Positions 1 through 63,447 of a stretch of DNA of 63,447 nt are shown in pieces. Location: NCBI GenBank assembly GCA_937891465.1, contig CALAHF010000226.1, positions 1 through 63,447 of the forward strand, in the 5' to 3' direction. The notes beneath the pieces were generated by a model. The model did no database searches. It saw only the letters and a list, made by a program, of their open reading frames with translations, and was not told where the DNA came from. Each line of letters opens with the position of its first letter. Position 1 is the first letter of the stretch. The stretch is from an uncultured Verrucomicrobiales bacterium (GTDB lineage: Bacteria > Verrucomicrobiota > Verrucomicrobiia > Verrucomicrobiales > DEV007). A program made the translations under genes and the position numbers.

Positions 1-558
1 GCCCTGACCACCTATCCGTTTCTAGCGCACTTTCTGTTTGCAGGAAACGAAGTCTTGGCCGGACTTTTTCTTGGCACAGCGATTCATGATACCTCGCAGG
101 TGGCCGGGGCAGGACTCATGTATGAAATGGCTTACGGATCCCCTAAAACGCTCGAAGTCGCAGCGACAACAAAGCTCGTTCGCAACCTGTGTTTGGGATT
201 AGTCATTCCAATCGTTGCAATCCTCAATCGCCGAGAGTCAGGAAATTCCGGCCGACTCCCCATATCAAAGTGGGTTCCCGGATTCGTCATCGCCTTTCTC
301 GCCTGTGCTCTGTTCCGTTCGATCGGCGATGTTGGAACGACGCCGTTTGGTTTTATTCCCGTCGAGAAATGGACTACGTTCTTAATGTTCACTCAATCGG
401 CAAGCCTCGCTTGCCTGACGATTGCCCTTGCGGCTATCGGTCTCGGAACCAGTCTTTCACAACTCCGCGAACTTGGCTGGCGTCCGTTGCTGGTTGGTTT
501 CGCCAGTGCATTATTAGTCGGATTAGTAAGTTTTGGTCGGGTTCGGATTTTTGGATAA
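1..558 (+). CDS. YeiH/UPF0324 family putative membrane exporter (5' truncated)
   Basis: The frame is open from base 1, so the N-terminal part lies outside the window; 185 residues are present. Near the start of the visible part is GTAIHDTSQVAGAG, which matches the conserved AIHDTSQV signature of the YeiH/UPF0324 family. Several hydrophobic helices follow, ending in the Gly-rich C-terminal helices typical of that family. The family is an inner-membrane protein annotated as a putative sulfate exporter, but the substrate is not firmly established. The gene ends about 60 bases before the SGNH hydrolase start. Family assignment is good; substrate is unknown. Confidence 0.8.
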   Translation, partial: ALTTYPFLAHFLFAGNEVLAGLFLGTAIHDTSQVAGAGLMYEMAYGSPKTLEVAATTKLVRNLCLGLVIPIVAILNRRESGNSGRLPISKWVPGFVIAFLACALFRSIGDVGTTPFGFIPVEKWTTFLMFTQSASLACLTIALAAIGLGTSLSQLRELGWRPLLVGFASALLVGLVSFGRVRIFG

Positions 559-619
559 AACGAAATTGCGTCATCAACCGGTCCCTTGTGATTCACCAAA
601 TCCTTGGGACAGTCCTGAC

Positions 620-1906
620 ATGGTTCAAAAATTTCCATTTATCATCTTGGTGGCATACCTCCTCTTCGTTCAGCCAGCGGTTGCTCAAGATGCTTTTCCG
701 CTTCGCGATGCGATTGAATGCACGCCACGTGCTGGACTTCCGAATGTTCGCGCAAAAATTGAAGCTGGGAAAATAATCCGCATCGCCTATCTCGGCGGCA
801 GCATCACCGCCGCTGCCGGCTGGCGAATTCAATCACGAGAGTGGCTGGAGAAAACCTATCCGAACGCGAAGTTCGAAGAAATTCATGCGGCGATTGGAGG
901 AACCGGTTCTGATCTCGGAGTGTTTCGCCTCCAAAACGACGCCCTTCGCCACAAGCCAGACCTACTCTTCGTCGAATTTGCCGTGAACGACGGCGGCGCG
1001 CCTCCCGAGCGAATTCACAAAGCAATGGAAGGAATCGTTCGCCAAACCTGGAATACAAATCCTGAAACCGACATCTTCTATGTGTATACGATTCATGAAA
1101 ATATGCTGAAAGAAATGCAGGCCGGAAAAATGCCGCGAGCTGCCAGTGCGATGGAATTACTAGCCGATTACTACGGAATTCCATCGATCCATTTTGGCGT
1201 AAAAGTCGCTGCGATGGAAAAAGCCGGGGCACTTATTTTCAAAGGTGAAAAACCAAAGGATGCAGCCAACGAAAAGCCTCCCGTTTTTTCAACTGATGGC
1301 GTTCACCCACTTGCCGAGACGGGACATAAAATCTACACCGAAACCATTGCTCGAAATTGGCCATCAATTTGGAATGTGTCGGGAAAAGTCACTCCTCATG
1401 AATTGATCGCGCCCCTGCGGGAAGACAACTGGGAGCAGGCGAAGCAGATTCCTCTTTCGGAAAAGATGCTTACGGGTGAGTGGGAAAAGCTCCCGGCTGA
1501 TCATGCGATTGCAAAGCGGTTCGCGCGAAACATGTCCCAGATGTTTAAGGCAAAATCTCCTGGAGCCGCGCTGACTTTTAAGCTCAACGGAACCATGGCG
1601 TCGGTTTTTGATATCGTCGGTCCCGATGGCGGACAGCTCGAAATCACAATCGATGGTGAAGCCAGGAAGCCGGTGAAACGAATCGACGGCTACTGCACCT
1701 ACCATCGCATGTCGAAGACTCAAATCGCGTCCAGTTTGGAGGCGGGAACACACGACATCTGCATCACGCTTTCTCCAGAGAAACTCGACAAACGGGAAAT
1801 CTTATTTGAGAGAAATCGGGATTCGTTCGACAAGAATCCCGACAGATACACCGATCACGTTTGGTATGCCAGTTCGCTCCTGATACTTGGCGATATCGTT
1901 GAGTGA
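620..1906 (+). CDS. Secreted SGNH/GDSL-type hydrolase
   Basis: The 428-residue product begins with a signal peptide (hydrophobic IILVAYLLFV, then VAQ). Block I of the SGNH fold is YLGGSIT near residue 55. Block III is FVEFAVND near residue 117, and a DGVHP block near residue 215 carries the probable catalytic Asp/His. A C-terminal beta-rich region of about 170 residues follows, as in Verrucomicrobiota and planctomycete secreted esterases. The ATG at 620 is chosen because the upstream in-frame extension (from 533) overlaps the preceding gene and would bury the signal peptide. The likely role is removal of acyl groups from carbohydrates in the periplasm or outside; the substrate cannot be read from sequence. 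Confidence 0.8.
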   Translation: MVQKFPFIILVAYLLFVQPAVAQDAFPLRDAIECTPRAGLPNVRAKIEAGKIIRIAYLGGSITAAAGWRIQSREWLEKTYPNAKFEEIHAAIGGTGSDLGVFRLQNDALRHKPDLLFVEFAVNDGGAPPERIHKAMEGIVRQTWNTNPETDIFYVYTIHENMLKEMQAGKMPRAASAMELLADYYGIPSIHFGVKVAAMEKAGALIFKGEKPKDAANEKPPVFSTDGVHPLAETGHKIYTETIARNWPSIWNVSGKVTPHELIAPLREDNWEQAKQIPLSEKMLTGEWEKLPADHAIAKRFARNMSQMFKAKSPGAALTFKLNGTMASVFDIVGPDGGQLEITIDGEARKPVKRIDGYCTYHRMSKTQIASSLEAGTHDICITLSPEKLDKREILFERNRDSFDKNPDRYTDHVWYASSLLILGDIVE

Positions 1907-1910
1907 TTGA

Positions 1911-2936
1911 CTATTTTACCGACTGAAGGCTCGCGACTCGAATCACTTTTTCCAAAACCTCTTTCCCATCCATATCAAGAATCCGAACGTCGACCTTGGT
2001 TTCTTCACCATCCCACAGGATCTCGATCTCGCCAAAGTTCTCTTTGTGATAGGTTGATTCAGAAATTCGAAATCGATTTTCTGTTGGAGTCCCGCGCGGA
2101 TGAATTTGATTAAAGCTGCTCGATGTGAAATCGTAAATCGGATACGGAACATTCTCGGTGACGCATGAAAACTCTGACCAATGCCGATCCCCACTGATCA
2201 TGAAAACCCCGTTCGCCTTCGTCTTAGCGATCACATCAAAAAGCCGCTGACGCTCCTTCGGCAAGTTCGCCCACGTCTCCTGCCCTGACGATTCGGGGAC
2301 GACCTGAATTCCTGATCCGATGATTCGAATGTCAGCAGGCTTTTTGAGTTCAGCTTCAAGCCATTTCCATTGTTCCTCACCGAGCATCGGCACCGTTGCA
2401 TCTGGCTCGGGATAATATTTCCCGCCGACCCGACGCTCGCCTGCTTTCAACGGCCCGCGAAAATATCGCGTGTCGAGTAGAATGATTTGCACCCGCTTTC
2501 CTTCCGGCCCGAACATCTTTGAATCAAAAACTCCCGCTCGTTTCCGACGCGGCGAATCTGCTGGATCACCCCAAAAATCGAGAAACTCTTTTTGCGCTTC
2601 GACACGTTTGGGATATTCCGCACCGCCATCATTTTTTCCGAAATCGTGATCATCCCACGTTGCTAAAATCGGACAGGACTTCATCAATTTCGCAAACCCA
2701 GCATCTGCGCTGAGCCTCGCATATTTCTCACGCATCACCGCCATGTCCTCGGTGTCGGCATAAATATTATCACCAAGAAAAACAAACGCGTCCGGTTTTC
2801 GATCCACGATCGTTTCAAAAATCGGCATCGGTCTATCCTGCTTGATGCATGAGCCAAAAAGGATGCGGGAAATGGGTTCTTCTGCGTGTAGCGAAGACGT
2901 GAGAATGAAGCTGAGAATCAAAAATAGAGGGCGCAT
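1911..2936 (-). CDS. PhoD-like alkaline phosphatase, secreted
   Basis: The 341-residue product has a signal peptide (LFLILSFILTSSLHA). It then shows the PhoD metallophosphatase pattern: FGSCIKQ, VFLGDNIYAD near residue 55, TWDDHDFGKND near residue 90, and ISGDRHWSEF near residue 240. These supply the Asp, Asn and His metal ligands. It is shorter than Bacillus-type PhoD and lacks the separate N-terminal beta domain, as is usual in planctomycete/Verrucomicrobiota relatives. The substrate is probably a phosphodiester or phosphomonoester outside the cell. It converges on the SGNH hydrolase with only 4 bases between the stops. The start at 2936 places the signal peptide at the N terminus; the in-frame upstream extension has no such feature. 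Confidence 0.85.
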   Translation of the reverse strand: MRPLFLILSFILTSSLHAEEPISRILFGSCIKQDRPMPIFETIVDRKPDAFVFLGDNIYADTEDMAVMREKYARLSADAGFAKLMKSCPILATWDDHDFGKNDGGAEYPKRVEAQKEFLDFWGDPADSPRRKRAGVFDSKMFGPEGKRVQIILLDTRYFRGPLKAGERRVGGKYYPEPDATVPMLGEEQWKWLEAELKKPADIRIIGSGIQVVPESSGQETWANLPKERQRLFDVIAKTKANGVFMISGDRHWSEFSCVTENVPYPIYDFTSSSFNQIHPRGTPTENRFRISESTYHKENFGEIEILWDGEETKVDVRILDMDGKEVLEKVIRVASLQSVK

Positions 2937-2984
2937 AGGATTTGGTTTTCGAAGTTTGAATGGAGAAAGGTCGGAACCCCGCAG

Positions 2985-3058
2985 CTTCAACTGGCAGTCG
3001 AAGTTAGCAAAGCCTTCGCCGCGATTGCAGATCACTTCGACTGCCAGTCGAAACTACG
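2985..3058. repeat. Paired 17-bp palindromes (repeat family B)
   Basis: Two copies of a short palindrome lie between the esterase stop and the phosphatase start. The second copy, TTCGACTGCCAGTCGAA (3037-3053), is a perfect palindrome around one central base. The first copy (2985-3002) differs at a few positions. Together they also form a longer inverted repeat: ACTGGCAGTCGAAGT at 2990-3004 pairs exactly with 3034-3048. A related palindrome occurs at 53651-53671. The role is unknown; it could act as a hairpin between the two tandem genes. Confidence 0.75.
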
Positions 3059-3063
3059 TTTTT

Positions 3064-3105
3064 GAAGCAACAGGGTTGGTTCAGTGAACGCAGCCTATTG
3101 TTTCG
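3064..3105. repeat. Dispersed palindrome family A, copy 1
   Basis: Left arm GAAGCAACAGGGT, inner GTTC-AGT-GAAC hairpin, right arm AGCCTATTGTTTC. One arm position is mismatched relative to the family (AGCCT for ACCCT). It begins 5 bases after the stop of the SASA esterase on the minus strand, so it would form a hairpin at the end of that mRNA. Confidence 0.85.
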
Positions 3106-3110
3106 AAAAA

Positions 3111-4331
3111 TTACTTTTTCTCCAAATCGACAAGCGCTTCGGCGAAGGCTTTTCCAATCAGCGTCATCGTTTTCACGGAGCCCAAATAGTGATAACCCGC
3201 ATTCGATTTGCCACGTGCTTCGAGATCGAGGTCTTCCTGCGTCAGCATTTTCTTTTCGTAATCCGCCATGAATTTCTTGATGTCATCCGGCGTCATTTTC
3301 CCTTCTCCATTTTCGTGATTCTTGTTCTTCGTTTTCAGCGAATGATTTTTGCCGCGCATCTCATTTCGTTTTTTATCGATCGCTGCGAGATCAGCATCCC
3401 AAAACGGGGCGGTCTGAACGGCGACAACGTTTCCTTTGAATTCTGGCAATTTTGAAGGTGCCGCCATCGCATCGCGGAAGTTCCCATGATTTTTCCGATG
3501 CCGCTCTTCCATCGTTTCGAGCGCACCACTGACGCCCATCACCCCGATGACAAATGGCATTTTTGGAGCTTCCAAATCCTTCCGCGCGTCACGAATAAAA
3601 TTGGCCATCCACTCGCTGTATTGATCGTATCCACCAGCCTCGCTTCGATTTGGATACGTACTGCTATCAACCAAATCATTCCACCCTTGAAACCACACCA
3701 TCCCCGCCAGCTCGTGGCCTTGCGCCGGATCGTAATCGGGATAAACACTCTTGATGTCCTTCAAAACGGCCTGGACATGCGCGATCATTTCGCGATAGCG
3801 AATGCCGGTGTTTTCTTTCAACGCCTGACGTTTTTCCTCCGTATCAAATTTCCGAGCGTTGGCTTCAGTTTGCTCATACGCCCCTGAACTTGGCGAACGA
3901 AAATCGACGCTGAGCGACTTTCCACCCCACGCCGCTTTTATGATCAAAATCGGTTCATCGACGGCTTTTTGCATCGTCATTCCAAATCCAAGTTCTGGCC
4001 CGATCTTCTCGCCCGGCATCGTAAGGTCGCGCCGAAACTGGCTTCCATAGCCCGCCATCAGCTGACCGTTAATTGGCTGGTTCACTTTCCCATCCAAAGA
4101 AGTGAGATAAGAAATCCACGTGTTTTTGATCGGCTTGAAACTGCCGTCTTCGTTTTTGATTTCATCCAACAATGGCTTCGTCGCCGGATCATCGCCGAGA
4201 TAATCCAGAACTTTCACATGGCCGTGGCCTTCCATATTTGACTGGCCGACGAGGACAAAAACCTTGAGCGGCTCTTTGGCGAACGTAGAGACGGCAAACA
4301 GTGCCACAAGAAACGCTAAGAGTATTTTCAT
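3111..4331 (-). CDS. Sialate O-acetylesterase-like (SASA/CE6) carbohydrate esterase
   Basis: The 406-residue product has a signal peptide (ILLAFLVALFAVSTFA). It is followed by VFVLVGQSNMEGHG near residue 30, the GQSNM block holding the catalytic Ser in the SASA/carbohydrate-esterase-6 family. Further blocks are KAAWGGKSL near residue 130 and WFQGWND near residue 215. The family removes acetyl groups from sialic acid or from xylan and other glycans. Many Verrucomicrobiota carry numerous paralogues next to sulfatases, which fits this window. The ATG at 4331 is chosen for the signal peptide. Two tandem genes on this strand (this one and the PhoD-like gene) are separated by repeat families A and B, which probably break cotranscription. 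Confidence 0.85.
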   Translation of the reverse strand: MKILLAFLVALFAVSTFAKEPLKVFVLVGQSNMEGHGHVKVLDYLGDDPATKPLLDEIKNEDGSFKPIKNTWISYLTSLDGKVNQPINGQLMAGYGSQFRRDLTMPGEKIGPELGFGMTMQKAVDEPILIIKAAWGGKSLSVDFRSPSSGAYEQTEANARKFDTEEKRQALKENTGIRYREMIAHVQAVLKDIKSVYPDYDPAQGHELAGMVWFQGWNDLVDSSTYPNRSEAGGYDQYSEWMANFIRDARKDLEAPKMPFVIGVMGVSGALETMEERHRKNHGNFRDAMAAPSKLPEFKGNVVAVQTAPFWDADLAAIDKKRNEMRGKNHSLKTKNKNHENGEGKMTPDDIKKFMADYEKKMLTQEDLDLEARGKSNAGYHYLGSVKTMTLIGKAFAEALVDLEKK

Positions 4332-4488
4332 AGAGTCTATTTCCACAAATCGGAGCCCATATAGCAACGCAAAAATCCGGGCGCAATCGTGAACGGTTTA
4401 AATCTCACGCAACGAGGACTCGATCCCTTCTTTGTTCTTGCCAATTTGTTTCGGCATTGATTTACTGATTTTGAATTTCGATATAGAA

Positions 4489-4887
4489 ATGATTGAAATT
4501 ATTGTCAGTCAAATTATTAGCACCGCAATCGGCAGTTCAATTGCCGCAATAATTCTTCGGGCCGCTGCAAAGTGGGTCATCAAAGAGGACATCTCTTTTG
4601 GTGATGCTTACATCACCGTTTTCCTCAGTTCTATCATTTGTGCAGTTCTTGGTTTTATTATCGGATTGGTAGTGGGAGCAGTGGGCTTGTATGAAGGTAA
4701 CGAATCGCTACTTCCGTTGGTCATTCTCCCGTTCGCGTTCTTGATCCAGTCAGGCATCATTTCTTCACGGCTTTCAACGAGTTTCAAGACTGCCTGCATC
4801 ATCACACTTGTCATGATAGCGATCGCCATTGGAATTGCGATCATCGTTAGTGGGATTGTATTTCTAGTTTTGCATTTTACTTCATAA
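4489..4887 (+). CDS. Small integral membrane protein, unknown function
   Basis: 132 residues with four hydrophobic stretches: residues 1-25, 40-67, 78-95 and 104-130, all rich in Ile, Val and Ala. No catalytic motif is visible. I do not recognise the family. The ATG at 4489 follows AGAAAT without a good Shine-Dalgarno; an in-frame upstream ATG at 4432 would add 19 residues and cannot be excluded. It is the only gene on this strand between two minus-strand genes, and an inverted repeat (4925-4961) follows it. Confidence 0.6.
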   Translation: MIEIIVSQIISTAIGSSIAAIILRAAAKWVIKEDISFGDAYITVFLSSIICAVLGFIIGLVVGAVGLYEGNESLLPLVILPFAFLIQSGIISSRLSTSFKTACIITLVMIAIAIGIAIIVSGIVFLVLHFTS

Positions 4888-4924
4888 TCTCGCGCGGTTT
4901 GATCTTTTGCTGGTCATAACACAA

Positions 4925-4961
4925 AAATCCGGACGCGATCACGAAGACCACGCCCGGATTT
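4925..4961. terminator. Hairpin terminator between convergent genes
   Basis: AAATCCGG at 4925-4932 pairs with CCGGATTT at 4954-4961, with a 21-base loop that can pair further (ACGCG near GACCACGC). A/T runs flank both sides, so it can serve both strands. The same stem occurs after the triple-FAS1 gene at 14047-14085. Confidence 0.6.
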
Positions 4962-4982
4962 CACACTGCAGTCGCGAACGAA

Positions 4983-5189
4983 TTAGTAGCGGCAGTAGCC
5001 ACCACCCCCACCGTAATAGGAGCTGTGTCCACCGCTATAACCGCCGCCGTAGCCGCCGCCATGATGACCGCCGTGATGGTAGCAACTCGACAACCCGAAG
5101 AGGGTGCCGGCCGCCAACGCGATCACAGCGAGACGGAGCCACAACCCGCGCTTGCTTTGTTTGTCTGAATTTGAAGTTTGTTTCTTCAT
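4983..5189 (-). CDS. Small Gly/His/Tyr-rich lipoprotein
   Basis: 68 residues. A short basic N terminus and hydrophobic stretch (LAVIALAAGTLFGL) lead to the lipobox LSSC at about residue 35, so the mature protein should be lipid-anchored. The mature part is almost entirely Gly, His, Tyr and Ser (HHGGHHGGGYGGGYSGGH), possibly metal-binding, and ends in YCRY. Similar low-complexity lipoproteins are common in this phylum but have no assigned function. The start at 5189 is preferred; an ATG at 5219 in the same frame would add ten residues. Confidence 0.65.
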   Translation of the reverse strand: MKKQTSNSDKQSKRGLWLRLAVIALAAGTLFGLSSCYHHGGHHGGGYGGGYSGGHSSYYGGGGGYCRY

Positions 5190-5339
5190 GTTTTCTGACG
5201 TTGTTTTTTGGTTAACCATGTCGCCGACCCGCGAATCGAATCGGCAGGGTTGGACGAATCGGAGGGTGCGTTATGCGATTTTCTAAACACTCAACTTGCA
5301 GACCGACCCACTCCTGCCGAAAGGTGCAGTGTCTTTGTC

Positions 5340-5939
5340 ATGAAAATTAACTCCGCAACCTTCGTCACCAGCGCCGTAGAATTGGATGCCTGCCCGCCTT
5401 CATCCCAAAGCGAAATCGCGTTCATTGGGCGTTCGAATGTCGGAAAGTCATCGCTGATCAATTTCCTGACGGGCAAAGATGGGCTTGCTAAAACATCTTC
5501 TAAACCAGGCCACACTCAGTTGATCAATTTCTTCGATATCGATCAGAAATGGACCATGGTCGATCTCCCAGGCTACGGCTACGCGCGGCGTTCCAAAGCC
5601 CAGCGAGCGGAATTCAATGAGTTCGTTTCCGACTATCTTGTAAACCGCGAGAACTTGCTTTGCGTGTTCGTTTTGATCGATGCCAAAATTCCACCGCAGG
5701 AACTCGACGTCGCCTTTGTCGAGTGGATCGTGCAAAACGAACTGCCCTTCGCGCTGATTTTCACGAAAGCTGACAAGACGAAGCCACAGCCACTCGCGGC
5801 AAACATCGCAGCTTTCAAAGCAGAGTTAGCGAAACGCTGCGATGGAGAACCCGCCGTCCTTTCCTGTTCGGTAAAGGACTACAAAAGCCGCATCGGCGTG
5901 CTCGATTTCGTCGAGCAAACGCTGAAAATGGGCGGTTGA
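5340..5939 (+). CDS. engB: Ribosome biogenesis GTPase YsxC/YihA
   Basis: 199 residues, the usual length of the EngB family. The G1 P-loop is GRSNVGKSS (30-38), G2 is in KPGHTQ (55-60), G3 is DLPGYGYA (75-82) with the family-specific GYGYA, and G4 is TKAD (142-145). EngB binds GTP and helps assemble the large ribosomal subunit; it is usually essential. The ATG at 5340 gives the standard short N terminus ending in FIGRSN. The longer frame beginning at 5208 overlaps the divergent lipoprotein gene and has no homologous look. The promoter is probably within 5190-5339, shared with that lipoprotein. Confidence 0.95.
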   Translation: MKINSATFVTSAVELDACPPSSQSEIAFIGRSNVGKSSLINFLTGKDGLAKTSSKPGHTQLINFFDIDQKWTMVDLPGYGYARRSKAQRAEFNEFVSDYLVNRENLLCVFVLIDAKIPPQELDVAFVEWIVQNELPFALIFTKADKTKPQPLAANIAAFKAELAKRCDGEPAVLSCSVKDYKSRIGVLDFVEQTLKMGG

Positions 5940-5945
5940 AACCGG

Positions 5946-6971
5946 TCACTTCGCCGGCTCAGCTCTCAACATTTCATCAGCGCTGCGAACCACCATTCCA
6001 GCCTGAATCCAGGCTTCGTAGGTTCCCCAGCCTTGATCAATGAGCTGGCGCGTCTGGTTAAACGGATCAGCAGATCCAAGTGAAACCACCACCATCCGAT
6101 ACGGGATCCGACGGCTGCTTCCTTCGGTCAACGGTTCGAAACGGTCATTGCGGCGTGAGCCAACCATCAGACTCGGTGCAACTCCCGGAGCATTTGAAAA
6201 CTTCACGCCATCAACGCCGCGAGTCCCCAGCAACTGATTGTTATTTTTAATCGTGTAGCTGCTCTGACCAGCCTGGCGATGAACCGTAACGTTCCGCTGC
6301 GACTGAGCGACGTAGAAATTAAACTGTGGATTTCGCAACGCATACATTCCTAAACGGGCCATGTCGCGGGCCGTTGTATCGCCGGGGTTTCCGCTCACAG
6401 GCAATCCGTGAGCATTGCGGAAACGCGTCTTCGTCATTCCGATTAAACCCGCAAGGGCATTCATCTGCTCAACAAAAACCTTCATCGCCTGACCGCCACC
6501 GACGACTTGCGACATCTTCCAGCCAAAATATTCACCGAGTGCTTCAGCTGAAACCGGATCATCCGCCAACATCGAAGAAAAGATCGCATCGCGAATCGAA
6601 ATCCGGTCGCCCGGCTGAAGGCCGATTGGATTTGCATTTCCAAATTGAGCCGCAGTCGCCGGGACCGTGATCAACGCATTTCGATCCCCTCCCCGCGAAC
6701 GAAGCCAATCCAACGCAACCAATGCCGTGGTTACCTGAGCAAGACCGCCCGCTCCCTGGCGACGATCTGCATTCTGTTCCGCCAAAATCTTTCCGTGATT
6801 CCAATCCACCGCGATGAAACTCTCCCCTCCTCCATAGATAGCGCCTCCGCCATTCCCACCACCTGGTGAAGGCGAAGGATCGTCATTCCAAAAGCACCCT
6901 GTGAGCCCTGATGCACAAAAAAATGCAGTCACGAGACCGAGAAGTGTCTGTTTGTTAAAAAATTCAGTCAT
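5946..6971 (-). CDS. S11 D-alanyl-D-alanine carboxypeptidase homologue with lost catalytic motifs
   Basis: 341 residues with an N-terminal lipobox-like LTGC at residue 26. The S11/PBP5 fold is recognisable: FIAVDWNHGKILAEQNADRR (52-71), the NAHGLP segment (187-192), and VDGVKF (253-258). All three penicillin-binding motifs are altered, however. SxxK is G76-L-A-Q79, SxN aligns with D137-D-P139, and KTG is K257-F-S259. Without the Ser nucleophile and Lys it should not hydrolyse peptidoglycan stems. It may be a binding or regulatory pseudoenzyme at the envelope. It is full length and has no stops, so it looks maintained. It converges on engB with 6 bases between stops. Confidence 0.8.
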   Translation of the reverse strand: MTEFFNKQTLLGLVTAFFCASGLTGCFWNDDPSPSPGGGNGGGAIYGGGESFIAVDWNHGKILAEQNADRRQGAGGLAQVTTALVALDWLRSRGGDRNALITVPATAAQFGNANPIGLQPGDRISIRDAIFSSMLADDPVSAEALGEYFGWKMSQVVGGGQAMKVFVEQMNALAGLIGMTKTRFRNAHGLPVSGNPGDTTARDMARLGMYALRNPQFNFYVAQSQRNVTVHRQAGQSSYTIKNNNQLLGTRGVDGVKFSNAPGVAPSLMVGSRRNDRFEPLTEGSSRRIPYRMVVVSLGSADPFNQTRQLIDQGWGTYEAWIQAGMVVRSADEMLRAEPAK

Positions 6972-7127
6972 AAATCGCTGTTTTTGGTCAATTTCTAAAA
7001 TAATTTAAAAACTTCGAAAAGCAACGTAGAAGTTGATAGTTAAGTTTTTCGAAATAAATACCTTAAAATCGCACTGACTGCGAAAGGGGTGATCGTTTTC
7101 GAAAATTCGCTCCAACGGCACAAAAAA

Positions 7128-7158
7128 CCGCCATCCCCGAACGAATCGAAAATGGCGG
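7128..7158 (-). terminator. Intrinsic terminator of xylA
   Basis: CCGCCAT at 7128-7134 pairs with ATGGCGG at 7152-7158. On the minus strand the stem is followed by a run of six T (from AAAAAA at 7122-7127). It lies 22 bases after the xylA stop. Confidence 0.85.
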
Positions 7159-7179
7159 CTTTAAAGAGTAATTCAGGGA

Positions 7180-8484
7180 TTAGATGAACTCGTTGATCAA
7201 GTTCTCCAACATTTCCTGACGACCGCTTGCGAGAGTCGGCTCGCCGTTGGCAAACGCGAATTTCTCGAGGTCTTCGAAGCTGCACTTTCCAGACTCGATA
7301 TCTGCACCGATACCGCTGTTGAAGCTCCCGTAACGCTCATCCACGAATTTCGCGAGACGTCCGTCGTTACGAATCGCTGAAGCGATCTTCAGACCACGTG
7401 CAAAGGCATCCATGCCACCGATGTGTGCGTGAATGAGATCGATTGGCTCGTGAGATTCACGACGACGCTTCGCATCAAAGTTCAATCCCCCCGTGGTAAG
7501 ACCACCCATGTCGAGTACGACGAGCATCACCTGGGTTGCGAGGTAAATGTCAGTCGGGAACTGATCGGTGTCCCAACCAACCAGAGTGTCACCGCGATTG
7601 GCGTCAATACTTCCGAGCATTCCAGCTTCAGCGGAAACGGTCAGCTCGTGTTCCATCGTGTGACCAGCAAGCGTTGCGTGGTTCGTCTCGATGTTCAGCT
7701 TGAAGTGATCCATCAAATCATACTGACGAAGGAAATTCAAACACGCTGCGGCATCGCTGTCATACTGGTGAGTAGACGGCTCGCGCGGCTTTGGCTCGAT
7801 GTAAAAAGGACCGTCGAAACCAATCTTCTTCGCATGATCAACCGCCATGTGGAAAAACGCCGCGAGGTGATCCAGCTCACGTTTCATATTGGTATTGAGC
7901 AGTGTCGCGTAACCTTCACGACCACCCCAAAATGTGTAGCCCAGGCCATCGAGTTCCTTGGTGCACTCGAGTGCTTTCTTCACCTGCGCACCGGCGTAGG
8001 CGTAAACGGAAGCGTCCGGAGATGTGGCTGCACCGTGCGCATAACGGGGGTGCGAAAACAAACAAGCCGTTCCCCAAAGCAATTTCACACCAGTCTCGCT
8101 CTGCTTTTCTTTAAGCTTGGCAACCACTGCGTCGAGAGCAGCGTGCGAAGCAGACAAATCATTCAACTCAGGCGCGATATCGCGGTCGTGCCAGCAGTAG
8201 TATTCGATGCCGGTCTTTTCGAGAAATTCGAAAAATACATCCACACGTTTGATCGCGTTATCGACTGAATCCGATCCATCATCCCACGGCATATTCGCTG
8301 TTCCCGCTCCGAAAGGATCAGAAAGATCATTCCGCATCACGTGCCAGTAGGCGCCCGCAAAACGAAGGTGATCCTTCATCGACTTTCCATCGATCAGCTC
8401 TTCAGGATTGTAGTGTTTGAAAGAAAGCGCGTTCTTGGAACCAGGGCCCTCAAATTGAATTTTGTCGCAGTCGAAATATTGCAT
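7180..8484 (-). CDS. xylA: Xylose isomerase
   Basis: 434 residues, the length of class II xylose isomerases. It interconverts D-xylose and D-xylulose in the cytoplasm using two divalent metals. Visible active-site parts: catalytic H99 and D102 in WHDRD; E230 and K232 in IEPKP; E266 and H269 in NIETNHA; D294 in SIDAN; D305 and D307 in GWDTDQF. It is divergent from a XylR-type regulator, 122 bases from its start, which argues for xylose-responsive control. No xylulokinase is in the window. There is no clear Shine-Dalgarno before the ATG. Confidence 0.97.
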
Positions 8485-8523
8485 GTTCTGAATGGGTGTT
8501 TTTTAAAGTGAGTCCCGATTGTA

Positions 8524-8558
8524 GCGCGAAGCGGGAAACATGAAACCGCATTTCGCGC
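8524..8558. promoter_or_regulatory. Candidate operator between xylA and xylR
   Basis: An imperfect palindrome: GCGCGAAGCGG at 8524-8534 faces CCGCATTTCGCGC at 8546-8558. It lies in the middle of the only intergenic gap separating xylA from the AraC-type regulator. Position and symmetry suggest a regulator site; the binding protein is inferred. Confidence 0.4.
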
Positions 8559-8606
8559 ATCTATTCTGTTGATTTACGCCAAAATGTGAGCGGTATTGAA
8601 ATCAGG

Positions 8607-9761
8607 ATGAATCATCAAGTCGCCATTGTCATGTCCGAGGTCTTTTTACGAAGACTCACCCCTTCGTTGACTGCTTTTGTGCGAAGACAGCAGGACTACC
8701 GAATTGTCAGTATTCATCGACCCATCGCTGAATTAAAAGTGCTGCTCACCGAGCTGAATCCCGCCGGCTTAATCACCGAATGGCTCCCCGAAACGACCGA
8801 TGCCATTCTCGAACTCGGCTTAAAAATCCCCACCGTCATTGTCGACACCGATTTTTCCTATCCCGGAGTTGTCAGCGTCGACGTCGATGATTGGGCCGTC
8901 GGTCGCGATGCCGCCGAAACGTTCATGCGATCCGGCTATCGGAATTTTGCCTGTTTGGGAAATGGCCTCCCCTACTCCGAACAGCGAATCGAAGGCTTTC
9001 AATCCGCTTTAGAAAAAGGAGCCGATTGCGCGGTTCACATCGAGACAGGATTCGAAGACACCCGTTACAGCGAATCCTTCGTTCGCCCCAGTTCCGGACT
9101 CGAAACCTGGCTCGCCGGTTTGCCAAAACCTGTCGCTATTTTTGCCGTTCACGATCCACTCGGCCGATTCCTCTGCGGTGCATGCCAACAAATGGGTTTC
9201 AACGTTCCCGAAGAAGTTTCAGTCATTGGCGCCAACAACGACGAACTCGTTTGCGGCCTGACTTACCCGATGCTTTCCAGCGTCGCCATTCCCTGGAATT
9301 CCCTCGGTGCCGCTGCCGGAGAAGCCATGCAGCAGCTTATTTCCGGAGAAACCAACACCGGTAAAAGTGCCCGACTCATTCAACCCAGTGGAGTGGTCCT
9401 GCGCCACTCCGCCAATCACTTTGCCGTCGACGATCCCCTGCTCCGCCGCGTCATGTCTTACCTTTCCGATCGAATGCAGGACGCCATCAGCGTCGGAACG
9501 ATGTGCGACGAACTCCGCATCGCCCGCCGCACCGTTGAGCGAAAATTCAAAGAACATTACCGCTGCACCCCGTGGGAAATGCTCTGCCAACTCCGCGTAA
9601 ATCAAGCCAAACGGCTGCTCACCGAAACCAGCCACCCCGTTTCGCTCATCTCCGAACTCTGCGGCTTCAACGATCCCGAACGCATGGCCGTTGTCTTCAA
9701 AAGACTTACCGGTGAGGCACCTTCGCATTTTCGGCGGGCCTCCGTTGCCACACGGAAATAA
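8607..9761 (+). CDS. xylR: XylR-type transcription regulator (LacI-like sensor + AraC helix-turn-helix)
   Basis: 384 residues. The N-terminal two thirds resemble a periplasmic-binding/LacI sensor domain (EVSVIGANNDELVC near residue 205). The C-terminal 100 residues are an AraC helix-turn-helix pair: ARRTVERKFKEHY near residue 305 and LCGFNDPERMAVVFKRL near residue 350. This is the architecture of enteric XylR and its Verrucomicrobiota relatives, which activate xylose genes. The divergent xylA makes that role likely. The ATG at 8607 gives the usual short N terminus; a GTG at 8586 would add seven residues. Confidence 0.88.
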   Translation: MNHQVAIVMSEVFLRRLTPSLTAFVRRQQDYRIVSIHRPIAELKVLLTELNPAGLITEWLPETTDAILELGLKIPTVIVDTDFSYPGVVSVDVDDWAVGRDAAETFMRSGYRNFACLGNGLPYSEQRIEGFQSALEKGADCAVHIETGFEDTRYSESFVRPSSGLETWLAGLPKPVAIFAVHDPLGRFLCGACQQMGFNVPEEVSVIGANNDELVCGLTYPMLSSVAIPWNSLGAAAGEAMQQLISGETNTGKSARLIQPSGVVLRHSANHFAVDDPLLRRVMSYLSDRMQDAISVGTMCDELRIARRTVERKFKEHYRCTPWEMLCQLRVNQAKRLLTETSHPVSLISELCGFNDPERMAVVFKRLTGEAPSHFRRASVATRK

Positions 9762-9804
9762 CGGAAGTTTTTGAAATTTCCGCTACACTCAATTTTCTTT
9801 CGAC

Positions 9805-10743
9805 ATGCCCCTGCCCTTTCCAGAAGACTCCATTTTCATCGCCGGCCACGGCGGTATGGTTGGCAGTGCGATTTTGCGGCAGTTCGAAAACGGCGGGCAT
9901 TCCAAAATCATCACGCGGTCACAAGCGAAATTAGATCTCACCAATCAAGCTGCCGTTAACGATTTTTTCGCGAACCATACACCTGCGGTCGTGATCATCG
10001 CCGCAGCAAAAGTCGGCGGGATTCATGCCAATAAAACTTACCCCGCCGACTTCATTCGCGACAACTTACAGATCAGCACCAACCTCATCGAAGCGGCTCA
10101 CCAGCAAGGCACGACACGACTCATCAATCTTGGAAGCTCCTGCATTTATCCAAAAAACGCGCCCCAGCCCATCGCGGAATCCAGCCTCCTAACCGGCCCA
10201 CTCGAACCCACCAACGAAGCCTACGCCATCGCAAAAATCGCCGCGCTTTCGATGTGCCGATTCTACCGCGAGCAATTCGGCCACACCTTTCATTCCGTCA
10301 TGCCCTGCAATTTGTATGGCCCCGGCGACAGCTACCATCCTGAAAATTCGCACGTCATCCCCGGATTGATTCGCCGTTTTCACGAAGCAAAAATCGAGAA
10401 GCAATCAGCCGTCCCGATTTGGGGAACCGGCACTCCGCGTCGCGAACTTCTTCACGTCGACGATCTGGCCGCTGCGTGTCTCCATGTTCTAAAAATGGAA
10501 AACCCGCCCGATCTCCTCAACATCGGTTTCGGCAGCGACCTTCCCATTCTCGAACTCGCAGAGAAAATTGCCGAAGTCGTTGGGTTCAATGGCGAGATCA
10601 AACTCGATCCCACCAAACCCGACGGCGTCCCGAGCAAGTTGATGGATTCATCAAAAATTCAATCCACCGGCTGGAGCCCAACGATCTCACTCGAGGTCGG
10701 ATTACAAAATTCCTACGACGATTTCAAAACGAATCACGGGTAG
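9805..10743 (+). CDS. fcl: GDP-L-fucose synthase
   Basis: 312 residues of the extended SDR family. The NAD(P)-binding glycine pattern GHGGMVGSAI is at residues 12-21. AAAKVGGIHAN (about 70-80) is characteristic of Fcl/WcaG. LGSSCIYPK (about 110-118) carries the catalytic Ser and is followed by YxxxK (YAIAK). The enzyme epimerises and reduces GDP-4-keto-6-deoxymannose to GDP-L-fucose. Its upstream partner Gmd is in this window but 40 kb away at 49730-50800. The repeat at 10758 follows 14 bases after the stop. Confidence 0.93.
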   Translation: MPLPFPEDSIFIAGHGGMVGSAILRQFENGGHSKIITRSQAKLDLTNQAAVNDFFANHTPAVVIIAAAKVGGIHANKTYPADFIRDNLQISTNLIEAAHQQGTTRLINLGSSCIYPKNAPQPIAESSLLTGPLEPTNEAYAIAKIAALSMCRFYREQFGHTFHSVMPCNLYGPGDSYHPENSHVIPGLIRRFHEAKIEKQSAVPIWGTGTPRRELLHVDDLAAACLHVLKMENPPDLLNIGFGSDLPILELAEKIAEVVGFNGEIKLDPTKPDGVPSKLMDSSKIQSTGWSPTISLEVGLQNSYDDFKTNHG

Positions 10744-11131
10744 TTTTTCCGCTCCCACGAAGCAACAGGGCACGTTCGATGAACCTCATTCAATTGCACA
10801 AGTATAAGGGGGCATCGTTCTGGTAGTGTCGGCAGACACAATCATAAGGTAGCCGGATGTGGAGGGAGGCACGACTGGAACGTCTGGTCATACGATTCTC
10901 TCGCAGAGCGCACCGGCAGGTGCGCCAGAATCGGCCGTTTCAAGCTAGGGGGAATCACAGCGAGTTCGAAACCTTCTGCCGCTTCTTCAGGGCAGTGTTC
11001 TGGAAATTCGAATTCCAAACGTTCCGCTCGTTCCTCGCTGCGCATCTGGCTACCATCTGGCTGTCCCTGCCGGGACAAAATTCACGATCAGAAGCCTTAA
11101 ACTCGTATGGCACGCATGGATCATCAGCATT
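10744..11131. other. Intergenic stretch with small palindromes, no credible gene
   Basis: 388 bases between fcl and the anti-sigma gene. It starts with family A copy 2. Further in are a perfect stem GCGCACC-GGCA-GGTGCGC near 10909, a near-palindrome GGAAATTCGAATTCC near 11001, and a direct repeat CATCTGGCT ... CATCTGGCT near 11044-11063. Open frames here are short and show no protein family. It could be the remnant of an accessory element. Confidence 0.5.
10758..10800. repeat. Dispersed palindrome family A, copy 2 (right arm decayed)
   Basis: Left arm CGAAGCAACAGGG and inner GTTC-GAT-GAAC are intact. The right arm has decayed to CTCATTCAATTG. It starts 14 bases after the fcl stop. Confidence 0.7.
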
Positions 11132-11881
11132 CTACTTTGCAAGTGCGAGCAGCATCTCACACTTCGAGACGACTACGCCGCCGGGCTGTTCCACGGTGAT
11201 GGCAAATGCGTTGGGCTCGTTGATTTCGAGCTTGGCATTGATCGGAATGATGATCGTATCATTGCTGGCAACATTGAAAACGCCTCCATCAACTGGGTTT
11301 TCATCACGCTCGGGATCAAAAATCCAGAGCTGAAATTGCTGAGCGGCAGGATCGTTTAGATTCAACCCAGTTAGTTTCATGTAGCCTTTTTGCAGCTGAT
11401 CGCTCCAGACAACTTCTCCGTTCAATTCACCGTGTGAAGCCTCGAGTCGCGCGAATTGGAGCCGGTTCGCTCCTGAATCTTGATCAACAGCAGCGACGAT
11501 AGCAGCAGAATTTCCGTCCGAGTTTGGGTCGGCAGAATTTTTCACAAAAAAGGCAATTGCAAAACACGCCGCGACAACCCAGCCAACTCCGGGACGGGCG
11601 ATCCAGCAAGATGGCTTCTTTTCGGAAATCGGCGTGATTTTTTCGCGCTGTTTGGCTTCGGCAACGGCGCTGGCTTTTACGGAAAAGGGAATGGCTTCCT
11701 GTTCCTCGCCTTTCATGGCCAATTCCACGGCAGTGACTAATTGATCGAGCGGGATAGATTCCGAAGCGGTTTCTCCATGCTCCGCCTTCAATTCCTGCCA
11801 CTTAGCTTCCTCTTCGCTGCTTAAATTTCCAAGCGTACGACCGGCATCGAGTTCTAAAAATCTTTCGGTAGAGTGGTTCAT
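11132..11881 (-). CDS. Anti-sigma factor, RskA type (orphan)
   Basis: 249 residues. The N-terminal 80 residues form the Glu-rich zinc-less anti-sigma region (ERFLELDAGRTLGNLSSEEE). One membrane helix follows at about residues 97-112 (VGWVVAACFAIAFFV). The C-terminal periplasmic part matches the RskA/anti-sigma-K domain, with YMKLTGLNLNDPAAQQFQLW near residue 165. Such proteins hold an ECF sigma factor at the membrane. Its ATG overlaps the TGA of the preceding small frame as ATGA, the usual sigma/anti-sigma coupling. Only a fragment of the sigma factor remains, so the anti-sigma factor appears orphaned unless another sigma factor is its partner. Confidence 0.85.
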   Translation of the reverse strand: MNHSTERFLELDAGRTLGNLSSEEEAKWQELKAEHGETASESIPLDQLVTAVELAMKGEEQEAIPFSVKASAVAEAKQREKITPISEKKPSCWIARPGVGWVVAACFAIAFFVKNSADPNSDGNSAAIVAAVDQDSGANRLQFARLEASHGELNGEVVWSDQLQKGYMKLTGLNLNDPAAQQFQLWIFDPERDENPVDGGVFNVASNDTIIIPINAKLEINEPNAFAITVEQPGGVVVSKCEMLLALAK

Positions 11882-12084
11882 CGAGTTTCGGTGGTTGTGG
11901 GTTGTTCGAATGAATCGGCGAGCTGTTTTCTAAGTTGCAGCAGTCCGCTGCGCAGCCGGGTTTTGAAACTCCCAGCACTGACGGCTGTGTCGACGATGTC
12001 TTTGTCACCAGCTTTCGCGGAAATAACAACGGTTCCGATGCAAACGTTAAGAAGGAAGGTTTTGATAGTTTGATAGGTCTTCAT
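11878..12084 (-). pseudogene. Chimera: FAS1 protein leader fused to the tail of an ECF sigma factor
   Basis: A 68-codon frame. Residues 1-25 look like a signal peptide ending in ISAKA. Residues 26-41 (GDKDIVDTAVSAGSFK) match the typical start of a secreted fasciclin (FAS1) domain. From residue 42 the sequence reads TRLRSGLLQLRKQL, which is the C-terminal helix of ECF sigma region 4 (normally GTVKTRLRxGL). The shared KT codons around 11958-11970 look like the deletion joint. The stop overlaps the anti-sigma start (ATGA), as expected for an intact sigma gene. I infer a deletion that removed most of a FAS1 gene and most of the downstream sigma gene. The product, if made, is unlikely to act as a sigma factor. 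Confidence 0.75.
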
Positions 12085-12318
12085 TATTTTCTTTTTGGTG
12101 TTGGTGTGTTTTTTCGAATCGGTCGAAAAAGAAGACCGGGCCCGGTTTCGATTTATGACTTCACAGAGGTATTCGTAAACTTTCGGAATTTGGATTTCAG
12201 AAAATTAGATTTTTTTCAAAAACGCATTTCAACGGCAAAAGCACGACCTCAGCTCCCCAAATTGAATGAAGTGATTTTTTTTGAATCCAAAAACCCAAAC
12301 CAGGCGAATAAAGTGGCG

Positions 12319-14031
12319 ATGAAATCACCCAATCAAATCTCAGCTGGATCTTTCAGACAAAAAATACTCTGCAGTCTCGCGATCGTCTTCATGGCGATCC
12401 CAGCCACACAAGCCGCCGACCCGGCTGAAGCCAAAACCATCGGGCGGTTCGTCCGTGAACAGGCTGACCTTTCCGGTTTTCTCCAACTCTTGGAAAAAAC
12501 CGAAACGGGCTCTCTACTTTCCGAAAAAACCAACGTTCGATTCACTGTGTTTGCGCCGACTGACGCCGCAATCGCTAAACTTCCTGAAGGCGCGATCGAA
12601 ACCCTGCTTGATCCAAAGAACGATGATCGCCTCGAAGAAGTCTTCGGGTTTCATGTGCTAGGCCGAGCTGAACCAGCGTTCGCCCTTGAGAAATATTCGC
12701 TGCTCCAAATGACGACCAGACAGTTTCTTGAAATTGATTATAAGGCTGGAAAGGTCGGCAACGCCACGCTATCAGGCCGTGTTATTCCTTGCTCAAACGG
12801 CATCGTTTATGTCATCGATGACGTCTTGATGCCCAACACAGATGACCTTTTTCAGCGACTGCAAAAAGACGGCCGATTCAAGATCTTCACCCGGGCGATC
12901 ACCGCAAGCCGACAGGGCAAATTGTTTCAGAACATGCATTCTCGATACACGGTTTTCGCGCCGACAGATGACGCTTTTGGCAAGTTGCCCGCTGACTTCT
13001 TGGAGTCTCTCTTTCTTCCCGAAAACGATGAGCGTCTCGAAGACATTATCAAACACCACATTACAGAAGGCATCTTCGCCGCGGGAAAAGTGCCCAGTTA
13101 TTCAAGTCTCGGCGTGACCGAAATTACGCCGATTTCAGCCTTTGGCCAGCAGCTCAATTTCAAAGTCCGCGACGGCAAACCCTCTATCGATGACGCCACT
13201 GTGCTCGAAACGGATTTGCCCAGCGCAAACGGCGTCATTCACGTCGTCGATTCCGTGCTTTGGCTCGCTGAAGAAAGCGTCATGGATCTCCTGAAAAAGG
13301 AAGAAAAATACAGCACTTTAGTGAAGCTACTCCAAGTCACGAGTCTCGACACTGCCGTCGCCTCCTCGTCTCAATTCACCGTTTTTGCGCCGTCCAACGC
13401 GGCGTGGGAAAAAAGCCCGTATCAAGCATGGATTAACGATCCGACGGGTGAAAATCGTGAGAAACTTTGCGGCCTCATTTCCCGCCATGTCATCACCGGA
13501 AAGCACATCAGCGAGAATCCCCTTCCCTTCAACAAGCTCCGCACCATTCATGACGCGCCGATCTATTTGCTACGTGAAGACGGCCAATCCACCATCAGCG
13601 GGCTCAACATCGTAGAAACTGACCGCGAAGCATTTAATGGCTTGGTAAACGAAATTGACGGAGTCATTACAGACGGTCTCGAACTTCCCGAAGGTGACAT
13701 TTCAGGAGTCGATGCGATCAAATTTCTGCAAGACAGCCTTGAGCAGGGTAAAACAATCTATGAAGAAGGTTCCCCTGAAAAAACGTGGCGTTTCTTTCAC
13801 AAACAGGGCTACGAATTCCTCAGCAAATACAGCGAGTTCATAGACAAAGATAACAACCGTGCTTTTCGGACAGCCATCCGTGACGATCAGCCTGTGTATC
13901 GATTTTCAGCCGAAGCTTGGGATTCAAGAAATGCATTCCGCAATCTGTTGCGCAAAATCGAGCAGTCCGAAGATCGCCTCCTCGATCAATTTTTGATGCA
14001 GCGCCCCGCCGAAAAACGCTTCGGCCGCTAA
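12319..14031 (+). CDS. Secreted protein with three fasciclin (FAS1) domains
   Basis: 570 residues. A signal peptide (ILCSLAIVFMAIPATQA) is followed by three FAS1 domains, each marked by the conserved TVFAPTDAA/NAA block: about residues 77, 213 and 352. Each ends with the conserved V/I-H-V-V/I-D/DGV strand. A C-terminal helical region of about 100 residues (EQGKTIYEEG...) has no family I recognise. FAS1 domains mediate adhesion to other proteins or surfaces. The start at 12319 is chosen because the upstream in-frame sequence crosses the divergent chimera gene and lacks homology. It is divergent from a decayed FAS1 gene, so two FAS1 genes once stood head to head here. Confidence 0.85.
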   Translation: MKSPNQISAGSFRQKILCSLAIVFMAIPATQAADPAEAKTIGRFVREQADLSGFLQLLEKTETGSLLSEKTNVRFTVFAPTDAAIAKLPEGAIETLLDPKNDDRLEEVFGFHVLGRAEPAFALEKYSLLQMTTRQFLEIDYKAGKVGNATLSGRVIPCSNGIVYVIDDVLMPNTDDLFQRLQKDGRFKIFTRAITASRQGKLFQNMHSRYTVFAPTDDAFGKLPADFLESLFLPENDERLEDIIKHHITEGIFAAGKVPSYSSLGVTEITPISAFGQQLNFKVRDGKPSIDDATVLETDLPSANGVIHVVDSVLWLAEESVMDLLKKEEKYSTLVKLLQVTSLDTAVASSSQFTVFAPSNAAWEKSPYQAWINDPTGENREKLCGLISRHVITGKHISENPLPFNKLRTIHDAPIYLLREDGQSTISGLNIVETDREAFNGLVNEIDGVITDGLELPEGDISGVDAIKFLQDSLEQGKTIYEEGSPEKTWRFFHKQGYEFLSKYSEFIDKDNNRAFRTAIRDDQPVYRFSAEAWDSRNAFRNLLRKIEQSEDRLLDQFLMQRPAEKRFGR

Positions 14032-14046
14032 TCAAACCAAATCAAT

Positions 14047-14089
14047 AAATCCGGGAGCGGGCGCGCGTCGCAAGCTTCCGGATTTTTGT
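14047..14089 (+). terminator. Intrinsic terminator after the FAS1 gene
   Basis: AAATCCGG (14047-14054) pairs with CCGGATTT (14078-14085), followed by a T-rich tail. It uses the same stem sequence as 4925-4961. It lies 15 bases after the stop. Confidence 0.7.
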
Positions 14090-14230
14090 TGTACAGGCTC
14101 AGCGATCAAAAAGCCACCGAATGAAGCACAACAAAATTTCTATGAGGGATGACCGCTCAAACAGTCAAATTATGGAAGCTCTTTTCCGAATCTGAATCGG
14201 CCATCACTGGTTGGGTCCTAAAAACCGGGT

Positions 14231-16993
14231 TCACTTTTTCCCTTTCTTAGCCCGAGAAAATCGATTCCTGCGTTTCGCAGCGGCTGCTTCTGCATCAACT
14301 TCGGGAATCGGAGGCGGAGTTTCCTCCTTCGCGGGTGCTTTCGCTTTAGATTCCTCAACCGCAGCCATTTCTTCTGCCTCAGCGAAAGTTTGCTTCGCAG
14401 TTTCAGTTCGCGGATCGTCTTTGGCTTTTGCCTTTTTGATCTTCGGCGATTTCGATTTCCCTTTGAAACCAGAAAGTTCAGGAAACTTCCATCCAGTCCG
14501 GGTGACAAATGCATCAGCCAAAACCAAAAGTAAAATCAGCGTGAACAACCACGGCAAAAATCCGGAATAGATTCGCACTTCAGGCTTCTTCCACGCCTCG
14601 GTCAGTTCGAGAATTTCTTTTCCGCCACTCGCGTCCGCCGCCTGACGCAACTCGCCAATTCGGTCAGGATCAAACGCCCACTCGGCGCTGGTTCCTACCA
14701 TGACAGGGCCAAATGGCAGTGCAACGTCGTTCACTTGCACGGCTCCGCGAATCAATTCGCCTTCGGCCACATCGGTTTTCACAGAGTAATGCCCTGGTGC
14801 CAGGCGATCCCACGTGAGACTTTCGGCGATCTCGCCGCGACTCGATCTGCTCAGGACAATCTTGGGCGGAACTTTCGCAAATCGATCGCTCCATTCGTCA
14901 TCATCGTAAAGTAAATCGAGCGTCAATTCGGTGCCGTGCAGCTGCTGCCGAATTCCAATTCCCGGCGGCACATCGTCGCCCATCAACCAACGGCTGAAGG
15001 TTTGCACAAAGTCGCTCATTTCCGGCCACGCCCGGATTTTTTCGGAAAAATCACCGCCCATCGGGAACGAAATCGCAGCAGTCCGCCCAATGCCCCGACG
15101 TCCAGTCGCAATCAGCGGGGCCGAATACTCGTCTTTCGAAATCAGCGCGGAAGAATCGTCCGGCTTCGTGTAACTCAGGTTGTAGCCGTCGATCTGCGGC
15201 AGCCACTCCATCTCTTTGCTGGCGATTTCATACCAGCCCCCGGTTGCTTGGGTTGGCGTTGGTTCTTCGAGAAAGGTCGAGCGAGCCACGGTCACCGTTT
15301 CCTGCGCAAAGATGTTTGGCAGGTCACTGGGCTTTGTGGTGAAAAACATTCGGCCGTTGCCGCGCTTGGCAATGTCTTCGATAAAAACCGCGTCGGAATC
15401 TTTGCGGGTTCCCAATCCGATCACACTGACAGTACACGAATTCGCGACCATCTCTTTGATCAACGCTTGGTATTGATCGGGCTGCTCGGAGTCGGCTGCA
15501 TCGGTAAATAAAATGATGTGACGCTGACCGAGCGGCGACATTTTAAGAACGCCCCACGCGGCTTTAAGCCCATTGTACACGTAGATTCCGCCGCCCATCG
15601 ATTCGATTTTTCGAATGCGACCAATCAATTCGTCACGATGCGTTCCGACGTTTAAAAGCGGTGCCATTTGGTGCGCTTCACTATCAACGGCGAATACTGT
15701 GACGGCATCCATTCCACCGAGAAGTTCCACCGCACGCGCGGAGCCTTCATTGGCGAGCTGCATTTTTGTTTGGCCGGAAGAAACGGTCATGCTCATCGAG
15801 CCCGATCGATCCATCACAATCCCCATGGCCACGGCCAGCTTGCGATGTTCGCTTTTTAACTCCATCGAAACGGGGAGCAGCGGATCAACCGCAGATTCAA
15901 AATACCCACCGGAACCGAAACTCTGTTTCCCTCCGACCATGAGAAATCCACCGCCCTGTTCGGTTACGAAAAAGTCCAACGCATCGAGGAATTCATTCGG
16001 CATTTCATACGCCGGAACGTTGTTTAGAATAACTGCTTTAGACCCGGCGAGATAACCTTCGTGAAGCTCCAGTGGATCTTGAACAACTTGAACAGCGAAA
16101 CCCTGTTCGCCTAAAATCTCTGCAATTGGGTCGTTTAAATAATTGGTAACGAGAATGATTCGCGGGCCTGACACAACATCAATCCACGTGGTGAACATAT
16201 TATTCCCGACGTGCGCATCGGTTTGAGGCGAAATCTGCACGCTGTATTGCTGCGCCCCCGGATTGTTAATTCGGTCGGTGAATCGCAACTCCCCTCGCCC
16301 GCTTTGAATCAGCACACTCGTATCCGCGAGCTGTTTTCCATCACGCAAAATACTGACAGGCACTTCGGCGTCGACCGTTCCGGCAACTTCGATGTTGATG
16401 ATGAACGGTTCGGCTATCTGCACTCGATTCGGCAATTCAAAATCAACCACCCGAAAATCAATCGGCTCGTCTCCCCGCAGCAATCGGAAATCGAGCGGGA
16501 TCCCCATTTCCTGCAATTTCTCAGCCACACCCGTCAAAGGCTCCGTGCTATAGCCATCGGTGAACGCCAAAATCCGTGAGTGCCTTTCAGGATCCGAAAC
16601 CGCAATCACATCCTGCAACGCCAGTCCCGTGCGGGTTAGGTTTCTATTCCCCGGAAAAACGGTCGTTTCCGAATTTGGTTTCGTGACCACTTCAGCCGCA
16701 TAATCAACGAAGGTAATCCGATCGTTGGAAGACGGCCGCGAATTGGTGAGCAGCCGTTTCCACTCATCAAAATTCTGCGCCACCATCGGCTCAGCCGATT
16801 CCGATCGATCCACAAGCACCCACAAATCCATTCCCTGTTTGGAGCGCTTGATTTGGGGATTCGCCAGCGCAATGACGATCACCAATAGCGCGGCAGCGCG
16901 AAGAGGCTTCCACAATTCGAGGCGGCGAAAATAGTAACCCGCAACAATCAGAAACGGAATGAGAATTAGAAATTGAGGCGCTGCGAAATACAC
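14231..16993 (-). CDS. Large membrane VWA-domain protein (BatA/glutamine-amidotransferase-like)
   Basis: 920 residues. Two N-terminal membrane helices (about residues 6-22 and 33-46) are followed by a first VWA-like region (DLWVLVDRSESAEP near residue 56, with MIDAS DxSxS altered to DRSES). A flavodoxin/amidotransferase-like segment (about 260-360) and a second VWA domain with a perfect MIDAS (IVMDRSGSMSM near residue 400) come next. A late membrane helix (LPWLFTLILLLVLADAF near residue 820) precedes a cytoplasmic tail that is Lys, Ala and Glu rich and very basic at its end. This layout is common in Verrucomicrobiota and planctomycetes beside MoxR/Bat operons, but no MoxR is adjacent here. 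The function is unknown; metal-dependent protein binding is likely. Confidence 0.75.
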   Translation of the reverse strand: MYFAAPQFLILIPFLIVAGYYFRRLELWKPLRAAALLVIVIALANPQIKRSKQGMDLWVLVDRSESAEPMVAQNFDEWKRLLTNSRPSSNDRITFVDYAAEVVTKPNSETTVFPGNRNLTRTGLALQDVIAVSDPERHSRILAFTDGYSTEPLTGVAEKLQEMGIPLDFRLLRGDEPIDFRVVDFELPNRVQIAEPFIINIEVAGTVDAEVPVSILRDGKQLADTSVLIQSGRGELRFTDRINNPGAQQYSVQISPQTDAHVGNNMFTTWIDVVSGPRIILVTNYLNDPIAEILGEQGFAVQVVQDPLELHEGYLAGSKAVILNNVPAYEMPNEFLDALDFFVTEQGGGFLMVGGKQSFGSGGYFESAVDPLLPVSMELKSEHRKLAVAMGIVMDRSGSMSMTVSSGQTKMQLANEGSARAVELLGGMDAVTVFAVDSEAHQMAPLLNVGTHRDELIGRIRKIESMGGGIYVYNGLKAAWGVLKMSPLGQRHIILFTDAADSEQPDQYQALIKEMVANSCTVSVIGLGTRKDSDAVFIEDIAKRGNGRMFFTTKPSDLPNIFAQETVTVARSTFLEEPTPTQATGGWYEIASKEMEWLPQIDGYNLSYTKPDDSSALISKDEYSAPLIATGRRGIGRTAAISFPMGGDFSEKIRAWPEMSDFVQTFSRWLMGDDVPPGIGIRQQLHGTELTLDLLYDDDEWSDRFAKVPPKIVLSRSSRGEIAESLTWDRLAPGHYSVKTDVAEGELIRGAVQVNDVALPFGPVMVGTSAEWAFDPDRIGELRQAADASGGKEILELTEAWKKPEVRIYSGFLPWLFTLILLLVLADAFVTRTGWKFPELSGFKGKSKSPKIKKAKAKDDPRTETAKQTFAEAEEMAAVEESKAKAPAKEETPPPIPEVDAEAAAAKRRNRFSRAKKGKK

Positions 16994-17139
16994 GGTGGGC
17001 GAATTTTAGGTAGGAAAATGGAGAATTACGAGTGTTTTGTTACGTCACAATTGGATGGAAGAGATATCCAAAATGCACTTCATTTTCTAGATACGACCAC
17101 GAATCCGAGGTTCTGACAAAAAATGAGGGACGACTTAAA

Positions 17140-17904
17140 TCACATGAGCGATTTCAACGCAAACACGCTCACGTCAACCGACTCAGCTACAGCGACGTGA
17201 TCAGGATTGCCAATCAATTCCGGCATTTCATCCCACTGGGCGGGCTTCGTATCCCACGCGTCCACCGATGCGGCCTTAAACTGATACGGCGTGTGATTTA
17301 CCTGCCCTGAGAAAAGCTTTCCCGATTTTGGATCGTGACTGAATAACAAATAGCGCTCAAGAAGGAAAAAATCGAGCGTTCCCGGTTCCGCCAGCTCGGG
17401 AGCTGTCTCTGGATCTTCCGCGCGATAAATAAACGTCGATTCCCCACCGTCGACGCCATTCCGCCGACAGCGATAATCGAGAAAACCATCGTCACGGCGA
17501 TCTGCTGACATTCTCGCGGGGAAATAGGGCAGCTTAAAAAACGTCCTCGCAATCTTGTAGGCAAGCCACCGGTTCGTATCGAGAGAAAAAAACCACACTC
17601 CGGGATTCCCGTCGCGATCATGAACATACGTCCGCACATTCAATTCCAAAAAATACGAAATCCACGGAACCGGAAACAGCCCTCTCGGCCGAATATTTTG
17701 CATTTTGAATGGAACAATTCCGATCCACGCTGAATCACCAAACGTGTCGATGAAGAGCCCTTCCGGAAGCAGTTTCTGCAAGTCTGCGGCCGCAACCCGC
17801 CAATGCAAAAACAGCAAATCCGACCACGTTTGAAACATCACGGGCTTTTCACCCTCCGGCCATTCACGTGGCTGCTGTCGCTGACTTTCGGTTGGAGTTT
17901 TCAT
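17140..17904 (-). CDS. DUF2071/YqjF family protein
   Basis: 254 residues covering the whole YqjF-like domain. Characteristic blocks are FLHWRVAAADLQKLLPEGL (about 32-50), FGDSAWIGIVPFKM (about 55-68), ELNVRTYV (about 86-93) and GVWFFSLDTNRW (about 100-111). The family is related to acetoacetate-decarboxylase-like folds; no enzymatic activity is firmly established. The start codon is only 6 bases from a composite repeat, so its promoter probably lies in or beyond that repeat. Confidence 0.8.
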   Translation of the reverse strand: MKTPTESQRQQPREWPEGEKPVMFQTWSDLLFLHWRVAAADLQKLLPEGLFIDTFGDSAWIGIVPFKMQNIRPRGLFPVPWISYFLELNVRTYVHDRDGNPGVWFFSLDTNRWLAYKIARTFFKLPYFPARMSADRRDDGFLDYRCRRNGVDGGESTFIYRAEDPETAPELAEPGTLDFFLLERYLLFSHDPKSGKLFSGQVNHTPYQFKAASVDAWDTKPAQWDEMPELIGNPDHVAVAESVDVSVFALKSLM

Positions 17905-17910
17905 TTTCTG

Positions 17911-18083
17911 CGATCGAATAGGGCGATAAGCTGGCTTTGCCAGCGGTCTGAGGATTCTCGCGAGGCGGAACCGAAAGACATCCCTAATAAAAATAGGGTA
18001 CGTTCAGCGAATCAATAGGGTTGTTTCGAAAAGCCGTTTCGAAACGATAGGGTCGTTCGGCAATCATACCCTATTGATTCGTG
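17911..18083. repeat. Composite family A element (copies 3-4 plus GCTGGC hairpin)
   Basis: Starts with a left half-site (CGATCGAATAGGGC), then a GCTGGC-TTT-GCCAGC hairpin (17930-17944) followed by GGTCTGAG. A partial copy follows (AATAGGGTACGTTC near 17992), then a large palindrome whose outer arms GAATCAATAGGGT (18009-18021) and ACCCTATTGATTC (18068-18080) match exactly. The inner part holds GTTTCG and CGAAAC. The same order of parts is seen at 23207-23329. The element begins exactly 6 bases upstream of the YqjF start codon. Confidence 0.8.
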
Positions 18084-18229
18084 CGGCCTCCAGTTGCATT
18101 GGCCCGATCTGATCAAGGAAGATTTCGCATCTTCTTCTACATGGCTCTGGAATGTAGCGGAACTTGCTAAAAGATCTGCCGAGCCCGGAGCACAAAACGC
18201 GAGGCGAGTCGCGACAGATTTTTATGCAA

Positions 18230-18350
18230 TGGCTAAACGTAGCAGCGAGCGTGAGCGAGCAATTGAAAGAATCCGTATTTTTTACGACAATCAAAGGTGA
18301 GCGCGGGAATCGATTCCGCTGGCTCGCTCACGCTCTCAGCTACGGTAAAA
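18230..18350. repeat. Inverted repeat with GAGCGTGAGCGAGC arms
   Basis: The left arm reads CGTAGC-AGC-GAGCGTGAGCGAGC; the right arm is its near-exact complement, ending CTCAGCTACG. About 80 bases separate them. It lies upstream of the DUF1080 gene. Confidence 0.65.
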
Positions 18351-18447
18351 AGCGCTTTTTTACAAAATAAAGAACCAATCACGAAAAAAGTCAGGTCAAA
18401 TAAAACGATTCCATTCCCCGTTCCATCTGCTAAACATTTCATTCCCC

Positions 18448-19416
18448 ATGCAAAAATCTTTCCCAAATCGCTCACTCACCGCTGTTGGAATCGCGGCACT
18501 TTTCACAATCACTGCGTTTGCAGACAAGGAGAAAGCTCCTGAAACGGGACTGTGGACCGACCCCGTGAAAGCAGCCGCTGAGCATCCGGACTTTACGATT
18601 CAGGGCGAATACATTGGCAAGATCGATAAGAAAAAAATCGGGGTTCAGGCTTCCGCGCTCGATAAAGGAAAATTCCTCGTCGCGACCTACGAAGGCGGCC
18701 TTCCCGGAGATGGTTGGGATGGGAAATCGAAAATCACGAGTGAGATTTTGGAACGCGCGGATCTCGAAAAGAAAATCGCCGGACTTGAAAGAACCGAACG
18801 CCAAAGCCCAACCCTGGGAGACAAAGCTCCAAAAGATGCCCTCGTGATTTTTGACGGAACTAAAACAGAACACGTCAAAGGCCAAATCGAAGACGGCTTG
18901 CTCTGGGCTGGAAGCGAGACCACCACGGCCGTTGGCAGTTTCAAAATGCACCTCGAATTTCGTCTCCCCTTCAAACCAGCCACGATTCCCAGCAGCCAGG
19001 ACCGCGGTAACAGCGGCGTTTACATTTACAACAACTACGAATGCCAGGTGATCGATTCTTTTGCGCTCGACTTGATCGAGGAGAACAACGCGGTTGAACT
19101 GAAATCAAAAAACAACCAGTGGTGCGGCAGCTTTTACAAAACCAAATTGCCGGACACTCCCATGGTTTTTCCACCGCTCACGTGGCAGACTTACGACATC
19201 AATTTCACGGCCCCAGTATTTGAAGAGGACAAAAAGGTAAAAAACGCGCGCATCACGGTAAAGCACAACGGCGTTCTCATTCACGATGATGTCGAGCTTG
19301 AGAAAGGCACCGGCGCTGGCGGCGGTCGCCCCGAAAAAGAAAAAGGAATGATTCATTTTCAGGGCCACGGAAATCCAACCGCTTTTCGGAACGTCTGGAT
19401 TGTGGAGAAGAAGTGA
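18448..19416 (+). CDS. Secreted DUF1080 (3-keto-disaccharide hydrolase-like) protein
   Basis: 322 residues with a signal peptide (LTAVGIAALFTITAFA). The DUF1080 concanavalin-like domain covers about residues 120-320. Its hallmarks are visible: LVIFDGTKTEHVKG near residue 132, MHLEFRLPF near 168, and the NSGVYIYNNYECQVIDSF block (188-205). The family acts on or binds glycans; some members hydrolyse 3-keto-glycosides. An N-terminal segment of about 100 residues (DFTIQGEYIGKI) is typical of the Verrucomicrobiota subset. It fits the glycan-degrading theme of the window. Confidence 0.85.
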   Translation: MQKSFPNRSLTAVGIAALFTITAFADKEKAPETGLWTDPVKAAAEHPDFTIQGEYIGKIDKKKIGVQASALDKGKFLVATYEGGLPGDGWDGKSKITSEILERADLEKKIAGLERTERQSPTLGDKAPKDALVIFDGTKTEHVKGQIEDGLLWAGSETTTAVGSFKMHLEFRLPFKPATIPSSQDRGNSGVYIYNNYECQVIDSFALDLIEENNAVELKSKNNQWCGSFYKTKLPDTPMVFPPLTWQTYDINFTAPVFEEDKKVKNARITVKHNGVLIHDDVELEKGTGAGGGRPEKEKGMIHFQGHGNPTAFRNVWIVEKK

Positions 19417-19440
19417 GCGGCCCTTCCCTTTCCCGCCAGA

Positions 19441-21963
19441 TTACTTCGCCGCTTTCAACAGTTTGATGAACTCAGCGCGGTAACCGTGTGGGTCAGTCCC
19501 TATGCCTGATTCGGCAAGGTCGATGATTTCAGGCAACCTGACGTTTCTCACGCTGTCGTTGTCGCGCAACTTCATTCCGAACAAGGCAACCGCTGAGGCA
19601 AACCGGAAGTCCTCACTGGATTTCCTCCAATCTTGCCCGTTTGGCATGACCGGCTTTTCAATCAGCTTTGAAACATCACCATCCGGCTCTTTGTAGCGAA
19701 GCTTGAGCAACGCCAACTCAGGGCTTTTGATCACCGTTCGCTTCGGAAGCGGCGCGGGTTCAGGAGCGGCCTCTATCTGATAACGCAAGTTTGATGTGAC
19801 GTCCCGCAGCGGATTGCTTTCACTGGAAACGGGAACGACCTCGTAAAACGCTGTCACCGAATGTCCTGCGCCAATCTCTCCGGCATCAACGTGGTCGTCT
19901 TCGAAATCCTTCGCCGCAAGACGACGGTTCGCATATCCGATGAGGCGATAAGCCTTCACCTGGCCAGGATTAAACTCGACCTGAATCTTCACGTCCTTCG
20001 CGATCGTCACCAGGGTAGCCATCATATCTTTCAGAAAAACCTTCCGAGCTTCCGCGATCGTATCGATGAAATAATAGGTGCCGTTCCCCTTATTCGTGAT
20101 CGATTCCAGCATTACATCGTTCAAGTTGTCGTTTCCGAAACCGCACACACTCAGGAAAACCCGGTCACGTTTCGCTTTTCGCTCAACCAACTGAGTCAGC
20201 GTTTCAGTTCCGGTCAGACCGACATTGAAATCACCATCCGTGCAGAGAATCACGCGATTCACTCCGTCTTTGATGAAATTCTGCGATGCGATTTTATAGG
20301 CCAAGTTGATACCCGCTCCGCCATTGGTGGAGCCGCCTGCCTTGAGCCGCTTCAACGCATCCATGATCTCCGCCTGCTCATTTCCTTTTGTCGGATGTAG
20401 AGCCATGCCTTCAGCCCCTGCATAAACGACGATTGAAACGCAGTCGTTCTCATTCATTTCTTCGACCATCAGCGCGATCGATTTCTGAAGGAGCGGCAGT
20501 TTGTTGCTTTGATTCATTGAACCCGAAACATCTAACAGAAATACCAGGTTCGAAGCCGGGCGCGCATCTCGTTTCACGTCTTTCCCCTGAATCGCGACCC
20601 GCAACAACTGCGAGTCGGCATTCCATGGGCACTGTGCGCTTTCCACCGCAAATCCAAACGGATGCTCGCCGTCTGGCTGCGGATACTTCCAATCAAAGTA
20701 ATTGATCATCTCCTCCACCCGAACAGAATCTGGCGGGATTTGATCCATCGAAAAACCGCGCTGTAACATTCCCCGAATATTCGTCCACGACGCCGTATCG
20801 ACGTCGATCGAAAACGTGGACAGCGGCTCCCCAATTGGAGACTTCCATGGGTTGTCGATCAGCGTGCGAGACAAACCAAATTCGCCATCTTGATTAGGTG
20901 CCGAACGACTTCTACCGCGCGTTTGCTCCGGGACTTCTGCAAAATCTGCAAACTGACCGCCGGAACCAATTTGGGAATCTACACCTAAGGTTCTTGGTCC
21001 TTTCGCGGGGAGTGGCAAAGCAGCATCCGTCTCACTTAATTTCTTCGACCGACCCAACAATTTTTTGAATGGCTGAACCCTTCGCGTTCGGTTATTTGGA
21101 GAAGCGGTCGCAATCGCACCTTTTGTATTGGCTATTTTTACCACGCCGTCACTATCCGGAGTCGAGTTGAGTTTACCTTCGTCATTAAATCCGCCGAGAC
21201 CAATCTGAAGAGTGTAATCGCTCTCGATTCCAGAAGTCGTAATTGTCCCTCCACTGCCTGCAGCGGAGGCAATCGATATATCACCACTTATTGACGTTTG
21301 AGTGACTGAAGCATTAACAGGAACGCCATACTCAAGGCCGACACCATCTGATGTTCTATTGCTGTCCGGAAACATTTTCCTCAACGCCAAATCGATTTCT
21401 TTCTTGCTCGCACGAGCTTCCTCCATCTCCGCCTCAACGAAACTAATTTCCTCCTGTATCGAATTCAGCTCAGCGCTTTCGTGCCCGATTTGATCAATCA
21501 CCAAATCCTTCGACTCCTTAGCAATTTCCTGCGTTTGCTTTGCCTGAGCAAGCTGATCTGCGGTGGTTGGTGTGCTTTCATTCAAGCCATATTCAAAAGG
21601 TGCCGACGGATCAGAGACTCCGGATTCCATCACCAACGAAGGAATCATCCGATCGGCATTCTCATTGACCGTCGAAAAGAAGACGACTGCCGAAGACACC
21701 CCGACAACAAGCGCAGCCGCGATTCCACCTGACACCCAAACCGGAATCCGCCGTTTTGTTTTCGATCGGCTCTTCTTTCCGGGCTGGGAAATAGCTTTCG
21801 GTGCCGAGTTCACATCCAACAACGTTTCCACATTCGCCAAAAACGCCTCATCATCCCCTCCCTCACGATTCGCCGCTACGTTTTTTAGTAGCGAGTCCAT
21901 CAGCAACTCCGACGCTTCGAAAGTTGGCTCTTCACTTTGATTCTTATCTTCGTTCGTATTCAT
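19441..21963 (-). CDS. YfbK-like VWA/DUF3520 membrane protein
   Basis: 840 residues. A cytoplasmic N-terminal region (1-70) precedes one membrane helix (WVSGGIAAALVVGVSSAVVFF, about 77-97). A coiled-coil stretch (about 140-200) and a low-complexity linker lead to the VWA domain with MIDAS LDVSGSMNQS near residue 478, and a C-terminal DUF3520 domain (about 690-840). This is the YfbK architecture. It follows an ECF sigma gene by 38 bases, so the N-terminal part may act as the anti-sigma domain. The true start is the ATG at 21963, preceded by GAAAGGAA, one of the few clear Shine-Dalgarno sites here. The convergent DUF1080 gene ends 24 bases away. Confidence 0.85.
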   Translation of the reverse strand: MNTNEDKNQSEEPTFEASELLMDSLLKNVAANREGGDDEAFLANVETLLDVNSAPKAISQPGKKSRSKTKRRIPVWVSGGIAAALVVGVSSAVVFFSTVNENADRMIPSLVMESGVSDPSAPFEYGLNESTPTTADQLAQAKQTQEIAKESKDLVIDQIGHESAELNSIQEEISFVEAEMEEARASKKEIDLALRKMFPDSNRTSDGVGLEYGVPVNASVTQTSISGDISIASAAGSGGTITTSGIESDYTLQIGLGGFNDEGKLNSTPDSDGVVKIANTKGAIATASPNNRTRRVQPFKKLLGRSKKLSETDAALPLPAKGPRTLGVDSQIGSGGQFADFAEVPEQTRGRSRSAPNQDGEFGLSRTLIDNPWKSPIGEPLSTFSIDVDTASWTNIRGMLQRGFSMDQIPPDSVRVEEMINYFDWKYPQPDGEHPFGFAVESAQCPWNADSQLLRVAIQGKDVKRDARPASNLVFLLDVSGSMNQSNKLPLLQKSIALMVEEMNENDCVSIVVYAGAEGMALHPTKGNEQAEIMDALKRLKAGGSTNGGAGINLAYKIASQNFIKDGVNRVILCTDGDFNVGLTGTETLTQLVERKAKRDRVFLSVCGFGNDNLNDVMLESITNKGNGTYYFIDTIAEARKVFLKDMMATLVTIAKDVKIQVEFNPGQVKAYRLIGYANRRLAAKDFEDDHVDAGEIGAGHSVTAFYEVVPVSSESNPLRDVTSNLRYQIEAAPEPAPLPKRTVIKSPELALLKLRYKEPDGDVSKLIEKPVMPNGQDWRKSSEDFRFASAVALFGMKLRDNDSVRNVRLPEIIDLAESGIGTDPHGYRAEFIKLLKAAK

Positions 21964-22001
21964 CAAAAAATTCCTTTCGGTTGAAATCTAAAATCTCTTC
22001 T

Positions 22002-22628
22002 TCACCCATTTTCACTCCCCACAATACGGGCCTCTCCGGCAATGCATTCGTGTAACAACCCGCGCGCCCGTTCAAGACGCTTTCGCAGATTTGCCGGTGA
22101 AATATCGAGGACTCCGGCTGCATCGTCTCCACTGCGATCTTCCAAGTAGAAACGCTGAACGGCTTCCCGCATTTTCTCCGGCAACTTGCCGAGACAGTTT
22201 TCCACAATCTCAAACACGCCTGTTCCCGCAGCCCGAGCTCTTTGCCAAGCCGCCAGATCAACCTCCATTTCGACCAATCCCAATTCCGAAATTGGTGTGC
22301 GCTGCATTTTTCTGAAAAAATCTTTCGCCTTGAATCGAATGATGCCCCGCATCCATGCGCCAAAATCTCCCAATTCTGGATCAAACTCGTCAAACTTACG
22401 CCATGCGGAAACCAGCGCGTCTTGCACGATATCTTTTCCGGCCTCGCAATCACTGACGATAGCGCCCGCAAAAACGATCAGTTCTCGATGGTGTTCCCGC
22501 ATCAAACGCGAGAAATCATCTCGACTGCCTTCTTTCACCAGCCGAAGCGATGGCGAATCAGGCGAGCCATCATCTGCTTTTTGGGTTTCAGTTTCCTCCG
22601 TGGGCATTTCAAGTTGGGTCGCGGTCAT
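22002..22628 (-). CDS. ECF-family RNA polymerase sigma factor
   Basis: 208 residues. Region 2 spans about residues 38-105 (LMREHHRELIVFAG, DIVQDALVSAWRKF, FGAWMRGIIRFKAKD). Region 4 spans about 140-195 (LPEKMREAVQRFYLED, ISPANLRKRLERARGLL). It directs RNA polymerase to a dedicated promoter set. It heads an operon with the membrane VWA protein, suggesting control of sigma activity by an envelope signal. Two starts are close together; 22628 gives the longer N-terminal acidic extension. Confidence 0.9.
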   Translation of the reverse strand: MTATQLEMPTEETETQKADDGSPDSPSLRLVKEGSRDDFSRLMREHHRELIVFAGAIVSDCEAGKDIVQDALVSAWRKFDEFDPELGDFGAWMRGIIRFKAKDFFRKMQRTPISELGLVEMEVDLAAWQRARAAGTGVFEIVENCLGKLPEKMREAVQRFYLEDRSGDDAAGVLDISPANLRKRLERARGLLHECIAGEARIVGSENG

Positions 22629-22750
22629 TGTCAGTTGAGCTTGGGTTCATCCAATCCTTCAACCGACTATTCGAAGTGATTGTGTGCTTTTGTGACAAAC
22701 CACGAAAGAATCCTCAGAAAAAAATTTGCGAGCCTTCCGGTCGACCAAAT

Positions 22751-23200
22751 TTACGAGACTGTTTTTCGGAACTGCACCACCCGGTTCGTTTCCTCAAATC
22801 CCATCGCCCGATGAAAATCTTGCGCGGCGAGATCATGAATCTCAGCATCGGTCGCCAACTCCGTGCAGGAATGGTCGGTCGCCCATTGCTGAGCCTGTTC
22901 GATCAACTCTACTCCCGCTCCTTTCCCGCGATCTTTCGGCTTCACAAAGAGCCCATCGACATACGCAACCGGTGATCCAAGACAACCACCGACCTGATCC
23001 CGAAGCGACAATTGAACAAATCCAATCGGGTTTCCGTTTTCAAAGGCCAAAAAAATCGCGTCTTTTGAATCGCCGGATAAATCCTCAACATCCCGATGGG
23101 TCAATCCATCTTGAGCATTTTCCTCGTGACCATAAAGCTCTGTTTGAAGCAATTCCCATGCATCAATATCAGCCTCAGTCATCAGTCTTACATCAATCAT
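22751..23200 (-). CDS. GNAT acetyltransferase resembling aminoglycoside 6'-N-acetyltransferases
   Basis: 149 residues, the full GNAT fold. The acetyl-CoA loop is KPKDRGKGAGVELI (about 92-105). The surrounding blocks SPVAYVDGLFV (about 79-89), ATDAEIHDLAAQDFHRAMGF (about 118-137) and the end RVVQFRK are the pattern of the AAC(6')-Ih type group of aminoglycoside acetyltransferases. That suggests an acetyl-CoA-dependent modifier of amino-sugar compounds, but chromosomal members of this group need not confer resistance. Its start codon is 6 bases from a composite repeat. Confidence 0.75.
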   Translation of the reverse strand: MIDVRLMTEADIDAWELLQTELYGHEENAQDGLTHRDVEDLSGDSKDAIFLAFENGNPIGFVQLSLRDQVGGCLGSPVAYVDGLFVKPKDRGKGAGVELIEQAQQWATDHSCTELATDAEIHDLAAQDFHRAMGFEETNRVVQFRKTVS

Positions 23201-23206
23201 TTATTG

Positions 23207-23329
23207 CGAACCAACAGGGACAAAAGCTGGCTTGTCCAGCGGTCTGAGTCTGTCCGGGAACCGGCAGCGCAAGATGTCTCTGTTACCAACGGACAGGGTT
23301 GGTTCAGCGAACATACCCTATTCGTTCGT
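23207..23329. repeat. Composite family A element (copy 5)
   Basis: Left half-site CGAACCAACAGGG, then GCTGG-CTTGT-CCAGC hairpin (23226-23240) followed by GGTCTGAG. After about 50 bases comes an intact palindrome: GGACAGGGT, GTTC-AGC-GAAC, ACCCTATTCGTTCG (23291-23328). It starts exactly 6 bases upstream of the acetyltransferase start codon and lies between divergent genes, just as the element at 17911 does. Confidence 0.85.
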
Positions 23330-23407
23330 GAAACGCTGCACAATCAATCACGATTTATCCTCAATTACGGAATTGGTTTCCCGACGAAAAACTGTCTACA
23401 CTACCCC

Positions 23408-24871
23408 ATGATCCGTTGTACGATTTTTCTCCTACTTTTCGCTTTCGCTCTGCTCATTCCACCAAACGGCAATGCTCAAGAGGCCGACAAAAAATACAAT
23501 GTCCTTTTCATCATCTCAGATGACCTGACTTATACCGCTCTTTCCTGCTACGGAAATAAAATCTGCCAGACGCCTAACATTGATGCCATCGCCGCGCGCG
23601 GAACTCGCTACACCAAGGCGTATTGCCAAGGAACGTATTGCGGGCCAAGCCGAGCATCGCTCATGAGCGGTTACTATCCGCACGCAACCGGCGTTCTTGG
23701 TTATACAAATCCCCGCCCGCAAATTGGTGATCGCGAAATGTGGTCGCAGGTTTTCAAAAATAACGGCTACTACGCCGCGCGAGTTTCGAAAATTTTCCAC
23801 ATGGGAGTCCCCGGTGGAGTCGAAATCGGTGGTGATGGCCGAAATCACGACAACTACAATGGTGCCGACGACGTGGCCTGCTGGACCGAGCGATTCAACA
23901 GCCCCGGCCCCGAATGGAAAGCCGCTGGTGATGGCGAAACGCTGGAAAATAATCCCGACGGCAAAAAACCAGCGGTTGGAGGAAACACGTTTGTTGTCGT
24001 CGAAGCAGACGGAAATGATCTGGTTCACTCCGATGGGAAGACCGCGAAAAAAGCCGCCGAGTTATTGGCGAAGCACAAAGACGAGCCGTTCTGGATGGGC
24101 GTTGGATTTGTCCGCCCTCACGTTCCTTTTGTTGCCCCTCGAAAATACTACGAGCCTTTCAAGCCCTACGACAAAAACGAATTGCCGCCAAAAATCGAAG
24201 GTGATTGGGATGACATTCCCAAGCCAGGTATCAATTACAAAACCAGCAAAAACATGAAAATGGACATCCGACGCCAGAAAAAAGCGGTCGGCGGATACTA
24301 TGCCAGCGTCGCTTACATGGATGCTCAGGTCGGTGTGGTGATGGATGCGTTGAAGGCAAACGGGCTCGAAGACAACACCATCGTAATTTTCACAAGCGAC
24401 CACGGTTACCATCTCGGCGAGCACGATTTTTGGGCAAAAGTCAGCCTGCTTGATGAAAGCTCTGGGGTGCCTCTCATCATTTCTGTTCCCGGAAAGAAGC
24501 CTGCTGTCTGTAACTCGTTTGTGGAATTGTTAGACCTGTTTCCGACCACCGCAACGCTCTGTGGCCTGCCCGTGCCGGACCGAATTCAAGGGCTCGACAT
24601 CTCCAAAACGCTCGATGATCCCAAGCACGAAGTTCGCGACGCAGCTTTCAGCGTTGCCCCGATGCGGAAGGGATTCCTCCTCCGCGAGAAAAAATATTCC
24701 TTCATTCAATACGGCGAAGATGCTGCCAAGGGCATCGAGCTTTACGATGTGGAAAACGATCCGAAACAATACACCAATCTCGCTGTGAAACCTGAACACG
24801 CCGCACTCGTTGCGGAATTCCGCGCGAAGATGGATGCGAAACTGAAAGCGATTCGAGATAACGATCTTTAA
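23408..24871 (+). CDS. Secreted sulfatase, iduronate-2-sulfatase-like
   Basis: 487 residues with a signal peptide (FLLLFAFALLIPPNGNA). The sulfatase site is C78-G-P-S-R82, with Cys to be converted to formylglycine. Metal ligands include D38 and D39 (IISDDL), and FTSDHGYHLGEH near residue 340 supplies the second Asp/His pair. The overall pattern (RRQKKAVGGYYASVAYMDAQVG) is that of the iduronate-2-sulfatase group. It removes sulfate esters from polysaccharides in the periplasm or outside. No formylglycine-generating enzyme is in the window. The start at 23408 is chosen for the signal peptide; the longer frame reads through the repeat. Confidence 0.93.
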   Translation: MIRCTIFLLLFAFALLIPPNGNAQEADKKYNVLFIISDDLTYTALSCYGNKICQTPNIDAIAARGTRYTKAYCQGTYCGPSRASLMSGYYPHATGVLGYTNPRPQIGDREMWSQVFKNNGYYAARVSKIFHMGVPGGVEIGGDGRNHDNYNGADDVACWTERFNSPGPEWKAAGDGETLENNPDGKKPAVGGNTFVVVEADGNDLVHSDGKTAKKAAELLAKHKDEPFWMGVGFVRPHVPFVAPRKYYEPFKPYDKNELPPKIEGDWDDIPKPGINYKTSKNMKMDIRRQKKAVGGYYASVAYMDAQVGVVMDALKANGLEDNTIVIFTSDHGYHLGEHDFWAKVSLLDESSGVPLIISVPGKKPAVCNSFVELLDLFPTTATLCGLPVPDRIQGLDISKTLDDPKHEVRDAAFSVAPMRKGFLLREKKYSFIQYGEDAAKGIELYDVENDPKQYTNLAVKPEHAALVAEFRAKMDAKLKAIRDNDL

Positions 24872-24878
24872 TTTTTGG

Positions 24879-26381
24879 TCAGAGCTTTTTCAAAAGTTCA
24901 CTCACCCGTTTCTCAAACATTTCCTGCCACTCCGGCGCAAGCAGACAATCGCTGTCTTCTTGCGCACCACCCCGATTTTTCAACTGCTCAGATGTCGGGG
25001 CATAGTAGAGATAGCCGTTGGTGTAGCCGGCGACAAAGGTGGATTTGTGAGGGGACTTCTTCTTGATGTTCAATCCGATTTGAACGGTCAATTCGGCTGG
25101 AAAAGTCACCAAATAGAAATCGCCCACCCGAAGGCCCACTACTTCCGCGTCCACAGTTTTCCCAGCCTCCTTATTTCGAGCGTGATGCCTTTCCAACAGC
25201 GCGAGATTGATTTGTTTTCGCGTCAGCCACTCCATCGTCCGGATATTTTTCACATACGCTGCTAGCGCCGCTTTATTATTTTCATCCAGCTTTTGCCAAT
25301 CATCTCGCTTCAACATCTCGTCCTGCAAATAGCGGTGCGACGCATACGACGGATAATCGCCAGAAAGATGATACTTCACGTAGAGCGGCAAAAATGCATC
25401 GAAGTTCAACGTCGTCCCCTTCAACGAATCAACGAGCTTATCGACTTCAACTTCCATTTCCGCGATTCGTTTTTCCAAATCAGATCGAGGTAGAACGAGT
25501 GTCTCGTTCGCAACTGAAAGCGTTTCATCCGCGTTCGTTTTAATTTTTCGTACCGCCTCCAAAACGCTCAGCCCTAGATAATTCCCCAACGGCTCGCCAT
25601 CCCGAGGTTGGTTCGTCGGCTTGTAAATCACGGGGTTGATATCGCCACCACATCCTTGCAAAAATAAAGCCATCGCAGTTCCGTCACCGAGGTTGCGTTC
25701 AATTACATTTGAAGCAAAGCCCGTCAGATCGGCCGTGTTCCCACCGCTCGGAATTCCCTGGATTGGGTGACACGCAAAATTATAAATCACCGCAAGCGGC
25801 TCGCCATTTTCTACGCGATCGAGTCGCAAAATTCCAATCTCCGAATCGATCGGACCAACCGCCGCAACTTCATCGTTCCCCGGCAATGAATAGGCGTGAC
25901 GAACATCGGCCTGACTTCCGTCTTTCAAAATTAGCCGGCGATTCTCACCAACTCTGTTCTCGTCGCCCGAACCCGTTCCCGCTCGAACAGGAACCCGGTT
26001 CTTCCAAGCCATCGTAATCGCATCAATCGTTCGCTTCTCGACATCCAGTGCAACCACACCGTGACAATGGCTCGCATTGACGACTATCGATTCAGGAGAA
26101 ATCCCGAGTGACTTTTGAACCGCTGAACGAACGTTTTTCAAATACGGATCTTTGATCGAACCGATCTCGGCAATCGCCACCGCATCAACAGAAACAATGA
26201 TAGCATGAGTCTTGCCACGACTGATCGCAACCGCCTTCACCCAGAGCGGGTTTGTCCCCGCATCTGCTCCCTCACGCGTGATGTCTACTTTTCCGACACC
26301 TGCCATGAGATCCTCGGCACGGCTTTCATTCACACAAAAACAAAATGCAATGGTGGCGAGAAGAATCAGCGGTTTTGTCAT
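24879..26381 (-). CDS. Secreted neutral/alkaline ceramidase-like protein
   Basis: 500 residues with a signal peptide (ILLATIAFCFCVNESRA). The N-terminal block AGVGKVDITREGADAG and NASHCHGVVAL near residue 105 match the neutral ceramidase N-terminal domain (Asn-x-SHxH zinc loop, here ASHCHG). FACHPIQGIPSG near 205 and FLQGCGGDINP near 240 are further family blocks. The ceramidase label covers many Verrucomicrobiota and planctomycete secreted hydrolases whose substrate is unknown; C-terminal ceramidase parts are missing. It converges with the sulfatase, with 7 bases between the stops. The start at 26381 is chosen for the signal peptide. Confidence 0.8.
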   Translation of the reverse strand: MTKPLILLATIAFCFCVNESRAEDLMAGVGKVDITREGADAGTNPLWVKAVAISRGKTHAIIVSVDAVAIAEIGSIKDPYLKNVRSAVQKSLGISPESIVVNASHCHGVVALDVEKRTIDAITMAWKNRVPVRAGTGSGDENRVGENRRLILKDGSQADVRHAYSLPGNDEVAAVGPIDSEIGILRLDRVENGEPLAVIYNFACHPIQGIPSGGNTADLTGFASNVIERNLGDGTAMALFLQGCGGDINPVIYKPTNQPRDGEPLGNYLGLSVLEAVRKIKTNADETLSVANETLVLPRSDLEKRIAEMEVEVDKLVDSLKGTTLNFDAFLPLYVKYHLSGDYPSYASHRYLQDEMLKRDDWQKLDENNKAALAAYVKNIRTMEWLTRKQINLALLERHHARNKEAGKTVDAEVVGLRVGDFYLVTFPAELTVQIGLNIKKKSPHKSTFVAGYTNGYLYYAPTSEQLKNRGGAQEDSDCLLAPEWQEMFEKRVSELLKKL

Positions 26382-26436
26382 CCCTACATCGTCCGAACCT
26401 GAAGAGAAAACGTCAATCACGTGATCTCGGTTTTCA

Positions 26437-26479
26437 CGAACCAACAGGGTGCGTTCGTCAAACCAACCCTATTGCTTCG
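26437..26479. repeat. Dispersed palindrome family A, copy 6
   Basis: CGAACCAACAGGGT, GTTC-GTCA-AAC, ACCCTATTGCTTCG. It starts 7 bases after the dinG stop and 55 bases before the ceramidase-like gene start. Confidence 0.9.
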
Positions 26480-26486
26480 AAACGTC

Positions 26487-28487
26487 TCAGTCTTCTTCGA
26501 TCTCAACTGGAGCTTCAGGAAGCGCATTGAGGAAGGTCGAACCATATCGTTTCGATAAGATTCGATTGTCTAACAAAACTACCATACCTTTGTCATCTTC
26601 ACTTCGAATCAAGCGTCCGACCCCCTGACGAAGTTTTAGAATCGCCTCGGGAACGGAGTATTCCATGAAGGCATTTCCTCCCCGCTCTTCGATATGCTCG
26701 GTTCTAGCTTGAGTCAGTGGATGATCAGGAACGGCAAACGGAAGCCGGGTGATAATCACGTTTGTCAGAGCTTCACCGGGGACATCCACACCCGTCCAAA
26801 AACTATCGGTTCCGAACAAGACACTCGATCTATCTTCTTTGAACTGTTCGATCAATTGACCGCGGGACTTGCCCTTCCCCTGGACGAGCAATTCAATTCC
26901 TTCATCAAAAAAGAATTCCTCCAACGCATCCGCCATCGCAGTAAGCAGTTTGTAACTCGTGAAAAGCACAAAGGCTGAGCCTTTCGATTTGCGGGTGAAA
27001 TAGATGATCCACTTCTCCAGAGCCTCTTCGTATTTATCGGTTCCCGGCGCGGGCATGGTGCGGACGAGATGAATTTTCATCTGGCGCGGGTAGTCAAACG
27101 GACTGCCAATGCGGACAGATTCAACTTCTTCAGCGCCAACGCGATTTCGAAAATAGGTCAGGTCTTTGTCGCCAATTCCCAACGTCGCCGATGTAAAAAT
27201 ACAGGGCCGACCACTTTGAAAAAAGATAGGCCGAAGCAATTCGGATACATCCACCGGCGCGGCTACGAGCGTGAGATTTTCGTTCTCGTTTTTCTCGACC
27301 CAATAAACTGTTTCATCGTCGGTCTGATCCAAAAACGTTGCCAAATCAGCCCGCGCTCCACCGATCCGTTTTGCTAAATCAGTCAATTCAGATTTGATCG
27401 AGTCTTTCGCCAGATCCGCCACGGTTCGCGCCCGACGACTAACTTCGATCAAGCCCGCGCCGAGTGAATCCTCGACCAACTCAGGATCACGCACTCGAAA
27501 CTCGCGGCCCCACTTCCCCCACTTGCAGGCATCGTCAACGCCCTCAAAAAACGCGTCGATGTCCTGGAGCAAACGAATCGTGGCCTGCCGTCCTTCGGTA
27601 TCACCGGTCACTTGAAACAAGCCTTTTCGGCTTTTTGGATTGTAAAGTCGCTGCAGCTCAAACTTCAATCCACTCGCCGAGAGATTAAGCCCCATCTGCC
27701 GCGCAGCCACTTGCTCAAGGGTGTGAGCCTCATCAAAAATCAAAAAATCATTCGGAAAAAGAAAGCCGACGCCTTCTTCCATGAACTCAGCCTGGCCCGC
27801 CAGCAGCGTGAAAAACAGCGTGTGATTCACCACAATCACATCTGCCTCGGCGACGCGTTTCTTCACTTCCTGATAAAAACAATTTCCCTTGTAGCCGCAG
27901 AATTTCGGCGTGCAAACATGGCTTTCAGAACAAATCTGCGACCACACCCGAGGATTCGGCGAAAAATCCAAATCGCTCAGCGTCCCGTCTTTCGTCGTTT
28001 CAGACCATTTTCGGATCGCTTTCAAATCCTGCAAATCCGACGACGAAAACATCTCCTTGCCGCTATACATCGCTTTTTCCAAACGATTTGGGCAGAGATA
28101 ATTTCGACGCCCTTTCAGCAACAACGGACGAAACGGTCGATCCATCACTTGCTGCAACAATGGAATATCTTTATTGATCAACTGCTCCTGCAAATTGATC
28201 GTATGCGTGGAGATCACCGCCTTGCGACGTTCCGAAAGCGCCATATCAACCGCCGGAGCGAGATACGCCAACGACTTTCCAACGCCCGTGCCCGCTTCAA
28301 CCACGAGCGCCCGTGATTCTTCCAGAGCACGTGCCACGGCAACCGCCATCTGTTGTTGCTGCGGCCGATATTCAAACGCATCCAACGACGAGAGATCACC
28401 ATCCGGCCCGAAAAAGTGGGTCGCGTAATCGGCGAGGTCATTCGTATGTCCGGAATATTCAGAAAGCGAAATCACAGTGCGTTTCAT
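26487..28487 (-). CDS. dinG: ATP-dependent DNA helicase DinG/YoaA family
   Basis: 666 residues. Walker A is EAGTGVGKS (64-72) and the DEAH box is at 252-255. Five Cys (C132, C186, C192, C197, C203) lie in the region that holds the 4Fe-4S cluster of XPD-like helicases, in the order expected. Motif VI appears as LRQGVGRLIRSEDD near residue 615. It unwinds DNA with 5'-3' polarity and helps resolve R-loops and damaged forks. No exonuclease domain is fused, unlike Gram-positive DinG. Confidence 0.92.
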   Translation of the reverse strand: MKRTVISLSEYSGHTNDLADYATHFFGPDGDLSSLDAFEYRPQQQQMAVAVARALEESRALVVEAGTGVGKSLAYLAPAVDMALSERRKAVISTHTINLQEQLINKDIPLLQQVMDRPFRPLLLKGRRNYLCPNRLEKAMYSGKEMFSSSDLQDLKAIRKWSETTKDGTLSDLDFSPNPRVWSQICSESHVCTPKFCGYKGNCFYQEVKKRVAEADVIVVNHTLFFTLLAGQAEFMEEGVGFLFPNDFLIFDEAHTLEQVAARQMGLNLSASGLKFELQRLYNPKSRKGLFQVTGDTEGRQATIRLLQDIDAFFEGVDDACKWGKWGREFRVRDPELVEDSLGAGLIEVSRRARTVADLAKDSIKSELTDLAKRIGGARADLATFLDQTDDETVYWVEKNENENLTLVAAPVDVSELLRPIFFQSGRPCIFTSATLGIGDKDLTYFRNRVGAEEVESVRIGSPFDYPRQMKIHLVRTMPAPGTDKYEEALEKWIIYFTRKSKGSAFVLFTSYKLLTAMADALEEFFFDEGIELLVQGKGKSRGQLIEQFKEDRSSVLFGTDSFWTGVDVPGEALTNVIITRLPFAVPDHPLTQARTEHIEERGGNAFMEYSVPEAILKLRQGVGRLIRSEDDKGMVVLLDNRILSKRYGSTFLNALPEAPVEIEED

Positions 28488-28546
28488 TCGCGGAAAATGC
28501 GCGAATTGGCAAGGGGAAAGCGCAACTCAATCGCCGGAAACACGAA

Positions 28547-29308
28547 TCAATTTGGAACCACATCACTCTCGATCCATTTGATGAATTCAAGAACGGCCTC
28601 GCGTTCCTTCTCTTCGAGATTGAAATACAAGAAGCGAGTGAAGCCATTCGATTCAAACGCGCAGCTAAAACCGTAAACCAATTCTCCGTAGATTTCTGCA
28701 GCCGCACCATCAACCTTGGTGCTCAACTTCAGAATTTTGACGAGCGAATCGTGATTACCGAAGATAGCGTCGGATGCAACTACGGACAATTCCGGAATCC
28801 CATTCGCTTTCGCCAGTTCCTGCAATTCGTGGCCGGTCGAACTCATCACCACCAACACACCCGCGCGGCGCTTTTGGAGATTTTCACTTTCCGCAATCGG
28901 AAATGCCGGGCGCGCATCGTGGGCTTTGGTCGTTGCGGCAGTCACGGTCCAGTGCCCGTTTTTCAAAACGAATTCATAAGTGTGATCCAGCTGGCGAACG
29001 GCATCATCAAAAAGACCGATCTCTTTTACCTTAACGCTCACTTTTCCTGAATTCCCTTCGCCTTCAGACGTTGCGATTACTTCACGCGACTGAGAAGACG
29101 CTTCGGAATCTGGAGTATTCGAAAGCCATGGCCCGGTCAAAACTGCGGCGATCTGCGAAGGATCATTTGTCCACAATTCGCCCTTTGTAATTCCCGCGGC
29201 AATCTTTGCGTTCAACGGTTCTACTTCTTTCGCCTGGGTAGTGTCGTCGGCAAATGTCGCAAAACCGAACGCAAAAATTGAAAAGAAAAAGGAAGCTGAA
29301 ATTTTCAT
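28547..29308 (-). CDS. Secreted protein of unknown function
   Basis: 253 residues with a signal peptide (ASFFFSIFAFGFATFA). The mature protein has no motif I recognise. It contains an alpha/beta-like central part (RRAGVLVVMSSTGHEL near residue 145; ELSVVASDAIFG near 172) and ends in an acidic tail. It lies 59 bases upstream of dinG on the same strand, and is divergent from the sulfatase at 29417. Confidence 0.6.
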   Translation of the reverse strand: MKISASFFFSIFAFGFATFADDTTQAKEVEPLNAKIAAGITKGELWTNDPSQIAAVLTGPWLSNTPDSEASSQSREVIATSEGEGNSGKVSVKVKEIGLFDDAVRQLDHTYEFVLKNGHWTVTAATTKAHDARPAFPIAESENLQKRRAGVLVVMSSTGHELQELAKANGIPELSVVASDAIFGNHDSLVKILKLSTKVDGAAAEIYGELVYGFSCAFESNGFTRFLYFNLEEKEREAVLEFIKWIESDVVPN

Positions 29309-29416
29309 GGTTAAAAGACGAGCGAACTCACGATCAATGCAAACCTCATTTCCGTCGCCGTCATTATGTCAGCCCCAAGAATTGCCTCGTCCTGCGAAAA
29401 ATGCTAAACCAGCCCC

Positions 29417-30928
29417 ATGAAACGTCACTTTTCTGCTATTCTGATCGCCGTGCTTGCGGTTACGGCAAACCTATCAGCCGCCGATAAACCGAACATCGTG
29501 TTCATTCTGGCGGACGATTTGGGTTGGGCGGAACTTGGTTGCTATGGCCAAACAAAAATCAAAACCCCGCGAATCGATTCGATCGCGACTGAAGGCATGA
29601 AATTTACCCGAGCCTATTCGGGCAATGCGGTCTGCGCGCCATCACGCTGCGTGTTGCTAACGGGAAAACATCCCGGTCATTCAACCGTTCGAAATAATAT
29701 GGCGATGGTTCGATATGGCGAGCCTGAAGGACAATTTCCAATCACGGCGGAAGATCAAACAATCGCCAGCCTGCTCAGGGTCGATGGCTACAAAAGCGGA
29801 GCCTTCGGAAAATGGGGCCTTGGAAATACAGGCTCGACGGGGAATCCCATGAAAAAGGGGTTTGATCGTTTTTTCGGCTACAACTGTCAAAGCGTCGCTC
29901 ACAGCTATTATCCCGCGTCTTTGTGGAGCAATAATGATATTTATCCGCTGAAAAATGATCCTCCGATCTCCGGCCATTCCAAGCTCCCTGCGGATCAAGA
30001 CGAAAACGATCCCCGAAGCTATGATCAATTCAAAGGTCAGGATTACGCTCCCGATCATATCAATGATGCTGCGCTCGACTTCATTCGAAATCACAAAGAC
30101 GGCCCGTTTTTCTGCTATTACCCAACCATTATTCCTCACCTCGCGCTCCACGTTCCTGACGAGGATTTAAAGCCCTATCTCGCAGAGGGATGGGAAGAAA
30201 CTCCATTCACGAAACGAACGGGCGGCGGTTACACCCCGCATCAAACGCCTCGAGCGGGCTATGCGGCGTTCATTACCCGAATGGATAAAAACGTCGGGAA
30301 AATCCTCGATTTATTGAAAGAGCTCAGCCTCGAAGAAAATACCATCGTCGTTTTCACCTCCGACAACGGAGCGACCTATCTCCCCGACGTCGATTACGAA
30401 TTCTTTGAAAGCGTGGGACCACTGCGCGGCTTGAAAGGCTCACTTTACGAAGGCGGCATTCGTGTGCCTCAGGTTGTGAAATGGCCCGGAAAAATCGAAG
30501 CCGGTAGCGAATCCGATTTGGTAACCGGCTTTGAAGACTGGCTTCCTACATTGCTCGATCTCTCAGGAAGCAAAACTCCCGTTCCCGATGGTGTCGACGG
30601 AATCAGCATTGCGGACACATTGCTCGGCAAAAAACAAGGCCAGCGAGATTTTCTTTACCGCGAATTTGCCGCTTACGGGGGCCAGCAAGCCGTTTGGATT
30701 GGTAAAAAATGGAAAGCGATCCGCCAAAATTTGCTTCCGCGGAAAAACAAAAAAGGAAATCCCGATTTGAAAATCGAACTCTACGATCTGGAGAACGACA
30801 TCGCTGAATCGAAAGACGTCGCCGCAGAAAATCCTGAAATCGTTAAAGAAGCAGAAGCCATTTTGAAACGAGAGCATGTTCCATCAAAGACATTCAAGTT
30901 CCCGCCGCTCGATGCGTTGAAAAATTAG
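29417..30928 (+). CDS. Secreted sulfatase, arylsulfatase A-like
   Basis: 503 residues with a signal peptide (HFSAILIAVLAVTANLSA). The active-site motif is C73-A-P-S-R77. Metal ligands D33 and D34 are in ILADDLG, and VVFTSDNGATY near residue 310 gives the second Asp/Asn pair. It is of the arylsulfatase/choline-type S1 group found in large numbers in polysaccharide-degrading Verrucomicrobiota and planctomycetes. It cleaves sulfate esters outside the cytoplasm after formylglycine formation. Confidence 0.93.
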   Translation: MKRHFSAILIAVLAVTANLSAADKPNIVFILADDLGWAELGCYGQTKIKTPRIDSIATEGMKFTRAYSGNAVCAPSRCVLLTGKHPGHSTVRNNMAMVRYGEPEGQFPITAEDQTIASLLRVDGYKSGAFGKWGLGNTGSTGNPMKKGFDRFFGYNCQSVAHSYYPASLWSNNDIYPLKNDPPISGHSKLPADQDENDPRSYDQFKGQDYAPDHINDAALDFIRNHKDGPFFCYYPTIIPHLALHVPDEDLKPYLAEGWEETPFTKRTGGGYTPHQTPRAGYAAFITRMDKNVGKILDLLKELSLEENTIVVFTSDNGATYLPDVDYEFFESVGPLRGLKGSLYEGGIRVPQVVKWPGKIEAGSESDLVTGFEDWLPTLLDLSGSKTPVPDGVDGISIADTLLGKKQGQRDFLYREFAAYGGQQAVWIGKKWKAIRQNLLPRKNKKGNPDLKIELYDLENDIAESKDVAAENPEIVKEAEAILKREHVPSKTFKFPPLDALKN

Positions 30929-30932
30929 ATTT

Positions 30933-30973
30933 ACGATCCAATAGGGTCTGTTCCTAAATCCTACGGTATTGAG
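30933..30973. repeat. Dispersed palindrome family A, copy 7 (right arm decayed)
   Basis: GATCCAATAGGGT and GTTC are intact; the right half has diverged to CTACGGTATTGAG. It starts 4 bases after the sulfatase stop. Confidence 0.65.
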
Positions 30974-31034
30974 TTTTGACATTTCACCCTTTTGGGGCCA
31001 AGTCTGCACCTAATTAACAACGTAATATTAAGAC

Positions 31035-31466
31035 ATGGCACAAGCATTTGAAATCGAAGGAAGCGTCAAAGTACTCAACGACCTCCAAACATTCCCAAGC
31101 GGATTCACGAAGCGTGAATTCGTCGTTGAAGTTCAGGACGGAAATTACCCTCAAATGGTTAAGTTTGAGGCAGTAAAAGATAAGACAGCTCTTCTCGATG
31201 GAATCAACATCGGCGAGCCAGTGAAAGTCTTTTTCGACATTCGTGGCAACGAATACAACGGAAAATACTACGTGAACCTCGTCGCGTGGAAACTAGAGCG
31301 CGGAGCAGGCGGAGGTGGTGGTGCGCCTCCTCAGCAACAGCAGTATGGACAGGGTGAGCCTTCTCCCCAGGACTTGCAGGGTGGTGGCGGTCAACCGAAT
31401 CTCGGTGGCGGTGGTGGTGGAAACCCAGCCGACATGAGCGATTCGGGCGACGACATCCCGTTCTAA
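31035..31466 (+). CDS. DUF3127 SSB-like protein with DDIPF tail
   Basis: 143 residues. The first 90 form a DUF3127 domain, an OB-fold-like relative of single-stranded DNA-binding proteins (KREFVVEV, VFFDIRGNEYNGKYYVNLVAWKLE). A Gly/Gln/Pro-rich linker (about 92-133) leads to the acidic end SGDDIPF. This copies the layout of SSB: OB fold, flexible linker, acidic DD(I/L)PF tip that docks repair and replication proteins. The domain order is seen; nucleic-acid binding is inferred. The stop codon overlaps by 4 bases with the stop of the convergent fusion gene. No Shine-Dalgarno is visible. Confidence 0.82.
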   Translation: MAQAFEIEGSVKVLNDLQTFPSGFTKREFVVEVQDGNYPQMVKFEAVKDKTALLDGINIGEPVKVFFDIRGNEYNGKYYVNLVAWKLERGAGGGGGAPPQQQQYGQGEPSPQDLQGGGGQPNLGGGGGGNPADMSDSGDDIPF

Positions 31467-32965
31467 GGAGCTGACAATCCCCACTCCAACAGTCCAGGAA
31501 GCACATCCCGCAGGCCATCGGTCTGTTCGGGATGAGGGCTGATCCCGACGACGCGTCCTTTTCCGTAGGTGCCTCTCAAAATTGCGGGGGAATCGATTTG
31601 AATTCCTTTCGGCGAGCCGTTTTTAGCAGTTTCAGTCTTAAACGTGGCTACGGTTTCGAAATCCGGAATCAACTCCGAATTCGCCGGCCCCATGACCGGG
31701 CCGTTCACATAGAGGACTTTTGCTTTTTTTGAATCCAATTTGAGCTCTGCTGTCGCTTCGTTGGAAAATTCGAGATCAAGGGTGGCGCGTCCTCTCGCCC
31801 ATTTCGACGACAAGGTTTTGGCGTCGAGAATCTTTAAGCCCCACGAGAAATTCTCGCACGCGAGATAGCATCCGGCACAGACGCCGACGTAGGCTCCTCC
31901 ATCGGAAACGAAGTCACGCACTTCCTCGCGGCCTGATTCTTTCAATGCCGCTGCCTGTTTGCTTCCGCTGCCTCCTGGAAAAATAACCGCATCAAAATCA
32001 TCAAGACTGCCGTTTCTGATTTCAGCCCCGCCAATGATTCGTGTTTCAAACGTCCCTTCCATCGCCTCCAATTTCTGTCTGATTTTTTCAGGCCCGGTTC
32101 CCCCAACCCCTACATCTTGAAAAACGGCCACATAGCGAGTTGTTTCATTAGAGGATCGGAAAACAAGCTGGTCAGGTCCATTTTCAATCATTCCGAGATT
32201 ACGGAGGATCCGATGAACCATCAGTCGATGCTGGCGAATCCGCACGGCGATTGGCTGGTCTGCATAAGTCGTTTCAAGGATCGCTCCGACCGCTCCAAGG
32301 CGTTCCATAGAAGCCCGAACGAGGCTCCCATTTACGGTCATGGTTTCAGACTTCAGCTGAAACAACTTTTGTGGGTCATCGATCGAAGCATTGACCACCG
32401 CCAGCGCTTGTTCAAAGTGTGGCTTCGTTTGCGCATTTGGATGGCACAAAATCGATGAGCCAACTGATTTTGAATTCTGACGGTTGATTGCAAAACCTTC
32501 GTGCAAATCGAGAACCCAATCGGGTTTCTGCTTTTTCACGAACGCCCAGACTGCCTTCCCCAGTTCTGTGCGAGCTTCATCAGGGGTTCCTGTTTTAGGA
32601 AAATTTCGGTTCAGATCTGAAAGTTCATTTCCGAATTTTGGAATCCGGCGCTGTTCTGCTGCAAGCGCCAACTGATTCACCTTGGGAATCACGATGATCT
32701 TTCCTTTTACGACAGGCCAATGACGAATTTGATCTGCAGCCTCGGCTCCAGCCGGCTCATTCCCGTGCATACCTCCCGTAATGATCACGGTAGGCCCTTC
32801 CACTCCAGAATCGCTCGCAAAAAATGGCGTTTCCCATTCAGTTCCCTCGGCAAGTATCCCCGTTTTGTGAAAAGGAACCGCTTTCTGTTGAGGTGATTGT
32901 CCAAACGCACCCTCACCAAAAAAGGTCAGAACCAACCCAAAAATCAAACTTCCGACGGCTTTCAT
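31463..32965 (-). CDS. Secreted aspartoacylase/M14-like + BPL_N amidotransferase-like fusion
   Basis: 500 residues with a signal peptide (IFGLVLTFFGEGAFG). Residues about 40-270 resemble the succinylglutamate desuccinylase/aspartoacylase family: GGMHGNEPAG near 50 (His and Glu zinc ligands), the NLNRNFP block (about 100) and LDLHEG near 135 (third His ligand). Residues about 280-500 resemble the BPL_N-type glutamine-amidotransferase domain: DAVIFPGGSGSKQAA near 340 and YVGVCAGCYLA near 370 with a Cys nucleophile. Two hydrolase folds in one exported chain suggests an amide or peptide-bond hydrolase, substrate unknown. Confidence 0.8.
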   Translation of the reverse strand: MKAVGSLIFGLVLTFFGEGAFGQSPQQKAVPFHKTGILAEGTEWETPFFASDSGVEGPTVIITGGMHGNEPAGAEAADQIRHWPVVKGKIIVIPKVNQLALAAEQRRIPKFGNELSDLNRNFPKTGTPDEARTELGKAVWAFVKKQKPDWVLDLHEGFAINRQNSKSVGSSILCHPNAQTKPHFEQALAVVNASIDDPQKLFQLKSETMTVNGSLVRASMERLGAVGAILETTYADQPIAVRIRQHRLMVHRILRNLGMIENGPDQLVFRSSNETTRYVAVFQDVGVGGTGPEKIRQKLEAMEGTFETRIIGGAEIRNGSLDDFDAVIFPGGSGSKQAAALKESGREEVRDFVSDGGAYVGVCAGCYLACENFSWGLKILDAKTLSSKWARGRATLDLEFSNEATAELKLDSKKAKVLYVNGPVMGPANSELIPDFETVATFKTETAKNGSPKGIQIDSPAILRGTYGKGRVVGISPHPEQTDGLRDVLPGLLEWGLSAP

Positions 32966-33408
32966 TTCAGTAACCGTAGTTATACGATCAGCTCTGAGCA
33001 AAGACACAATCAAGGAAGTCTCATCATTCGATTTCCAATGTTCTTTGCCTCACCTTTACGACGAGGGATCAACGCGGTCCGTGCCTTACAAAGTTTGTGC
33101 ATATTGAGCCGCCATATATTGAATCTACGGGCCACCGAATCAATGCCAGCCGTGAATGCAGAGGTGCCGCAGTCCGACTTCCCAATCGAACTGCGGCGGT
33201 GCATCTTTCCCAGTCTGCTCTCTCTTTCCGATGAATCACCGGAAGAAATTTACTAAATTCTCTGCTGCCTTTTCTACTGAGAAACTCTGCGGCAGCGCCA
33301 ACCGGCTCCGGTTAGCGAAAAGGATCGTCGTCTGTTTTATAAATCATGATCTGATTGGGTTGTGGGTTCGTTCTCGTGGTCACTGTTCGTTTAAATTCTT
33401 TTCTCGCA
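32966..33408. other. Intergenic stretch without a recognisable gene
   Basis: 443 bases between two minus-strand genes. The longest frame (33010-33204, minus) is short, compositionally odd and matches no family I know. A local inverted motif AGTCGGACTGCGGC with its complement lies at 33168-33200. I see no tRNA or riboswitch. Confidence 0.5.
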
Positions 33409-33768
33409 TCAAAGCGAGTTGTCGGCGTGAGCAACTATGTTGACAAAGGTCCGCTGCCCAATCCCCCGAACGGAACGAACGTCTTCGATCGCTTTGAAGG
33501 GGCGCGCTTTACGGATAGCTTTGCTGCGGTTTTCGGCAATTCCGACCACTTCGTTCAGCGCCTCATCGGAGCCCCGATTCAACAACGCGAGGAGTTTTTT
33601 TTGCTGATCCTTCTCTAAATTTAAAACCTCTCGCTCAGTCGTTTGGCCGGGGAAACTTAGAAACGTTTCACCATTACCAGCGGCGACTGGCCGGTAATAA
33701 CGATCCACCAAAGCCGTTCCGGAAAGGATCACAGTTACAGTAATAAGGGCGGTAAGGATTCGTTTCAT
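33409..33768 (-). CDS. Exported helix-hairpin-helix (ComEA-like) protein
   Basis: 119 residues. An N-terminal membrane/signal segment (ALITVTVILSGTALV) is followed by a HhH pair at about residues 66-112: LNEVVGIAENRSKAIRKARPF and VRGIGQRTFVNIV. ComEA-type HhH proteins bind double-stranded DNA at the outer face of the membrane for transformation. This one lacks the usual SLBB part, so either DNA uptake or another DNA/protein-binding role is possible. It is 7 kb from the pilus locus, compatible with competence but not linked to it. Confidence 0.75.
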   Translation of the reverse strand: MKRILTALITVTVILSGTALVDRYYRPVAAGNGETFLSFPGQTTEREVLNLEKDQQKKLLALLNRGSDEALNEVVGIAENRSKAIRKARPFKAIEDVRSVRGIGQRTFVNIVAHADNSL

Positions 33769-33790
33769 TGTGCTGTTTATTTGTTTTTTT

Positions 33791-33828
33791 GAACACTAAT
33801 CGAAATACAAGTGTTCGCAAGAACACTT
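33791..33828. promoter_or_regulatory. Palindrome AAGTGTTC-GCAA-GAACACTT with a third half-site
   Basis: A perfect 8-bp inverted repeat (33809-33816 and 33821-33828) closed by GCAA. A third GAACACT lies at 33791-33797. It sits between the divergent ComEA-like gene and the broken gene starting at 33906, so it could be an operator for either or a hairpin. Confidence 0.5.
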
Positions 33829-33905
33829 TTAAAGATTTTTTGCTTTTTCCCGAATTTCAGTGGCGAATTGGTTATTTTGGCTATTGTGATATTTAATTTA
33901 TCTAA

Positions 33906-34721
33906 ATGATTGCTGCTGATTTCCATCCTGCTTCCACGGTTCATTCGACATCCACAGCTGATCAGGCCTTTTTTGATCGCTATATTGATCTGGTTCCTTC
34001 CGATCTCGTCCTCGACCTGCCCACTTTTTAAGCATTTGATTCGGTTTCGAGGAAGCCGGTTATCCTGCAGTGCTTTCGCCTTCCCTAGGATGCAAAGCCG
34101 CTCGATCGGGCGATTCAGTTTGGAAAACTCAAAAGCCCGTTTGCGATGCGGGTAAAAGATCTGGTCCAGCGACCTACAGAAACGATTCTGGTTACCAATT
34201 TGCTGGAACTTTTGATCGAAGAATGGGCCGCAAGCGAAGCTGTTTCGGAAAAAGATATTGAACGGATGCCTCATCAAATCGGTGATTGGATGATGGATTG
34301 GAAAGCGATTCATGGCGGGGAGGTAGCTGTCGGGTGCGATACCGTTCGGATTGGCCGGACGGAAGCAGGTCGCCCCTATTGCCGGATTTTGGGCGGCGGT
34401 GCGGTCGATCGCTCAGCGGAAGCAGTTTCAGCGATGCGCGCCCTGATCGGATCGGTTTTGATGTGGAACCAGCAACGACGCCTTCAAGAATCAGCGCCAG
34501 ACACCTCGCGTAAATTTACCCAAGACTCCTCGTTGAACGATCTCGATGTTGACCCAAAATCCTGGTTGGGATGGCTTTTGGCCGATCACCCCAATTACCG
34601 TCCGCCCTTGATCCGGGATTGGCTTCTTGGAGAAAATCCGGAATACCGCGACGAGACAATTCGCCGAGTGGCTCATCACGAACTTGGACCCGATTCGCCA
34701 TGGGGAGAGTTGAATCCCTGA
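33906..34721 (+). pseudogene. Hypothetical gene with two in-frame stops near its 5' end
   Basis: One continuous frame runs from the ATG at 33906 to 34721 except for TAA at 34029-34031 and TAG at 34086-34088. The codons between and around the stops still read like protein (FDRYIDLVPSD before, AKPLDRAIQFGKLKSPF after). From the next ATG (34146) 191 residues are open: a helical N terminus, then a Gly-rich patch (AGRPYCRILGGGAVDRS), then a charged C terminus ending DSPWGELNP. I do not recognise the family. Either the gene is decaying, or translation now starts at 34146. Confidence 0.55.
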
Positions 34722-34846
34722 TCTTCCACAACGGGTTATACGTGAAAGCAAATCAAGGAGAGCTGATTTGAAAATTCGCGTTTTAAAATTGACGCCTGAC
34801 CGGATTGTTGTCTGATTCGGTAAGCGCATACTTTTTTCTTTAGACC

Positions 34847-35758
34847 ATGATCCACTCCCAAATCCCCCAAATCCTCGCTGCCACCACGGAAGTTACCGAC
34901 GCAGTGCAAAAACTCGGTGTCCCCACCATGATGGAGAGCCTCGTTACATTGGCGATGCTGATCCTACTTCAGGCTGTATTGGGCTTCGATAACTTGCTCT
35001 ACATCTCGCTGGAATCGAAGCGAGCTCCGAAAGACAAACAAAAGATGGTCCGTAAATTCGGGATTGGCCTCGCCGTATTTCTGCGAATCGCTCTACTATT
35101 TTTGCTCGTGAATCTGGTTGGAAAGCTCACCAAGCCTTTTTTCACCTTCGACACGGCACAGATTTCCGGGTCCTTTAATTTCCACAGCCTGATCGTTCTC
35201 GGAGGCGGTGCTTTTATCATTTATACAGCGATGAAGGAAATTTTTCACATGACCCACATCGAGGAACACAACGCCGAGCACGCGAAAGAGGCGGGCAAGA
35301 AGTCTGCCGGAAAAGTTATCGGACTGATCGTGTTGATGAACCTTGTTTTCTCGTTTGATTCGATTCTTTCAGCGATGGCGCTGGCTCAATACAAAGAGGC
35401 TGGTCCAGACGGTACGATTGTGACGGAGTACGTCATGTGGGTGATGATTATTGCGATTGTGATCAGCGGAATTCTGATGATTTGGTTGGCAGACAAAGTG
35501 TCGGACTTTCTTCAGAAAAACCGTATGTATGAAGTTCTCGGACTCTTCATCCTTTTCGTCGTTGGAATCATGCTAGTGACCGAGGGCGGGCATTTGGCTC
35601 ACCTGAAAATCTTTGGCCAGGAAATCGTTCCAATGACTAAAACGACCTTCTACTTTGTTATCGTTGTGCTGGTGATTACAGACATCGTACAGGGGCGCTA
35701 TCAGAAAAAACTGCTCGCCGAACGCGATCGGAACGCGAAGAAGGCCAATCTAAGCTGA
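34847..35758 (+). CDS. TerC-family integral membrane protein
   Basis: 303 residues with seven or more membrane helices. The two acidic TerC motifs are visible: AVLGFDNLLYIS (about 43-54) and NLVFSFDSILSAMAL (about 166-180). Family members export or balance Mn(II)/Ca(II) or confer tellurite resistance; this one lacks the C-terminal cytosolic extension. No yybP-ykoY manganese riboswitch is recognisable in the 125 bases upstream. An ATG at 34847 without Shine-Dalgarno is the natural start. Confidence 0.88.
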   Translation: MIHSQIPQILAATTEVTDAVQKLGVPTMMESLVTLAMLILLQAVLGFDNLLYISLESKRAPKDKQKMVRKFGIGLAVFLRIALLFLLVNLVGKLTKPFFTFDTAQISGSFNFHSLIVLGGGAFIIYTAMKEIFHMTHIEEHNAEHAKEAGKKSAGKVIGLIVLMNLVFSFDSILSAMALAQYKEAGPDGTIVTEYVMWVMIIAIVISGILMIWLADKVSDFLQKNRMYEVLGLFILFVVGIMLVTEGGHLAHLKIFGQEIVPMTKTTFYFVIVVLVITDIVQGRYQKKLLAERDRNAKKANLS

Positions 35759-35782
35759 CCGGCCTCCATTTTCAATCTAGCC

Positions 35783-36334
35783 ATGATTTACGTCGTTTTC
35801 AGATTTTTAAAACGACGTAAAACGTGGAGTGTGATTGCATTTCTTGTCTTCGTCCTTTGGCTGGGGCTTTTCCAGTTTTATCAAAACAACGACGTCGTCC
35901 TCTACAATCGAAACGGCGAAGAAATATCGGTTTTCACGAGCGTAAAGTCGTGGCTGCGCGGTGATTTGGAAGGCGGGATTACCGCGGCAAATGTTAAATA
36001 TCCGAAGGTGATTCAATCGCACCACAGAAGCCCGATACCGCCGATTAAGAGCGTAGTAGCGGACATCCATCGCTACGATCCAGATTTGAAACTGATCTTT
36101 CACGAATCCGTTGATCAGCGTGCCCAAATCGCGCTTTTCTGGAATGAAAGCAAGCGACTGGCGGCCCTTTATACCTTTCCCGAGTCCCACATTTACGCGG
36201 AGCACGAGACTTCGGCTCCCGATCTTACAACTGCTCTTTCACCCTTGACGCCGAAATTGAGGTTGACCTGCGAATCTACTCTTACCAACCGGATGAAGGT
36301 TTTTCTTCATTTCAAAAGCGAACCAGCAAAATGA
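35783..36334 (+). CDS. Membrane-anchored protein of unknown function
   Basis: 183 residues. One N-terminal membrane helix (WSVIAFLVFVLWLGLFQFY, about 14-33) after a basic cytoplasmic start, then a soluble domain facing the periplasm. No family recognised. It is 24 bases after terC and overlaps the next small gene by ATGA, so the three may be cotranscribed. Confidence 0.6.
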   Translation: MIYVVFRFLKRRKTWSVIAFLVFVLWLGLFQFYQNNDVVLYNRNGEEISVFTSVKSWLRGDLEGGITAANVKYPKVIQSHHRSPIPPIKSVVADIHRYDPDLKLIFHESVDQRAQIALFWNESKRLAALYTFPESHIYAEHETSAPDLTTALSPLTPKLRLTCESTLTNRMKVFLHFKSEPAK

Positions 36335-36561
36335 ATAGTCGAATAGAAGGAGCCAACATAGCGACCCTCGATTCCAAACATGGCCCACTCAAATCCTGGG
36401 GGTTCGGAACTGCTATCAATTCCGACGACAACACGAAACTCACTTTTTTCATCGGCTACGACAGATCAGAGAAACGCTGGCGGACCTACGAATTTCGCGT
36501 CCAACACGCCGATACCCGAAGCCGCCGGAATTGGGAAATGCAGGAATTTGATCTTCGCTGA
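36331..36561 (+). CDS. Small hypothetical protein coupled to the preceding gene
   Basis: 76 residues, soluble, with alternating hydrophobic strands (TKLTFFIGYD, RWRTYEFRVQ). Its ATG overlaps the TGA of the membrane protein (ATGA), which favours translational coupling and argues that it is a real gene. No family recognised. Confidence 0.5.
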   Translation: MNSRIEGANIATLDSKHGPLKSWGFGTAINSDDNTKLTFFIGYDRSEKRWRTYEFRVQHADTRSRRNWEMQEFDLR

Positions 36562-36766
36562 GATCAACACTCATCGACTATCCTAACCAAATGTTGTGAT
36601 TTCACATCATTGCCAGACGAACTCGCCTTTATTTCATCATTTACTCAGAAAGTTGGTAACGATTTAAAGAAAAATCCGATAGTATATAGTGAGGGAACCA
36701 TGAATGGAGCAACAGGCCGCGATGCCCCGAATAATTGAAGGCGGAGGAGAGGACGTCGACAAAACT

Positions 36767-36807
36767 GAGCCAACAGGGTTTGATCAGTAATCAGCCCCTG
36801 TTGGATC
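36767..36807. repeat. Dispersed palindrome family A, copy 8 (variant)
   Basis: Arms GAGCCAACAGGG and CCCTGTTGGATC pair well. The inner part is GATC-AGTA-ATC instead of GTTC/GAAC. This is a compensated variant, about 60 bases before the next start codon. Confidence 0.75.
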
Positions 36808-36867
36808 TTTGACGGTCTCCGCATCCACGTGATTGATCCCCTTCCCGATTCCTGTCTATTCTCCAGC

Positions 36868-39006
36868 ATGAAATCGATTCGTGCTTTGTGCCTTTCCATT
36901 CTATGTTTTCAAATCGGAGCGATTTCCGCTTTCGCTGATTTCCAAGCAGGCGCAGCCGTTGTCGATGTCACCCCGGAAATCCTTCCCGTGATTGTGAACG
37001 GCGGTATGACGGGCCGGATGGTCGATACCGTCGACAATCGAATTCATGCGCGGGCCATCGTGATTTCCGACGGCGAGGAACAAATCGCAATCGTTGTCGT
37101 CGACAGCTGCATGATGCCGCGACCGCTGCTGGATTCCGCAAAAAAAATCGCGGCATTGAAAACAAGAATTCCGCCGGAGAACATGCTGATTTCCGCGACG
37201 CACACCCATTCAGCGCCATCAAGCATGGGATGTTTAGGTTCGAACCCCGATGAAAATTACGTTCCGTTTTTGATCAAAAAACTCGTTGAGGCCATCGTTG
37301 CCGCGCAGAAGAACCTCGAGCCGGCCCAGGCTGGGTTTAACAGCGCGGACGCAGCGGAATTCACCGCGCTACGACGCTGGATTCACCTGCCGGACAGCAT
37401 GGTGCCCGATCCTTTCGGAAATCCCACGGGCCGCGCCAATATGCATACCGGGCGCGATTGGAGCAAAGTCGCCGGAGAATCCGGGCCGGAAGATCCTCAG
37501 TTGAGCCTGATTTCGATTCAAGCAGCCGACGGCCGTCCCATCGCCGTGTTGGCGAACTTTTCGATGCACTACTTCGGCGATAAAGCGCTCGGGGCAGACT
37601 ATTTTGGGCGTTTTTCTGAAGGCCTAAAAACGAGGCTCGCCCCGGAAGCCGCCGATGGAAAACCTGCCTTTGTCGGGATGATGTCCCACGGATGCAGCGG
37701 CGATATTTGGCGGCGTGACTACACGAAACCCGTCGAGGAGCGAAACGAAAAGCAGCCCATCGACGAATACACCGAGGGGCTTCTCGATATCGCGATGAAG
37801 GCTTACGAGTCCATCGAATACAAAGCCGATCGCGATTTGGAAATGGAAGAAGCACGACTGAATCTGGCCTATCGCGTGCCCGATGCCCAACGGCTTCAGT
37901 GGGCACAGAAAATCGTTTCCGAAACCGAAGATCCTGACAAACCGAAAACGAAGGAGGAGGTCTATGCTCGCGCCGCCGTCATGCTTCATGAAAAACAACG
38001 GACCGACATCGTAGTCCAGGGCCTCCGGATCGGCGACGACATCGCCATCGCGACCACGCCGAACGAAACTTATGCCATCACCGGATTAAAAATTAAAGCC
38101 GGCAGCCCGGTGAAAAACACCATGGTCATTGAATTGGCCAATGGCGGTGACGGCTACATTCCCCCGCCCGAGCAACATCTTCTAGGCGGTTACAATACGT
38201 GGGAAGCTCGTTCCGCCGGTCTTGAGGTGCTGGCTGAGCCAAAAATTACCGCCACGGCCCTGCGCCTATTGGAAAACGTGTCGGGTAAATCTCAAGTCGA
38301 ACACGTGCTCAGCAAAGGGCCTGCGACCACTGCAATTTTGGATTTGAAGCCGGCCGCTTATTGGCGACTTGATGAGTTTGCCGGCCCGTTGGCAGTTGAC
38401 TTTTCAGGGAACAATCGTGATGCCGTTTACGAACCGCAGGTCATGTTTTTTCTCGAAGGCCCTCGATCCGATTATTTTTGCGAAGACGGCGAAAAGAACC
38501 GCGCGGCCCATTTTGTCGACGATCGGCTTCGTGCACGTATCAATAATCTCGAAGACACGTATTCGATTTCGCTCTGGTTTTGGAATGGAATGCCGGTCGA
38601 TCGGCGCGACGAAACCGGCTGGCTTTTCTCCCGCGATCGGGATCTCGTGTTGAGTAATCACGGCGACCATCTCGGCATCAGCGGGAAGGCTTCGCCCGTC
38701 CCCGGAAAGCTCGCATTTTTCCACGGAGCCGATCCCACCGTGACTGTTTTCGGGAAAGCCGACATCAAGCGTTGGACGTGGAATCATCTCGTGCTGACCC
38801 GTCAGGAAGAATTCATCACCGTGCATTTGAATGGCATCCTAGATCTCGAAACCGAAGCCCCCGCCGATTTCCCAGCCGATTTGGATCGCCTCTTTTTTGG
38901 CGGTCGGAGCGACAACTCCAATAATTTCGAAGGTCGGCTTGATGAAATTTCTGCCTTTAATCGGGCGCTTTCTGCGAAAGAGATCGAGGCGTTGGGTGTG
39001 CAGTAA
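36868..39006 (+). CDS. Neutral-ceramidase-like hydrolase fused to a LamG domain
   Basis: 712 residues with a signal peptide (ALCLSILCFQIGAISAFA). The N-terminal ceramidase-like domain (about 20-470) has AAVVDVTPE, the SATHTHSAPSSMG zinc loop near 110, NFSMHYFG near 228 and MMSHGCSGDIWRRD near 270. Residues about 490-710 form a LamG/concanavalin-like beta-sandwich (AAYWRLDEFAGPLAVDFSGN, TWNHLVLTRQ, FEGRLDEISAFNRALSAKEI), usually carbohydrate-binding. The added LamG suggests a glycan or glycoconjugate substrate rather than free ceramide. The start at 36868 is chosen for the signal peptide. Confidence 0.85.
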   Translation: MKSIRALCLSILCFQIGAISAFADFQAGAAVVDVTPEILPVIVNGGMTGRMVDTVDNRIHARAIVISDGEEQIAIVVVDSCMMPRPLLDSAKKIAALKTRIPPENMLISATHTHSAPSSMGCLGSNPDENYVPFLIKKLVEAIVAAQKNLEPAQAGFNSADAAEFTALRRWIHLPDSMVPDPFGNPTGRANMHTGRDWSKVAGESGPEDPQLSLISIQAADGRPIAVLANFSMHYFGDKALGADYFGRFSEGLKTRLAPEAADGKPAFVGMMSHGCSGDIWRRDYTKPVEERNEKQPIDEYTEGLLDIAMKAYESIEYKADRDLEMEEARLNLAYRVPDAQRLQWAQKIVSETEDPDKPKTKEEVYARAAVMLHEKQRTDIVVQGLRIGDDIAIATTPNETYAITGLKIKAGSPVKNTMVIELANGGDGYIPPPEQHLLGGYNTWEARSAGLEVLAEPKITATALRLLENVSGKSQVEHVLSKGPATTAILDLKPAAYWRLDEFAGPLAVDFSGNNRDAVYEPQVMFFLEGPRSDYFCEDGEKNRAAHFVDDRLRARINNLEDTYSISLWFWNGMPVDRRDETGWLFSRDRDLVLSNHGDHLGISGKASPVPGKLAFFHGADPTVTVFGKADIKRWTWNHLVLTRQEEFITVHLNGILDLETEAPADFPADLDRLFFGGRSDNSNNFEGRLDEISAFNRALSAKEIEALGVQ

Positions 39007-39028
39007 GAGAAAGTGCAATCACACTTTT

Positions 39029-39439
39029 TCACGGAACGGAGAACCAATCTAAATTCCATACCACGCCGATATTCCTCGACGATTCGATCGCGAGCTGCAT
39101 CGCAGCCAGAAATAGACTCATCGCCCAAAAACGAATCGGCTTTTCGGCACGCTCGTAATTCCCCTGTTTGCTTTTAAAAACTCCGGTCACAAGGGAATCA
39201 AGGGAATCGAGCAAAATCCACGTGTGAACTGACCAAAGTAAGACGCCGCCTACGACCTTTAAATGAGAAGTCGAAAGCGGGAGCGTCGTCACAATCATAA
39301 CAACTCCAATGAAGCAAGGAAACCAGATGACAATCCTTGCCCACAGCGGCCAAGCCGATTCGGTATCAGCGCATAATTCACGCAGCTGTTTCGCTTCCGA
39401 TTTAGAACGCGGTGATACCTCTGCCGGACAAGACTTCAT
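39029..39439 (-). CDS. Small membrane protein, unknown function
   Basis: 136 residues with three or four hydrophobic segments: about 34-54 (ARIVIWFPCFIGVVMIVTTL), 62-85 and 103-120. No motif recognised. It converges with the ceramidase-LamG gene. Confidence 0.55.
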   Translation of the reverse strand: MKSCPAEVSPRSKSEAKQLRELCADTESAWPLWARIVIWFPCFIGVVMIVTTLPLSTSHLKVVGGVLLWSVHTWILLDSLDSLVTGVFKSKQGNYERAEKPIRFWAMSLFLAAMQLAIESSRNIGVVWNLDWFSVP

Positions 39440-39535
39440 GAATTAAAGTCTCATTCCCCTCCCCTCTTTTCATCGCTACAATCGTCGGCAACTTTTGTAT
39501 CTCTCCGATCCAGTCATCCACGGGACACTCCACGG

Positions 39536-40258
39536 ATGAATGACAAACTCTGGAACAAGATTCAGAATTTTAACTTTGATAACCCCGAGGCTGATTTCAG
39601 CTTCTCGATGCGCCTGGCGTGGGACAACGGGTGGTCGATGGATTTCACGAATCGAATCGTCGAGGAATATCGGCGGTTTCTCTATCTTGCGTCTGAGGCG
39701 GGGCATCCGGTGACGCCATCAGATGAGGTTGATCAGGCATGGCATTTGCACCTGTGTTACACGCGGTCGTATTGGAATGATTTATGCCGCGACACGATTG
39801 GCAAACCGATTCATCACGGTCCGACAACGGGCGGCTCTGAAGAACGAGAAAAATTTCACGATTGGTATACCGAAACGCTGAAAACGTATGCGACTACTTT
39901 CGGCCACAAAGCGCCGGCGGATTGCTGGCCTGCGGCTGAAAAACGATTCTCGTCCCTGAAATTTGAACGAGTGGATCGCGGCTCACATTTTATCATTCCA
40001 AAACGGGCAGTTGGAATCTCGGCAGCCATCGCTGCATTCATGGTCTTCGCAACCAGCTGTGGCTTGATCGAGAAGTCTCGTGAGGTCCACCCCTTTATCC
40101 CCATAGCCGTCATCATCGGCGGATTGCTGCTCTTTGTGATTCTAAAATTTGGAATCGGAGGGCGCGGTGGCGGAGGCTGTGGATGGGGCGGGTGCGGAGG
40201 AGACTGGTGCGGCGGCGGGTGTGGCGGCGGGTGTGGAGGTTGCGGCGGCTGCGGCTAA
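39536..40258 (+). CDS. Glycine-rich-domain-protein-like (GRDP/DUF1399) with Gly/Cys tail
   Basis: 240 residues. The N-terminal 145 resemble the GRDP/DUF1399 helical domain: IVEEYRRFLYLASEAGHPVT (about 41-60) and VDQAWHLHLCYTRSYW (about 65-80). Two membrane-like stretches follow (about 160-178 and 189-206). The last 30 residues are almost only Gly and Cys (eight Cys) with two Trp. The same N-terminal domain precedes Gly-rich tails in plant and bacterial relatives. The Cys-rich tail could bind metal or be crosslinked. Function unknown. Confidence 0.7.
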   Translation: MNDKLWNKIQNFNFDNPEADFSFSMRLAWDNGWSMDFTNRIVEEYRRFLYLASEAGHPVTPSDEVDQAWHLHLCYTRSYWNDLCRDTIGKPIHHGPTTGGSEEREKFHDWYTETLKTYATTFGHKAPADCWPAAEKRFSSLKFERVDRGSHFIIPKRAVGISAAIAAFMVFATSCGLIEKSREVHPFIPIAVIIGGLLLFVILKFGIGGRGGGGCGWGGCGGDWCGGGCGGGCGGCGGCG

Positions 40259-40280
40259 AAAATGTAAACCGATCCTATTT

Positions 40281-40325
40281 TTCGAAGTGATAGGGTTGGT
40301 TCATCGAACTTACCCTATTGGATCG
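40281..40325. repeat. Dispersed palindrome family A, copy 9
   Basis: TTCGAAGTGATAGGGT, GTTC-ATC-GAAC, ACCCTATTGGATCG. It lies 22 bases after the Gly/Cys-tail gene stop. Confidence 0.9.
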
Positions 40326-40336
40326 TAAAACAAAAT

Positions 40337-40414
40337 TCGGCACCTCGCAGGTTGTCGCGCAACTTCCAACCGCCCGAACGGAGTGAAGTCGTAAGCAAAC
40401 CCTCAAGGTGCCGA
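40337..40414. terminator. Large structured hairpin between convergent genes
   Basis: TCGGCACCT (40337-40345) pairs exactly with AGGTGCCGA (40406-40414). Inside are GTTG-TCGCG-CAAC and an ACTTC...GAAGT stem. A/T tails flank both ends. It could be a bidirectional terminator or a small structured RNA. Confidence 0.5.
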
Positions 40415-40508
40415 TTTCGTGGCAGGTAAACTTTCTTTCTGAACTCGCCTTTATGAGGGCGACCCGATGTTCAAAAAAGGTATTTAGGCTGTCTGTTTGG
40501 TCAAAACA

Positions 40509-40986
40509 TTAGACTGACTGTGCCTCAGGTTCTGTGGCCCGCTGTTTGAGCACCCAACGAAGCTCGCTGGCAAGTCGCTCTGCGTTGTAGGGTTTCGGCA
40601 AGATGCCGACGAATCCGTGTTCGAGAGCGGCTCCGCGTGCATTCTGTTCAAGGTAGCCCTGAACTCACGATCACCTTTGCGTCCGAGCACATCTGCTTAA
40701 TCGTGATGGTAGCTTCCAATCCGGACATACCGCCGGGAAGGGCGAGGTCCATGACTACGACAGAAAATGGCGAGAGTCATCGCGCATGTTTTTGGAACAT
40801 CTCGACGGCTTCTTCGCCGCTACCCACTGGGACAGGGGTGTGTCCCAATCGTTCGATAATGGAGGCTGCCAATAATTGCATCGGCGATTCATCATCTACG
40901 ATGAGAATTTTTTGAGCATCGACGTCAACTGGTTTAGCTCTCGATGTTTGATGTTGTCCCATGGAGACTTCGGTTTGATTTGTCAT
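40509..40986 (-). pseudogene. Broken response-regulator receiver protein
   Basis: The frame starts at 40986. The receiver domain begins ILIVDDESPMQLLAASIIERL (two acidic residues in place) and reads to EMFQKHAR, then hits TGA at 40777-40779. The same frame continues with FSVVVMDLALPGGMSG (phospho-acceptor Asp) up to KVIVSSG. A one-base insertion near 40658-40660 then shifts the frame, after which LEQNARGAALEHGFVGILPKP (the conserved Lys) and the end EAQSV follow. So one stop plus one frameshift separate the three parts. It lies 37 bases downstream of pilB and was probably a pilus/secretion regulator. Confidence 0.8.
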
Positions 40987-41023
40987 GGTTTTTCTTTCCG
41001 TTCGGGGTTTAAAAATAGCTGTT

Positions 41024-43216
41024 TTAGCGTGCGGTGTAGGAGACCTTTTTGATTTCGTCCATCGTGGTATGGCCTTCGAGGACTTGGTTGAGTCCTTCTT
41101 GATAGAGGGTTTGAAAGCCGGTTTTGAGAGCGGCGTTTCGTAGCTCGGTTTGAGATGCCTGGCGTTCAACCATGTCAGCGATCTCGCCGTTGACTTCGCA
41201 CATCTCCATGAGGGCGACTCGACCGCGGTAACCTGTTCCGGAACACTCCGGGCAACCAACGGCGACATAAATCGGGTCGTTGGCGGACTTTGGCTGAATC
41301 CCCTGACGTTGCATGATTTGCACGATATCGGGAGTAGGCTCGACAGGGCGTTTGCAGTAGCTGCAAAGGCGGCGCATGAGTCGCTGGGCCTGGGTCATCG
41401 CGAGGGAATCACCAACGAGGTGAGGCTCCACATCCATTGAAAGCAGTCGGGAAACAGCTCGCAAGGAATCATTCGCGTGCAGGGTGGTGAGAACGAGGTG
41501 GCCTGTCAACGCGGCGTTCACGGCAGCATTAGCGGTCTCGGCATCACGACACTCACCGATCAGAATAACATCCGGGTCCGATCGCAAGAGGGCTCGCAAC
41601 GCATTTCCGAAGGTCAATTTGTGAGTCGGATCGATCTGGGTCTGGTTGATGCCCTCGATTTCATACTCGATCGGGTCCTCACAGGTGTGAATGTTGATCC
41701 CTTCTTCGTTGATCGAGTTGATCAATGCATAAAGCGTGGTGGTTTTACCGGAACCGGTCGGGCCCGTGATGAGAACAAGTCCCTGGTCACGCGCCATCGT
41801 GCGCTTGATGATCGACGACTGGCGACGCGCCAAATTGAGGTCAGAAAGTTCTTTCAAGCCATCCTGCTTATCGAGGAAACGCATGATGATCTTCTGCTTA
41901 TCACGACGACACGGAACGGCGGCGACACGAACGTCGACCATGCGCTTTCCAATAGCCATCGCGAAACGACCGTCGAGTGCCTCTTGACGAGATTGACTCA
42001 TGTTGGAGTAGTTTTTGATGAGGGAGATGAAGCGCAGCATCAATTCCTCCGGCGCGGTGTAAATGGTCCGCATCTGGCCGTCGATCCGGGCACGGAAACG
42101 GGCGACGTTGTAAAATTTCTCGATGTGAAGGTCGGAAGCCCGGTTGGTGACTGCTGTGTAAAGCACCCAGTGCATCATCTCCTCTGGAGTGTGATTCACG
42201 TTTTGCGGGTTGATCTCAGCCATGTCTTCGGGCTCGATTTCGACCAGGTTCGCGTTGTTCGAAAGACTCAGGGTATCTTCCTCAATGGAAACGCCTGCCT
42301 GAGCGTTCAACGAGATTCCACTGCGTGAAATCGCGCCTTTGATGAGCTTTCGGTCGGCAAGGACGGGAATGAATTCCACCGGATCATTGCCCTGGGAAAG
42401 CCATTCGTCTTCAAACGCATAGTCCGACTCATTGGCTGTGAGCAGATAGATTTTGTGTTCGCCCATGTATACGGGATACACATTGTGCTTTTCCAGAAGC
42501 GGCGCGGGAAATCGCTCCTGACGTGGCGCTTCTTCTGGATTGTAGCAAAGCAAACTGGGGCCTTGGATCAAGTAGTCAACCGCGACTCCCAGGTTCGGCT
42601 GAATGCCATTCAAGCCCTCTACATCAATGTATCCTTGCTTTTCAGCGACTTCACCAGAAAGCATCGTGAGGCGTTCTTTCTCCTTATTGTCATAGGGATA
42701 GGCCTCAAGTAACCACTTGAGAGCTATGTCATGATCAGCCTTTCCAAACTGAGGTGGCGTTAGACTTTCAAACTGACCTTCTTGCGGCAAAGGAGAGGTC
42801 GAAAGCCGCATCAAGAGGTCTTTCTTAATTGTCTCATATTGCTGAGACGAAATCGCAATCCGAATGGCAAAACACCCGGGCACTCCCCACATATCGTCCG
42901 GTTTGGGACTATGATGGCCGAAAATAAGGAATGGACCGAGAGTGGAAATCGGCAACCACGGGGTATCTGTCTGGGGGAAACGGCCCAGTTTTCTAAGCAC
43001 GATCTCAGCGTCGACCGAGCAGTGTTCGCGTGGTAATTTAACAGGCAAAAGCCCGAATTGAATTGCGTTCCCCTCCATGGACATCAATCCACCTACAGCA
43101 TCGGAGAATCCCGCCGTCATCGAAGCGGGAGACTGTTCTGGGGCTGGAGCTGCAGCATTCGGTACCTGCGAGGCCGGCTGGGGCTGAGTGGGAGGCTCTT
43201 GTGTAAGTGTGGACAT
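41024..43216 (-). CDS. pilB: PilB/GspE-type assembly ATPase
   Basis: 730 residues. The N-terminal 340 residues are unusual and not a standard MshEN domain. The C-terminal motor has Walker A GPTGSGKT (485-492), Asp box, Walker B DPDVILIGECRD (548-559, with Cys where most have Ile), the His box TGHLVLTTLHAND (571-583), and a zinc-binding tetra-Cys set at C618, C621, C655 and C658. It powers pilus or pseudopilus extension at the inner membrane. It is the head of the motor in a locus with five prepilins upstream. No PilC/GspF, secretin or prepilin peptidase is in this window. Confidence 0.92.
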   Translation of the reverse strand: MSTLTQEPPTQPQPASQVPNAAAPAPEQSPASMTAGFSDAVGGLMSMEGNAIQFGLLPVKLPREHCSVDAEIVLRKLGRFPQTDTPWLPISTLGPFLIFGHHSPKPDDMWGVPGCFAIRIAISSQQYETIKKDLLMRLSTSPLPQEGQFESLTPPQFGKADHDIALKWLLEAYPYDNKEKERLTMLSGEVAEKQGYIDVEGLNGIQPNLGVAVDYLIQGPSLLCYNPEEAPRQERFPAPLLEKHNVYPVYMGEHKIYLLTANESDYAFEDEWLSQGNDPVEFIPVLADRKLIKGAISRSGISLNAQAGVSIEEDTLSLSNNANLVEIEPEDMAEINPQNVNHTPEEMMHWVLYTAVTNRASDLHIEKFYNVARFRARIDGQMRTIYTAPEELMLRFISLIKNYSNMSQSRQEALDGRFAMAIGKRMVDVRVAAVPCRRDKQKIIMRFLDKQDGLKELSDLNLARRQSSIIKRTMARDQGLVLITGPTGSGKTTTLYALINSINEEGINIHTCEDPIEYEIEGINQTQIDPTHKLTFGNALRALLRSDPDVILIGECRDAETANAAVNAALTGHLVLTTLHANDSLRAVSRLLSMDVEPHLVGDSLAMTQAQRLMRRLCSYCKRPVEPTPDIVQIMQRQGIQPKSANDPIYVAVGCPECSGTGYRGRVALMEMCEVNGEIADMVERQASQTELRNAALKTGFQTLYQEGLNQVLEGHTTMDEIKKVSYTAR

Positions 43217-43365
43217 TTTTTGTGAGGCGTTCGTTTTTTCTGAAAAATGATGAAAGATTCTTTCGGGAAGTCTTTCAGTGGGCCTCGGTTATATCAATCT
43301 CGGTGGGGGTAAAGTTGTCTGTATGTGTTTGTGTTGTTTCGTGTAAAACGGTCGCTTCGAGTGTG

Positions 43366-43869
43366 TTATTTCGAGCCAACCGGAGTAAAATCGTTCGGAT
43401 GGACGTAAGGCGTCCCCAAGTCTGTTCCTGCAAAATCAACGCGCAATCCGGTTCCGGCAGTACCTTTCCGAAGCACTTTCCAGGACGATCCCGTCCACTT
43501 AAGTCGATGGTCATTGCTATCGCTGGAACCAAAAGGATTCCAGTCCACGCGCATAAACGGCCCGTGGAGGTTTATTTCAGATGTGTCAGGGCCTTTCCAC
43601 TGCAATGTCCTTAAAACGTATAGCTCATCACCTGCACTTGTGGCGATCTCTGAGAAAGAAAGCTCCCACTGGGAATGCGAGAACTTACGAGTCGCTTTGT
43701 TAAGAGTCGCCATCACATTGTCGGCAATGACGTCTTTCGATTTTCCGAAAATACCGCCCATATTCGTCAATGCAATGCCACTCAAAATCCCCACGACGGC
43801 AACCGTGACCAGCATCTCAACCAAGGAGAATCCACGGGGTGAAGTCTGTTGGAAAGTGAGTGTTTTCAT
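43366..43869 (-). CDS. Prepilin-like protein (type II/IV class, H-like)
   Basis: 167 residues. The class III leader PRGFSLVEMLVTVAVVGIL has the G/F cleavage site and Glu+5 (GFSLVE). The globular part has several Trp and ends GSK. The length and sequence fit a minor pseudopilin. It lies 149 bases upstream of pilB on the same strand. Confidence 0.9.
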   Translation of the reverse strand: MKTLTFQQTSPRGFSLVEMLVTVAVVGILSGIALTNMGGIFGKSKDVIADNVMATLNKATRKFSHSQWELSFSEIATSAGDELYVLRTLQWKGPDTSEINLHGPFMRVDWNPFGSSDSNDHRLKWTGSSWKVLRKGTAGTGLRVDFAGTDLGTPYVHPNDFTPVGSK

Positions 43870-43917
43870 TGACGAGGAGAGGTTTATCGGAGGGAAAAGT
43901 TTGTGCTTCAGAGATGA

Positions 43918-44337
43918 TTAGTATGCAATTGTCGACCCGGCAGTGCCGTCGGCATTTTCGTATTTCAGGACGGTCTTGCTTAAATTGGTGAGATCGTTCG
44001 GTAAATCGAGAGCAAATCCGTTTGGCTTGTAATCACTGAGATTGGTGGGGGCAAAGGACAAATAAGGCGTCAATTCCCTGTAGCGCATGTTTTCAGTAGT
44101 GGCCGCCGCGTAGTCCGCAACTGCCGTGTCGCGGCCTTTTGCTCCGATGTAGGACGCGATCGCCATATTGACAGCTTCAGCCTTAGAAATAGCCAAGTTG
44201 CGTTCACTGTCTTCTTTAATTGCTACAATATTAGGAATTGCTAAAAATGCAATAATTCCGATGATGCCAACGGCCGCAAGCACTTCGACAAGTGAGAAGC
44301 CTTTCTTCGCGGCTGATTTAAAGTGAGATACTTTCAT
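43918..44337 (-). CDS. Prepilin-like protein
   Basis: 139 residues with leader KKGFSLVEVLAAVGIIGIIA (cleavage after Gly, Glu+5). The mature part begins FLAIPNIVAIKEDSERNLAI. A minor pilin of the same locus; 48 bases before the next prepilin. Confidence 0.9.
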   Translation of the reverse strand: MKVSHFKSAAKKGFSLVEVLAAVGIIGIIAFLAIPNIVAIKEDSERNLAISKAEAVNMAIASYIGAKGRDTAVADYAAATTENMRYRELTPYLSFAPTNLSDYKPNGFALDLPNDLTNLSKTVLKYENADGTAGSTIAY

Positions 44338-44395
44338 GTGCGTTATTGATTTGGGAGATTTAGAAGAAGAAAATTTTGAAATTGAGCAGCCGCAG

Positions 44396-44836
44396 TTATT
44401 TCAGCTCCACCTTTGGGTAGGTGTTTGTGCCCCAGGTATCCAACAGCAGATATTGGTTGGTTTTCTTTAAAGCTGCGCTCAAAACTTGATTGCTGTTGGT
44501 CGTGATGTCCGTGAAGTGCGACAGCGTGGAGTCTTCCAGATAATTACCGACGAGCAGCAAACGGGCCTTGCAGGTTCCCGCTGTGTTGTATATCGCCCTC
44601 GTAGCCGTCATACCAGTGAGCGCAGATTGCTGCGTCACCCACGCATTCACCGCGTTTTGAACCGCAGCTTGCTGCTGGCGGGCAATCACCCGGCGAGTGT
44701 CTTGAGCTGCATTCGAGAATGCGGAAATCACCAGTGCCGTCATGATTCCGATCACAGAAATGACGATCAGAAGTTCAATTATCGTAAAACCAGCCTTTCG
44801 GCGGGCGGAGTTAAAAGTCGAAGAAGAAACGTTCAT
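44396..44836 (-). CDS. Prepilin-like protein sharing its leader with the next gene
   Basis: 146 residues. Leader NSARRKAGFTIIELLIVISV, with FTIIE at the cleavage site. The first 27 codons (MNVSSSTFN ... LLIVIS) and the upstream bases are nearly identical to those of the gene at 44984-45421. The globular part differs completely (VIARQQQAAVQNAVNAWVTQ). The start at 44836 places the basic leader in the usual length; the longer frame from 44881 reads through the duplicated intergenic region. Confidence 0.88.
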   Translation of the reverse strand: MNVSSSTFNSARRKAGFTIIELLIVISVIGIMTALVISAFSNAAQDTRRVIARQQQAAVQNAVNAWVTQQSALTGMTATRAIYNTAGTCKARLLLVGNYLEDSTLSHFTDITTNSNQVLSAALKKTNQYLLLDTWGTNTYPKVELK

Positions 44837-45330
44837 GGTGAGAATAAGGAGGGAAAATTCAAAGACTTGGGAGCAAAGCAATCAGACAAATCCGGTATTC
44901 AATTAGAAGTCCTGGAGGTCGGATTGATTTGCCCGCCGGTCCGGTTAAGGACCGGCGAGCCAAATTCAATCAGAGATTAGAGATTACTCTCCACCGCTGT
45001 ATGTGAGAACGCCGTTAGTTGCGTCCCATGCAAGATACTTTGCAGCACCATCAGTCTCGCTCTGTGCAGTCGCTGAATCGACACCTTTAACGTTGAATGT
45101 AGCACCGTTGAATGGGCTAGTAGCTTCAGAGATCGTTGATCCAGTGATCACGTTTGCGATAACACCGGCTTCGTCAGCTGCGGTGGTTGGTGTGGTTGAG
45201 AAATCAAGTCCAGCTGCTTGTGCCGCTGCGAAAACAGAAGCGATGCTCTGAGCATTGCGACGCTTACGAGCATCTTTAGCAGAATCATTCATTTTAACAA
45301 TGTTCGGGATAGCGATAGCTGCGATGATGC
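44746..45330. repeat. Tandem duplication unit, copy 1 (585 bp)
   Basis: Repeats almost exactly at 45331-45915 with an offset of 585. It covers the leader of a prepilin, the whole intergenic hairpin and the body of the major-type pilin. The few differences lie near the ends (for example 44755, 45290, 45297), so the event is recent or kept homogeneous by gene conversion. Confidence 0.85.
44922..44971 (-). terminator. Pilin hairpin terminator/attenuator, copy 1
   Basis: Core CGCCGGTCC (44934-44942), loop GGTTAA, GGACCGGCG (44949-44957). The stem extends outward through GATTGA and TCAATC. It follows the pilin at 44984 and has an exact copy at 45507-45556. Confidence 0.7.
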
Positions 45331-45421
45331 TTCCGATCAAAGAAATGACGATCAGAAGTTCAATTATCGTAAAACCAGCCTTTCGGCGGGCGGAGTTAAA
45401 AGTCGAAGAAGAAACGTTCAT
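44984..45421 (-). CDS. Duplicated chimeric prepilin
   Basis: 145 residues. Its leader (MNVSSSTFNSARRKAGFTII) comes from the gene at 44396, and its body from the gene at 45569. From about residue 38 (NDSAKDARKRRN) to the end (TNGVLTYSGGE) it is identical to that neighbour; only a few positions at the joint differ (V for G, M for I, ISLIGSI for IAVIGII). It is the direct product of an unequal exchange between tandem pilin genes. Whether it is assembled as a second major pilin or is inert cannot be told from sequence. Confidence 0.88.
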   Translation of the reverse strand: MNVSSSTFNSARRKAGFTIIELLIVISLIGSIIAAIAIPNIVKMNDSAKDARKRRNAQSIASVFAAAQAAGLDFSTTPTTAADEAGVIANVITGSTISEATSPFNGATFNVKGVDSATAQSETDGAAKYLAWDATNGVLTYSGGE

Positions 45422-45506
45422 GGTGAGAATAAGGAGGGAAAATTCAAAGACTTGGGAGCAAAGCAATCAGACAAATCCGGTATTCAATTAGAAGTCCTGG
45501 AGGTCG

Positions 45507-45556
45507 GATTGATTTGCCCGCCGGTCCGGTTAAGGACCGGCGAGCCAAATTCAATC
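45507..45556 (-). terminator. Pilin hairpin terminator/attenuator, copy 2
   Basis: Exact copy of 44922-44971, following the stop of the pilin at 45569. As the first hairpin in the cluster it may allow high pilin output with lower expression of genes beyond it. Confidence 0.7.
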
Positions 45557-45568
45557 AGAGATTAGAGA

Positions 45569-45991
45569 TTACTCTCCACCGCTGTATGTGAGAACGCCGT
45601 TAGTTGCGTCCCATGCAAGATACTTTGCAGCACCATCAGTCTCGCTCTGTGCAGTCGCTGAATCGACACCTTTAACGTTGAATGTAGCACCGTTGAATGG
45701 GCTAGTAGCTTCAGAGATCGTTGATCCAGTGATCACGTTTGCGATAACACCGGCTTCGTCAGCTGCGGTGGTTGGTGTGGTTGAGAAATCAAGTCCAGCT
45801 GCTTGTGCCGCTGCGAAAACAGAAGCGATGCTCTGAGCATTGCGACGCTTACGAGCATCTTTAGCAGAATCATTGATTTTACCAATGTTCGGGATAGCGA
45901 TAGCTGCGATGATGCCGATAACAGCGATCACAACGAGCATCTCAACAAGGCTGAATCCAGCCACCAACGGGTTTTTCTTAGTAATTTTCAT
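45569..45991 (-). CDS. Major-type prepilin (GspG/PilA-like)
   Basis: 140 residues. Leader NPLVAGFSLVEMLVVIAVIG is cleaved before FSLVE; the helix continues AAIAIPNIGKINDSAKDARK. The body is small, Ala/Thr/Ser rich and ends YSGGE. It is the first gene of the prepilin cluster, with a long AT-rich leader region upstream (45992-46498), which fits a highly expressed major pilin. Its body is duplicated in the following gene. Confidence 0.92.
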   Translation of the reverse strand: MKITKKNPLVAGFSLVEMLVVIAVIGIIAAIAIPNIGKINDSAKDARKRRNAQSIASVFAAAQAAGLDFSTTPTTAADEAGVIANVITGSTISEATSPFNGATFNVKGVDSATAQSETDGAAKYLAWDATNGVLTYSGGE

Positions 45992-46498
45992 AAGGGCATT
46001 TACTCAGGTGAGTTCTTAGTATTTTTGTTTTTTTGCTTGGTTCATTGCACAAGATTTAGAGTCCGGCGGTCAGGCCGAAATCCCTTGCACGCTTTTAATA
46101 GAACCCATAATAACCATAAATGAAAGGAAAGATTATAAAAAAATGGGAGAATTTTTAAAAAACGAGCCTTTACGGGGCATGGGGTCACATATTTGGGATT
46201 TTTTCCATAATTACCATAGTTTAAGAAGTCTAAAATTTTCTGTTTTTAAAAAAACAGCCCTCAATTCAGCTTTTGATTTTAAATTTTTGCCGCGAATTGA
46301 TCCAAACGGCGAAGCAAAACACCCATTTTCTGAGTTCTTGAGTCGATTCTGCTCTATTTGTCCTCCACTCCTCTGAATCTCCCCACAGTTCACCGCGCAA
46401 ATGTAATTCCTTTTATCCTAAATCCGGCAGCATCTCCCCATTCGACGTCAATCGAGCACAATTCAGCCTTAAGCCCCCCATCTCGGGCAACCGTCAGC
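45992..46498. promoter_or_regulatory. AT-rich region upstream of the pilin cluster
   Basis: About 500 bases, with A/T runs much denser than in neighbouring DNA. A hairpin CTGTTTTTAAAAAAACAG lies near 46228-46245. No clear sigma-54 (GG-N10-GC) site was seen on the pilin strand, and no gene. It probably holds the pilin promoter and possibly a small RNA. Confidence 0.45.
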
Positions 46499-47251
46499 TC
46501 ATTTCCAAATCAGGACAGGCACGATCCAACGGACTGCCACATCGCAACTCGCCGGGCGCCACACATCAATTCCAGGCCCCAGAGGATCATCTTCTCCCCA
46601 ATAAAGGTCGATTTGGCTCTTATATAAGCCACCGCCAGTATCGCCGACTTCCATCCGAACTGCGCCGAACTCATTGTATATTTCGTGATCCATCACCCAC
46701 ACACGACGACCAGACGCCAGTAGCGGATTTCCCCGATGAACCGCAATCGATTCTCTTGGTAGGAGCGTATTATTGTGGTTTCCCAGGATTCGATTATGAA
46801 ACTTCCCATCATAAGAAAGATAATTCCTGCCATTCTCCGGCGTTTTCAACCGACCAAAGCCCTCCACATAGGTTGCTTTCAAGAAATCCGTCCCGAATTT
46901 CCTACTGCGCAGCGCCCTCAACGAATCCGGCGCTTCATTAAACCCACGTGATTCTACAAAGCCTTTCTCCTGCGGCGTATAATAAACCGTGCAGAAAAAG
47001 TAATGCGTTTCAGGCGGATTCTCGAATGTCTCATAAACCGCCTTTAATACGTCGGTGAACGGTCGAATCCCCTCTTTTGCCACAAAACGGGGCGGAACAA
47101 TGTCCGTAAACGACTCTGCGTCATCTAAAAGCCCCTCGTTCACTACCGGAGTCGCCAGAATCTCCTGCCACGTAACTTTCGGGCCGGCTTCCGCGTGGGC
47201 AGTTTGAAAACCAGTCGCCAATCCGAGAAGCAAAAGTAAGTACCTGAGCAT
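46499..47251 (-). CDS. Secreted 3D-domain protein (MltA-like end)
   Basis: 250 residues with a signal peptide (LLLLLGLATGFQTAHA). The C-terminal 70 residues carry the 3D (three-Asp) barrel signature: VWVMDHEIYNEFGAVRMEVGDTGGGLYKSQIDLYWG, here given in parts as VWVMDHEIYN and EVGDTGGGL and IDLYWG. The 3D domain forms the catalytic barrel of MltA and some peptidoglycan lytic proteins. The N-terminal part is not recognised. Confidence 0.75.
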   Translation of the reverse strand: MLRYLLLLLGLATGFQTAHAEAGPKVTWQEILATPVVNEGLLDDAESFTDIVPPRFVAKEGIRPFTDVLKAVYETFENPPETHYFFCTVYYTPQEKGFVESRGFNEAPDSLRALRSRKFGTDFLKATYVEGFGRLKTPENGRNYLSYDGKFHNRILGNHNNTLLPRESIAVHRGNPLLASGRRVWVMDHEIYNEFGAVRMEVGDTGGGLYKSQIDLYWGEDDPLGPGIDVWRPASCDVAVRWIVPVLIWK

Positions 47252-47308
47252 TCCCGAATTTACAGGAATTCTCCAATTTCTGCAACTTTGAGGCAACACT
47301 GCTCATTT

Positions 47309-48880
47309 TTACTCACCAAAAGCAATCACCTCACGAATCGTCCGGCCAAAAACCAGACTTCCATCCGTAGAAACGCTCGCTCGCGAATACGCCTGCCCGA
47401 GTGGACCGAGATCATTGATCGCCATGACCGCTTTTTCGTCGAGAACCTCAGCATCTGCCTGAATCACAAACACCATTCCACTTAGTAAGGGAACCATCAG
47501 CCGATTTCCGAACGCCGTCGGAGCAGCCGAAGCCGTATGCCCCCAGCCGTTGCCAATATCACGAGCGTCGCCACTCACCTTAAAACCACGCGAATTCATC
47601 ATATCGTTAAATTTCAGCGATGTGTAACTCAGACCTTTTTTCGTCTTCTTATTAGTAGAAACCGCCAAATCCGCCTTTCGGTGCTCCGCATTCCACAAAA
47701 CCTGTTCCGCCGCGCCTTTTTCGCGCGACACCTGAAGCGGAAGCTCCAAATACTCAACCGCACCGAATTTCACATTCACCCGCCCGAGATAATTTCGCGT
47801 ATAAGACCGGAAATAGTGAAAATCCCCTACCCTCAGATTCGATCCCTGAGTGATCGGACGAGGCTTTTTCAATTCCAAAGTCTCCGTCACCGTCTCGCGG
47901 CCCTCCTCCGTCCGCCGCCGCACCAGCACATTTTCCACCACCGAAACCGTTTTCGAGATCTTCCCCGTTTTCACATCCACCCACAGATGGTCGTTTTTGT
48001 GAAAAATCAGCGCCTGACCATCCGCAATCGGAAACGTCTGCGTCGACATGTAACCCGGTAGCTCCAGCGACCAGATCGTTTTACCGTCTTTCGCACCGAT
48101 CATCGAAATTCCTTCCGGCTCCGGAGGACCGTGCCCCCCTCCCCGTCCAACAACAATCACCGCCGTTCCATCGTCCAAATGCTGAACCATCGGACAGCTT
48201 CCCATGTTCACCCCACACTCGCTGATCCAGACCAGCTCCCCCGAATTTGCATCGAGCGCTTGCAACTGCGTCCACTTTTCCAACGGCGCATCCTTATTAG
48301 AATGTTCAAAATGACCTTTTTCATCAGGCAGATAGACTTGCCTATGAAAAATCAGCTTTCCATCAAACAACATCGGCTGAGTCCGAGCGCATGAGGTCAC
48401 CTCGCGATTCCAGACCTCTTTACCTTCAAAATCAAAACACACAATCCGTCCCGTGGGATTCAAAAACCACACATGCGTTCCATCCGTCATTGCCGGCGGA
48501 GATGACGCATCCGAAAACGGCCCACTCAGTTTCGTCATGTATCCACCCGCGATCGGCCGCTCCCACAGAATTTTTCCATCCGTCGCCGACAGGCAATACG
48601 CCACGGTATCATTGCCCACCGTCGCATCTGCCTCGACTGGTTTCATTGTCGTGAGAAAAACACGATCGCCCCACACCACAGGCGTTGATTGCCCCGTCTC
48701 CGGCAGCGTTGTCCGCCAAGCGACATTTTCATCCAACGAAGCACTCCATTTCAAATGCAGCCCCTCGCCACTCTCGATCGCAAAATCAACATTCGGCCCC
48801 ATCCCCTGCGGCCAGTTTTCCGAAAAACCAACCGTAGCCGCACAAAAAACGCCTATTATAAGGGAGCCCAAAAATTTCAT
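47309..48880 (-). CDS. Secreted PQQ-type beta-propeller protein
   Basis: 523 residues with a signal peptide (FLGSLIIGVFCAATVGFS). The body is a series of PQQ-like blades: WRTTLPETGQSTPVVWGDRV, LSATDGKILWERPI, LDANSGELVWISE, GAKDGKTIWSLEL. No PQQ-dehydrogenase catalytic Cys pair is seen, so this is the structural BamB-like or WD-like secreted type that is abundant in this phylum. It lies 57 bases upstream of the 3D-domain gene on the same strand. Confidence 0.85.
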   Translation of the reverse strand: MKFLGSLIIGVFCAATVGFSENWPQGMGPNVDFAIESGEGLHLKWSASLDENVAWRTTLPETGQSTPVVWGDRVFLTTMKPVEADATVGNDTVAYCLSATDGKILWERPIAGGYMTKLSGPFSDASSPPAMTDGTHVWFLNPTGRIVCFDFEGKEVWNREVTSCARTQPMLFDGKLIFHRQVYLPDEKGHFEHSNKDAPLEKWTQLQALDANSGELVWISECGVNMGSCPMVQHLDDGTAVIVVGRGGGHGPPEPEGISMIGAKDGKTIWSLELPGYMSTQTFPIADGQALIFHKNDHLWVDVKTGKISKTVSVVENVLVRRRTEEGRETVTETLELKKPRPITQGSNLRVGDFHYFRSYTRNYLGRVNVKFGAVEYLELPLQVSREKGAAEQVLWNAEHRKADLAVSTNKKTKKGLSYTSLKFNDMMNSRGFKVSGDARDIGNGWGHTASAAPTAFGNRLMVPLLSGMVFVIQADAEVLDEKAVMAINDLGPLGQAYSRASVSTDGSLVFGRTIREVIAFGE

Positions 48881-48998
48881 TGCGAAATCATTCGCTGAAA
48901 TAGCCCGAAATCACATCGCAGAATCGCGTTTCGGGTCAGCAGGGCCAGAATTAGGAAATTGATAGAACAGAAGAAATTCACGGGTTATCCTGAAATCC

Positions 48999-49532
48999 AT
49001 GCTTGATCCACTTACTATTCTGGCCAATCAAAACGGAGACTTTTCACACTCCGTTCTATTCATTGGAGGATATGGATTGCGGGTTCATGGATATTTTCGA
49101 AACACGAACGATATCGACGTTCTCAGTTCACGTAGCGACCTTGAGTCTCTCGAACTTGAGTTACAAAAAATCGGATACAAACGAGCCGCCGAAACACCTA
49201 TTTTTGCCCGATTCGAAAACGACGACCTCATTTTTGCCCCCATCGACGTATTACTATTGGACGATCAAGTCTTTGAGAAGTTAGCCGCCACAGCGACCGA
49301 AGGACAACTTTCAAACAACTCAGTTCTCGCGCCCTCGCCTCTGAATTTTATTGCCTTAAAACTTCACGCCATCAAAAACGATCCCGTTCGCAAGCACAAA
49401 GACCTTGCCGACATACGCGAATTGATCACCCGCCACGGTAGCGAAATCGACGAAGCTGAGTATCTTGAAATTATAGAGAAATACGCCCCGCCCCAAATTG
49501 TAGAAGAAATTCGCGAATGGATAAACTTTTGA
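48999..49532 (+). CDS. AbiEii/AbiGii-like nucleotidyltransferase
   Basis: 177 residues. GGYGLRVHG (23-31) followed by NTNDIDVL with D38 and D40, then a third Asp in APIDVLL (D83), form the nucleotidyltransferase catalytic set. KLHAIKND (121-128) and RKHKDLADIREL (131-142) match the C-terminal part of the AbiEii/DUF6036-type family. Relatives act as toxins that modify tRNA or protein by NMP transfer, or have unknown targets. The downstream 67-codon gene overlaps it by 16 bases. Confidence 0.8.
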   Translation: MLDPLTILANQNGDFSHSVLFIGGYGLRVHGYFRNTNDIDVLSSRSDLESLELELQKIGYKRAAETPIFARFENDDLIFAPIDVLLLDDQVFEKLAATATEGQLSNNSVLAPSPLNFIALKLHAIKNDPVRKHKDLADIRELITRHGSEIDEAEYLEIIEKYAPPQIVEEIREWINF

Positions 49533-49720
49533 AAGAATCCAGCGATCTCCCCGATTTTCCGAACTGGGAAATACCGCCCTTGGAAGAACGCACGGTTGAT
49601 CCCGTGAAAGCCCACGAAGAGTGGCTCGCAGACTGGCGCGCCCGCGTCGCATCGGGTGAGTTAACGCTCGAAATACTTCGAAATCGGCAGCAGCCCGTGC
49701 CCGTTCCTTTCGAAATGTGA
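49517..49720 (+). CDS. Small acidic partner of the nucleotidyltransferase
   Basis: 67 residues, acidic, Pro- and Trp-rich (LPDFPNWEIPPLEE, HEEWLADWRARV). Its start overlaps the end of the nucleotidyltransferase frame by 16 bases, so the two are surely cotranscribed. In AbiE-type systems the antitoxin precedes the toxin, so this reversed order would be atypical. No DNA-binding motif is visible. Pairing as toxin and antitoxin is inference. Confidence 0.6.
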   Translation: MDKLLKESSDLPDFPNWEIPPLEERTVDPVKAHEEWLADWRARVASGELTLEILRNRQQPVPVPFEM

Positions 49721-49729
49721 TCGCTTTCC

Positions 49730-50800
49730 CTATCCCCCTTTTCGAAAAGCCGCCTGATGCGCTTCGGCCTTTGCCAAATCCCAATCGGCTTCCGCCATCA
49801 ATTCCGCCAGCTCCGCAAATTTCACCTGCGGATTCCAATTCAGTTGTTCGCGCGCTTTTGTGGCATCGCCTACGAGGTGCTCGACTTCAGCTGGACGGAG
49901 ATATTTTTGATCCACTTTCACCCGAACTTCACCAGTCGCGGAATCAACCCCCTGCTCATTTTCGTCCGCGTCCCGAAAGGTAAGTTCAATTCCAACCGCG
50001 CGAAACGCCGCCAGGCAAAAATCACGCACCGTATGCATTTCCCCTGTCGCACAGACATAATCACCCGGCTCATCCTGCTGCAGCATTTGCCACATGAAAT
50101 CCGTATATTCCGGTGCGTATCCCCAATCCCGCGCGGCATCCAGATTCCCCAGCTGAACCGATTTCTGCAATCCCTCTCGAATTCGCCCCGCCGCTCGCGT
50201 GATTTTCCGGGAGACAAACGTCTCACCGCGTCGCGGGCTTTCATGATTAAACAAAATCCCGTTCGACGCGTGCAGCCCGTATGATTCCCGGTAATTCACC
50301 ACCATCCAATACGCATACAACTTCGCCACGCCATAAGGCGACCGCGGATGAAACGGCGTCTCCTCAGTCTGCGGCGACTCGTTGACCTTTCCAAAAAGCT
50401 CGCTCGTCGACGCCTGGTAAAATCGCACCTGTTTTTCCAAACCCACCTCTTTAATAGCATCCAGCAACCGCAACGTGCCGAGCCCATCGACATCCGACGT
50501 ATATTCAGGAAGCTCGAACGACACCTTCACATGGCTTTGCGCACCGAGGTGATAAATCTCATCCGGTACTGTTTTATCCAAAATTCGGTTCAGATTCGAC
50601 GAATCAGTCAGATCGCCGTAATGAAGAAACAGCCGCTGATCCATGATTTCAGGATCGTGAAAGAGGTGATCAATCCGCGCCGTATTGAACGTGCTGGCAC
50701 GTCGAATCATCCCATGAACCTCGTATCCGCGCGCGAGCAATTGCTCCGCCAGATACGATCCATCCTGACCGGTGATCCCTGTTATTAATGCCTTTTTCAT
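49730..50800 (-). CDS. gmd: GDP-mannose 4,6-dehydratase
   Basis: 356 residues. NADP-binding [12 protein letters not shown] (8-19), the [14 protein letters not shown] block (33-46), catalytic Thr/Ser in ASTSELFG (about 130-137) and YGVAK (about 156-160) with Tyr and Lys. It converts GDP-D-mannose to GDP-4-keto-6-deoxy-D-mannose, the substrate of the Fcl encoded at 9805-10743. Gmd and Fcl are usually adjacent; here they are 39 kb apart. A sugar nucleotidyltransferase lies 3 kb away. Confidence 0.97.
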
Positions 50801-50909
50801 ACAAGAAAGTCTCGACCACTATTTATCGCCGTTCCCGTCCCATTTCCCAACCAAAAAACACCGCGAAAATCGGTTTAGAAATAGAAATTCGAAATTAAAG
50901 TTCCCCGCA

Positions 50910-51389
50910 ATGGAAGCACTCCTCGAACTCCTTCAACAAAACGCACGTCTCACCAATTCCGAACTCGCAGATAGACTCGGAACTACAGCTGAGGCGGTTG
51001 CCGCCCGGATTGCAGCGTTCGAAGTGGAGAAAACAATCCTCGGTTACAATGCTGTCATAGACCCCGATAAAACCGAAAGCAGTGATGTCTCTGCACTGAT
51101 TGAAGTTCGGCTGCGTCCCGAGCGCGAAGGCGGATTCGACCATATTGCCGAGCGAATCGCTAAATTTGGCCAGGTTACCAGCTGCTATCTCATGAGCGGT
51201 GGCTACGATCTTGCCATCATTGTCGAAGGTCCTGACCTCCGTGAAGTCGCCAGTTTCGTCAGTGAAAAGCTCAGTACCATCGACGGCGTCCTTTCGACCA
51301 CGACTCACTTTCAGCTCAAGGTTTACAAACAAGCCGGCTTTCTCGCTGAAACCGAAAACGAGCTAACACGTCTTCCCGTCACGCCGTAA
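50910..51389 (+). CDS. Lrp/AsnC-family transcription regulator
   Basis: 159 residues. An N-terminal winged helix-turn-helix (LTNSELADRLGTTAEAVAARI, about 15-35) and a C-terminal RAM/AsnC ligand domain (LIEVRLRPERE, SGGYDLAIIVEG, LSTTTHFQLKVYK). It sits upstream of an aminotransferase on the same strand, a pairing common in this phylum and pointing to amino-acid-responsive control. The start at 50910 gives the standard N terminus; the longer frame reads over the divergent gmd start. Confidence 0.9.
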   Translation: MEALLELLQQNARLTNSELADRLGTTAEAVAARIAAFEVEKTILGYNAVIDPDKTESSDVSALIEVRLRPEREGGFDHIAERIAKFGQVTSCYLMSGGYDLAIIVEGPDLREVASFVSEKLSTIDGVLSTTTHFQLKVYKQAGFLAETENELTRLPVTP

Positions 51390-51400
51390 ACCAATTTCAA

Positions 51401-51443
51401 CGAAGCAACAGGGTACGTTCGATGAACCAACCCTATTGATTCG
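51401..51443. repeat. Dispersed palindrome family A, copy 10 (best copy)
   Basis: CGAAGCAACAGGGT, AC, GTTC-GAT-GAAC, CA, ACCCTATTGATTCG. Of the 20 opposing positions in the stem, 16 pair. It begins 11 bases after the Lrp stop and separates it from the aminotransferase. Confidence 0.95.
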
Positions 51444-51523
51444 TAAGCCCCGAAATTTCACTGTCCCCATTTTTTACGTCTTTTGCGCTTTTTTGCGGCT
51501 AAAAAAATCCAGCATTTCCTGCC

Positions 51524-52714
51524 ATGTCCATCGACCTCAATTCAAAAATCGCAACTCAAGTCGCTGCGATCCCGCGCTCGGGAATTCGTGACTTTTTCGA
51601 ACTCGTTCAGGGGCGCGACGATGTCATTTCCCTTGGCGTCGGCGAGCCTGATTTCTCCGCCCCGTGGCACATCCGCGAAGCCGCAATTTATTCGCTTGAG
51701 CAGGGCGAAACAAGCTACACGTCAAACCTCGGGCTGCTTTCTCTTCGGAAATCCATTTCCAAATACGTGACCCGCCAGTTCGATGTCACCTACGATCCTG
51801 AGAAGGAAGTTCTCGTAACCGTCGGCGTTTCCGAAGCCCTCGACCTCGCGTGTCGTGCCCTTTTGAATCCCGGCGACGAAGTGATTTATCACGAGCCCTG
51901 CTACGTGAGTTACAGCCCGAGCATCATCATGGCCTATGGAAAGGCCGTCGCGATTCAAACCAAAGTTGAAGACGAATTTATTCTCAAGGCAGAAGACGTG
52001 GCTGCTGCAATCACCGACAAAACGCGAGTGATCATGCTGAATTTCCCGACCAACCCAACCGGTGCGGTTGAGCCAATCGAAGAACTGGAGAAAATCGCCA
52101 AACTCGCCATCGAGCACGATCTAATCGTCATCAGTGACGAGATCTACAGCGAGCTCACCTACACAGGTGACGACGGCATGTCTCGAATCGATCACATCAG
52201 CATCGCCAGCCTGCCCGACATGCGCGAACGGACTATTTTGCTTCACGGATTTTCCAAAGCCTACGCAATGACCGGTTTCCGTCTCGGCTACGCCTGCGCC
52301 CCGAATATCCTGACCGAGGCTATGATGAAAATTCACCAGTATTCCATGCTGTGCGCCCCGATCATGAGCCAAAAAGCGGCCATCGAAGCGCTCGAAAACG
52401 GCGACGCCGAAATGGAAAACATGCGCAAAGCCTACGCTCAGCGGCGGAACCTGTTGCTCAAGCGGTTCAAGGAAATGGGCGTTCCCTGCTTTTCACCCGG
52501 CGGCGCATTTTACGCCTTCCCCGACATCCGAAAATTCGGACTCAGCAGTCACGACTTCGCCATGAAACTTCTCGAGGAAGAAAGCGTCGCCGTCGTTCCC
52601 GGAACGGCCTTCGGTAAAGCCGGCGAAGGATGTGTCCGTGCGTGTTATGCGACCGCGTATGACAAATTGGAAATTGCGCTGGATCGGATTGAGGCTTTTG
52701 TGGGGCGGCTTTGA
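51524..52714 (+). CDS. PLP-dependent aminotransferase, class I/II (aspartate/PatA-like)
   Basis: 396 residues, the fold-type I length. The PLP lysine is in HGFSKAYAMTGFRLGY (about 240-255). The cofactor Asp/Tyr region reads ISDEIYSELTY (about 205-215), and FPTNPTGA (about 170-177) matches the Asn-Pro-Thr-Gly loop. It transfers amino groups between amino and keto acids; the close relatives include aspartate, aromatic and N-acetyl-LL-diaminopimelate aminotransferases. The linked Lrp-type gene suggests amino-acid metabolism. Confidence 0.93.
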   Translation: MSIDLNSKIATQVAAIPRSGIRDFFELVQGRDDVISLGVGEPDFSAPWHIREAAIYSLEQGETSYTSNLGLLSLRKSISKYVTRQFDVTYDPEKEVLVTVGVSEALDLACRALLNPGDEVIYHEPCYVSYSPSIIMAYGKAVAIQTKVEDEFILKAEDVAAAITDKTRVIMLNFPTNPTGAVEPIEELEKIAKLAIEHDLIVISDEIYSELTYTGDDGMSRIDHISIASLPDMRERTILLHGFSKAYAMTGFRLGYACAPNILTEAMMKIHQYSMLCAPIMSQKAAIEALENGDAEMENMRKAYAQRRNLLLKRFKEMGVPCFSPGGAFYAFPDIRKFGLSSHDFAMKLLEEESVAVVPGTAFGKAGEGCVRACYATAYDKLEIALDRIEAFVGRL

Positions 52715-52722
52715 AGGAATCT

Positions 52723-53640
52723 TTATTCCCCCAAATACCCCGCCGCCTGCAAGAACAAATCAGTATGGGCTGCCACGCTGGTTTCGATCGGAATGCCATA
52801 GCCGCCGCCCATTGTCACGACGAGTGGAATCCCCTGCTCTTCGGCATGGGTGAAAACGAGTTCGTTTCGCGTTCGCAAACCTTCGCGGGTCATCGCTAAA
52901 TGTCCCAACCGATCGGTTGCGAGGGAATCAACTCCTGCCTGATACAAAATCAAATCGGGCTCAAACGTTTCGGATTCCTTTTTTAGACGATTTTCCAACG
53001 CGAGCAAAAATTCGGCGTCTTCAGTGCCTTCTTCGAAAATTTCGTCGTGGTCGGATCGCATTTTTCGAAACGGAAAGTTCTTCCCACAATGAAATGACAC
53101 GGTTCTAACGCTTGGATCTTCCTCAAAAATCGACGCTGTTCCGTCACCTTGGTGCACATCCAAATCGAGAATCAGCACGCGCTCGACGTCAAAATCCCGC
53201 TGAGCCACCCGCGCTGCGATTGCGAGGTCATTGAAAATGCAATAGCCCGATCCAAAGTCAAAATAGGCATGATGGGTTCCGCCGCCGAGATTTCCGGCTC
53301 GCGCCCCCTTCCCTTTCTCGAGAACATGACGAGTCGCGCTGACCGTTCCGTTGGTCAAAATCAGAGTTCGCTCCACAATAACCTCAATCCAGGGACGCAG
53401 GCCGATTCTTCGAATCTTCTCCTCGCTCAGGTTCCCTGACAAAAATTCGTCCACATAATGTGAATCGTGCGCCAATCTCAAATCGTCGATCGCAATCGGA
53501 GTTGGCTGCTTCCAGCAAATCCCGCCGACAAGTTCGAGCCCTTCCAAACCGGCACGAACCAACTGATATCGCTCACGCGGAAATCGGGCTTCTGGATCGA
53601 GGCCGTCGGTGTAAATCGGGTGATACCAAAGATGAAGCAT
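52723..53640 (-). CDS. Histone-deacetylase-family deacetylase
   Basis: 305 residues. The HDAC/acetoin-utilisation fold is shown by GGTHHAYFDFGSGYCIFND (about 135-153, catalytic His pair), LILDLDVHQGDGTASIF (about 168-184, zinc Asp and His) and GYGIPI near the end. Bacterial members deacetylate polyamines, acetoin-related compounds or proteins with a zinc ion. The start at 53640 is preferred over 53664 because the extra codons fall in the palindrome at 53651. It converges with the aminotransferase. Confidence 0.9.
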   Translation of the reverse strand: MLHLWYHPIYTDGLDPEARFPRERYQLVRAGLEGLELVGGICWKQPTPIAIDDLRLAHDSHYVDEFLSGNLSEEKIRRIGLRPWIEVIVERTLILTNGTVSATRHVLEKGKGARAGNLGGGTHHAYFDFGSGYCIFNDLAIAARVAQRDFDVERVLILDLDVHQGDGTASIFEEDPSVRTVSFHCGKNFPFRKMRSDHDEIFEEGTEDAEFLLALENRLKKESETFEPDLILYQAGVDSLATDRLGHLAMTREGLRTRNELVFTHAEEQGIPLVVTMGGGYGIPIETSVAAHTDLFLQAAGYLGE

Positions 53641-53650
53641 AAAAATCGGG

Positions 53651-53671
53651 GCTTCGATTGCCATTCGAAGC
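53651..53671. repeat. Palindrome family B copy upstream of the deacetylase
   Basis: GCTTCGA (53651-53657) and TCGAAGC (53665-53671) are exact inverse complements around TTGCCAT, followed by TACG as in the 2985-3058 copies. It lies 10 bases upstream of the deacetylase start. Confidence 0.65.
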
Positions 53672-53721
53672 TACGCCATTATAATTACGCTTTCTAAAAT
53701 TTCCATATTTTCATTATTTTC

Positions 53722-54432
53722 ATGAGCCAAATCAAAAAAGCCTGCATTCTCGCCGCCGGACGCGGAACCCGGATGAAAGATCTCACCGACGACATCCCGA
53801 AACCGATGATTCCGGTGAAGGGCACGCCGATTCTCGAATCGATTGTCACGGGTCTCGTTGCAAACGGTGTTGAGGAAGTGCTCATCGTGGTTGGCTATCA
53901 AAAACACGTCATCACCGATCACTTCGGCGACGGATCAAAGTTCGGCTGCAAGGTCGAATACATCGAGCAGGTCGTGCAGGACGGCACCGGCAAAGTCGTT
54001 GAGCTTGCCACAGATTTCGCGGGCGAAGATTCGTTCATTCTCAGCTACGGCGACATTCTCGTTGCGCCCGAAGCCTACGCTCCACTCGTCGCATTGCAGG
54101 AAGGCATTGAATCCAAAGTTTCCGTAAAAATCGACGAAGACGTTCGCAAAGGCGGAGCGGTTTTTATCGAAAATGGATTGGTCACCGATCTAATCGAAAA
54201 ACCAGCCGCAAATCAGCCAACCAGCCCCTACTACAACGCAGGAATTTACGCATTTTCACCGCTGATTTTTGAATACACGGCCAAGCTCGAACTCAGCCCG
54301 CGCGGCGAATATGAGCTGACCGACGCGATCGCTGATCAGGTTAAAACTGGTGTGAAAGTCGCAGCTGTAGAGCTTGACGGCGACTGGGCCGATGTCCGCG
54401 ATCCCGATGTCTTGGCCGAATTGAACGACTAA
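53722..54432 (+). CDS. Sugar-1-phosphate nucleotidyltransferase (NTP_transferase)
   Basis: 236 residues. The nucleotide-binding signature is ILAAGRGTRM (9-18), with PKPMIPVKG (26-34, conserved Lys). The metal Asp is in LSYGDILVA (about 108-116), and YNAGIYAF (about 173-180) completes the active site. It couples a sugar-1-phosphate to an NTP to make an NDP-sugar; mannose-1-phosphate guanylyl or glucose-1-phosphate transfer are equally possible. The nearby gmd makes a GDP-mannose role attractive but this is inference. Confidence 0.88.
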   Translation: MSQIKKACILAAGRGTRMKDLTDDIPKPMIPVKGTPILESIVTGLVANGVEEVLIVVGYQKHVITDHFGDGSKFGCKVEYIEQVVQDGTGKVVELATDFAGEDSFILSYGDILVAPEAYAPLVALQEGIESKVSVKIDEDVRKGGAVFIENGLVTDLIEKPAANQPTSPYYNAGIYAFSPLIFEYTAKLELSPRGEYELTDAIADQVKTGVKVAAVELDGDWADVRDPDVLAELND

Positions 54433-54448
54433 TCGTTTATGTGGCACC

Positions 54449-54742
54449 TCACTCCCGCTCAAGTTTTACATGAGGCTTAACCTTCGGCTGCTTGTTCTCT
54501 TCCCAAACAGATTCGATGATAGTCTTGAATGTTTGGCCTCCGTTAAGCGGCGCAATTTCGATGTGAATTAGATTGCCGTCGGAGCCGACAACGTCAAAAA
54601 CATCACCGATCAACATTTCTTTCCGGTAATTGATTTTTAAAACATCGCTCCAGGGAATTGCAGTCTGCTCACCATTGCGCAAATAGATCACGCGCTCATC
54701 GGTGACGATTGCGGCCTCCGTTCCATCAAGAGAAAGCGTCAC
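54449..54742 (-). CDS. Small hypothetical protein (PH-like)
   Basis: 97 residues of alternating beta strands (AAIVTDERVIYLRNGEQTAI, WSDVLKINYRKEM), resembling bacterial PH-like small domains. Lys-rich end. It lies 18 bases downstream of the membrane peptide gene at 54761, probably in one operon. Confidence 0.5.
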   Translation of the reverse strand: MTLSLDGTEAAIVTDERVIYLRNGEQTAIPWSDVLKINYRKEMLIGDVFDVVGSDGNLIHIEIAPLNGGQTFKTIIESVWEENKQPKVKPHVKLERE

Positions 54743-54760
54743 GTCGCAGTAGGCCCGGAT

Positions 54761-54943
54761 TTACTTCGTTTCGTTTAAGACCTTATTTTCTTTCAGATAA
54801 ACCGTCGCGTATTCCTCCATCTCTATTGGGGTTCGGACGCCCCCTTCGTTTCCAGAAAGCAGAAATGCGAAGCCAATAATAACGGCAAGACCCGCCAGAA
54901 AAGCTAGCACTCCGCAGCCAATTAAAAGATGTTTTCCCTTCAT
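54761..54943 (-). CDS. Small single-span membrane protein
   Basis: 60 residues: KHLLIGCGVLAFLAGLAVII (4-23) is one membrane helix, followed by a charged periplasmic part. First gene of a two-gene unit with 54449-54742. No family recognised. Confidence 0.5.
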   Translation of the reverse strand: MKGKHLLIGCGVLAFLAGLAVIIGFAFLLSGNEGGVRTPIEMEEYATVYLKENKVLNETK

Positions 54944-55025
54944 TGACCGGGGCTAGCCGAAATTGTGGCGGATTTCAAATAGAACACAATCCGTCAACTC
55001 GTGTTAAAGTCTGAAAACTCATTCC

Positions 55026-55739
55026 ATGCCCGAACTCAGCCAGTTCCAACGCAATAAAACTGCCGCGCACATCCTTCCGCTGGCGTTGTTTCTTGGTTTG
55101 CAGTTTTTGATTCCACTGATCAAAATCGAGAACCCGGATCTTCCCTGGTGGCGATCTGCCCCGGAGCATTTCATTTACCCACTCCAAACGATAGTATGCG
55201 CTGTCCTGCTCGTCTTCTGGCGACGGCAATTCGATTTTGGAAAGCCAAAACTGATCGGATTCGGCATCGTTTTCGGTATAATCGGAATCGCAATCTGGCT
55301 CGCGCCAACAGCCCTCGGCTGGCAGGATCGTTCAGGGGAAACGGGCGGTTTCGATCCAACCCTATTGGATCATCGAACGAACCCTATTGGATCGTGGAGT
55401 ATTCTCATTCTGAGATTTTTCCGCCTCGTTGTTGTCGTTCCGTTCGTCGAAGAGATTTTCTGGCGGGGATTTTTGATGCGATGGCTGATCGATTCAAAAA
55501 AACGGTGGGACAAAGTCGAGATCGGCACTTTTGGCCAGAAATCTTTCTGGATCACCACGCTGATGATCGGTCTCGCCCACTCGGGACCTGACTTCTGGGT
55601 CGCGCTTGTTTGGTGAGCCTTGATTGGCTTTGTCACCATTCGCGCCAAAAATCTCTGGGCACCGATCGCCGCTCACGCCGCTGCCAATCTTGCGCTCGGG
55701 ATTTACATCATGAAAACCGGGTCGTGGGGGCTGTGGTAA
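55026..55739 (+). pseudogene. CPBP/CAAX-like intramembrane protease broken by TGA and carrying a repeat
   Basis: The ATG frame gives several membrane helices and the first CPBP motif VEEIFWRGF (141-149). GLAHSG (182-187) holds another conserved His. Codon 197 is TGA (55614-55616). The same frame continues to 55739 with ALIGFVTIRAKNLWAPIAAH and AAANL, which contain the His-x3-Asn motif needed for activity. The truncated product would lack it. Overall length and the FDP/RLVVVVP arrangement resemble the TIGR03008-type PEP-CTERM-associated CAAX group. Residues about 109-123 are encoded by a family A repeat (55350-55394). The ABC permease converges 4 bases after the last stop. Confidence 0.8.
55350..55394. 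repeat. Dispersed palindrome family A, copy 11, inside a coding frame
   Basis: Contains AACCCTATTGGATC twice (55358-55371 and 55380-55393) around ATCGAACG, so it looks like two right halves in tandem. It keeps the reading frame and encodes a short polar stretch. Confidence 0.8.
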
Positions 55740-55742
55740 ATT

Positions 55743-56921
55743 TCACAAAACCGAACGCACAATTCCCGGTGCAATCGCGCCCAAAAGCGTCAACAGGGCG
55801 ATAGCAACAATCACTGAAATCACGAGGACAGCGAGCGCTTCAAAAGCGACCAGCAGCCGAATCGTTGATAAATCAGCCCCGAGATTTCGAAGGTTCGAAA
55901 ACTCACGAATGCGAAGTTTGTTCGACAATAAAAACACCAAAATCGCGATGCCGAAGGTGGCAATTCCGACTGCCACAAGAGCGGCAATGACGAAATTCCG
56001 AATTTGAAAGACGGTTGAGAACAACTCGTCGGTCACCACGGCCGGATCGGCGAGCTGAACCGACTCCGTCGCCGATTCCTGATAGCGCCCTTTCAAAATT
56101 ATGCCCGATTTTTGATCTCTCGGGATCACGATCGCCGCAGTAATCGGGAATTCACCAGCGTCTCCATGAAAATGAAAATCACCGACATTGTCCGGCGTGA
56201 TTTCATTGAATTGAACCACCGACGCATTGAGAACGGGGTTGCCCTCCGCATCCATGCTGAGCACCGATTTCTTGTCTTTCGGATCCACTTCATCATGGCC
56301 GTGAGCAAGCCCTTCAATGACCCACGCCGTCTTCACATCGCAGAAAACTGCGCGATCATCGGCATTTCCAGATCGGGTTAGAACACCTGTGATCCGCATT
56401 TTTAAAGGATAAACCCCAGCCAGATCAAACATCGCTTCAGGTGTGGATATGATCGAATCACCTACGCCAAGACCTAGCTCCGCCGCGACTTCTGCTCCGA
56501 GAACACAATCGCCTAACCTGGCCATAAAATTACCTGAATCCGTTTTCAAATTCCGAAATCGAAAGTAGTCGATCGAAGTCCCCACGATCCGAAATCCGTC
56601 CGCCGAAAACTTCGCGTAAATCGGGATCGTATTTGCTAAATCCCCGACCTCTTTTGATTTCTGAATCGGGAACGTCGCGATTGCCGGTTTGGAAAAATAG
56701 AGCCCGTTGAAAACCAACTCCAGCGGACTGCCCTGCGCACCCAACATCAGGGGCGTCACTCGTGCCCGCGATCGCAAATGAGATTCCGCTTCTTTTACAA
56801 AAATCGAAATCCCAAACGGCAGAATGATCGAAAGCGATAACGCCGCCACCAACAATACGACTTTGCCCCGCTGTCTTCGGAGGTAGCGCGTGCCGAGGTG
56901 AATGATGCCCGAGGAGTTCAT
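55743..56921 (-). CDS. FtsX/MacB-type ABC transporter permease
   Basis: 392 residues. An N-terminal membrane helix (VVLLVAALSLSIILPFGISI, about 20-39), a large periplasmic domain (about 40-285) and three C-terminal helices (about 290-320, 343-365, 370-388) match the FtsX/MacB-like layout. It forms the membrane part of a mechanotransmission-type ABC system with the overlapping ATPase gene. The ATPase stop overlaps its ATG by 4 bases (ATGA). Confidence 0.85.
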   Translation of the reverse strand: MNSSGIIHLGTRYLRRQRGKVVLLVAALSLSIILPFGISIFVKEAESHLRSRARVTPLMLGAQGSPLELVFNGLYFSKPAIATFPIQKSKEVGDLANTIPIYAKFSADGFRIVGTSIDYFRFRNLKTDSGNFMARLGDCVLGAEVAAELGLGVGDSIISTPEAMFDLAGVYPLKMRITGVLTRSGNADDRAVFCDVKTAWVIEGLAHGHDEVDPKDKKSVLSMDAEGNPVLNASVVQFNEITPDNVGDFHFHGDAGEFPITAAIVIPRDQKSGIILKGRYQESATESVQLADPAVVTDELFSTVFQIRNFVIAALVAVGIATFGIAILVFLLSNKLRIREFSNLRNLGADLSTIRLLVAFEALAVLVISVIVAIALLTLLGAIAPGIVRSVL

Positions 56922-57571
56922 ATCGCCTCCCCCATGTTAATGACCCGCTCAAAATTCAGCAGCAAATCGTGCTCGTGCGTCACCATTAACAACGTGGCCT
57001 CACATCGGTTAGCCTCGGATTTCAAAAGATCGACCGCCTTTTGCTGATTTTCAGGATCGAGATTTCCGGTCGGCTCATCGGCTAAAATGATCTTGGGATT
57101 GGTCACCAAGGCCCGGCAAATCGAAACCCGCTGACGTTCGCCCTGCGACATTTCTGCAGGATGACGATCCAGCAAATGATCAATACCTGCGGTCGCCGCT
57201 AAAGTTTCGCAACGGCCTTGTGCGGCTTCGTCGAGCAGCAATGCAGAGCTCACCCGATAAGGCAGCAGGATATTTTCGCGGGCCGTCAGGTAATCGAGCA
57301 ATTCGAATTCCTGAAAAACCAACCCGATGTTTTTGATTCGAAACTGCTGCAATTCGTTTTGCGACATTTCATGAACCGACAGGGTCTGCACGTTGATCGA
57401 ACCCTGTTCGATCGGAAGAATCCCCGCAACTAGTCGGAGCAGGGTCGTCTTCCCGCAACCGCTCGGCCCGATCACTGCTGTGTGCTGGCCCTCTGGAATT
57501 TTCAAATCGTCGACCGCCAACGCGAAGGAATCGCGCGGGTAAGAAAATCGGACGTTTTGGAGGTGAATCAT
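56918..57571 (-). CDS. LolD/MacB-type ABC transporter ATPase
   Basis: 217 residues. Walker A GPSGCGKTT (35-43), signature MSQGERQR near 140 (an SQGE variant of LSGGE), Walker B IILADEP near 160, and the switch His in VTHEHD near 198. Short LolD-like length. It drives the adjacent permease; substrate could be a lipoprotein, peptide or lipid. Confidence 0.9.
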   Translation of the reverse strand: MIHLQNVRFSYPRDSFALAVDDLKIPEGQHTAVIGPSGCGKTTLLRLVAGILPIEQGSINVQTLSVHEMSQNELQQFRIKNIGLVFQEFELLDYLTARENILLPYRVSSALLLDEAAQGRCETLAATAGIDHLLDRHPAEMSQGERQRVSICRALVTNPKIILADEPTGNLDPENQQKAVDLLKSEANRCEATLLMVTHEHDLLLNFERVINMGEAI

Positions 57572-57653
57572 CGGCCCTGAAATTTAGACACAATTGACGA
57601 GAATTACAGAAATGATTCCTCAGATTTTTTCGGTCGAAGTCCAATTGCCTCCA

Positions 57654-57875
57654 TCAATCTTCGATCGTTGTTGGCAACAACAACGCATCGCAATTGGTAC
57701 AGTGGTAGGAACGTGCGCCCATAGACGGCCGCAAATAATCGACCCACTTCTTTTCTTTGAACGAAAAAATTTGAAGCACCGAGCTACCCAATTCAAAGAA
57801 TAGAAAATTCCACGGCTTACGATTCAATTCCGCAACCACTTGTTCCATTTCACTTTCACAATTAGGACATTTCAT
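57654..57875 (-). CDS. Small zinc-ribbon-like protein
   Basis: 73 residues with CPNC near the start and CTNC near residue 60, the two halves of a zinc ribbon. Short loop of aromatic residues between. The start at 57875 places CPNC at residue 3. It follows the 57886-59124 gene by 10 bases. Confidence 0.55.
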   Translation of the reverse strand: MKCPNCESEMEQVVAELNRKPWNFLFFELGSSVLQIFSFKEKKWVDYLRPSMGARSYHCTNCDALLLPTTIED

Positions 57876-57885
57876 CTTCAAAATT

Positions 57886-59124
57886 TCACTCAGAATTCTT
57901 CTTCGATTGCTGATCAATCCGCTCCTCGTTCACCAGTTTCAGATCACTCAGCTTCCACACATTGCCCACGGGATCGACGGTCAAAACCGCGTCGTACCGA
58001 TTGGTGCGTTCATGGGTGTGCCCCCAATGTGTGACGGTTCCCGCCGTGATCCAATTACAATCCGCGATGAATCCTGCAGTGGCTGTTTGCTCGGTCGGAT
58101 CGCATTTTCTCAAATCCACATTGTAAACGCGGACCCGCGCGCCACCTTGGTTTTCCAGTTGAAGCGACGCCTGAATTTCGAGATAAATTTTCTCTAACAA
58201 ATTACCTGCCACGCTTTTGTCCAACGCATCGTAGACATCGGATTCACTTCGATATTCGAACGCTTTGTAAACGTTCCGCAACAGGGCATACGTCACGCTT
58301 TCCGCCGCATCAGCGCTCACCAATTCAGGTTTCGAAAACGGATTCGGTAGCGGAATTCGCGGGGCTTTTCGTAGAACAACCGCCGCAGCGATACAAACAA
58401 TCAAACCGATGCCCGCCCATGCGGGAGCTCCTTTTTTCGCAAATGCAATGGCAATAACAAAACCAAAACCAATCACCGAAATAATGAGCGACCACGGTAA
58501 ATTCAATGGCTTCCTGCTGTTCGGTGCTGGAACATTTTCGAGCGTTGGCGTCACCAATTCGTTGTCGGAATTCTGCCACATCACGGTATTTTTCGAAGGC
58601 GTCACGATGCGGGCGGACCACTTACCGGGGCTGCCGAATTCGACCGTCGCCTCTTGAATCTCGTCAGTGAAAAAATCCCATTTCAGCTCCACCGTCTCGG
58701 GCGGGGCTGGAATTTTCGCCGCAAAGACCAATCCGATTTTCGCCTCGGCCAACGGAATTTGTTCGCGGTCATCCACGGCGATTCCAAGCACGGGATCGGG
58801 CTTCACAAAGTCGACTCGAGTCAATTCATGGGCCAGCGGCCCTGCATCAGTTGTCACTGAGAACTTCGTTCCTGACAACTGCTTCATCTTTTTTTGCAAC
58901 AGTTCACGAACCACGCCTGCATCCAGGTTTTCACCCTTTGGTAACTCCAATGCGTCAACCACGGCGGCAGCCTCCAGTAAAAATTCAACCCGCGTTTCAA
59001 ATGGCTCGACAATGAGAAATCCCCGAATGGGTGAATCCTTTTTTTGCCCAAACGCAGCCCCGGCAGACAACCCAACAAATACGGCAATCAAAATGGCTGG
59101 GACTCTTTTTTCTGAAAATAACAT
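57886..59124 (-). CDS. Exported membrane protein of unknown function
   Basis: 412 residues. A signal peptide (ILIAVFVGLSAGAAFG) leads to a periplasmic region of about 190 residues. Two membrane helices (about 210-226 and 232-250) and a C-terminal domain with YKAFEYRSESDVYDALDKSV follow, resembling families that process or sense envelope state. No enzyme motif seen. The ATG at 59124 is chosen; a GTG lies two codons upstream. Confidence 0.6.
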   Translation of the reverse strand: MLFSEKRVPAILIAVFVGLSAGAAFGQKKDSPIRGFLIVEPFETRVEFLLEAAAVVDALELPKGENLDAGVVRELLQKKMKQLSGTKFSVTTDAGPLAHELTRVDFVKPDPVLGIAVDDREQIPLAEAKIGLVFAAKIPAPPETVELKWDFFTDEIQEATVEFGSPGKWSARIVTPSKNTVMWQNSDNELVTPTLENVPAPNSRKPLNLPWSLIISVIGFGFVIAIAFAKKGAPAWAGIGLIVCIAAAVVLRKAPRIPLPNPFSKPELVSADAAESVTYALLRNVYKAFEYRSESDVYDALDKSVAGNLLEKIYLEIQASLQLENQGGARVRVYNVDLRKCDPTEQTATAGFIADCNWITAGTVTHWGHTHERTNRYDAVLTVDPVGNVWKLSDLKLVNEERIDQQSKKNSE

Positions 59125-59215
59125 CGCCACACGTATGCAACCAATTCACCCGAGATTCACACGAAAAAACGGATTTGATTGCGTGATGCGTCATTTTCTG
59201 TCCTAGTTGCCAAAG

Positions 59216-60163
59216 ATGTTTTCGAAACGGCAACTCGTTTTCCTCATCGCGATTGTCATCATCGGCAGTGCGATTGGTTTCAATACAGCTGCGCAAAACA
59301 AACGAATTCGTCGCCTCGCAGCAACCGAAGCAAAACTCGCCTATTATTCAAGCGCTCTGGAAATCAACCGCCGCTACGTTGACGATCTCGCCGCCAAGTT
59401 CCGAACGACTTCGGAACATCGTAAAGAACTGCAGGACTCAATCGAGAAACGGAACGAACTTGAATCTGCAATTCAGACGCTAAGAAAGGAGCCGGAGCCC
59501 GATTCAAAGGTGAAATGGGCGACGGGAGCGACCGTTCTTGTCGAGGAGTTCATTGTCCCCCGGGAGACTGCAGAGAAACTGTTAGGAAAATTTGATCGGC
59601 GCGATTTGGACCAGGAGATGCGCGAAGAACTTCTGGCAAGACCCAATCATGTCCGCTTTCAACACCGGTTCGAAACGGTTGTTTTACCGGCCTTGACCGC
59701 CAAAAACCAAATCCGCCGCTCTTTTGAGTTCGGCCAGCAAGGGGAATTCACGACCTCCTTCTCAGACACGACTGTCGGTGAGCTTTCACCCATTCAGCAT
59801 GCCCGGAACACCAAAGGTAGCTACGCCAGCGGCCTGGAAGAGCTCATCGTTCACACTGCACTTGAACGCAACGAAGTGACCAGCCAGATAAGTTTCACAC
59901 TCCGCGAGTCTGCTGGATTTACTCTGGGGACCTGGTCGATTTACCGTATTGCCGAGCCCTTCCAAAATCCAAAATGGGTCTATCGAATTCAGCTCGACAC
60001 TCAGCTTCCGGTTGCACCGAATCGGTTTCAATATATCGGTTCAAGCCCATTCCAAGTGAGAACAGGAGATCGTTCCAGTTCAGGCCAAAACCAGGGGACG
60101 ATGCTGGTATTCACCAAGGTGGATTTTCACAATGACGGTAAAGCTGAACCCGCTGTCGAATGA
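59216..60163 (+). CDS. Inner-membrane coiled-coil protein, first gene of a three-gene envelope operon
   Basis: 315 residues. An N-terminal membrane segment (LVFLIAIVIIGSAIGF, about 7-22) is followed by a coiled coil (about 25-85, LAAKFRTTSEHRKEL) and a beta-rich C-terminal domain. No enzyme motif. It overlaps the next gene by ATGA (60160-60163). The ATG at 59216 is chosen over a TTG three codons upstream. Confidence 0.6.
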   Translation: MFSKRQLVFLIAIVIIGSAIGFNTAAQNKRIRRLAATEAKLAYYSSALEINRRYVDDLAAKFRTTSEHRKELQDSIEKRNELESAIQTLRKEPEPDSKVKWATGATVLVEEFIVPRETAEKLLGKFDRRDLDQEMREELLARPNHVRFQHRFETVVLPALTAKNQIRRSFEFGQQGEFTTSFSDTTVGELSPIQHARNTKGSYASGLEELIVHTALERNEVTSQISFTLRESAGFTLGTWSIYRIAEPFQNPKWVYRIQLDTQLPVAPNRFQYIGSSPFQVRTGDRSSSGQNQGTMLVFTKVDFHNDGKAEPAVE

Positions 60164-61017
60164 ACAATCAGAATTTACAATTCAGTTTCATCGTTCTCAT
60201 CGCTACTTTTCTGACAGGCTGCGAACCGGGATTTTACGAACAAAAATTGAATTCAAAGATTGATAATCACCTCGACAAAATTCGGAATCTGAACGAATCA
60301 ATCGCAAATGCCGAATCCGAAATCAAGAGCCATCAACCGCTCGCTTTCGAAGCTCAACCTGAAGTAAGATCAAATTCCCGAACTTTTTTTCGGGTCGATG
60401 AACGGATGGACTTCTTACTGCTTCAAAAGCGATGTGAAGTGGATAAAAAATGGCTGAAATCTCACAACGACGTTACCGGCGAGGATTTGCTTGCCGCAAT
60501 AGAGTTCGATGAAAAAATCAAACTTGAGACTCTAGCCTGCACCCGATTTCCCGCCGATCATTTCCAATTTTCTGAATCCGTTTCAAATTCGAATCGCCAA
60601 TTTTTTGTCAAGCCTTCGACCGGAGAAGATGGAAATCGTTCAATCCAGCAATTCCGTGACGTGTTCGGCTACCCTCTCGATCAACTCATCTTAACTCAAT
60701 CATTTGTCGTGGTGCCGGACGGAAATACATTACGAATTAACGCCGCGTTTGATCCCGACCAACAAGTCGTTCAATTGGAAATCTCTCACAACCATTTCTC
60801 GAATCCGGCCCTCGAAAAAATCCTTTTCCGTGATCGAACGAACTCACCTTCCCCTGAATTTTTCGAAATGGCAATCCCGGCCCCGAAAGCCTCAACCCAT
60901 CAAACGCACACTGTCCGGGTGCCAATCTCTCAGTGGCTGATATCATCCACTCTTCCCTTATCTAACAACCCCAATCGGGTTACCCTCCATTTTCTCAAGG
61001 CAATCGAAGTGAACTGA
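60160..61017 (+). CDS. Lipoprotein, second gene of the operon
   Basis: 285 residues. The lipobox LTGC is at residue 20. A coiled coil (about 30-60, KIDNHLDKIRNLNESIANAE) precedes a soluble domain rich in beta strands. No family recognised. Its stop is immediately followed by the ATG of the next gene without any gap, so the three are cotranscribed and likely coupled. Confidence 0.65.
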   Translation: MNNQNLQFSFIVLIATFLTGCEPGFYEQKLNSKIDNHLDKIRNLNESIANAESEIKSHQPLAFEAQPEVRSNSRTFFRVDERMDFLLLQKRCEVDKKWLKSHNDVTGEDLLAAIEFDEKIKLETLACTRFPADHFQFSESVSNSNRQFFVKPSTGEDGNRSIQQFRDVFGYPLDQLILTQSFVVVPDGNTLRINAAFDPDQQVVQLEISHNHFSNPALEKILFRDRTNSPSPEFFEMAIPAPKASTHQTHTVRVPISQWLISSTLPLSNNPNRVTLHFLKAIEVN

Positions 61018-61875
61018 ATGAATCTATTTTTTCAAAATTCTCCCTCCATCCTTTTCTTAATCGGCTGCGCGATCTTCTCAGTTAGCTGTAGCGAGAACGG
61101 TGATTCAGCAGCGATGAAGGAAACGCTTTTGCAAACCGAAGTGGAGCTCCTTTCCAAGCGACTTGAGTCATTAGATCAAGAGATGGACCTCCAGGTTTTA
61201 CAGTTGGAGAAAGACCAACGATTGCTCATTCGGGGATCCTCGATGAGCATTCGAGATCTCGGCGAAGCCAACTTAACAGCAAAAATTGAGCGCTTTCTTC
61301 TTTCGCCAGAAGACTTTTCCACGCTGCTTGAAAACGGAAACGTCAGCGAACTTCACAACGGGATTCAGAAACTCGTTTCGGAAAACAAGGCGACTACCAA
61401 ACCAATTTTCATTGCCAGTCTTTCGACCGTCAGCAGAAAAGGTGAACCTCCAAAATTTACCGTTTCGGATCAGAATAATCTCAACGTGCCCATTAATTTT
61501 GAACCCGTTTTGAGGAATGAAATAGAAAAGCCGGACTCAAAGCTGGCGCCCAACGAATGGATGAAAGAGGACCTCGGGACGTCCTTCACTGCTGATTTAC
61601 TAGCGCGGGAAGACGACCGGTTTTTACTCGACTTGGAATTCAAAGACACCACTCGACTGAAGAACGAGCGCTATCCATTTCCCAAAATATTCGTCGAAAA
61701 AGATCCCGGTCACCTCGATATGCCGGTTTTTCATCAGGGCGAAATTGAGACCACAATCACTGCCGCTGTTGGTGTCGCAGAATTTATCGGGACAACGATC
61801 ATCCCTGGATTCGAAGTCGAAAATCCAGAGCAATTTCAGGCAGTGTTTATCACAATTTTGGGTGACACGAAGTAA
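61018..61875 (+). CDS. Lipoprotein with a secretin-like C-terminal strand pattern, third gene of the operon
   Basis: 285 residues. The lipobox VSC is at residue 24, then a coiled coil (about 35-65). The later part resembles in rhythm the secretin region: LSTVSRKGEPPKFTV, LGTSFTADLLA, FLLDLEFKDTT, then PVFHQGEIETTITAAVG. In secretins this is the R-G-x-PVF-x-R-x-x-TTV-x-V-x-DGQ segment. A true secretin barrel would need about twice this length, so it may be a related accessory or coincidence. Confidence 0.6.
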   Translation: MNLFFQNSPSILFLIGCAIFSVSCSENGDSAAMKETLLQTEVELLSKRLESLDQEMDLQVLQLEKDQRLLIRGSSMSIRDLGEANLTAKIERFLLSPEDFSTLLENGNVSELHNGIQKLVSENKATTKPIFIASLSTVSRKGEPPKFTVSDQNNLNVPINFEPVLRNEIEKPDSKLAPNEWMKEDLGTSFTADLLAREDDRFLLDLEFKDTTRLKNERYPFPKIFVEKDPGHLDMPVFHQGEIETTITAAVGVAEFIGTTIIPGFEVENPEQFQAVFITILGDTK

Positions 61876-61910
61876 CCGGGTTGGCTCGCCAAACACACCC
61901 TGTTCGTTCG
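61872..61910. repeat. Dispersed palindrome family A, copy 12
   Basis: GTAACCGGGT, GCTC-GCCA-AAC, ACCCTGTTCGTTCG. It overlaps the TAA of the lipoprotein gene and ends 6 bases before the stop of the convergent gene, so it fills the whole gap. Confidence 0.75.
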
Positions 61911-61916
61911 AAAAGA

Positions 61917-63447
61917 TCACTCTTCGTGGGTATCGATTTCTCCGGTGAACTGCCCGGGATTTTTTTCCCGAAGTATTTTCAATGCCTCCGCCTTTGAAAC
62001 CGGAAGCGCCTCGCTCTCGTCGAGCCCCGGAGTTCGCGACAATTCAAGAGCGCAATGATTCAGGTAGAGCTGCTCGGGCGTGGGAGGCGTTTCAAACTCT
62101 TCAAACGACGACCAGGTCATTGTACCTCCTTGAAGTCTGTAGGCGGTTTCGAACGGGTCGCTATCGTTAAATCGATAAGTGAATTTGAATAGATAGAGCG
62201 GCACTTTTTCCTCAAGTAGCGGCCAAAAAATCTCGCGCGTATCAAACGGCTCAATCGTCTCCGGCGCGCCACCAAGTCCATTTGGATGACTAAGCCATTC
62301 CATCATGGCCGCCTTCGCCGCGAAGTCGGGTTCGAGCGCCGCCGCGGGGATGTCGGCTTCGTGATCCAATTCGATCAAATAGTTTTTTGCGGTCTCCGAC
62401 CAATAGGGTTTTAAGGTGGCATCCTGGAGAACTTTGAGCCCTCGCTTTGCCTCCGCGCTTTTCACTTCTGCCCACGCCGTTTCCAGTTGAATGTCATATC
62501 CAGGATGGGCGTAGCCAAGTTCGAAGGCACTATTACTACTTTTGTGTTTGATGAACCCGAGTGCGAGCGCAGCTGAAAACGAGTGATCCATTTCATCAGG
62601 GCCCACAGGTTGGAGCCATTTTTTCAGCTGCTCAATCCCCTGTTCTGAGTCAAAGAAATGGAGGTTGTCCGGCTCGACTTCAAAGAATAAATCATTGTTC
62701 CATTCGAGCGATCGTGCTCCCATCATTCCAGTTGGTGGACTCTTTCGAAGCAGGATATCAACGGGTTCGAAGGTGGGAAGTTCGGGATCTAATGAAGAAA
62801 AGACCTCACTCCAAATCGAAGATTCCGCACCGAAATTTGAGGCAATCAATTCCGCAACCAATTCACCAGATTCCTCAGTCCCTACATTCATCAGGGTATC
62901 AAGTGTCCACACAGTGAAGTTTACAGTCTCTTCCGACTGCTGCGATTTTCGTGTAGCCACACTGCGAACATAATCATGGAAAAGAGGCACTATCTCTGTT
63001 TCAAACTGCCGAATAATCGATTCTTCCTCGATGTTGTAACCGAGATCGACCAGGTCAGAAATTCTCTGAGTTGCGGCAACCGAATCAACTTTGGCCAACC
63101 GCTTCACGGCTGCCTTTAGCTGCGCGATATCTGCTGCCGTTGTCGGGGCGGCATCCACACTAAGGTTACTCAAGACGCCTTTCAGATCTTCCGGACTTCC
63201 ACTTCGCGCCAGCTATTCGGCAACTTCTGAAGCTAACGAAATGTCGTTCAATACCTTCCAGGCAGACTCTATTTCGGCCGAGGTGAAACTAATCTTGCAG
63301 GACTCTCCGGTATCTTCGAGAATTTTTTTCTGCAATCAATCCAGTCGTCGATGCGAGAATGTTGAAGTGGTCACCTTCCGCAACTGAGAAGGCGGTAAAC
63401 GGTGTTCCCGTTGCGTTGGCCCGAGTCTGCATCGTATCAGCATCGTA
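61917..63447 (-). pseudogene. Alpha/beta hydrolase C-terminus fused to a long helical domain, broken near its 5' part
   Basis: The far 5' part (beyond 63330) reads VAEGDHFNILAS, the GDHFNI block carrying the catalytic His of alpha/beta hydrolases/prolyl-oligopeptidase-like proteins. A run of seven T at 63323-63329 (A7 on the coding strand) shifts the frame. The shifted frame reads ILEDTGESCKISFTSAEIES and LASEVAE, then meets TAG at 63213-63215. From 63173 down to 61917 it is open for 418 codons, mostly helical and acidic, ending GEIDTHEE, with no family recognised. Frameshift plus stop imply decay, unless the A7 is an assembly error. Confidence 0.65.

Follow-up and report, generated by a model that had tools for sequence, protein, structure and literature searches.

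In the Mycobacterium tuberculosis complex, the sigma factor SigK has a small regulon, to which the FAS1-type antigens MPT70 and MPT83 belong; the anti-sigma factor RskA controls SigK and can activate it as well (PMC7509140, PMC10540498). The title of a reference cited in PMC10540498 indicates that a start-codon mutation of sigK lowers MPB70 and MPB83 in BCG strains. The circuit described here is like the mycobacterial SigK/RskA-MPT70/MPT83 (MPB70/MPB83) system in two respects (PMC10540498, PMC7509140, PMC9861118): the genes for an ECF sigma factor and RskA lie together, and the regulon is small and autoregulated, with FAS1-type secreted proteins in it. By analogy, the circuit is predicted to work like the mycobacterial one. 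However, mpt83-dipZ-mpt70 forms a second locus in mycobacteria, whereas in many relatives here the sigma operon begins with a FAS1 gene, and the sigma gene of the locus under study has, unlike sigK, been removed by deletion. With the NCBIfam SigK model (NF007228), the intact sigma factors of two relatives, L049 and L003, reach 97.0 and 100.9 bits, well short of the cut-off of 226. The best solved relative found with the sigma profile is RpoE (ECF SigE) of Rhodobacter sphaeroides, the partner of ChrR, at 93 bits, against 75 bits for the SigK of 4NQW. The anti-sigma factor here differs from ChrR in that it matches RskA_C, with no ChrR family among the matches listed.

A sequence-only reading of the DNA had proposed a link between FAS1 proteins and an anti-sigma circuit. 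The link is borne out by the operon in relatives and is of a known kind, as control of FAS1 proteins by SigK/RskA is already described in mycobacteria (PMC10540498, PMC7509140). Among the matches listed in the open-licence literature, none concerned a FAS1-ECF-RskA operon in Verrucomicrobiota, and the combination of fasciclin, Verrucomicrobia and sigma factor gave 0.

The window, that is, the whole stretch of 63,447 nucleotides that was analysed, most likely carries a loss-of-function deletion at this locus. We put at roughly four in five the probability that it holds a decayed SigK/RskA-like circuit, in which one deletion of about 1 kb left RskA without its cognate sigma factor. The features concerned are the following.

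11132..11881, minus strand: intact RskA-type anti-sigma gene, its start overlapping the stop of the fused gene (ATGA, 11878-11881); Pfam RskA_C, orthologues in relatives.
11878..11958, minus strand: the part of the fused gene that comes from sigma (final region 4 helix, C-terminal tail and stop); alignments with four relatives and L049.
11959..11964, minus strand: deletion joint, codons K41-T42 (AAA ACC), from codon-by-codon comparison with the FAS1 and sigma genes of relatives; the break is not placeable within the shared bases.
11959..12084, minus strand: codons 1-42 of the fused gene, which come from FAS1 (a signal-peptide-like leader followed by the first residues of FAS1); alignment with L002-L005 and L049.
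12131..12149, minus strand: inverted repeat with the core CCGGGCCCGG in the fused gene's leader, found in L049 too; direct reading and leader folding.
12169..12198, minus strand: ECF-type promoter-like motif GAAATCC-N16-CGAATAC before the fused gene; matrix score 25.8.
12282..12311, plus strand: ECF-type promoter-like motif TGAATCC-N16-CGAATAA before the triple-FAS1 gene; matrix score 35.8, the highest among the 126,800 positions of the window's two strands.
12319..14031, plus strand: triple-FAS1 protein of 570 residues with a signal-peptide-like start, a divergent candidate regulon member; Fasciclin 215 bits in 3 stretches.

The minus-strand open reading frame at 11878-12084 encodes 68 residues (MKTYQTIKTFLLNVCIGTVVISAKAGDKDIVDTAVSAGSFKTRLRSGLLQLRKQLADSFEQPTTTETR). 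It had been taken for a FAS1 leader joined to the tail of an ECF sigma factor, and the alignments agree: the initial 41-42 codons of a secreted FAS1 protein with a single domain are followed in frame by the last 26 sigma codons, and each half aligns to its own family. Codons 1-42 can be aligned to the FAS1 leaders of L002-L005, with K28-V35, G38, F40, K41 and T42 invariant; the counterpart in L049 is KDIVDTAVAAGSFET, in which E replaces K41 and 25/42 residues are identical. Codons 41-55 (KTRLRSGLLQLRKQL) match the last helix of sigma region 4 in the same four relatives, and the L049 counterpart is KTRLRKGLLQLRKQL. Profiles made from the five relatives recover both halves, FAS1 at 31 bits (profile positions 3-42) and sigma at 19 bits (163-188). 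Because each half falls short of domain length, a Pfam search of the 68 residues returned zero domains at E<=1, and an NCBIfam search gave only a chance-level match to FabI, at 15.3 of 337 bits and far under the cut-off. The fused gene thus has only the first residues of a fasciclin domain (PF02469), and in place of an ECF sigma factor with regions 2 and 4, both present in the sigma factors of L049 and L003, the window has just the last region 4 helix. A serine at the usually basic position of the sigma tail might have indicated relaxed selection, but this idea was dropped, as 2 of the 52 tails that fit the strict pattern have it too. Nothing points to a conserved 68-codon gene: the fused form is absent from the other loci examined, which were reached with queries other than the 68-residue protein itself.

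Intact operons in five relatives, L049 among them, have the order FAS1-sigma-RskA, in keeping with the ancestral order that had been postulated. At the joint, the FAS1 proteins of L002-L005 read G(S/K)FKT-L and their sigma factors GTVKT-R, and the window reads GSFKT-R. The bases common to the FAS1 and sigma genes at this point number nine in L002 (TCAAGACAC) and fewer in L003-L005, and the implied loss relative to L002, L003, L004 and L005 is 971, 973, 935 and 973 bp, respectively. The proposal of a single deletion at shared KT codons thus holds against these four relatives, where the KT codons of FAS1 and sigma are in phase with each other; L049, the fifth relative, has GSFET at this site of its FAS1 protein, with GAG ACT as the codons for ET. 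Since the phase is shared, the joint falls in frame and selection is not needed to explain it.

These comparisons suggest the following course. The ancestor would have had one FAS1-sigma-RskA operon, transcribed by its own sigma factor from a promoter of the TGAATCC-N16-CGAA type, and a divergent triple-FAS1 gene under the same type of promoter. Recombination between the few bases that FAS1 and sigma share at their KT codons would then have deleted about 1 kb in one event, and with it the greater part of FAS1, the gap between the genes and almost the entire sigma gene. The short open reading frame, which keeps the ATGA overlap, could couple translation into rskA. The outcome would be an RskA without its cognate sigma factor, and both promoters would be silent or weakly read by another sigma factor, which amounts to a sigma-null state.

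RskA_C is matched in the window's anti-sigma protein at 39.9 bits against a curated cut-off of 29.4, which qualifies it as RskA-type; the NCBIfam equivalog model 'anti-sigma factor' gives 44.3 of 100 bits, under its cut-off, and no cognate sigma gene adjoins it in the window. The predicted ATGA overlap with the preceding gene is indeed there. It is also found in L002-L005, whereas L049 instead has a gap and a Shine-Dalgarno-like AAGGAG. On direct reading, no Shine-Dalgarno sequence is obvious before the window's rskA start, and therefore translation of RskA probably depends on the overlap. A simple consensus scan of 11800-12500 found no sigma-70 promoter for rskA on the minus strand. The AlphaFold model of the window's RskA (mean pLDDT 74.5) has helices at residues 3-17, 22-35, 45-56, 66-81 and 97-116, with residues ~41 to 120 mostly of low confidence. 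A structure search with this model gave zero PDB matches at E<=0.001, and a profile search of the PDB with RskA returned no RskA chain. The window's genome has no second RskA of the same family at E<=0.001.

The orphan RskA shows no accelerated change relative to its L049 orthologue: departures confined to the window and to L049 number 2 and 2 in the N-terminal part, 2 and 3 in the linker, and 3 and 2 in the C-terminal part. The triple-FAS1 gene is likewise intact, with no accelerated change seen; its singleton departures are 33 in the window, 34 in L110, which is another deep branch, and 0-6 in the other nine counterparts, a sampling that permits nothing further. That neither RskA nor triple-FAS1 has decayed fits either a recent event or continued use, between which one genome cannot discriminate.

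Upstream of many of these operons stands the motif TTTTGAATCC-N16-CGAAnAC, whose boxes are common to the FAS1 leaders of many relatives. They resemble the boxes of the mycobacterial SigK promoter, which we take to be CCATCC...CCGAAT. When the gap was left free between 10 and 22, 80 of the 96 motif matches had a spacer of exactly 16 (84 loci, duplicates included, drawn from the best 80 of 454 candidates plus four). The scoring matrix was built from 76 distinct sites with the motif core fixed in training, and so only the spacer preference and the position count as independent evidence. A site scoring at least 20 lies upstream of sigma in 54 of 81 loci and is missing from 27/81, a count that is not independent, as the matrix was trained on the same loci. 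Two divergent copies are kept in the window, and the third-best window position scores 10.5, far under 35.8 and 25.8. The GAAATCC variant found before the fused gene also precedes the FAS1 gene of L049, with a score of 20.0. Short GC-rich hairpins of differing sequence are frequent in FAS1 leaders, with z below -1 in 28/46 leaders when compared with simple base shuffles. On the divergent side of L250, L262 and L264 there are two back-to-back motif copies, and the neighbouring gene appears by eye to encode a larger protein of the sigma-70 family; this arrangement suggests a possible sigma cascade.

The divergent gene, whose start had been placed correctly at 12319, encodes complete fasciclin domains in 3 stretches (Pfam). 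Its counterparts adjoin the same operon in ten loci (L055, L061, L062, L065, L067, L096, L103, L108, L110 and L111), with 57-63% identity over 554-581 columns, which is near full length. By sequence, the sigma operons and the triple-FAS1 genes are preceded by the same motif, with its fixed spacer, in relatives as in the window, and the idea of a FAS1 regulon gains support from both the shared motif and these counterparts. In the window, L065, L088 and L110, the ATG lies 10-12 bases past the CGAA box of triple-FAS1, and the mRNA may be nearly leaderless there (12305-12319 in the window); this would not apply to L067, where the likely start is farther off. Across the window's genome, the exact pattern TGAATCY-N16-CGAA has 21 matches against 1 in a backward control. 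By the matrix, only 12282(+) among the exact-pattern loci is consensus-like, the next scoring 15.1. With up to 2 mismatches, there are 26 matches against 3 in the control, an excess that is not fully explained; scored by the matrix, the best of the 26 besides the window site reaches 21.1 and lies inside a coding frame. Neither the pattern searches nor the matrix scoring gave a convincing further site in this genome, and a wider regulon was thus not supported.

An RskA search of 57 genomes gave five strong matches (E<1e-40), including the window's own, and a second search gave 454 candidates in genome contigs, of which the best 80 were used, a top slice and not a random sample. Together with four from the first search these make 84 loci, 81 of them distinct, as L002, L004 and L003 recur letter for letter in L066, L071 and L078, respectively. 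In this set (best 80 of 454 plus four), all 81 distinct loci have a sigma match no more than 250 bp from RskA, and in 80 of them it exceeds 100 bits. A FAS1 match is present in 69/81, and in 61 of these it is on the same strand and at most 1.2 kb upstream; at least two of the 12 loci without FAS1 (L072 and L073) start just before sigma. The closest RskA in the set, 62-63% identical to that of the window, belongs to L049, whose order is FAS1-sigma-RskA with an N stretch within the FAS1 end. L049 comes from another genus of the family (genome G071), and identity to the genus-mate G001 (L003) is ~36-41%. With the patchy distribution of the circuit, this greater closeness to another genus could point to horizontal transfer or to old duplicates. 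Circuit matches among the best 80 of 454 also occur in planctomycete, acidobacterial and gammaproteobacterial records.

Within the family, the RskA profile matched in 16/74 genomes (E<=1e-15) and strongly in 10/74 (E<1e-70, the window's genome included); most members thus do not have the circuit, and its absence is tolerated there. In the order, where the best six or fewer candidates per genome were scored, 54 RskA matches (E<=1e-45) were found in 53 of 386 genomes. The DNA around all 54, a set that overlaps the 81 loci, was examined, and 50 adjoin a sigma gene of more than 100 bits; loss of sigma beside RskA is rare. The four exceptions are the window, with its 19-bit remnant; L261, where the sigma gene is cut by the contig end (92 bits); L271, where positions 1117-1863 encode only the C-terminal part of RskA, joined to unrelated sequence, and which is probably a chimeric contig; and L251 (= L092; genome G289, record CALFSW010000072). 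At 4471-4977 of L092, the sigma gene has a gap of ~170 bases and two in-frame stops, and FAS1 (95% identical to L090) and RskA (79%) are intact. L092 is a second, independent loss of sigma beside an intact RskA; unlike the window, it keeps FAS1, made no fusion gene and has an intact operon copy elsewhere in its genome (L090 = L232). Among the 50, one in-frame stop interrupts sigma in L098 (1363-1940; = L247), with FAS1 and RskA intact; this may reflect either another loss of sigma or an error in sequencing. In L268 (1560-1740) most of FAS1 is deleted, and the promoter-like motif and a C-terminal FAS1 remnant are followed by intact sigma and RskA.

The cognate sigma factors of the five relatives score 325, 310, 303, 294 and 289 bits by profile, and a profile search found no orthologue of them elsewhere in the window's genome, an assembly that is 95.6% complete. 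Its best score is 108 bits and that of a second ECF paralogue 105 bits, and with these two proteins at hand the orphan RskA might still be in use, restraining or modulating another ECF sigma factor that also reads both retained promoters. Both promoter-like sites are well preserved, RskA and triple-FAS1 are free of frame damage, and RskA changes no faster than in L049, as would be expected if this were so. However, all five relatives, which still hold the cognate sigma factor, have secondary paralogues (passing E<=1e-25) of 94-114 bits, and the two ECF paralogues are therefore not specific replacements. The best matrix scores at their loci, 9.8 and 18.4, are also not before the sigma gene. We regard continued use as unlikely, and we give still less credence to an assembly artefact or a minority population variant, with the deletion not fixed in the organism. 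The joint does rest on one assembly, a fragmented draft of 229 contigs, and the order search included one locus, L271, that resembles a chimera; yet the joint is in frame and 11.9 kb inside a 63-kb contig, the bases in common (no more than nine in any relative compared) would be short for an assembly collapse, and the orthologous sigma gene was found on no other contig.

The fused gene might also be a functional small gene under selection, for example a leader that couples translation to rskA, given a frame free of stops and an RskA without a clear ribosome-binding site of its own. This seems somewhat less probable again, as the fused form is known from one genome only and the shared codon phase already accounts for its frame. 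A further thought starts from the way in which these proteins meet. In anti-sigma factors of the RskA class, helix 1 contacts sigma region 4 and helix 4 contacts sigma region 2, and within the SigK group the sigma factor has a leucine (L177 of SigK) that pairs with one in helix 1 of its anti-sigma factor (PMC7406223). By alignment, the sigma helix retained in the window includes the L177 position as L48 of the fused protein (the offset of 17 being deduced from cysteine 183), and so the peptide, if it partly escaped export, might act as an anti-anti-sigma decoy, occupying the orphan RskA and releasing the new partner sigma factor of RskA. The signal-peptide-like leader argues against this, and we consider it very improbable; if it were true, a new component for signalling would have arisen in a single step, from one deletion. 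The reading that we prefer is thus a loss of the sigma factor by deletion.

Of more general bearing than the deletion, which is a loss in a single genome, is the conserved FAS1-sigma-RskA module together with its motif. What is new is the motif with a fixed spacer before many of these operons; two divergent copies of it survive in the window, one ahead of the fused gene and one ahead of triple-FAS1. The link between FAS1, sigma and RskA is widespread, though patchy, in Verrucomicrobiota and comes with a precise candidate promoter. The window would represent a natural sigma-null FAS1 regulon, in which promoter-like sites and the anti-sigma factor remain and for which the intact relatives are controls. 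Two questions thereby become testable: what role an anti-sigma factor has after the loss of its partner, and why FAS1 proteins are tied to such sigma factors.
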